Position numbers and translations under genes: made by a program. Positions 1-25,707 of a stretch of 25,707 bases of DNA are shown here, piece after piece. Under the pieces are notes generated by a model that was given only the letters and a program-made list of their open reading frames with translations, was not told the origin of the DNA and made no database searches. The DNA comes from a virus, in the IMG/VR virus record IMGVR_UViG_3300041402_000160, positions 1 to 25,707 of that record; one strand, 5' to 3'. Position 1 is the stretch's first letter. Each line of letters starts with the position of its first letter.

Positions 1-173
1 ATCCCAGCAATGGGTATCGAGAGCCATGTGAAGAACTCAGGCGTGAGATCTCCACGAGGAACCGCAATGGCGATGACGATGATGTAGACCAAGGTCAAGA
101 AGGTCGTGGACAGAATGGCGGATGCAGCCACCGCATAGGTCCGGCCACCTTGGGCATGGAATTTGGTAATCAT
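1..173 (-). CDS. Partial small membrane protein, possible holin (cut by window start)
   Basis: The ATG at 171-173 overlaps the TGA of the preceding gene (ATGA), which is the usual junction in this operon. The frame stays open for 57 codons to the left window edge, so the C-terminus is missing. A short polar N-terminus (MITKFHAQGGRTY) is followed by a long hydrophobic stretch at about residues 13-38, then a hinge with LTPEFFTWLSIPIAG that may begin a second membrane-associated segment. It is the last of four consecutive small membrane or exported proteins downstream of the tail fibres, where tailed phages often keep holins and other lysis genes. A holin role is therefore an inference from position and hydropathy only; I do not recognise the family. 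Confidence 0.6.
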   Translation of the reverse strand, partial: MITKFHAQGGRTYAVAASAILSTTFLTLVYIIVIAIAVPRGDLTPEFFTWLSIPIAG

Positions 174-457
174 CTCTTGATCCGATCCTTGAGGACTTTG
201 ATATCCCCGTCATGCTCTTGGTAGCCAGTCTGGAGAGACTTCAGCCATTCCCGAGTATCCTCATGGGCCTGTTGAAAGGTCTCCTTCAGATCATGGATGC
301 TTTCAGTATTGCTCGTGATATTGCCCGCCAACTTCTGGTCGATCAAAGCCACAGCCGATTGAAGCTTCACCCAAGCCACCGCAACCGTGACGGCCCAAAC
401 CACGATCCCAAGAATGGCAACCAAAATGTTGAGGTCTTCCAATAGCCTAGCCATCAT
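170..457 (-). CDS. Small membrane-anchored protein with C-terminal coiled-coil-like helix
   Basis: This gene encodes 95 residues. The start is placed at ATG 455-457, six bases after AAGGA; an adjacent ATG at 452-454 is equally possible. The start overlaps the end of the upstream gene (TAG at 447-449). There is one strongly hydrophobic segment at about residues 9-30 (LNILVAILGIVVWAVTVAVA). A hydrophilic, probably helical or coiled-coil tail follows, rich in E, K, Q and D. An N-terminal membrane anchor plus coiled coil is the layout of an inner-membrane spanin, and it is also seen in phage membrane proteins of unknown role. No lipobox-containing outer-membrane spanin partner is visible, so the lysis assignment stays tentative. 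Confidence 0.7.
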   Translation of the reverse strand: MMARLLEDLNILVAILGIVVWAVTVAVAWVKLQSAVALIDQKLAGNITSNTESIHDLKETFQQAHEDTREWLKSLQTGYQEHDGDIKVLKDRIKR

Positions 458-890
458 GGTGATCCTTTTTGCGGCGATGGTCATGAGGCTCATGATCTGG
501 CACGTTGACGGTGACGTTGTCTCCCTCGTTGATCACCTCCACATTCGTCACGTTGGGAGGTCGAGTCGCTATGTCGTGGAGCTTCTTGACGGCAATGATC
601 CCGAGGACTACCCAGATGACATTGCGCACGGTTCGCTCAGCGGCTCCCGGTCCCTGTTGGGTTGGGGACTGCTCAGCGATGGCAGCGGCCAAAGAAGCAG
701 TGGCCCGTTCTGCTCCCTCAGCGAAGGCAGCGGCAAGAGAAGCAGCCAAGCTATCCACATTGATCTCCACCATCACTTCCACTTGGGCCGGAGGAGCCTC
801 CACGCGGATGGTCTGATCAGGAACTGGGATTGGAATATCCTGAGCCGATAGTGGAGCGACAAGCAAGATCATAGCCAGCAGATATTTCAC
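447..890 (-). CDS. Exported/membrane protein with signal peptide and second hydrophobic segment
   Basis: I start this at GTG 888-890, five bases after GGAGG at 896-900, giving 147 residues. A longer frame exists upstream but would bury a good signal peptide. The N-terminus has Lys2, a hydrophobic core (YLLAMILLVA) and a plausible signal peptidase I site after PLSA, before QD. Residues 17-88 are Ala/Glu-rich with SLAAAFAEGAERATASLAAA and would be periplasmic. A hydrophobic stretch at about 89-102 (VRNVIWVVLGIIAV) precedes a basic KK, then a tail ending in a His/Lys/Asp-rich segment (DHEPHDHRRKKDHHDG). No cysteine is present, so it is not a lipoprotein. The function is unknown. The gene sits among small membrane proteins and could contribute to lysis or to membrane contact. 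Confidence 0.65.
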   Translation of the reverse strand: MKYLLAMILLVAPLSAQDIPIPVPDQTIRVEAPPAQVEVMVEINVDSLAASLAAAFAEGAERATASLAAAIAEQSPTQQGPGAAERTVRNVIWVVLGIIAVKKLHDIATRPPNVTNVEVINEGDNVTVNVPDHEPHDHRRKKDHHDG

Positions 891-891
891 A

Positions 892-1056
892 TCAACCTCC
901 AAGGTTGCCAACGGCGTTTGATAAGATCCGAGCCAGGTCCGTGATTGCCGTGAGGATCCTCTCCGCAACCGGAGGGTTGAAGATCAACAAGACAATTATT
1001 ACAACGCCTCCAAACAGAGCAGCCTTTGGCCAAGAGACGTTCTCCAGAAGCGCCAT
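892..1056 (-). CDS. Small single-span membrane protein (54 aa)
   Basis: This is a short gene filling the gap between its neighbours. The ATG at 1054-1056 follows GGAG about eight bases upstream, and the TGA at 892-894 lies just before the GTG start of the next gene. The product begins MALLENVSWPKAALFGG, has one hydrophobic segment at about residues 13-28 (ALFGGVVIIVLLIF), and continues with an amphipathic helix (AERILTAITDLARILSNAVG). A single span plus amphipathic helix is compatible with a small holin or a lysis-associated membrane protein, but no family is recognised. The packed arrangement on both sides and the ribosome binding site make it likely to be real. Confidence 0.65.
   Translation of the reverse strand: MALLENVSWPKAALFGGVVIIVLLIFNPPVAERILTAITDLARILSNAVGNLGG
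896..900 (-). promoter_or_regulatory. Ribosome binding site fixing a GTG start
   Basis: GGAGG on the minus strand lies five bases upstream of GTG 888-890 and inside the last codons of the preceding gene. It supports the GTG start, which creates a clean signal peptide, over starts farther upstream. Confidence 0.6.
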
Positions 1057-1059
1057 AGA

Positions 1060-1434
1060 TCACTCTCCGTCAGAAAGCTCCTCAAGGTATGCTTCGGCAT
1101 CGTCCAACACTCCGCTCCGGCCTCCATCGAATCGAGGGTGGGACCGCTCAACCAGCATCAGCGACTCCACGTCATCGGTATCCTCGTGCTGGCGAATCCA
1201 GGCCTTTGCATCGTCCGCATTCAGTGCGTAATAGACTTCATCATCTGAAGGGTCCTCCGGGGCCTCGATAGCCACACCAGAGCCTCTATCACACTCCTCG
1301 ACCGATGCGCTCAGGCCCTCGACCTGGAAGCCATCGACCGCTGCCTCACCAAGCGCTGCCGCAAGGTTTGTAGCAGAGTCGATATTGTCCACCGTCATCA
1401 CGACGGTATTGCCAAACTTCACGTCATAGTGCAT
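1060..1434 (-). CDS. Acidic hypothetical protein (124 aa)
   Basis: The ATG at 1432-1434 follows a strong GGGGAGG ribosome binding site a few bases upstream, in the 14-base gap after the preceding adhesin gene. The product is strongly acidic, with many D and E residues and a C-terminus ending EELSDGE. It has no signal peptide and no membrane segment. The N-terminus (MHYDVKFGNTVVMTVDNI) suggests a small beta element; a helix-prone stretch follows (DSATNLAAALGEAA). A motif DDEVYYALNADDAKAWI is visible mid-protein. I do not recognise the family. It sits between the last tail adhesin and the membrane-protein cluster, so it could be a fibre assembly factor, but nothing in the sequence proves this. 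Confidence 0.75.
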   Translation of the reverse strand: MHYDVKFGNTVVMTVDNIDSATNLAAALGEAAVDGFQVEGLSASVEECDRGSGVAIEAPEDPSDDEVYYALNADDAKAWIRQHEDTDDVESLMLVERSHPRFDGGRSGVLDDAEAYLEELSDGE

Positions 1435-1448
1435 TTGGTTTCCTCCCC

Positions 1449-2618
1449 TTAGATGCGAATGGTTCTTTCCCTGATGGGAATGACTCTCTCCAACACCAAC
1501 AGCCTCAATTCGTCAAAGTATGCTTCTGAAAAAATCTGGGACTCCAATTGCATGAGTCCAGCCGATCCCGTGGCATTGCGGAGGGCCGTGTTGTATTCCT
1601 CGGCACTCTGGGACTTGAGGATCGGAACCCTCAAATCAGAATCCCACTCAGGATCAATCCGGCTGACCCCGGAGGATTCTGCCACTCCCCGAGACAAGGA
1701 CTTGGCGACATTGAGCCTTCCTCGGAGCAACTCAATATTGGCGTCAGTCTTGAGGACGATAGGGTGATGGCTTCCAACGTTCCTGAGCCTGTAGCGGAAG
1801 TCTCCAAACTGGGACCCTATGGCTTTGATCTCGGTGCCCCCATTCAGGTTGACCGTCAAGCCTTGAGCATCTTCCTCAAAAGAGGTGACCCCAGGAGTGA
1901 GTTTGGTGAAGTCGATGTTCACGATCTCCACGCCTCCCCTCTCCCTCCAGCCATCCCAAATCCTGAGTGAGAAGAACTGGCCCAACATAGGATTGGCTAC
2001 AGGTCCTGGTCCGTGATCTCCAATCCTGAAATCAGCAGTACCATTGAAGAGTGGGACGCCTCCTGTTTGGAAGTGCTTTTGCATATTGAACCAAGGATCG
2101 GTGTCAGCATATCTACGGAAGACACGATTGTCCGTGAGGTTGATAGTACTCACATCAAACATGATCCTGAACTTCATCCGGATCCTATCATTGGTGAGGG
2201 AGAATAGCTGAGGCGCAGCAGCGACATTGGCTGAGTTAGCGCCAGTGCTGCTCCACTCATGGAAAAGGCTTCCACCTCCCCCACCTCCCCCAACATGGAT
2301 CCGCCAGGATCTTTGGCTAGTATCATCTGCCCATCTCCCAAAGTAAGTCTCCCCAATGGTCCCTCCATCCCATCTTCTGGGGGCAATATCGAACCACACC
2401 TCCCATTGGGAGTCAGAGATGTCGAGGAGACTGGTGCTGTCGATACTCGCAAAGGATCCAACTTGACCATCCAAGGCCAGATGGGATCCCAAGCACCGCT
2501 CGATCTCCCCAGCGCCATCCCGTGCATATCCCACAGGCTGTCTTAGGTCAGCAGCCTCGGTTGCCCCAACGACAACCGCATCCAAATCTCCCTTGAGAGC
2601 ATCAATCACTTGAACCAT
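1449..2618 (-). CDS. Tail fibre/adhesin protein with LamG-like domain
   Basis: This gene encodes 389 residues. ATG 2616-2618 overlaps the upstream TGA (TGATG), with GGAGGA in the upstream gene's last codons as ribosome binding site. Residues about 55-235 have the beta-sandwich look of concanavalin/LamG lectins: repeated short strands such as WEVWFDIAPRRW and RIRMKFRIMFDVS, then a seven-glycine turn near residues 110-116. A motif at about 231-257 (IDFTKLTPGVTSFEEDAQG) closely resembles one in the large fibre gene at 3528-6413 (DFEAEAPGTTSFTEDANG), so the two share a domain edge. The last ~110 residues are helical and charged, ending RVIPIRERTIRI. It is likely a receptor-binding or fibre component at the tail tip. 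The ligand is unknown. Confidence 0.7.
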   Translation of the reverse strand: MVQVIDALKGDLDAVVVGATEAADLRQPVGYARDGAGEIERCLGSHLALDGQVGSFASIDSTSLLDISDSQWEVWFDIAPRRWDGGTIGETYFGRWADDTSQRSWRIHVGGGGGGGSLFHEWSSTGANSANVAAAPQLFSLTNDRIRMKFRIMFDVSTINLTDNRVFRRYADTDPWFNMQKHFQTGGVPLFNGTADFRIGDHGPGPVANPMLGQFFSLRIWDGWRERGGVEIVNIDFTKLTPGVTSFEEDAQGLTVNLNGGTEIKAIGSQFGDFRYRLRNVGSHHPIVLKTDANIELLRGRLNVAKSLSRGVAESSGVSRIDPEWDSDLRVPILKSQSAEEYNTALRNATGSAGLMQLESQIFSEAYFDELRLLVLERVIPIRERTIRI

Positions 2619-3523
2619 CAGGGTCCTCCAATTACGGTAGCAGGGAGAGGTGGGGGAGTCACAGTTGGGTCAGTCGAGAAGGACAAGTATGAGATGCGCT
2701 GCTCAGCCCCATCAGCGAAGTCTGCTGTACCCCATCCAAGGGCATCGGTTCCAGTAGCGCTCCGGAACCGATCATTGTTCACGGAATCTGGACCAGGTTG
2801 TCCACTAGCATCGAGAGCATCCACTTGACTCCCATACCATGCGGTGATGATCCAATTATCCTCGGAAGGGTCAGGGATGCTCTGGGATACTCGCACCCGA
2901 AGCCACATCCATTGTCCTACCTGGTAAATCTCTTGGACGGCGCCAGAAGATGGGACGGATCCGCTACCATTGAGATTGTAGAGTCCAGCATCGGTGAAGG
3001 TGGGGCTGTTGAGTTGAAGTGATTGAACGAAGCATGTGAAGTCTGGGTCAGGTCCTTCATCAGGCCGACCCACCAGCCCTGAAATCCTTGCGGCTCCTCC
3101 AATGCTTCGCCGGAAAGAATTTGTAAGATCCCAGGCAGTGCGGATCCTGACGAGAATCTCACCGTGTAGGAAGACATTGTCAAAGGCATCATAGCCATAT
3201 CCAAAAGCCTGAGCAGCAGCGGTCTGCCCGTCCATTGAGAAGTAGTTGCCCTCAATCGAGTCATTGGCAATCGCATGGGTGTCGGGAGAGGTCGAGCCGA
3301 TACCAAATTGCGTGATCCCGGAGGGGATGCCTCCGGCCACTGAGAACTCTGAGAAGTTGGTTGCGCCCGCAAACTCCCCACCTCCCAAATCAATCAGGTC
3401 ACCTGACACGAGCGTGGGTGGCGGTGGGGGAGGCGGTGGGGGAATGATGACGTTTGGAGCATCGGCTGGATCCACATCTCTCGCTGCGCCAAACTTCCAA
3501 CTATTGCTTGGGGGGATCGTCAT
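2618..3523 (-). CDS. Tail fibre/adhesin-like protein with polyproline hinge
   Basis: This gene encodes 301 residues, starting at ATG 3521-3523 four bases after the upstream stop. A short N-terminal segment (MTIPPSNSWKFGAARDVD) is followed by a run of nine prolines at about residues 28-36. The hinge leads into a beta-rich domain of about 250 residues, with strands such as EILVRIRTAWDL and WMWLRVRVSQSI typical of a lectin-like sandwich. The C-terminus again carries a proline cluster (TPPPLPA). The likely plan is a small tail-attachment segment, a rigid spacer and a binding head. It lies between two other LamG-like proteins and is probably part of the same receptor-recognition set. The exact fold and ligand are inferred, not proven. 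Confidence 0.68.
   Translation of the reverse strand: MTIPPSNSWKFGAARDVDPADAPNVIIPPPPPPPPPTLVSGDLIDLGGGEFAGATNFSEFSVAGGIPSGITQFGIGSTSPDTHAIANDSIEGNYFSMDGQTAAAQAFGYGYDAFDNVFLHGEILVRIRTAWDLTNSFRRSIGGAARISGLVGRPDEGPDPDFTCFVQSLQLNSPTFTDAGLYNLNGSGSVPSSGAVQEIYQVGQWMWLRVRVSQSIPDPSEDNWIITAWYGSQVDALDASGQPGPDSVNNDRFRSATGTDALGWGTADFADGAEQRISYLSFSTDPTVTPPPLPATVIGGP
3414..3443 (-). repeat. Polyproline-coding low-complexity tract
   Basis: A G-rich run on the plus strand (GGTGG-type repeats) encodes the nine-proline hinge of the gene at 2618-3523. Its repetitive bases make it prone to slippage, so the hinge length may vary among relatives. Confidence 0.75.
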
Positions 3524-3527
3524 GATC

Positions 3528-6413
3528 TCATGTTCCCTGGTAGACCGTTTCTTGATCTGCTTGGATAGCAGTAAGCTCTACATCATTCCAGACCCGAGTT
3601 TCATCAACCTCTCCCACGAAAGATGAATTGGCCCATACATATCCCAGAGCCGATGGAACCAAAGTTTGCGGGAGGAGTCCGGTGACTACTCCTGTGGGAG
3701 TCTGGCGGGACCCATATTGGCCGGTGGCCTCATCAAAGAGGTAGGCATACAGGGTGACCCGGATTCCTTTTGGAGGCTCATTTTGGGTATAGGCATAGGG
3801 ACCAGATCCGACATAGACCACGATGAACTTCCACTTCTGTCCGGCCTCCATCCCCAGGGCGAAATCAACATAGTTGGCTTGATCAGTTCCGCCACTGGAA
3901 ATCTCAACCCGAATGTCAGGTCCATTCCGAGCAATCCGGAATTGGTTATCAGCGGCATCGTATCTTCCAAAGATGGTGTCCAGTGGTCCGACATCCACAC
4001 TACCAATCCGGCCCCACCATCCCCAAGATGCCCGCTGAAGACCATTCGTGATCTCAGCAAAGGTATTGGTCCCTGGTATGTTCTGGATTATATCGACGGT
4101 CAACCCATTCGCATCCTCCGTGAAGCTTGTGGTTCCGGGAGCCTCTGCTTCAAAGTCCGGATCCCAAACAATCGTTCCCTCAATGCCATCTCTGACTTGG
4201 GCCCGGAAGACATCCGCACGGAGCCGGGAGAATTGGTTGAAGCTGGAAGAGCCAAGCTCCATATCGGATCCGGTATTCAGCGCTGGCGAGATCACTCCAG
4301 CATCGGTATCAGTTCCAACTAGAATCCAAGTCTCCCCATCATCCGCCGACACTCCATCCCATGTCTCTGAGTAGTAGAATGAAGCCACTCGATTCCCAGA
4401 GCCATCATCGAGGATACAAGTACAACGGATCCAGAGACGCCTCCCAGCCAAGAAGAAAGGCATGAACTCAGGAATAGCAAATCCAAACCCTTGTCCATCG
4501 TCTCGATACACGGTGAGAACGAAAGTCCCAAAGCTTGAGAAGGCCCAATCAAAAACCCTGTCTGGGAAGCCATTGGTTTTTGTGAGTATTGTCTGCTGGC
4601 TAAACTGAGTCGGGCCATCCGTGTAACTGTCCCTGCGAATGTCCACCCTCAGATCGAGGTCACCGGTCAGAACATCCATGGCAACATTGTCAGGCGTCTC
4701 GGCTCGATTGCCTCCAGACACGCTACTGTCGCCAGGGAGGGAGAGCCGATTCAATTCAATGTCGGCAGCGTCTCCTGGATCCGATGTGAGGATGAGATCA
4801 TCTATCCCATCGAAGGCATAGACACCCTCCTCAATCGCCTCAGGGAATTGACCGTGACGGAAACTTCCATCGCTCACCTCATCAGGCCCATCTCCTGAGA
4901 CGCTCTCCAGAGTACCATCGAGCCCTGATCCAAAATCCTCCCCAACCTCTCCGGCAGCATTGAGCTTCATGCCCCATCGATGGGTCCATTGGCTACGGAC
5001 AAACTCACCAGGGCTCATTGCTAGGATCTCAGCAGTGGTGAGTGCCCGGTCGAGATTGAATCTCATATCATTTAGGCCCCCACGGAAAGGACTGCTGCCC
5101 TGCTGATCATCAAAAGATGACCACCGGTAGTTGGTTGCGCCGATGGCAGATTTGAATGTAGTGGGGAATGGGCCAGTGCCGGTATTCTGAAGCTGGGATT
5201 CTGGGACCTCTTCAAATGGCGTCCAAACCTGCGTAGGATTGAACTCTCCGGTATTGAGACCAAGTGCTCCCTCAGATGAAAAGTATGCCCAATAATAATG
5301 GACTTTTCCAGTGGGACCAAAATCATCCGGCTGGGATCCATCATAGGTAACGATCCAAGCCATCCTTTGATTCAGCCGACCATATCTTTGGATACTGTGA
5401 GCATTCCCATTCTCTCCTCCGGGAGAGGGATCATGGTTGATCTGAAATTCCAATTCTCCCTGTCCAGCAAACGAGGCAATCCATTGCCGGTTATTGTTCC
5501 CGGCCAGACGGAACCGGCCCGCCAGTAGATGCCCTGCGGAGGTCTGGCCGTTATTGAAATCAAAGAACCATGTTCCTGACGCCAGGCCATCGAAAATTTT
5601 TGTGTCTCCAAACTCAACCCAGTCATGATCTCCGGTGGCAAACTCCAGCTTCCCGGTGCCATCATCCTCCACATCCATTAGGTCCAGGGCTCCCTCCCGA
5701 GTATCAGCCCGGACATTCCCGTTGGCTTCTGCGGAGACGGAGATCACGACATACTCACACCACCGTCCTATCCAGCTATCATTGCCCACCAACGCCAACC
5801 CATCTCCCCCATTGTATCTGTCAAAGATGGGGGTGTTATCTTCAGTGTTTGTAATCTGGATAGAGACAGCCCCATCAAGGGGGTGGGTGAACTCAAAATC
5901 TGCCCCCACATGGAGGGTGTAGGTTCCGGCAGCAAGCCGATTGATATTTGGCGGGAATCCGAATGGGCCCTTGAAGATATACTCAAGATCACCATCGCCA
6001 TTTTGATCTGCTGCTATGGTGGTATACTTCCGATTGAATGAAGGGGCGGCTGCGTGGAGTCCATCAGTTGCTACTCCAACAAATACCGGAGTCCCAGCGG
6101 AGAAGGCAACAGTCCTGGTCATCACCGTGATCTGGGCAACGGCCACATAGGTCATTATCAGATCACCGGCGGCATCCTTCTCGATGGTTACGACATTGTC
6201 ATCATTGAGACGGATTTGGGCGATGATGTGACGGAGACCATCGGTGTTGTCCCAATCCGGGACGAACCAAAAGGTCATCGCCCAACCATCAGGATTGAAG
6301 TTGTCCGGGAGGATGTAGCTCAGCGGCTCCGTCTTGATGTTGACGGCATACTCTCCCGTCAGGTTGGCTACTGGCGCCAGAGACCTGCTAGTGAATGGGG
6401 GCTGGTATCCCAA
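3528..6413 (-). CDS. Large multi-domain LamG-like tail fibre / receptor-binding protein
   Basis: This gene encodes 961 residues and starts four bases after the preceding gene. It is almost entirely beta and consists of several concanavalin/LamG-like sandwiches. One spans about residues 255-467 and closes with the typical LamG ending FRGGLNDMRFNLDRALTTAE. Another spans about 576-745 (LDLRVDIRRDSYTDG, TVYRDDGQGFGF). A third spans about 795-957 and closes with FVGEVDETRVWNDVELTA. The first ~120 residues may be another sandwich (WAMTFWFVPDWDNTDGLRH). LamG-like domains commonly bind carbohydrate or protein, so the protein probably contacts the host surface as a tail fibre or spike. No chaperone or peptidase cleavage motif is seen. 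It shares a motif near residues 753-770 with the adhesin at 1449-2618. Confidence 0.78.
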   Translation of the reverse strand: MGYQPPFTSRSLAPVANLTGEYAVNIKTEPLSYILPDNFNPDGWAMTFWFVPDWDNTDGLRHIIAQIRLNDDNVVTIEKDAAGDLIMTYVAVAQITVMTRTVAFSAGTPVFVGVATDGLHAAAPSFNRKYTTIAADQNGDGDLEYIFKGPFGFPPNINRLAAGTYTLHVGADFEFTHPLDGAVSIQITNTEDNTPIFDRYNGGDGLALVGNDSWIGRWCEYVVISVSAEANGNVRADTREGALDLMDVEDDGTGKLEFATGDHDWVEFGDTKIFDGLASGTWFFDFNNGQTSAGHLLAGRFRLAGNNNRQWIASFAGQGELEFQINHDPSPGGENGNAHSIQRYGRLNQRMAWIVTYDGSQPDDFGPTGKVHYYWAYFSSEGALGLNTGEFNPTQVWTPFEEVPESQLQNTGTGPFPTTFKSAIGATNYRWSSFDDQQGSSPFRGGLNDMRFNLDRALTTAEILAMSPGEFVRSQWTHRWGMKLNAAGEVGEDFGSGLDGTLESVSGDGPDEVSDGSFRHGQFPEAIEEGVYAFDGIDDLILTSDPGDAADIELNRLSLPGDSSVSGGNRAETPDNVAMDVLTGDLDLRVDIRRDSYTDGPTQFSQQTILTKTNGFPDRVFDWAFSSFGTFVLTVYRDDGQGFGFAIPEFMPFFLAGRRLWIRCTCILDDGSGNRVASFYYSETWDGVSADDGETWILVGTDTDAGVISPALNTGSDMELGSSSFNQFSRLRADVFRAQVRDGIEGTIVWDPDFEAEAPGTTSFTEDANGLTVDIIQNIPGTNTFAEITNGLQRASWGWWGRIGSVDVGPLDTIFGRYDAADNQFRIARNGPDIRVEISSGGTDQANYVDFALGMEAGQKWKFIVVYVGSGPYAYTQNEPPKGIRVTLYAYLFDEATGQYGSRQTPTGVVTGLLPQTLVPSALGYVWANSSFVGEVDETRVWNDVELTAIQADQETVYQGT

Positions 6414-6417
6414 GAGA

Positions 6418-6912
6418 CTATCCTTTGAGTGTGAGCGAGATGGCGTCCAAGTTGCTGTCTCCTCCGGGAGAGACTATGGTCAACTTGTCTCCCACCAGGA
6501 ATTGTACGGAGCCACCGCTGGTCGCCAAGACTCCATTCGTTTGGCCGCCACTAGGATACGTCAAAGTCCCAACTGTGATATCATTCTTCTGGATGTTGAA
6601 GATCCTTTCATTCAGCGCTCCCGTCTGGGCCTCAGAAAAGGACCCTGCGAAGTCATCTGCGAAGGTCACGTTGCGAACGATCATCGTCCCAAACATGACC
6701 CCTGCTACATCCTCTCCAATTAGCTGCCGATAGAAGAATGCGCCAATGTCATATGAGTTGAGGGATTGGTCAATCTCCTCCAACATGTCACTGAAGATCG
6801 AGTCTGGGAAAAACGGGAGCCCCGTGTCGGGATTGATGTTGGTGTATCCCCTCCCATCAGGCCCAACAAAGTCCTCAAGGGTATACGTGTTGCCATTCAG
6901 GATGACCGACAT
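6418..6912 (-). CDS. Small tail-tip structural protein (164 aa)
   Basis: The start is set at ATG 6910-6912, because GGAGGA at 6921-6926 lies eight bases upstream. A longer frame starting at 6972 would run through the upstream gene. The product begins MSVILNGNTYTLEDFVGPDG, contains FPDSIFSDMLEEI and ends DSNLDAISLTLKG. This pattern is familiar from phage structural proteins next to tail fibre genes. The protein is glycine- and beta-rich with no signal peptide. It lies between a minor tail protein and the largest fibre, so a fibre-adaptor or tip-decoration role is reasonable. I cannot assign it to a named family. Confidence 0.7.
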   Translation of the reverse strand: MSVILNGNTYTLEDFVGPDGRGYTNINPDTGLPFFPDSIFSDMLEEIDQSLNSYDIGAFFYRQLIGEDVAGVMFGTMIVRNVTFADDFAGSFSEAQTGALNERIFNIQKNDITVGTLTYPSGGQTNGVLATSGGSVQFLVGDKLTIVSPGGDSNLDAISLTLKG

Positions 6913-6913
6913 T

Positions 6914-7774
6914 TTACAACTCCTCCACGAAGGAATAGGCAGATGTGGTTCTGGTAGCAAATGGAACCCCAAGGGGGCTGAGACGCCTCAAGGTTCCCCA
7001 GATGCTGCGGCGATGAAGATGGAATGTATCAGCAGGGTCGTAGATGAACAGGAAGGGCTCGCTGGTTCCTCGATCTCTGGGGATGTCGAATTGCTTGACA
7101 AACCCTTCATCACCAGGGATGTCATTGAAGCTGAAGTCAACCTTCCGTCTCCGGACCCTTGCGTTATGGAACCGAGTCTGGCCATCCGTCTCTGTCGCGG
7201 TGGAGGTTGTCTCATATCCAAGAGTGATTCCCTGGATCATATTGATGGATGGTTGGTACCCAGGGCTGATCACGATCTTGCCGACATCGATGACTCCGAG
7301 AGGATTGGAAACGTCACTGACCTCGACCCTCCAATATCGTCCCTTGTTGATTGGGGACACGAGGTGATGGAACTCGATTGGGTACCCACCATCTAGCTCG
7401 CCCTGTCCGGCCTTCCCGTCCCACAGGCCAGCATCCCCCCAAGCCAAGACTCCTGGGGGATATATCTGAGGGTACGCATCCAAGAATCCAGAGTCATAAT
7501 TGAACACCGCGAATGTCGGGTCCTCTCCTCCCCGGATCCGGATGGTGGCGGAGATCGAGAGGTTGTGAGCGAGGACTGAGACAATCCTGATCACCCGTGA
7601 GGTCCCGAGATCAAAGTCACTTATGGAATCTGCGAGAGCCGTGGTGATGGATCGAGCTACCTTGTCCAGCCGATCATCCTGAACATTCCTGTGGGGAAGG
7701 GTTGACAGATAGCGGCCATTGCTCAGGACCGCATCATCCGCAAGGTTTGGAAAAGCAAAGAGCATATTCGACAT
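6914..7774 (-). CDS. Minor tail protein, baseplate/distal-tail type (putative)
   Basis: This gene encodes 286 residues, starting three bases after the hub gene. It is beta-rich, with conserved-looking elements such as RYWRVEVSD, GVIDVGKIVISPGYQPSINM and FLFIYDPADT. A region reading W-R-V-E-V then I-D-V-G-K-I-V-I is common in siphophage minor tail proteins near the tail hub, where such proteins form the distal ring or connect the hub to fibres. The position directly after the hub and before the fibres supports a tip role. The family assignment is from memory of sequence style; distal tail (Dit-like) is one option, a fibre-attachment ring is another. Confidence 0.65.
   Translation of the reverse strand: MSNMLFAFPNLADDAVLSNGRYLSTLPHRNVQDDRLDKVARSITTALADSISDFDLGTSRVIRIVSVLAHNLSISATIRIRGGEDPTFAVFNYDSGFLDAYPQIYPPGVLAWGDAGLWDGKAGQGELDGGYPIEFHHLVSPINKGRYWRVEVSDVSNPLGVIDVGKIVISPGYQPSINMIQGITLGYETTSTATETDGQTRFHNARVRRRKVDFSFNDIPGDEGFVKQFDIPRDRGTSEPFLFIYDPADTFHLHRRSIWGTLRRLSPLGVPFATRTTSAYSFVEEL
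6921..6926 (-). promoter_or_regulatory. Ribosome binding site fixing the start at 6912
   Basis: GGAGGA on the minus strand lies at the very end of the preceding gene, eight bases before ATG 6910-6912. It selects this start over the upstream in-frame start at 6972. Confidence 0.65.
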
Positions 7775-7777
7775 TGG

Positions 7778-10306
7778 TCAGCCCCACACATTCAGTTTGA
7801 TGATATCTTTTTTCGGATCAGGATCAAATCCAATCACGATGAAATTCTTTCCCTCCTCAAGCATGAATCGAGGGTGCGTAACATTCACACCGGCCCCTAA
7901 GTCTAGCGACTCGACCGCACTGCGATAGGGGATCGAAAATGAGTACTGGTCACGCTTGACTCCTCGCAAGGCTTGGAACCTTTCTACTGCTTCCTGAGCA
8001 TCGCCCAAGTTCAGTTGGAGTATCGTGAAGATCTGCTGCCGAGTCAGGAGATGATCAATTTGAAGATTGGTGTTGTTCACGATGGCTTCAAAGTGACTCA
8101 CGGAGAGGTCTGCCCTCCGAACATCGGACACGGAGCCGGCAAGATCAGCGCCGGTCTGGACGGTATAGTTGCGGCAGTATCGGACCTTGAATTGCCATGG
8201 CGGTATGCCTCTCCCCGGATCCTTGGTCAGGACTCTCTGAAGGTAGCCACCACGAACCATATCGTTGGGAGTGAAGTCTTGGACGATGGGTATGATATCA
8301 GGATTGAGAAGCTGTTGGATTCTGAAGATCCCCAAGGCATCAATTCCCCACCAACCTCCAACGCTCTCTGCTAGCAAATTCAGGATCTGAGACTTCATCA
8401 ACTCCGAGGACCCTGTCCAGAATCCGAGTTCATCAGGGATTGCGGAATCCAGCTTGATCAAGTCCTGCTGGTCGATGTCAAACTCCGTCAGAAGATCACC
8501 CCTTGTCACGACATTTGTGAACAGTGCCGCAGCCGTCCTATCTGCCACAGTAGCTCCTTGCGTAGCATCGCAAGTTATCTGTCCAAAGGGAGGAGACCCA
8601 AGCCGGAAATATCCACCGCCCAAGAAGTGTCGATATGTCCCAGGAGCAGGGATGTTCGAGTCAAGCAACATCTGGGCCTCAGTCGTGTATGGAAGATCAT
8701 CGGCACCGACCACGCTGGCGATCTTTCCGTCAAAGCCGCAAGTGAGGACCGGCTGTCTGCTTCCCACAGGGACAACCACGCCCTCAACTCGACTCGACCC
8801 AAAGCCAGCATCGTGGATCTCCCAAGATCCCTCCCGTCCACTCATTGAAGATAGGACGCCATTCTCAGATCCAGGAATGTTCCCTGCCGCCATGATCCAT
8901 CTTCCCATGACGTCAGAGTAATCAAGCCCAAAGGATTCTGTGGCTATGGACAATTGGGGAGTCCAAGTGACCCCATCCGGAGAGGTGGTGATGATGACCT
9001 GGTCAGTACCTCCGCCAGTGTCCCTCCCGGCAGCGATGAATTGGCCATTACCAAACCCCAACGAGATCAGCTGGATGGAATCTTCCAGCCCAGCCTCCCG
9101 TTCTGTCCATGAGATCCCATTTGGTGAAGTAGCAATCTTGAAGCTGTCGCTGCCGCTTCCCCTGATGAAGGCAAACAGGTTCCTCCCAAACACTACCTCG
9201 AACAGATTGGATGTCAACGGACCTGAGGCAGTCTGAAGGACCCATGTAACTCCATCGGAGGAAGTCTGGACTTGGTTGACAGATCCGACCGCCACCCAAA
9301 TTCCTGATCCAAATACAATTCCAAAAATCTCGGAGCCGATGGTGAATGCGCTTGTCCGGACTGTCCATGTGATTCCATCCGGAGAGGTCGAGATGGTATT
9401 GCTCTGTCCCACCGCCACGAACAATCCAGTATCAGGACTGTAGGCAACGTTCTTGATATCATCACCTCCACCAAATCCGCTGACCCGAGAAGTCCAAGTG
9501 GACCCGCCATCATCGGAAGTCAGGATCACCCCGGCCTCCCCGACAACGACATATATTCCTCCGCCAAGAGGCCCAAGAACACCTACGCCACCAAAGGTCC
9601 CCTGCCCGATTGTCGTGGCGACTCCGGAGGTCTCCTGTTGCCAGAGGTTGGGCGTCCTGGAGAGAGGTATCCCAGCATCATAGACTTCATCCAAGCTCTC
9701 AAATTCCCCATCATTGACTTGGTAGATGAGCTTGGAGGTATTGACTATTGGAACGGAGATATTCTTCACACGACCAAGGAGAAGTGGCTTGGGCTTTCCT
9801 TGGAGATCAGACACCCCCTCCAAACCATCAGGAAGGCTATTCATGCCGGTGTACTTAGTGTCTTGGAAATTCAGATCAACTTCTGTTTGGCGATCCTTGA
9901 TCTTGATGGTAAACTTGGTGCGAGTCAGAGCAACCTGATCCATCGTGGCAACGAGCCTCTTGGCAAACCTCCCTCCCTGTCCAGTCTCACCTCGATACTG
10001 AGTGATCCTCCGGCCATCGAATGAGAAGTCAGAGAGGAAGTCCAAGCCCCCATCTTCATTGGTCAAGACCAGGTCACCAAAGCCCACTTCGCTTGGCCCA
10101 AAGGTCCGGCCTGGTGAGGTGATGCTCCTCCGGATCCGGCAAGGGTTGACGACTCGTGGATCAAAGAATTCATTTGCCGGCTTATCATCAGGAGTCGATA
10201 CCAACGCCACGTTTGAAAATCTCAAGGTCTTGTCAACGCCGGCAATGGTGTCATAGGCTTCCACGACCACTAGCCAAATGGTCTCACCCTTTGTGCGCCT
10301 AGTCAT
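7778..10306 (-). CDS. Tail hub protein with inserted Asp-box beta-propeller
   Basis: This gene encodes 842 residues; ATG 10304-10306 overlaps the previous stop (ATGA). The N-terminal part (about 1-215) and C-terminal part (about 540-842) look like one phage tail hub chain: LLLGRVKNISVPIVNTSKLI and VYDAGIPLS before the break, then YFRLGSPPFGQITCDATQG after it. Between them, residues about 225-535 hold six Asp-box-like motifs: SDDGGSTW (264-271), SPDGITW (308-314), SSDGVTW (349-355), SPNGISW (394-400), SPDGVTW (442-448) and a degenerate SGREGSW (489-495). Each is preceded by strands such as GLFVAVG, which is typical of sialidase-type (BNR) propellers. The hub closes the tail tube; the propeller would project from it and could bind host glycan. 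No sialidase catalytic set is evident, so binding rather than cleavage is more likely. Confidence 0.8.
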   Translation of the reverse strand: MTRRTKGETIWLVVVEAYDTIAGVDKTLRFSNVALVSTPDDKPANEFFDPRVVNPCRIRRSITSPGRTFGPSEVGFGDLVLTNEDGGLDFLSDFSFDGRRITQYRGETGQGGRFAKRLVATMDQVALTRTKFTIKIKDRQTEVDLNFQDTKYTGMNSLPDGLEGVSDLQGKPKPLLLGRVKNISVPIVNTSKLIYQVNDGEFESLDEVYDAGIPLSRTPNLWQQETSGVATTIGQGTFGGVGVLGPLGGGIYVVVGEAGVILTSDDGGSTWTSRVSGFGGGDDIKNVAYSPDTGLFVAVGQSNTISTSPDGITWTVRTSAFTIGSEIFGIVFGSGIWVAVGSVNQVQTSSDGVTWVLQTASGPLTSNLFEVVFGRNLFAFIRGSGSDSFKIATSPNGISWTEREAGLEDSIQLISLGFGNGQFIAAGRDTGGGTDQVIITTSPDGVTWTPQLSIATESFGLDYSDVMGRWIMAAGNIPGSENGVLSSMSGREGSWEIHDAGFGSSRVEGVVVPVGSRQPVLTCGFDGKIASVVGADDLPYTTEAQMLLDSNIPAPGTYRHFLGGGYFRLGSPPFGQITCDATQGATVADRTAAALFTNVVTRGDLLTEFDIDQQDLIKLDSAIPDELGFWTGSSELMKSQILNLLAESVGGWWGIDALGIFRIQQLLNPDIIPIVQDFTPNDMVRGGYLQRVLTKDPGRGIPPWQFKVRYCRNYTVQTGADLAGSVSDVRRADLSVSHFEAIVNNTNLQIDHLLTRQQIFTILQLNLGDAQEAVERFQALRGVKRDQYSFSIPYRSAVESLDLGAGVNVTHPRFMLEEGKNFIVIGFDPDPKKDIIKLNVWG
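8702..9634 (-). repeat. Asp-box propeller repeats within the hub gene
   Basis: Residues about 225-535 of the hub consist of six blade-like repeats of roughly 40-48 residues, each carrying an S-x-(D/N)-G-x-x-W type Asp-box (the last one degenerate). The flanking hub sequence resumes immediately on both sides. Confidence 0.75.
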
Positions 10307-10956
10307 TCTGGAATCTCAACGTCAAGCACATCGACTCCTGCCGGTCTCGGTGGCCGCTCTCTCGCAAACAATTCAGCGGTGAGACTCAGGCCTCCCAGGA
10401 CTATCCTCCCGGCACTCAAATCTGTCCGGGATCCGAATGGACTCGTGATCAATTGGTTGGGAGTCATATCAATGTCATCGGAGGAGAGACCCGTGGATGA
10501 CATCGTACAAATTATGTAGACTCGATCTGCTCCACCCGGAGAGGGCACAGCGACGGTATTCACGATCATGGTCTTGACGCCAGAGGACATCAGGATTGGG
10601 GAGCCTCCCAATTGCGTGATGCCCATTAGCTGCTGGTTGGCTCCCGTATTGTCCAGCCGACAGATCTGGGTGCTCTCCCATTTCAGTCCCGCATTTCCAT
10701 TCACGGAATTGACGCGAATCGCCCAGTTGCCGGCAGTCCAGATAACGTCATTGGCAGGAACAATTTCAAAATAGAGGCACCGCTGATCCTGGAAGGTCGA
10801 GCCATTCCCCATCACATCGAGTCCGACTCCAGGAGTGCCGCCAAACACGGCTCGATAGTTTTGGGACAAGGATGAGTTGCCGCCAGGGATCGAGTTACAC
10901 GCAGCCACCTCTCCGGTGAGTGTGGCGGTATCCTCTTGCTGGTATGCGATCCCCAT
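10303..10956 (-). CDS. Beta-rich tail structural protein (217 aa)
   Basis: ATG 10954-10956 overlaps the stop of the 59-codon gene (TGATG), and the stop overlaps the hub start. The product has a beta-sandwich flavour with the motif WTAGNWAIRVNSVNGNAGLK followed by WESTQICRL, a pattern I associate with phage structural proteins of unknown role. There is no signal peptide or membrane segment. The C-terminus is polar and proline-rich (ARERPPRPAGVDV). It lies between the tape measure region and the hub, where distal-tail and tip proteins are normally encoded, so it is probably a virion component. No exact function is claimed. Confidence 0.68.
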   Translation of the reverse strand: MGIAYQQEDTATLTGEVAACNSIPGGNSSLSQNYRAVFGGTPGVGLDVMGNGSTFQDQRCLYFEIVPANDVIWTAGNWAIRVNSVNGNAGLKWESTQICRLDNTGANQQLMGITQLGGSPILMSSGVKTMIVNTVAVPSPGGADRVYIICTMSSTGLSSDDIDMTPNQLITSPFGSRTDLSAGRIVLGGLSLTAELFARERPPRPAGVDVLDVEIPE

Positions 10957-11135
10957 CAGCTCACCCCTATCTTACCAGTTTCCAAAACGACCTTGGTATG
11001 GGCAGCATCGCATACCCGGCAAATGTACACACGGAACTCGCGTTGGCCCGTGGGCATCCTTGTGATGTTTCTCTTCAGCCGGCAGCAGGGCCTTGGGGCA
11101 TTCGGAATCACCGACAATTCATGAGGCTGAATCAT
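10956..11135 (-). CDS. Small Cys-rich protein, possible zinc ribbon (59 aa)
   Basis: This short gene fills the gap exactly: its ATG (11133-11135) overlaps the upstream TGA and its own TGA (10956-10958) overlaps the next ATG. The product has a Cys pair at 17-18 (PRPCCRL) and a C-x2-C pair at 39-42 (YICRVCDAAH), with a His at 46. This is compatible with a small zinc-binding ribbon. The region between is basic (KRN, QREFRVY). The doubly overlapping junctions are strong evidence that it is translated. Its role is unknown; small Cys-rich proteins occur among phage tail genes as assembly factors or virion parts, but this is inference. Confidence 0.65.
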   Translation of the reverse strand: MIQPHELSVIPNAPRPCCRLKRNITRMPTGQREFRVYICRVCDAAHTKVVLETGKIGVS

Positions 11136-11590
11136 ACTATGCTTTTGATCTCCAACATGGCTCCGTCCTGTCCAACTGCCGCTCCGTTGAATAGGATCTC
11201 ATGAGTAGTTCCATCAGGGATTGTGATATGGTCTCCATGGTCCCAATGGCAGACCAAAGGATCCACCTTGACGGCTGTCTCAAAATTGAAGAGCAAGATG
11301 TTCCGCCATGGACCGATGTCCCCTCCGGCCGCAGTGAGCAAAATCGACTCACCAAACATCGTGTAGACCTTCCCCACATTGGAAAAGGTATTCTGCGTAT
11401 CAATGGATCCAGAATAGCCATTCCCGAATGCAATTTCAGGAATGTCGGCCTTGAGTTCGTCAGTGCTCCGATCCCCTGAGCCAATGAATTGATTGCTGAG
11501 ATAAATATGGAAGTCATGGTCGCTATGATTGTTGACTTTATCACGCATCGAGTCCGTAGTCCAAACGTCAAATCTTCTGAAGAGAGCCAT
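11132..11590 (-). CDS. Tail protein, paralogue of the neighbouring 152-aa gene
   Basis: This gene encodes 152 residues; ATG 11588-11590 overlaps the upstream TGA (TGATG). A longer frame from 11647 exists but would overlap the upstream gene extensively. The protein aligns along its length with the product of 11590-12048: IAFGNGYSG against IGFGFGYDG, KVYTMFGESILLTAAGGDIG against PIYTLHGGTDIVVVAKGGTI, and LVCHWDHGDHITIPDG against LLCYWSLGETINILDG. Both are 152 residues, so this is a tandem gene duplication with strong divergence. It is beta-rich and directly downstream of the tape measure gene, a position for tail-tip proteins. Two related rings or a hetero-oligomer at the tip is one plausible arrangement. 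Confidence 0.7.
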   Translation of the reverse strand: MALFRRFDVWTTDSMRDKVNNHSDHDFHIYLSNQFIGSGDRSTDELKADIPEIAFGNGYSGSIDTQNTFSNVGKVYTMFGESILLTAAGGDIGPWRNILLFNFETAVKVDPLVCHWDHGDHITIPDGTTHEILFNGAAVGQDGAMLEIKSIV

Positions 11591-12048
11591 CAGAATATAC
11601 TCAATGTGGCAGGATTGAAAGGAGCACCTGCGGGGAATCCTTGCCAAAGAATCTCAAACGACCCACCATCGAGAATATTGATTGTCTCTCCCAAGGACCA
11701 ATAGCAAAGCAGCCTCTCTTCCAGGCCAAACACCAGGTCATTATTCTGAAGGATCAGATGCGCGAATGGGCCTATGGTTCCTCCCTTGGCGACAACTACA
11801 ATATCAGTACCACCGTGGAGTGTATAGATCGGTCCTGCGAGTGACTCAAATTGATCAATGGATATTGGGCCATCGTATCCAAAGCCAAAGCCAATCTCCT
11901 GAACATCGCCATGATCTACATCCGCTGACTCGATGGGCGTTCTATTGCTGAAGACAAGAGCAAGATCGTCATTTGTATGGTCAATGAATCCTGACGACGC
12001 ATCGAAGTGCCAGATGTCGTAGGAATGGAAGGGGAGAAGGCCCGCCAT
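11590..12048 (-). CDS. Tail protein, first of two paralogues after the tape measure
   Basis: This gene encodes 152 residues; ATG 12046-12048 overlaps the tape measure stop (TGATG), which suggests translational coupling. The N-terminus (MAGLLPFHSYDIWHFDAS) differs from that of the paralogue, while the middle and C-terminal beta-rich parts match it (GFGYDG, the GPIYTLHGG block, LLCYWSLG, FEILWQG). The phage family resembles proteins found near tail tips that carry an E-(I/L)-x-x-G-x-GY-type motif, seen here as QEIGFGFGYDG. The function is unassigned. A structural tip role is inferred from gene order. Confidence 0.7.
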   Translation of the reverse strand: MAGLLPFHSYDIWHFDASSGFIDHTNDDLALVFSNRTPIESADVDHGDVQEIGFGFGYDGPISIDQFESLAGPIYTLHGGTDIVVVAKGGTIGPFAHLILQNNDLVFGLEERLLCYWSLGETINILDGGSFEILWQGFPAGAPFNPATLSIF

Positions 12049-15000
12049 CAGACAAGAACCTCCCCACCACGAGCCACTTCATCGGTCAGGCCCTCGGTGG
12101 CCGCAACCCCAGCGGCAGAATTTATCTCCTCCTGTCCAAAGCCCTCCCGGAGGATCCTGTTTGTCTCCTGGGTCTCCGCAAGAGCCTCAGTGATCTTCTG
12201 GAGGCTCGACTCTTGAGCCTTGACCCCTCTCTCCTCAACGGTCATCGCTTCACCAAACTGAGCCACAACCTCATCGACCGTTGCGGAGACCACAGAGAAG
12301 TCACGTTGGAAGCCAGAGCCGGAAGCATTAACTTGACGGGAGACTTCCAGCAACCTCCGGCCCAACTCTGGAAGCTGAGCTTGAGCGGCAGCGTCACCGG
12401 CCAGTGCGGCTCTCCGAGCATCCTCAAATTGTCTACGCGCCACATCGAGTTGCTGGACCGGAGCCACGGCTGTATTGGATCCGAATGTAAGCTCATCTTG
12501 GAAGTCCATCAGAGTCCCGAGGAGTTGATCCACTGAGCCGTCCACATTCATTATGGCGTTGGCCAATTCCTGATCGAGCACCCGAGCCAACCGGCTAAAT
12601 TCATTCTCTGTAATGACCCCTTGATCCACCAACGCTCTTGCCGCCTGAAGCTCCTTTTCTTGCTGTCTGGTAAGTTGTGCGGAGAGAGCAGCCGCGTCAT
12701 CCCCACGGAGCGAAGCCTCACGTGACGCCAAGTCAGCATTGAAGTCCTTGGACAGTTCCCGCTGCTGTCTCCGGAACTCTCTGATGGCCAGGGTCGATGC
12801 TTGGATGACGCTCTCCAATTCCCGGAACTCTTTTGAGTTATCCTTGAACGCAGACTGAGCCTCCCGGAGGCCCGCCACAAATTGATCCAGATCAGTCTCG
12901 GCATTGATGAAGACGTCACGATCAAACTTGCCCCGGAGGAATGGGCTGTTGTTGATTATGTCAGCCTGTTCCTGGGTAAAGATGACAGACTTGTCGAATG
13001 CTTCTTCAAAGCCCTCCACCATCTCAAGCAGCTGTCCTCTTACAGCATCCGCAGGGTCTGCGATCCCACTCGACAGATTCTTGAACGACTGGATGAATTT
13101 GTCCACCGTCAGGGCAAAGGCTTCTTGCGCCTCCCTCTCCTCACCGCCTCCACCGAACAGGCCTCCAATGGCGCCACCGATAGCTCCACCAATGGCTCCT
13201 CCGACCGGCCCTCCAATTGCGAAGCCAGCGGCTCCTCCGATCCCTCCACCAATCTGGCTACCCAACCCTCCACCGCCCACGGCTCCACCGATGGCGACTC
13301 CAAACGCTGCCCCTCCAAGAAGCTGTTGGCCTCGCGTCAGTTCTCCTCCCTCTGATATGGTTTTGATCAAGTCATCGAAGCCCAATTTGTCAGCGGTGAA
13401 GGCAGCGGCAATCTCCGTCGCCAGACTGGAGAAGATGCCGAGGATCTCAGAGGCCATATCCTCAAATCCAGAGAGGCCATTTTCAATGATGCTATCGAAG
13501 CCACTTGCGAAGGCACCCTGGATCTGACGCAGAGCCTCGGCATATAGTTCTGGGAGCCTCCGGCCCTTTTCAAATTCTCGATTGGCTCCGACCAACGCTG
13601 CCCGGAGATCAAACATCTCATTGGTCGCAGCGTTCAAGGCAACCAGTTGGTCTCCCGAGGCACGCTTGGAGTTTTGTAGAAGTGCTGCGTTGCGGGCAAG
13701 CTCCACGTTGAGCTTGGCCAGGGCGTCTCCTCCGGCCTCGGTGGCCTCATTGATCAGCCGCTGACGCTCCACTTGGTTACTAGCATCAGCGACCAACGTG
13801 CGCTCAGCCTCCGCTTGGGTTAGCTCGATTGTCCTCTGGCGCTCATCGAACAGAGCGTTGGTATGGGCTTGGGCAGCAGCGAGCGCTTGGCCGGTGAACG
13901 CTTCCTCATCAGACGCCAGTGCTGCGGTCCTCGCAAGCTCCACGTTGAGCCTTGCTTGCGCAATCGTGCTTTCGCCAATGGCAGCATTCCTTGCGCGGAT
14001 GGAGGCCAGTTCCCTTTCTCGACCGGACTCCAGTTGCCCTTGTTCCCTGGCCTCGTTGAGTTCAATCTGTCTGAGCTTCTGATCAAATATGGCCTGGGTC
14101 ACGAGGGTCAGCGCAGCCAAATTCTCAAGCTCTGCGTTGGTGGCGATATCCAGCAAGGTCTCCTGGCGATCAAACTCCAGGTTGATCCTATCGAGAACGA
14201 ATGCCGACTCACCAAAGGCATTGTTGAGGGCTGTGATCCTTTCTAGCTCTCTTTGGGCTGCTTCCTCAGCAGAGCCGACAAATTCAAGAGCACCTTCAAC
14301 TCCGGAAGCAGCCTCAACAGCGGCTCGCCTGGCATCAGCCTCAGCCTCGGCAGCGGCACGGCTCTGGATCTCCCTGGTGGTCTGCCGCAGGATGTTGAGG
14401 AATCGAGTGGCCCTGATCTCCTCCTCCTCAGTGATCGTCCCAGCAGATCGAGCCAACTGAGCCTCAGTGAGGAGCCGGATGGCTTGGGCCTGGGCTAGCT
14501 CCAGGTTGGCATCCGTCAAGACCTTGATGCGATCCGTGTCCTTCTGAATGATAGCCTCTTGTGCTTCCAACTCCTCCCTGGCTGCTCGGATGCTTCTCCT
14601 CCAGAGGAAGAAGCCAGCAGCGACGGCAGCGACTCCCGCAACCAGCAGGGCGGCAGGGCCAAGAAGGATGGCAACGTTGAGGAGTGCGGCTGAGGCAGTG
14701 GCCGCAGTAGTCGCTACAAATATGAGATTGGAAGCGAATGCGAACGCAGCAACGCTAGCAGCAATCATCCCCGGCACCAGGGCTCCGATCTTGAGGGCCA
14801 CGAGAGCTATCGCCAGCGTCAGCAGGACATCGACTACAAGGCCCGCATTCGCTGCGAGAGCTTCCAGGGCCGGCACCATGACCCGGAGGATACTCATACC
14901 AGCGCTGATCCCTACGTCAGCGAACACCTTCATTGCCGCCCCAGCCCGTTCCATCGGAGCTTGGAGTTGCTTCTCTGCTACCTCCTGAGTGATCCCTCCG

Positions 15001-15968
15001 GCATTACGCAGATCAGCCTCATAAGTCCGGAGTGCATCACTCGCTCCAATCAGCGGATTGATCACGCCTTGGATTCGAGCCATGAAGCCAAGAGTCTGGA
15101 GGGCAGCCACGCGCTGCTCATCGCTCAAATCCCCAAGCGCACCTTCCAAGTCTTCAACGATGTCGGCAAAGTTTCTGACGGCTCCTTCAGCATTGAAGAC
15201 TTCGATGTTCATTTTCTTATAGGCATCCTCATTATTGACGGCAGCGGCTGTCATGATTCGGAGGATCCGAGACAGAGCAGAACCGGCCACCTGACCCTTG
15301 ACTCCCTGGTCAGCGAACACGGCCAGTACCGCAGCACCTTCCTCGATGTCCTTGTTGAAGATTTTCAGGGCGGCTCCGGCCTCTGTCGTAATGGACGTTG
15401 CGAACTGTTCCACCGTTGCGTTGGCGATGGTGTTAGCCTTCACCAATACGTCCGTCACCCTGACTAGGTTCTCGATGTCCTGGGCCGTGTTGTTGGTCCG
15501 GAGACCAAGAGCGCTTTGGGCATCCGTCGCAAGGTCAGTAGCCAAAGCCATATCGAACATACCAGCCTTGGCGAATGTAGCGACCGGAACCAGAGCAGCC
15601 AGCGATTGCTCGGCATCGAGTCCGGCACTGGCCAGGAAGAAAAACGCCTCAGCAGCTTGGGTAGCTCCAAGGTTCATTTCAATCCCAACCTGGCGAGCCG
15701 ACTGAGCCAGCCGGTTGCGCATTACATCGTCAACATCTCCCATGATGGCGAGGGATCGAGTCATGGCGGTCGTGAAGTCTCCGGCCAACTTCGTGGCTGT
15801 CCGGAAGGCCACGAGCGCACCAATGGAGAGCCCAAGCCGGAGCATCGTCTTGGTGACGCTTGCGCCAGTCTTGCCAACGGTGGCCAGGGACGTGGTGACG
15901 CGAGCCGACTCAGCCCGCATTTGGCGACCGTCAAGAATCAGTCCCAGGGTTGCAATATCTACGCCCAT
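12048..15968 (-). CDS. Tail tape measure protein
   Basis: This gene encodes 1306 residues. Its ATG directly follows the chaperone stop, with AGGGGAG about five bases upstream. Residues about 75-310 match the TP901-type phage tail tape measure domain (FFFLASAGLDAEQSLAALVP, KGQVAGSALSRILRIMTAAA). Residues about 375-457 are strongly hydrophobic (VDVLLTLAIALVALKIGAL, ILLGPAALLVAGVAAVAAG) and would allow membrane insertion during DNA entry. A long helical region follows, containing three 80-residue-spaced repeats (571-800), then a Gly/Ala segment at 884-942. The protein sets tail length and is ejected with the DNA. With the usual 1.5 angstrom per residue rule, it predicts a tail of about 190-200 nm. 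It is the longest gene, directly after the two chaperone ORFs, as expected. Confidence 0.92.
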   Translation of the reverse strand: MGVDIATLGLILDGRQMRAESARVTTSLATVGKTGASVTKTMLRLGLSIGALVAFRTATKLAGDFTTAMTRSLAIMGDVDDVMRNRLAQSARQVGIEMNLGATQAAEAFFFLASAGLDAEQSLAALVPVATFAKAGMFDMALATDLATDAQSALGLRTNNTAQDIENLVRVTDVLVKANTIANATVEQFATSITTEAGAALKIFNKDIEEGAAVLAVFADQGVKGQVAGSALSRILRIMTAAAVNNEDAYKKMNIEVFNAEGAVRNFADIVEDLEGALGDLSDEQRVAALQTLGFMARIQGVINPLIGASDALRTYEADLRNAGGITQEVAEKQLQAPMERAGAAMKVFADVGISAGMSILRVMVPALEALAANAGLVVDVLLTLAIALVALKIGALVPGMIAASVAAFAFASNLIFVATTAATASAALLNVAILLGPAALLVAGVAAVAAGFFLWRRSIRAAREELEAQEAIIQKDTDRIKVLTDANLELAQAQAIRLLTEAQLARSAGTITEEEEIRATRFLNILRQTTREIQSRAAAEAEADARRAAVEAASGVEGALEFVGSAEEAAQRELERITALNNAFGESAFVLDRINLEFDRQETLLDIATNAELENLAALTLVTQAIFDQKLRQIELNEAREQGQLESGRERELASIRARNAAIGESTIAQARLNVELARTAALASDEEAFTGQALAAAQAHTNALFDERQRTIELTQAEAERTLVADASNQVERQRLINEATEAGGDALAKLNVELARNAALLQNSKRASGDQLVALNAATNEMFDLRAALVGANREFEKGRRLPELYAEALRQIQGAFASGFDSIIENGLSGFEDMASEILGIFSSLATEIAAAFTADKLGFDDLIKTISEGGELTRGQQLLGGAAFGVAIGGAVGGGGLGSQIGGGIGGAAGFAIGGPVGGAIGGAIGGAIGGLFGGGGEEREAQEAFALTVDKFIQSFKNLSSGIADPADAVRGQLLEMVEGFEEAFDKSVIFTQEQADIINNSPFLRGKFDRDVFINAETDLDQFVAGLREAQSAFKDNSKEFRELESVIQASTLAIREFRRQQRELSKDFNADLASREASLRGDDAAALSAQLTRQQEKELQAARALVDQGVITENEFSRLARVLDQELANAIMNVDGSVDQLLGTLMDFQDELTFGSNTAVAPVQQLDVARRQFEDARRAALAGDAAAQAQLPELGRRLLEVSRQVNASGSGFQRDFSVVSATVDEVVAQFGEAMTVEERGVKAQESSLQKITEALAETQETNRILREGFGQEEINSAAGVAATEGLTDEVARGGEVLV
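13569..14258 (-). repeat. Three 80-residue (240-base) repeats in the tape measure gene
   Basis: Residues 571-640, 651-720 and 731-800 align with exactly 80-residue spacing. Shared elements are ELERITALNNAFGES / ELASIRARNAAIGES / RQRLINEATEAGG; DRINLEF / ARLNVELAR / AKLNVELAR; and AIFDQKLRQIEL / ALFDERQRTIEL / EMFDLRAALVG. They are divergent but clear, and consistent with growth of the rod by unit duplication. Confidence 0.7.
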
Positions 15969-16307
15969 TTATCTCCCCTTGGAGGCTGGCCAATCAGATT
16001 GTCTTTCTTCAACCACCACATCCTCCGTATCAACCTCACCAGGGAACCGGGAGGCTGCGTCCATCGCAACCAATCCGCTCACCTCGTGAGGGTCAAGAGC
16101 CCTCCCGGTCAACTGGCACCAAGACATGATCTCGGTGTAGCCAATCGGATTCCAGCCACTCATGCCCATACCTCGGACCAAGGCCAACTCCTCAAAGTAT
16201 TCCAAGAGGTAATACAGGACCTCTGGCACCTCTGGGCCATCCAGTTGAGCAATGGACCAGAGGTGCCCCCGATCTGCCGCCTTCTGAAGATGCGTCCGGA
16301 CTGACAT
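15969..16307 (-). CDS. Tail assembly chaperone, downstream (T-like) ORF
   Basis: The frame encodes conserved-looking chaperone sequence: HLWSIAQLDGPEVPEVLYYL, then YFEELALVRGMGMSG, then IGYTEIMSWCQLTG and SGLVAMDAASRF. This is the style of the second tail-assembly-chaperone ORF located between tail tube and tape measure genes. If translated independently, the best start is ATG 16305-16307, with AAGGA about nine bases upstream; a TTG at 16334 is poorer. The same frame is open upstream to 16412 and overlaps the preceding ORF by 52 bases in the -1 frame. It may therefore be made mainly as a frameshift fusion, as lambda gpG-gpT is. The stop directly abuts the tape measure ATG. Confidence 0.78.
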   Translation of the reverse strand: MSVRTHLQKAADRGHLWSIAQLDGPEVPEVLYYLLEYFEELALVRGMGMSGWNPIGYTEIMSWCQLTGRALDPHEVSGLVAMDAASRFPGEVDTEDVVVEERQSDWPASKGR

Positions 16308-16360
16308 CCCATCAGTTCCTTCAGCCCTGTCCAAACGCGATTGATGGCGGACATGGTCGA

Positions 16361-16412
16361 TCAGTTGGAGGAGTTGGCCGGTGAAAAAGCCTCGTGGTCT
16401 TCCAAGGCTGCC
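16361..16412 (-). other. Candidate -1 programmed frameshift region between chaperone ORFs
   Basis: Between the last -1-frame stop (16413-16415) and the zero-frame stop (16361-16363) both frames are open. A run of five T (16384-16388) in the context GCT-TTT-TCA is the most slippery site: the P-site TTT can re-pair perfectly in the -1 frame. The A-site re-pairing (TCA to TTC) is imperfect, so the site is not a classical heptamer. The fusion would read ...EAF then FTGQLLQLIDHVRHQSR into the T-like ORF. Confidence 0.5.
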
Positions 16413-16801
16413 TCAACCTGCTCCATGATATACGGGAAGCCATCCAAAACGATCTTGACATTCTCCCTCGAACAATCCAACTCCTTGCCGGCGTTGTAGA
16501 AGCCCTCCCACGCCTGGACGGATCCAGCGACCACTTCCAGCCGCTGACGCGCCAGTAGCTCTCCGGTGATCTGGACAGTCTTGCGCTTCACCGCCTTGGT
16601 CGTCTGGGCGTGCATGAGTTGACGATAGGTCTTGCTGTAGGACCCAATGACCTGGATCCTGACAGGCTTGGTATCGTTGTCCCACTTCAGGACTTCTCCC
16701 TCAGTTCCAATGATCTCGATCCACTGCCCCGTCTCCTCCAATTCGGAAACTGGGGGCGCAGTCGAGAGGTCGAAACCTCCCAGTGATTTGCCTTCCGTCA
16801 T
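16361..16801 (-). CDS. Tail assembly chaperone, upstream (G-like) ORF
   Basis: This gene encodes 146 residues, starting at ATG 16799-16801 with AAAGGAG about eight bases upstream. It has a beta-containing N-terminal half (WIEIIGTEGEVLKWDNDTKP, VRIQVIGSYSKTY), then a helical half (QTTKAVKRKTVQITGELLAR) ending in an acidic tail. Its position between the tail tube and tape measure genes is the canonical location of the first chaperone ORF, which binds the tape measure protein and recruits tube subunits. Near its end, GAG GCT TTT TCA includes a five-T run that could let ribosomes slip into the -1 frame and continue into the next ORF. The assignment rests on gene order and arrangement more than on recognised motifs. 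Confidence 0.78.
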   Translation of the reverse strand: MTEGKSLGGFDLSTAPPVSELEETGQWIEIIGTEGEVLKWDNDTKPVRIQVIGSYSKTYRQLMHAQTTKAVKRKTVQITGELLARQRLEVVAGSVQAWEGFYNAGKELDCSRENVKIVLDGFPYIMEQVEAALEDHEAFSPANSSN

Positions 16802-16840
16802 CGTCCTGCTCCTTTCAAAGTATGGCCTTGAACCTGCGAC

Positions 16841-16984
16841 TTACGTGACACGCCCATCCACCGAGTCAGGCAACAAATCCCTCAGCTTCCGGCACCGCAC
16901 AGGCCCAAGACCAAAATTGTAGTCTTGCCTTCGGTCCAACTCGCTCAAGGATCCGCGTGCTAGCTCCCCAGAGCGATCCATCAT
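16841..16984 (-). CDS. Possible small protein (47 aa) between tail tube and chaperone
   Basis: Two adjacent ATG codons (16982-16984, 16979-16981) overlap or follow the tail tube TGA, and GGAG lies about five bases upstream, inside the tube gene's last codons. The ORF ends at TAA 16841-16843, leaving only 39 bases before the chaperone start. The product begins MMDRSGELARGSLSELDRRQ and ends LLPDSVDGRVT; it is charged and soluble, with no recognised motif. The coupled junction is like that of the real genes around it. Its short length and lack of family mean it could still be a chance ORF in a leader segment. Confidence 0.45.
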   Translation of the reverse strand: MMDRSGELARGSLSELDRRQDYNFGLGPVRCRKLRDLLPDSVDGRVT

Positions 16985-18180
16985 CAAGTCTCCGTGCAGA
17001 TCGTGATCATCGTGGCATCCTTGACGGGTGTTCCCGGCTCCACCCCAACCTGGAACGGGATGGTTTCGATCATTGCCCCATCGGCTCCGAGAGGAGCGTC
17101 AGCAGCGGTGAACTTGAGCTTGGGAATGAAGATGCTCAATGCGCCCTTGGGAGACCCAAGAGGCTCCTCCAACAGAACCTGAAGTTCAAACTCAGTCTCC
17201 GCATCGAAGGCAGTGACCCGCGACAGATCCGATCTCACGATGGAGATGGAGCCGCTGATCACGGACCTTCCGTCAAACACATCCGGAGTGACCGTGGAAC
17301 CGATCACCGGAAGTCCAGCCATCCCGAGGCCAAGCTCCAGGTTGAAGGCAGTCCCTGTGACCAGGAACGCACCGCCCAAGGAGATCTGGGCATCCACGAA
17401 CACCAACCCAATCGAGGTGTCCAGAGATGGGGTGTCATAGAAAGGAGAGGCGCCAGAGAGCAAAGGAGTCTGGGAGGCCCCGACAACCGGCAGGTCAATC
17501 GTGGCCATTCCATCCGGGCTTCCCGTGATGGTCATACCATCCCAACGGCAACCGCCAAAGAGCAGCGACTGGTCGATGTCAGCGAAGTATTCCTCAAGCG
17601 TGAAGCTCCGGCGCGTTGGAGTCGCCGCATTGGTGATCTTCTTGAGGATGGTGAGGGTGAAGGTGGCATCCGGAGCCGCATCGACAACCAACGGATCTCC
17701 CACCAGGGTGAGGGTCGAGGCCGTCACATCCAACACCAGGAGATTGATGTCGTTGTTAGCAGGAGTCGAGTGGCCAGTGAGCCTGACGGCATCCCCAACC
17801 TTCACTCCCTCGGTGATCCAAGATCCCCCAGCCGCGATGATGGTACTCGTGGTAGTGGTGATCGAGGTCATGGCTGCTTCGGTGATCAATACCTCTGGCA
17901 CAAACGTGCTTCTCAGCACGGCCTCGAAAATGTCATCGAAGCTATTGACCGACATATCGCACAGATAGTTTCCGCCCACCGACCGGCTCCCAAGCCGAGC
18001 AATTGGCGTAAGCAGATCTGACCGCAGCTCACCAGGCAAGATCGTTGGTGCCGCGAGTTGAAGCCCAGGCGTTGGATTCAACCTCAGCCGTCTCCCTCCC
18101 GTGACAGGTGCTGGGGGCTCATTGAAGAGAGACTCCTCCTTGTAAGCCACCAGGACGTTTTGTCCAGTCTGTTCCGGCAT
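16984..18180 (-). CDS. Major tail tube protein
   Basis: This gene encodes 398 residues. ATG 18178-18180 follows GGAGGA about ten bases upstream. The pattern matches the siphophage tail tube family: VLVAYKEESLFNEPPAP at the start, then ELRSDLLTPIARLGSRSVGG, then a pre-insert strand, and TRRSFTLEEYFADIDQSLLF followed by GGCRWDGMTITGSPDG. These polymerise into the tube that encloses the tape measure. Residues about 106-180 form an inserted beta module (IIAAGGSWITEGVKVGD, ANNDINLLVL, STLTLVGDP) related to the insert in the tail terminator gene just upstream. Such inserts usually project from the tube surface. The final part is beta-rich. The gene lies directly before the chaperone region, as expected. 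Confidence 0.88.
   Translation of the reverse strand: MPEQTGQNVLVAYKEESLFNEPPAPVTGGRRLRLNPTPGLQLAAPTILPGELRSDLLTPIARLGSRSVGGNYLCDMSVNSFDDIFEAVLRSTFVPEVLITEAAMTSITTTTSTIIAAGGSWITEGVKVGDAVRLTGHSTPANNDINLLVLDVTASTLTLVGDPLVVDAAPDATFTLTILKKITNAATPTRRSFTLEEYFADIDQSLLFGGCRWDGMTITGSPDGMATIDLPVVGASQTPLLSGASPFYDTPSLDTSIGLVFVDAQISLGGAFLVTGTAFNLELGLGMAGLPVIGSTVTPDVFDGRSVISGSISIVRSDLSRVTAFDAETEFELQVLLEEPLGSPKGALSIFIPKLKFTAADAPLGADGAMIETIPFQVGVEPGTPVKDATMITICTET
17641..17865 (-). repeat. Inserted beta module in tail tube gene (copy 2)
   Basis: Residues 106-180 of the tube protein align with residues 29-102 of the terminator: AAGGSWITEGVKVGDAVRLT against RTSGSFIDDLYAAGMEVLPA, PANNDINLLVLDVTASTLTL against GANNALAVVKVVDALELTL. 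The relation is at protein level; the bases have diverged. Confidence 0.65.
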
Positions 18181-18198
18181 TTGCTCTGTCCTCCGTTG

Positions 18199-18876
18199 TT
18201 ACGGGTTGATGGTTCGGATCCTGAGCGGGATCGTCACCGGCACGGTGGCCCACCCTGGTTTCAGTTGAAGAATTTGGCCCCTGAAAGGACCGGGATTGGT
18301 ACGGACTCTGACGATGTCTCCATTGGTTAGGGTCATAGCAGTCCTGGGAGCAAAAAGGCTCATCAGGGCATCTCCATATAGGTTCGCTGCTTCCGGTCCA
18401 GTATCGGCTGGCAGATAGAACCTCACAAGGTACAGGGGATCCCATTGGATGTCCCCTCCTGGGCCTATGGTAATCTGTTCAGTATTGGCCGGCAGAAAGT
18501 GCTCTTCCACGTATGGCTTATCTTGGTCTGGAGTGAACTCGATATTCTCAGGCGCAATCCGGGAGGGGAGGCCCACGGTGATTGACTTACCACCCGCAGC
18601 AGCCTCCGTCTCCATCGGCCTATCGAGGGTCAGCTCAAGAGCATCGACCACCTTGACCACCGCCAGAGCGTTATTGGCTCCATCTGAGAATCCTGCTGGG
18701 AGGACTTCCATCCCCGCAGCATACAAATCATCGATGAAGGATCCCGAGGTGCGGACAATCTTTCCAAAGGGAGTCCCAGCGACCACTGAGAGAGAAGTTG
18801 CTGGCGTCCCACTCAGATCGAGAGTCACCAATCGGTCTCTGAGGGCCTGTAGAGTTTCAAATTGATTTACGGGCAT
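18199..18876 (-). CDS. Tail terminator protein with inserted beta module
   Basis: This gene encodes 225 residues; ATG 18874-18876 overlaps the preceding TGA (TGATG). The backbone resembles small tail terminator proteins: an N-terminal helix (FETLQALRDRLVTLDLSG), then IAPENIEFTPDQDKPYVEEH, YLVRFYLPADTGPEAANLYG, DALMSLFAPRTAMTLTNGD and the ending GWATVPVTIPLRIRT. This fold caps the tail tube and joins it to the head. Unlike a standard terminator of about 130-150 residues, this one carries about 75 extra residues (29-102) between the first helix and the first conserved strand. The insert resembles the module in the tail tube protein. The order completion-terminator-tube is canonical. Confidence 0.82.
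   Translation of the reverse strand: MPVNQFETLQALRDRLVTLDLSGTPATSLSVVAGTPFGKIVRTSGSFIDDLYAAGMEVLPAGFSDGANNALAVVKVVDALELTLDRPMETEAAAGGKSITVGLPSRIAPENIEFTPDQDKPYVEEHFLPANTEQITIGPGGDIQWDPLYLVRFYLPADTGPEAANLYGDALMSLFAPRTAMTLTNGDIVRVRTNPGPFRGQILQLKPGWATVPVTIPLRIRTINP
18571..18792 (-). repeat. Inserted beta module in tail terminator gene (copy 1)
   Basis: Residues 29-102 of the terminator (with SGSFIDDLYAAGMEV, FSDGANNALAVVKVVDALEL and a closing SITVGLP) interrupt the terminator backbone and match the module at 17641-17865. Confidence 0.65.
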
Positions 18877-19256
18877 CAGAGAGCCCTCACTTCACGAGCA
18901 GCAGCCCTGACCAACTTTTGGTATCCAGCACGAGTCAACTTCACGCTATGGAATCCTCCCACTTCAGATCTCAAAGTCAATTGATTCCCGGTCCTCAGGT
19001 CCACTTGCTCCTCGATACCTCTCGCATAGATGATTGGGGTTGTGGTCGAGGCCAAGAACAGATCGAGGAATGAAAGCTGCCATGAATTCTTCAATTGGCC
19101 TCCGCCAACCGTGGCGACCGGCTGGCCAGGACTCCCTGTGACTTTGCTCCCTTCTTTGATGCTGGTATGCATCCCATTGGCCACATGGAGGAATATGAAT
19201 TTCTGTTTGATGACCGTCTTGGCCACGAACCTCGCAATGTCTCCTTGGAAGGTCAT
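18876..19256 (-). CDS. Tail completion (neck) protein, HK97 gp10-like
   Basis: This gene encodes 126 residues. The start is taken at ATG 19254-19256, which overlaps the previous stop as ATGA; the frame extends upstream but only inside the preceding gene. The product begins MTFQGDIARFVAKTVIKQKF and has GGGQLKNSWQLSFLD, the typical TGxLrnSW-like segment of HK97 gp10-type tail-completion proteins. A basic C-terminal helix follows (KLTRAGYQKLVRAAAREVRAL). These proteins sit between the head-closure ring and the tail terminator. Gene order (stopper-like, completion, terminator, tube) agrees with this. No anomaly is seen. Confidence 0.78.
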   Translation of the reverse strand: MTFQGDIARFVAKTVIKQKFIFLHVANGMHTSIKEGSKVTGSPGQPVATVGGGQLKNSWQLSFLDLFLASTTTPIIYARGIEEQVDLRTGNQLTLRSEVGGFHSVKLTRAGYQKLVRAAAREVRAL

Positions 19257-22200
19257 AGCGACACCACAACTTTGCTGATGATCGTTCCACCATCCGGAGC
19301 TATCCTGCGAATCCATCGAGTGGTGTAGATGATGTTACCCCAATCGACCTTCATATCCACGCTTGGGAATTCACCAAACGTATTCCCGGCAAAGAGGAGT
19401 GACACCGTGTCACGTTCCACGAGTCGCAATTGCTCGTACATCTTCTTGTTGCCGCGAGTCCTTATGGCCTGACCGGAGACGGAGACCTGAGAGATTGTGC
19501 TCAGCCCAGTCTCAAACGTGTACACGCGTTTGTCGTCCGTGAACGTCACGGGCCTCCCGGCCTTGGTGAGTTCTGAGAGCGCTTGCGCATGATCGTCAAG
19601 GAACGTGTCGCCAGTCAGGACTTGGACGCCAGCGTCTTGGAGGGTGATCCTGATGAAGGCGATTATGGTGACCGCATCGGGCGCAAGTAGCTCGATGTCA
19701 GCGACAACGTGGTTCAGTCCTCGCCAAATCAGGTAGTCCCCTATGTCAGGGAAACTTCCATACTCAGTCGGCGCAAACAGCAGCGTTGGGTCCTCGGTGA
19801 TGACGAGAGTCTCACCCTCATATCTGAAGGGCCTCCCGGAGGTCTCGATGGCCTTGCCGTCTACAGTCGTGGCGCTGAGTCCCGAGACCCCTGGGTTGAG
19901 TGAGTAGGTTGGATTCTGATTCGTGAACAGAACAGACGTTCCATTCTTGGTCAGATCCGCAAAGGCCCTCGCATGATCGGCCTCATACTTGCCCACCAAA
20001 GGCAGGATGTCAGGGGTGAACACGCTCAGAGCTATAGAGCCGAATGCGATGCCAGCCGATGCAGCGGTGCCAAACGCTCCCTCCGTCGCTTCAGCGCTGC
20101 CAAAGGCTATCCCTGCGCTTTCAGAGGCCACAGCCGTTAGAACAGATCCTGCAACGCTGCCAAATCCGATCCCTGCCGACTCCGAGGCCACGATGGCGCT
20201 GACGTCTGCCGTGGACCCGAATGCGATCCCAGCGGTCTCCGAGGCAAGAGCACCGAGGGTCGCTTGGGCATCGGACCCAAGAGCTATCCCAGAGGACTCT
20301 GAGGCTGTCCCTGTCAGGGCAGTGAAGGGAGTCGAGCCGAATGCGATCCCACTCGACTCCGAGGCCACAGCCTGGAGTGTAGCATCCTCGGTTGATCCAA
20401 ACCCGATCCCAGCCGTCTCAGATGCGGCAAACGCCTGGGTGGCGAGAGCTACTGACCCAAACGCTATCCCACTCGACTCTGAGGACTCAAACGCTCCCTC
20501 AGTTACTGGGTTGGAACCAAACTCGATCCCAGCCGTCTCTGAGGCAAGAGCATCGAGGGTTGCTTGGGCGACAGACCCAAACCCAATCCCTGCTTCCTCT
20601 GATGCTAGGCCAAGCGCTGTAGCTTCTTCAGACCCAAATCCTATCCCGGCAACCTCTGAGGCGATGGCGGCCAGAATGGCAGATTCTTCAGACCCAAATT
20701 CAACCCCAGCCGTCTCCGATGATTGAGAGACCTGGGCGGTGGCTGGGGAGGATCCGAATGCGATGCCGGAGGACTCAGCGGCTTCAGCGGCAATGTTGGT
20801 AGACTCGACCGATCCAAATGCTATCCCAGCGGTCTCCGAGGCAAGGAAGTCTCCCTCAACTGCGGCCACCGATCCAAATGCTATCCCAGCGGTCTCCGAG
20901 GCAAGGAGTTGGGCTGTGGTATCCTCTACAGATCCAAACCCGATCCCAGCAACTTCTGAGGCACCGACAGTTGGTGTCGCTAGTGCCACCGATCCAAACG
21001 CTATCCCAGAGGACTCTGAGGCTTGGAAGGAAGCAACCGCAGTCTCCTCCGACCCAAACCCAATCCCAGCAATTTCCGAAGCACCGATCACTGGTGTCGC
21101 TAATGCTACCGATCCAAACGCTATCCCGGCAGTCTCAGAGGATTGGAAGTCTGCTTCAGTGGCAGCGGTGGACCCAAACTCGATCCCTGATGACTCAGAA
21201 GCGATGGCTGCCAAGATCGCAGACTCAAGAGATCCAAACGCTATCCCAGCCGTCTCTGAGGCCAAGCGGTTGAGGACATGAGACTCAACAGAGCCAAAAG
21301 CTATCCCGGAGGATTCAGAGGCCAGAGCATCGAGGGATGATGCTGGTGTAGATCCGAAGGCAATCCCAGCCGTCTCAGAGACCAGGAAGTCACCTTCAAC
21401 GAGAGCCGTGCTACCAAACTCGATCCCAGCCGTCTCAGAGGCCAGGGCATCCAACGTTGTGGACTCGACTGAGCCAATCCCGAGGCCAGCCGATTCTGAG
21501 GCCAGCCTAGTAAGGACATGAGACTCGACAGATCCAAAAGCAATCCCAGCCGTCTCTGAGGCCAGGACCATCGGTGTCGCCAGGGCTACAGATCCGAAAG
21601 CAATCCCAGTCGATTCCGAGGCCAGGAAGTCACCCTCAGAAATAGCGGTGCTACCAAATGCGATCCCAGCCGTCTCTGAGGCGATGGCGGCCAAGACTGT
21701 AGACTCAAGAGATCCAATCCCGATCCCAGCCGATTCTGAGGCCAAGCGATTGAGTACATGGGTCTCGACTGAGCCGAATCCAATGCCGCTCGATTCTGAG
21801 GCTTCAAGAGAAGCAACCGCAGTCGCAACGGAACCAAAAGCAATCCCGGCGATGTTGGAGTTGAAGAAGTCGCCTTCAGCGGTTGCCGGCGTGGAACCAA
21901 GCCCAATTCCGGCAACCGCTGAGGCGGTGGCGGCCAAGGTGGTAGACTCGACCGATCCAAAGGACAGCCCATCAGACTCAGAGGCCCGGAAAGCTGCGAT
22001 AGTATCTGGTGTCGAGCCAAATTCAATTCCGGCTGACTCGAATGCTTCAAGGAACAACTTTGCTACTGCTACAGAGCCAAAAGCTATGCCAGCTGATTCA
22101 GAGGCATCAAAGGAGCCAACAGTAAGGGGAGTGCTTCCAAACCCTATGCCAGCCGACTCCGCAGCAATGAAGATTCCAGCAGTGTCTGGAGTGGATCCGA

Positions 22201-22318
22201 AGGCAAGTCCAGCCGTCTCGGATGCATTGAACGCAGCACCTCCGGCAGCCGCAGTGAAGAGCATAGCTCTCCGTGTAAATTGCGGCCAAAATGGCGCCTT
22301 GCGGAAAACTCCAGACAT
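19253..22318 (-). CDS. Giant repeat protein fused to two head-closure (stopper)-like domains
   Basis: This gene encodes 1021 residues, starting at ATG 22316-22318 after AAGGA and five bases beyond the upstream stop. Residues 32-770 are about 37 tandem repeats of 20 residues with consensus ASE-T/S-AGIAFGS-V/T followed by a variable half. Residues 781-893 and 909-1021 are two related domains: DHARAFADLTKNG / DHAQALSELTKAG, GKAIETSGRPFRYE / GQAIRTRGNKKMYE, LLFAPTEYGSFPDIGDYLIW / LLFAGNTFGEFPSVDMKVDW, LLAPDAVTIIAF / RIAPDGGTIISK. They resemble small phage head-closure proteins, and the next gene is a tail-completion protein, so this is the expected slot. The repeats could form a fibre or collar projecting from the neck. 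No signal peptide or adhesin family is recognised. Confidence 0.8.
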   Translation of the reverse strand: MSGVFRKAPFWPQFTRRAMLFTAAAGGAAFNASETAGLAFGSTPDTAGIFIAAESAGIGFGSTPLTVGSFDASESAGIAFGSVAVAKLFLEAFESAGIEFGSTPDTIAAFRASESDGLSFGSVESTTLAATASAVAGIGLGSTPATAEGDFFNSNIAGIAFGSVATAVASLEASESSGIGFGSVETHVLNRLASESAGIGIGSLESTVLAAIASETAGIAFGSTAISEGDFLASESTGIAFGSVALATPMVLASETAGIAFGSVESHVLTRLASESAGLGIGSVESTTLDALASETAGIEFGSTALVEGDFLVSETAGIAFGSTPASSLDALASESSGIAFGSVESHVLNRLASETAGIAFGSLESAILAAIASESSGIEFGSTAATEADFQSSETAGIAFGSVALATPVIGASEIAGIGFGSEETAVASFQASESSGIAFGSVALATPTVGASEVAGIGFGSVEDTTAQLLASETAGIAFGSVAAVEGDFLASETAGIAFGSVESTNIAAEAAESSGIAFGSSPATAQVSQSSETAGVEFGSEESAILAAIASEVAGIGFGSEEATALGLASEEAGIGFGSVAQATLDALASETAGIEFGSNPVTEGAFESSESSGIAFGSVALATQAFAASETAGIGFGSTEDATLQAVASESSGIAFGSTPFTALTGTASESSGIALGSDAQATLGALASETAGIAFGSTADVSAIVASESAGIGFGSVAGSVLTAVASESAGIAFGSAEATEGAFGTAASAGIAFGSIALSVFTPDILPLVGKYEADHARAFADLTKNGTSVLFTNQNPTYSLNPGVSGLSATTVDGKAIETSGRPFRYEGETLVITEDPTLLFAPTEYGSFPDIGDYLIWRGLNHVVADIELLAPDAVTIIAFIRITLQDAGVQVLTGDTFLDDHAQALSELTKAGRPVTFTDDKRVYTFETGLSTISQVSVSGQAIRTRGNKKMYEQLRLVERDTVSLLFAGNTFGEFPSVDMKVDWGNIIYTTRWIRRIAPDGGTIISKVVVSL
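20009..22225 (-). repeat. Tandem 60-base coding repeats, about 37 copies
   Basis: The unit is 60 bases (20 codons); three copies deviate by one codon. The conserved half encodes ASE(T/S)AGI(A/G/E)FGS and the other half varies. Some neighbours are nearly identical in bases, for example the units around 20809-20848 and 20869-20908, which share a block of roughly 40 bases. Others have diverged, so duplication is both old and recent. Confidence 0.95.
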
Positions 22319-22323
22319 CAGGG

Positions 22324-22572
22324 CTATTCCTTCTCAGCCTCTGCTGTTACTGCCGCCTCAAAATCAACCAGCATCTTCTCAGCCGCTGCTTGCTCAGCTT
22401 TGAAGAATGCGATCTCCTTTTCTCCATCCTTGATGCGCTGTGCGAGAGCATCCTCGCAAGTCTTGACGGAGAGCTTGAAATTGCGGACGGTCTTGGTAAG
22501 GGCTCCACGCTTGGCATCTTCCTGAGTTGCGTATGCCCTCTTGGTGAGTTTCGTTTGTGTATTCTCTGCCAT
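22324..22572 (-). CDS. Small charged helical protein (82 aa)
   Basis: ATG 22570-22572 follows AAGGAGG, a strong ribosome binding site, in a 31-base gap. The product is almost wholly helical and charged: a basic N-terminal half (KLTKRAYATQEDAKRGALTK) and a heptad-like C-terminal half (RIKDGEKEIAFFKAEQAAAE), ending VTAEAEKE. No membrane segment is present. It sits immediately upstream of the repeat-stopper gene, so it could be an assembly or trimerisation partner, but nothing shows this directly. No family is recognised. Confidence 0.75.
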   Translation of the reverse strand: MAENTQTKLTKRAYATQEDAKRGALTKTVRNFKLSVKTCEDALAQRIKDGEKEIAFFKAEQAAAEKMLVDFEAAVTAEAEKE

Positions 22573-22603
22573 GATTTTTGCCCTCCTTGTTGGCTGTCCC
22601 CGA

Positions 22604-23188
22604 TCAGGTGGCCGTTGCGGGGAACGTGTAGACCATGTCGAGCGTATCCAACGCTACCATTGGTCTGGACGGGGCGAGAAGATTGGAGGCCCACAGGGTT
22701 CCGGCCAAGTTACCGAATGCCGAAGTCCCTCCACCGATCAACATCATCCCAAACATCGTGAACGTCTGATCTGCCGTGTACTGTGAGACCGGCCCAGCAA
22801 CGTTGTCGATGGACTGTCCCGAGGCAGCGTTGGCGTTGAACGTCTCCCGCACGGCCTCGGCAACGTCTGCCGTGTCGATCTCGGTCACACCCGGAACCGC
22901 AGCCGTGTGAGTGGCCAGCGGAGTGATGTTGTCCACGTAGCCAGTATGGAACCAAACGGTGATCGGAGTCCCCGCATTGATCACCGTTTCGAGAGCGTGG
23001 TTCAGGCCCTCGTTGACGACCAGGTTGGGAGTATGGATCATCTCACCGGTATACTCGTGAACCATGACTCCGTTGCGCTTGTGCCAACGTCCTGGCTGCG
23101 CGCCAAACTTGCCGGAGAAGCGCTGACGCGCTGCCTCGACCTCTTGCGCCGTCATATCGAATCGGCGCTGAATCTCCACTGTCCTCAT
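22604..23188 (-). CDS. Virion structural protein, unknown neck-region role (194 aa)
   Basis: The start is placed at ATG 23186-23188, because GGGGAGGA lies just upstream (about 23196-23203); a longer frame from 23254 lacks such a site. The N-terminus (MRTVEIQRRFDMTAQEVEAA) is helical. A beta-rich part then resembles a widespread phage structural family: NLVVNEGLNHALETVI, TVWFHTGYVDNITPLATHT, then TMFGMMLIGGGTSAFGNLAG and a C-terminal hydrophobic strand (LDMVYTFPATAT). Family members are usually of unknown function and lie among head-tail or tail genes. A virion role is inferred from this and from position. Confidence 0.72.
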   Translation of the reverse strand: MRTVEIQRRFDMTAQEVEAARQRFSGKFGAQPGRWHKRNGVMVHEYTGEMIHTPNLVVNEGLNHALETVINAGTPITVWFHTGYVDNITPLATHTAAVPGVTEIDTADVAEAVRETFNANAASGQSIDNVAGPVSQYTADQTFTMFGMMLIGGGTSAFGNLAGTLWASNLLAPSRPMVALDTLDMVYTFPATAT

Positions 23189-23195
23189 GATGCGG

Positions 23196-23205
23196 TCCTC
23201 CCCTT
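23196..23205 (-). promoter_or_regulatory. Ribosome binding site fixing the start at 23188
   Basis: AAGGGGAGGA on the minus strand ends seven bases before ATG 23186-23188 and decides this start over the longer in-frame one. Confidence 0.65.
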
Positions 23206-23216
23206 GGTGGTGATGG

Positions 23217-23708
23217 TTAAAGCTCCCTGATCCAAGCTGTCCCTTCTGCGACAATATCGGTGGTAGGTGGAACCAAAAGCCTGACCACTATGAACTCATT
23301 GATGGCCGATGAATCTCCTTTCGCTCGCAACTCTGGAATCGGCAGATACAACATCGTCTGGCGGATGTTCCAAACCTCCGCGTCAATAATTCTCTCCACC
23401 CCTGTTGACGCTGGAGTCGTATTTCCAAACTCGCAATCGACCCGAGAGAGGGCATCCCTGGGATCGAGTTTAGTGGGAATGATTACAGTCCCTCCAGATC
23501 CAGTGACCAGATGCCCACGGATGATATTGATCGGCAGACCTTCCTCTTCAGCATCTCCAAAATCAGATCTCTGAGAGAGCTTGAATCCAACCAACTCGAA
23601 AGCATCGCTGGAAGGAGCCTGGAATTGAAACAGATCTTGAATGCCATCCGCATTGGCGATGGTATAGCCCGTGAATGGAACTGCAAAAAGACCTCTGGAT
23701 AGGCTCAT
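23217..23708 (-). CDS. Hypothetical structural protein (163 aa)
   Basis: ATG 23706-23708 has AAGGA about nine bases upstream. The product begins MSLSRGLFAVPFTGYTIANA and is beta-rich: LFQFQAPSSDAFELVGFKLS, INIIRGHLVTGSGGTVIIP, EVWNIRQTMLYLPIPELRAK and a C-terminal strand pair. The layout suggests a small capsid- or neck-associated beta protein that is often annotated only as hypothetical in phages. It contains TKLDPRDALSRV, whose DPRDAL-R core also appears twice in the small gene just upstream. No catalytic motif is evident. Confidence 0.7.
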   Translation of the reverse strand: MSLSRGLFAVPFTGYTIANADGIQDLFQFQAPSSDAFELVGFKLSQRSDFGDAEEEGLPINIIRGHLVTGSGGTVIIPTKLDPRDALSRVDCEFGNTTPASTGVERIIDAEVWNIRQTMLYLPIPELRAKGDSSAINEFIVVRLLVPPTTDIVAEGTAWIREL

Positions 23709-23712
23709 GACT

Positions 23713-23889
23713 TCACATCCTTATGTGGGGAAATGGTCGAAGCATCAGCGGCATCCTTGGGACTGAGCTTTTGAGTTCTTTGTCCTCTTGGGTCCGGAGG
23801 AAAGCGTCACGCGGATCCGCAGGACCCGAATTGGCCTGGACCTTGTCCAGTTGGGTCCGGAGAAGCGCATCACGCGGATCTATAGTCAT
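23713..23889 (-). CDS. Small gene with tandem DPRDA repeats, possibly frameshifted
   Basis: ATG 23887-23889 overlaps the upstream TGA (ATGA) and has GAGGAG about six to seven bases upstream, so initiation is credible. The product starts MTIDPRDALLRTQLDKVQAN and has a second copy DPRDAFLRTQEDK at residues 25-37, 21 codons later. Read straight on, it ends with an odd Met/Pro/Arg-rich tail at codon 58. If one base is added in the AAAA run (23769-23772), the frame becomes KLSPKDAADASTISPHKDVK and ends overlapping the next ATG, like other genes here. That suggests a base missing in assembly, a recent mutation, or recoding. The function is unknown. Confidence 0.55.
   Translation of the reverse strand: MTIDPRDALLRTQLDKVQANSGPADPRDAFLRTQEDKELKSSVPRMPLMLRPFPHIRM
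23779..23880 (-). repeat. Tandem 39-base coding repeat with 63-base spacing
   Basis: The units at 23842-23880 and 23779-23817 encode DPRDALLRTQLDK and DPRDAFLRTQEDK. They are nearly identical in bases (GATCCGCGTGA then CTCCGGACCCAA), so the duplication is fairly recent. Confidence 0.75.
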
Positions 23890-24836
23890 GCGGCACTCCT
23901 CAACGGTTTGCCCGCCAGGATCCCTTCTCCAGCCACGGTGAGATCGACGGCACCTCCACCTTGGGTCAGGGAGAGCGACAGAGCGTTGCCGCTCTGGCTT
24001 ATCACAAAGTAGATTTGGTCCACTACAAGGCCCGTTGGAAGCGCAGGGGCTCCGGCCTGGTAAACTTGGACCTCATCATCGTTTGCGAGACCATGGCCCA
24101 TCCCCAGAGTCAACACATCGTCCGTCTCTCCATTGAAGACGATCAGTGGCGGGCCAATGTCCATAACCTGAGGCTCAACATCCTTGATGGTCGCGATGCG
24201 ATACGTGGCCCTTGGGATGTCCTCCGTGTAAGCTCCCGTTGAGACGTTGGACGTTCCAAAAGCGACCAGCGTCAGAACCTCCGGAGCTTCACTCATGCGC
24301 CGGTAGATTTGATACTCAACGCTGCCCAATGGATTCTTCTTGCGGTCCCGAGTGACCCCTGCGACGGTGTACAGAATCTGGACAAATTCAACATCGGCCT
24401 CGCCAACCTTGATCTTGGAGCCAGACCCATTCTCAAAGACCCTGATGGCGAACCGGCCACCGCCAAGATCAGCGAGGTCTGCGATGAAGGCTGCATCAAG
24501 GACCGTGTCCTCATCTCCGGCCCCAAGGATCACTGCCGTCGTGATCCCGTTTGTATCATCAATCGTGTCAATGTCGGAGTATGGCGCGAGCCGGAGAGTG
24601 CCCGTGGTCATGGCCTGGTTGATGCCGAGCCGGAGAGTATGGGTCCCAGCAGGATCGAGCGTTGCGGGATCGAGGAACACTTCAACCCGGAGCCCCTGGC
24701 CAGCCTTGACCTCAACACACGAGGTTGCCGAGGTGTCATCGGTCAGACATGCCGTGATATCAACCAGCGCTCCATCATCGCCAGTCTCTGTCGCAAGGGC
24801 AACTTGCTCGCCCGCATCAATATCGACAAACGCCAT
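23886..24836 (-). CDS. Multi-domain beta-rich structural protein (316 aa)
   Basis: The ATG at 24834-24836 directly follows the previous stop. Three parts are visible. An N-terminal beta domain covers about residues 1-160 (VDITACLTDDTSATSCVEV, GLRVEVFLDPATLD). A middle segment at 165-225 (PLGSVEYQIYRR, STGAYTEDIPRATYRIATIK) has the style of a carboxypeptidase-regulatory or Ig-like carbohydrate-binding fold. The C-terminal module at about 238-305 (GHGLANDDEVQVYQAGAPAL, PTGLVVDQIYFVIS, GGGAVDLTVAGEG) is a common add-on in phage structural proteins. It could be a decoration or neck protein. It lies between connector-type genes and the stopper-like gene. Confidence 0.68.
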   Translation of the reverse strand: MAFVDIDAGEQVALATETGDDGALVDITACLTDDTSATSCVEVKAGQGLRVEVFLDPATLDPAGTHTLRLGINQAMTTGTLRLAPYSDIDTIDDTNGITTAVILGAGDEDTVLDAAFIADLADLGGGRFAIRVFENGSGSKIKVGEADVEFVQILYTVAGVTRDRKKNPLGSVEYQIYRRMSEAPEVLTLVAFGTSNVSTGAYTEDIPRATYRIATIKDVEPQVMDIGPPLIVFNGETDDVLTLGMGHGLANDDEVQVYQAGAPALPTGLVVDQIYFVISQSGNALSLSLTQGGGAVDLTVAGEGILAGKPLRSAA

Positions 24837-25220
24837 CTATCGGTTCCGGCTCCGAGTGCGACTCATGATCCCAGCGAAGTCAGCATCAAACTCACCGGTG
24901 AAGACTCGATGGATGTATTGGATGGGAGGAGTCTCTGGCTGGCGCGCTGTAGTGGCTAATGGAGACACCTCTCGATTCATCACGACATCATCAACGTCCC
25001 AGCCCATCAAACCCCAGTGAGGCCCAGGCCGATTATCGAGCAACACGGCATAGAAGTCAAACCCAGACTTCTCTTGGAGAAGCAGTCTCCCGGAGGGCTC
25101 TTGGGTAGAGGGAGCAAACAGGCCGATCCAAAGGACCCCAGTCTGTACGAACTGGTTGACCTCGCCAACAGGTCGAGTCACGATTGACTCATCGGTGTAC
25201 ACGATCCGAATTTCCATCAT
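24837..25220 (-). CDS. Hypothetical neck-region protein (127 aa)
   Basis: The ATG at 25218-25220 overlaps the TGA of the connector gene (TGATG); a TTG at 25223 is an alternative start. The product begins MMEIRIVYTDESIVTRPV, contains VLWIGLFAPSTQEPSGRLLL and DFYAVLLDNRPGPHWGLMGW, and ends in basic residues (RTRSRNR). There is no signal peptide. Tight coupling to the connector gene suggests a neck or head-completion role. I do not recognise the family, and a role in the neck is an inference from position. Confidence 0.7.
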   Translation of the reverse strand: MMEIRIVYTDESIVTRPVGEVNQFVQTGVLWIGLFAPSTQEPSGRLLLQEKSGFDFYAVLLDNRPGPHWGLMGWDVDDVVMNREVSPLATTARQPETPPIQYIHRVFTGEFDADFAGIMSRTRSRNR

Positions 25221-25707
25221 CAAGCCCTCAGAATCTCAAGAGATCCAGCACCACTCGCTGAGTCGTCCAACAGAGGGGTGATCTCTCGGATGACCGTTGG
25301 ATAGCGATCAAGCCCCTCAGCGCCACCGGTGGTTCCTCCCGGAGAAAAATACTCAGTCTCCAAAACGTCCACCTTGGTCCTCTTGATACCGGCGCTGGGG
25401 TCAATAGCTGCCACGTCCACAGATCCGGACTTGATGAACTCCAAAGCATATTCCGCAGTGGCGTTCTGGATCCGGTCAGGGATCTCGTCATCAGGATAGA
25501 ATGAGATGCTTCCAAAGCCATCGTCCGAGAGTGGCGTGTCCGGATCTATGGCTTCAAACCTCGGCCATGAGAGCGCCTGGACCTCATCAGTCCTTTGGCC
25601 GATCCACGCGAGTCGAGTCAACTCACGGGTGGCCTCCATGAGGGCTCGACTCCTGTCATCAGGATCCGCTGCCGCCCAAGCCGACGCATTGAGCCGATCC
25701 TCAAGGT
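25220..25707 (-). CDS. Head-tail connector, DnaT-like (5' end cut by window)
   Basis: The frame is open to the right window edge, so the true start is outside. The ATG at 25639 is internal, because residues encoded upstream (LEDRLNASAWAAADPDDRSR) fit the family. The visible part has the signature of the DnaT-like phage connector family: RALMEATRELTRLAWIGQRT, QALSWPRFEA, IPDRIQNATAEYALEFIKSG. Such proteins are typically encoded just after the capsid and form the adaptor ring under the portal. A C-terminal segment of about 55 residues follows (TKVDVLETEYFSPGGTTG). The portal, capsid and terminase genes are expected to the right. Confidence 0.82.
   Translation of the reverse strand, partial: LEDRLNASAWAAADPDDRSRALMEATRELTRLAWIGQRTDEVQALSWPRFEAIDPDTPLSDDGFGSISFYPDDEIPDRIQNATAEYALEFIKSGSVDVAAIDPSAGIKRTKVDVLETEYFSPGGTTGGAEGLDRYPTVIREITPLLDDSASGAGSLEILRA

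What the first reader, a model, noticed from the sequence alone, without database searches (positions are those of the whole stretch)
19253..22318. Giant 20-residue repeat tract fused to stopper-like domains: candidate neck fibre
Seen: about 37 copies of a 20-residue unit (consensus ASE-T/S-AGIAFGS) precede two head-closure-like domains, directly upstream of a tail-completion gene. Known: head-closure proteins are normally small, about 100-120 residues, and sit in a ring at the neck. Inferred: the repeats project from the neck as a fibre, collar or whisker, with six or twelve copies per virion. I know of no described stopper protein with such an extension.
Basis: partly seen in the sequence, partly recalled or inferred. 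Interest (0 to 1): 0.88.

Follow-up and report, generated by a model that had tools for sequence, protein, structure and literature searches.

The report
Phage neck plug carrying repeat arm
In this uncultured virus of bacteria, the small protein that plugs the head at the neck is duplicated and fused to a 37-copy repeat arm; related viruses attach many different repeat arms at the same place, so the neck plug looks like a general mounting point for variable surface fibres.

Summary
A 1021-aa minus-strand ORF has exactly 37 units of ~20 aa (33 of 36 spacings are exactly 20), then two head-closure (stopper) domains, supported by PHROG_161 and by structural matches to solved stoppers. It lies in a siphophage neck-tail module. 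It is not a one-off. In over 100 related loci most stoppers are ordinary (100-125 aa, adaptor and stopper genes adjacent), but several lineages fuse differing 20-24-aa repeat arms to one or two stopper domains. Nine others encode an arm protein ending in two copies of the stopper's N-terminal helix, just before a separate helix-less stopper barrel. One relative (L070) carries the same repeat protein unfused at the same locus. Best explanation: a neck-anchored, beta-solenoid-like whisker mounted at the adaptor-stopper junction, in few copies per virion (3 if the tandem stopper forms a pseudo-hexamer, otherwise 6). Presence in virions, solenoid fold and stoichiometry are inferred, not shown. New variant of a known kind.

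The parts
19253..22318 (-). Whole gene: repeat arm fused to two tandem stopper (Hc1) domains, 1021 aa
22229..22318 (-). N-terminal segment, residues 1-30, overlapping the first repeat unit; 83% identical in L003
20036..22252 (-). 37 tandem 20-residue units (residues ~23-761), consensus ...LASESAGIAFGS
   Evidence: DNA-level arrays; unfused homologue in L070
19643..19996 (-). Stopper domain D1 (residues 775-892), helix then beta-barrel
19613..19642 (-). Inter-domain linker, about 10 residues (9-10 in all tandem relatives)
19259..19612 (-). Stopper domain D2 (residues 903-1020), the more typical of the two
   Evidence: 110 bits against 88 for D1
22324..22572 (-). 82-aa, probably helical protein just upstream; conserved in L003 (88%) and L070 (36%)
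22604..23254 (-). Island gene, phrog_8123 (unknown function); homologues precede the repeat protein in L003 and L070
   Evidence: weak match to PDB chain 26la_U 'Structural protein', E 0.0015
23217..25223 (-). Further island genes (163, 316 and 128 aa) between adaptor and stopper; the 316- and 128-aa genes have homologues in L008, the 163-aa gene in L003
25220..25705 (-). Adaptor Ad1 (head-tail connector), cut by the window end
   Evidence: PF20557 E 4e-18, phrog_477 E 1.3e-22
18876..19316 (-). Gene in tail-completion (Ne1) position; by homology with L003 its start may be the ATG at 19256, overlapping the stop of the giant (ATGA)
   Evidence: (weak)
18199..18876 (-). Tail terminator
   Evidence: PF13554 E 8.7e-14, phrog_179
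16984..18180 (-). Tail tube protein
   Evidence: PF18906 E 1.2e-19

Best explanation
The protein is the phage's stopper (head-closure) protein with a neck whisker mounted on it. The two C-terminal Hc1 domains sit in the stopper ring under the 12-fold adaptor. Their N-terminal helices face the adaptor, so the N-terminal 37-repeat arm leaves the particle at the adaptor-stopper junction, near where whiskers attach in other phages. The arm is probably a beta-solenoid rod (about 20 residues per coil; about 18 nm at 4.8 A per coil) and probably serves as a surface or adhesive appendage rather than in sealing DNA. Because each chain carries two stopper domains on a fixed 9-10-residue linker, a ring of six barrels would need only three chains, hence three arms. 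SHOWN: domain identity, repeat periodicity, gene order, recurrence of the arrangement in relatives, the split-helix variant, purifying selection between two contigs. INFERRED: presence in virions, outward projection, solenoid fold, three arms, adhesive role.
For: Stopper identity by profile and fold. No other Hc1 in the window or in L003's 70-kb record. Fused arms with different 20-24-aa repeats in L006, L008, L059, L119. Nine split forms whose arm protein ends in two stopper-helix motifs right before a helix-less barrel. Unfused homologue in the same neighbourhood in L070. The insertion site is the Ad1-Hc1 junction: 38 of 46 loci with a detected Ad1 have the two genes adjacent; the five with a 2.3-6.8-kb gap all carry an arm. 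dN/dS of the repeats ~0.21. Stopper N-terminus contacts the adaptor in SPP1 and R4C (PMC9701221, PMC10276861); whisker density in phage 812 lies round the adaptor and contacts stopper decoration proteins (PMC12886913).
Against: No virion data. Repeat model has pLDDT ~60. L070 keeps the repeat protein unfused, so fusion is not needed for its function. Some arms (L132, L080) lack clear 20-residue periodicity. Relative placement of D1 and D2 is not predicted reliably (pTM 0.40). The split form's helix pair might serve one site (helical hairpin, one arm per barrel) instead of two.
Confidence: 0.6

Rival explanations
1. Stacked or extended neck: the two stopper domains form two stacked rings that lengthen the neck, with six chains per virion; the repeat arms wrap the neck or tail as a collar instead of projecting as fibres.
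For: Fixed 9-10-residue linker also suits stacking; L021 has three tandem stopper domains and no repeats.
Against: In the split forms the duplicated element is only the N-terminal helix, with a single barrel gene, which does not give a second ring; domains per chain (1, 2, 3) all divide six, as one ring would require.
Confidence: 0.2
2. Assembly device: the arm is a chaperone, ruler or capsid clamp that is removed or buried during head-tail joining and is not a surface fibre.
For: Decoration and whisker proteins of phage 812 are proposed to act as assembly chaperones or to reinforce the neck (PMC12886913); the R4C adaptor's extra domain contacts the capsid (PMC10276861).
Against: Arm sequence and length vary strongly between lineages (29 against 37 units between L003 and the window; differing repeats elsewhere), and some arms carry lectin-like-looking, BspA-like (DUF285) or PKD-like domains, more typical of surface appendages.
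Confidence: 0.15
3. Annotation or assembly artefact: repeat gene and stopper gene joined by a lost stop or by chimeric assembly.
For: Metagenomic origin; long antisense open frames over the repeats; the unfused homologue in L070.
Against: Same fusion in two further IMG/VR records (L002, L003), other fusions in L006, L008, L059, L119, dN/dS ~0.2, invariant linker and helix spacing.
Confidence: 0.03

Closest known systems
Head-closure/stopper proteins Hc1 (SPP1 gp16, lambda gpFII, R4C stopper; PHROG_161)
   Same: Domain fold, gene order Ad1-Hc1-x-Tc1, one Hc1 locus per genome, N-terminal helix before the barrel
   Different: Known ones are small single domains (lambda gpFII, R4C with short N-terminal extensions contacting the adaptor); here two domains and a 760-residue repeat arm
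Phage neck whiskers and fibres (T4 fibritin, A-1(L) gp82-gp81-gp80)
   Same: Proposed position at the neck and elongated shape
   Different: Those are separate proteins docked on the adaptor or neck ring (T4 gp13, A-1(L) gp5; PMC12270204, PMC10966104), not the stopper itself; no sequence relation shown
Phage 812 (Herelleviridae) stopper with external beta-sandwich and separate decoration proteins
   Same: A stopper with an extra outer domain; decoration proteins at the adaptor-stopper junction contact putative whiskers (PMC12886913)
   Different: One small inserted domain, no tandem stopper domains, no repeat arm; decoration proteins are separate genes
R4C adaptor with Ig-like attachment domain
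   Same: A neck-ring protein carrying an accessory outer domain (PMC10276861)
   Different: It is on the adaptor, is one Ig-like domain, and contacts the capsid
T5-like/DT57C tail tube
   Same: A trimeric tube ring docks on a six-fold neck ring (PMC10713586); duplicated-domain trimers acting as pseudo-hexamers are the precedent for three chains per ring (latter from my own knowledge)
   Different: Tail tube, not stopper; no repeat arm

Membership tests
Hc1 stopper/head-closure family | Sequence-profile match to known Hc1 | tested here: met
   PHROG_161 E 3.8e-8, two stretches; 88 and 110 bits to an HMM of 31 ordinary stoppers
Hc1 stopper/head-closure family | Stopper beta-barrel fold | tested here: met
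   Top rows are stopper/neck chains: 9gb5_G Z 10.1 rmsd 3.8 over 107; 9l0e_A (T1 stopper) Z 9.5 rmsd 5.5 over 113; SPP1 7z4w_1 Z 7.1 rmsd 4.8 over 101
Hc1 stopper/head-closure family | Position between Ad1 and tail terminator in a Type 1 neck | tested here: met
   Ad1 25220-25705, terminator 18199-18876; unusual in that five genes lie between Ad1 and the stopper
Hc1 stopper/head-closure family | Small single-domain protein (~100-120 aa) | tested here: not met
   1021 aa with two domains. Size is typical, not essential: the domains still belong
Hc1 stopper/head-closure family | Hexameric ring that closes the portal channel | not testable with these tools
   No multimer prediction or virion data available
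Beta-solenoid repeat proteins | Regular coil of about 20 residues with stacked strands | tested here: inconclusive
   Periodic two-strand pattern; best rows are beta-helices (3jqy_B Z 13.7 with rmsd 10.5; 3lyc_A Z 12.8 with rmsd 2.7 over 154), but pLDDT ~60; weak Pfam beta-solenoid match below cut-off
Fibritin/whisker neck fibres | Sequence or fold relation to fibritin or A-1(L) gp80-gp82 | not tested
   No fibritin sequence was compared; only a proposed functional analogy
Gp80 fibre family (PF23140) | Profile match in the window | tested here: inconclusive
   No match in the window (where the control search also found nothing); present in the islands of relatives L008, L069, L131

The most novel reading that the evidence does not exclude
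The stopper's N-terminal helix is a general docking plug for interchangeable neck arms. Phages repeatedly fuse an arm to one or more stopper domains, or move two copies of the helix onto a separate arm protein and leave a helix-less barrel. In the fused tandem form three chains with two barrels each build a pseudo-hexameric stopper bearing three arms; in the split form arm proteins supply the helices in trans.
Probability: 0.35. Interest if true: 0.75.

Novelty: new variant of a known kind. Interest (0 to 1): 0.62.

Why it matters
Necks are usually described as conserved seals, with fibres as separate proteins docked on them. Here the seal itself is the mount, and the mount recurs with differing repeat arms and in a split form whose boundary falls exactly at the helix-barrel junction. 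If true, it defines an attachment plug for neck appendages, predicts unusual symmetry (three arms on a six-fold ring), and explains why some metagenomic stopper genes look giant while others look truncated at the start.

Tried and rejected
A close-relative scan with the C-terminal domains alone, and tblastn against 50,697 cultured-phage records, found nothing, so no cultured relative of this protein is known from these collections. A self-shifted repeat alignment made for folding was re-registered by MAFFT and replaced. One pattern scan used a query whose first residues were a spacer I made up before a real L078 tail; its only relatives were loci already known or another fetch of a known record, and nothing rests on it. 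Very long stopper ORFs in L068, L078, L081, L098 and L122 look like wrong-frame extensions in GC-rich DNA; in L068, L078 and L081 the true upstream gene lies in another frame. An apparent 'adaptor fusion' in L065 looks like the same kind of over-extension. The idea that the window's phrog_8123 protein belongs to the Gp80 fibre family was tested and not supported. The tree does not settle when the duplications happened: one clade for all window/L003, L006 and L008 tandem domains is marginally rejected (p 0.038), window+L003+L006 together is not. The fold search listed no fibritin-like chain, which proves nothing.

Full report
OBSERVATION. The feature lies on the minus strand: ORF 22318-19253, 1021 aa. 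It contains exactly 37 units; 33 of 36 spacings are 20 residues, two 19 and one 21; three unit positions (two Gly, one Ser) are invariant in all 37 copies. Autocorrelation at lag 20 is 0.45 against a shuffled maximum of 0.17. The C-terminus holds two domains, 34% identical to each other in the alignment, that match PHROG_161 head closure Hc1. The window is a 25,707-base IMG/VR record, classed linear.

CONTEXT. Read on the minus strand the genes are: adaptor Ad1 (phrog_477), five island genes, the giant, a gene in the tail-completion position, terminator (PF13554), tube (PF18906), tape measure and tail proteins. This is a Type 1 siphophage neck (Ad1-Hc1-x-Tc1; PMC4362835) with an insertion between Ad1 and Hc1. 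The giant carries the only Hc1 copies found in the window, and L003's 70-kb record has only the homologous pair.

FOLD. A model of six repeats plus both domains (15-row alignment, mean pLDDT 71, most of D2 above 80) shows helix-then-barrel domains. Its best matches are mostly phage stopper and neck chains: phiCD508, T1, FCWL1, Pam3, lambda, 812, R4C, SPP1. A model of eight repeats gives a regular two-strand-per-unit pattern resembling beta-helices, but at pLDDT about 60. At 4.8 A per coil (textbook value), 37 coils would be about 18 nm.

RELATIVES. L002 and L003 (two other IMG/VR records) carry the same protein with 29 units (858 aa); dN/dS is about 0.21 for the repeats and 0.12 and 0.23 for the two domains. 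Scans with tube and terminator alignments gave over 100 loci, some being overlapping fetches of one record; 102 ORFs in them and the window contain an Hc1 domain. Most are ordinary 100-125-aa stoppers. Where Ad1 was detected, Ad1 and Hc1 are adjacent (0-19 nt) in 38 of 46 loci, 124-175 nt apart in three, and 2.3-6.8 kb apart in five; those five (window, L002, L080, L131, L132) all carry an arm protein (arms).

FUSED ARMS. Besides window/L003, fused arms occur in L006 (24-residue repeats after an N-terminal domain, two stopper domains), L059 (24, two; 5' end cut), L008 (20, two) and L119 (21, one stopper domain). Repeat sequences differ between these lineages while the period stays 20-24. L021 has three tandem stopper domains without repeats. 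The linker between tandem stopper domains is 9-10 residues in every case. The tree of stopper domains does not favour one origin of all tandem proteins, though support is modest.

SPLIT ARMS. In nine loci (L064, L068, L075, L078, L080, L081, L131, L132, L137) the gene before the stopper encodes a separate protein (76 to 964 aa, mostly repeat-rich) whose last ~35 residues are two copies of the stopper's own N-terminal helix motif (for example L131: GKYRAEHRSAFADVTAAQGFAAEHASALRDVTEAGV-stop). It is followed, usually with an overlapping stop/start (ATGA, TAATG, TGATG), by a stopper barrel that lacks this helix (MITFTRT...). The two helix motifs are 17 residues apart in 8 of 9, and the chain ends 13 residues after the last H/W in 8 of 9. 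Among 2,621 distinct ORF tails the motif search found nine, all from genes just upstream of a stopper barrel: eight of the above plus L025, a variant with a single helix and one small frame in between. L137 came later from a search of 298 genomes of one phylum with stopper domains only, and showed the same arrangement.

UNFUSED HOMOLOGUE. L070/L071 encode the same repeat family; in L070 a 1085-aa protein with about 50 units aligns to the window's protein at 48% identity over 781 columns. Its neighbourhood is shared (82/95-aa protein 36%, phrog_8123 protein 76%), but it is a separate ORF, with a 114-aa gene between it and a 141-aa stopper. So the repeat protein is a module of this neck island whose physical link to the stopper varies; the fusion in the window suggests where it works.

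MECHANISM. In SPP1 the gp16 N-terminus inserts into the gp15 ring, and in R4C the stopper's N-terminal helix contacts two adaptor subunits (PMC9701221, PMC10276861). An arm attached before this helix would leave the particle at the adaptor-stopper junction. In phage 812, decoration proteins spanning that junction probably attach neck whiskers (PMC12886913). Six stopper subunits per ring are found in SPP1, JBD30 and R4C. Observed stopper domains per chain are 1, 2 and 3, all divisors of six, and the linker length is constant; I therefore favour tandem chains filling one ring (three chains, three arms) over stacked rings, but this is untested. Function as an adhesive whisker is inferred from the variability of the arms; island genes of relatives L008, L069 and L131 include PF23140, 'Podophage GP4 fiber I protein gp80', and their profile matches solved chain 8jou_a.

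NOVELTY. The paper library gave no stopper with a repeat arm and no split stopper, but most subscription papers are not held. The components are known kinds; the combination and its recurrence appear new.

Noticed in passing
L064, L068/L069, L075, L078, L080, L081/L082, L131, L132, L137: Stopper gene split at the helix-barrel boundary: the upstream arm protein ends in two stopper-helix motifs and the barrel is a separate, usually overlapping gene. Nearly invariant spacings (17 and 13 residues).
   Followed up: partly
L070:3594-6848: Stand-alone 1085-aa protein with about 50 units of the same repeat family as the window, same neighbourhood, not fused to the stopper.
   Followed up: yes
L006:1517-3892: A paralogue of the giant stopper protein of L006, with the same N-terminal domain and 24-residue repeats but no stopper domain, encoded just upstream.
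   Followed up: no
L021:1209-2423: Three tandem stopper domains in one 405-aa protein without repeats.
   Followed up: partly
L025:75-1565: Arm protein with BspA-like (DUF285) repeats and a PKD-like domain, ending in a single stopper helix; a small extra frame lies before the helix-less barrel.
   Followed up: partly
window 22229-22318: The giant starts MSGVFRKAPFWPQFTRRAMLFTAAAGG, which by eye resembles a twin-arginine signal; probably chance, but L003 keeps TRRAMLFTAA.
   Followed up: no
window 19989-20726, 20739-21281, 21648-22403 (+): Long antisense open frames over the repeats, by-products of the repeat and codon pattern; an automatic annotation could call them as genes.
   Followed up: no
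L135:4441-5124 (Shewanella phage 3/49): A cultured phage with an unrelated 227-aa gene between Ad1 and the next neck gene, so this site may accept cargo elsewhere too.
   Followed up: no
L065 and L086: Helix-less stopper barrels directly behind Ad1 with no arm protein seen between; where their helix function resides is unclear.
   Followed up: no
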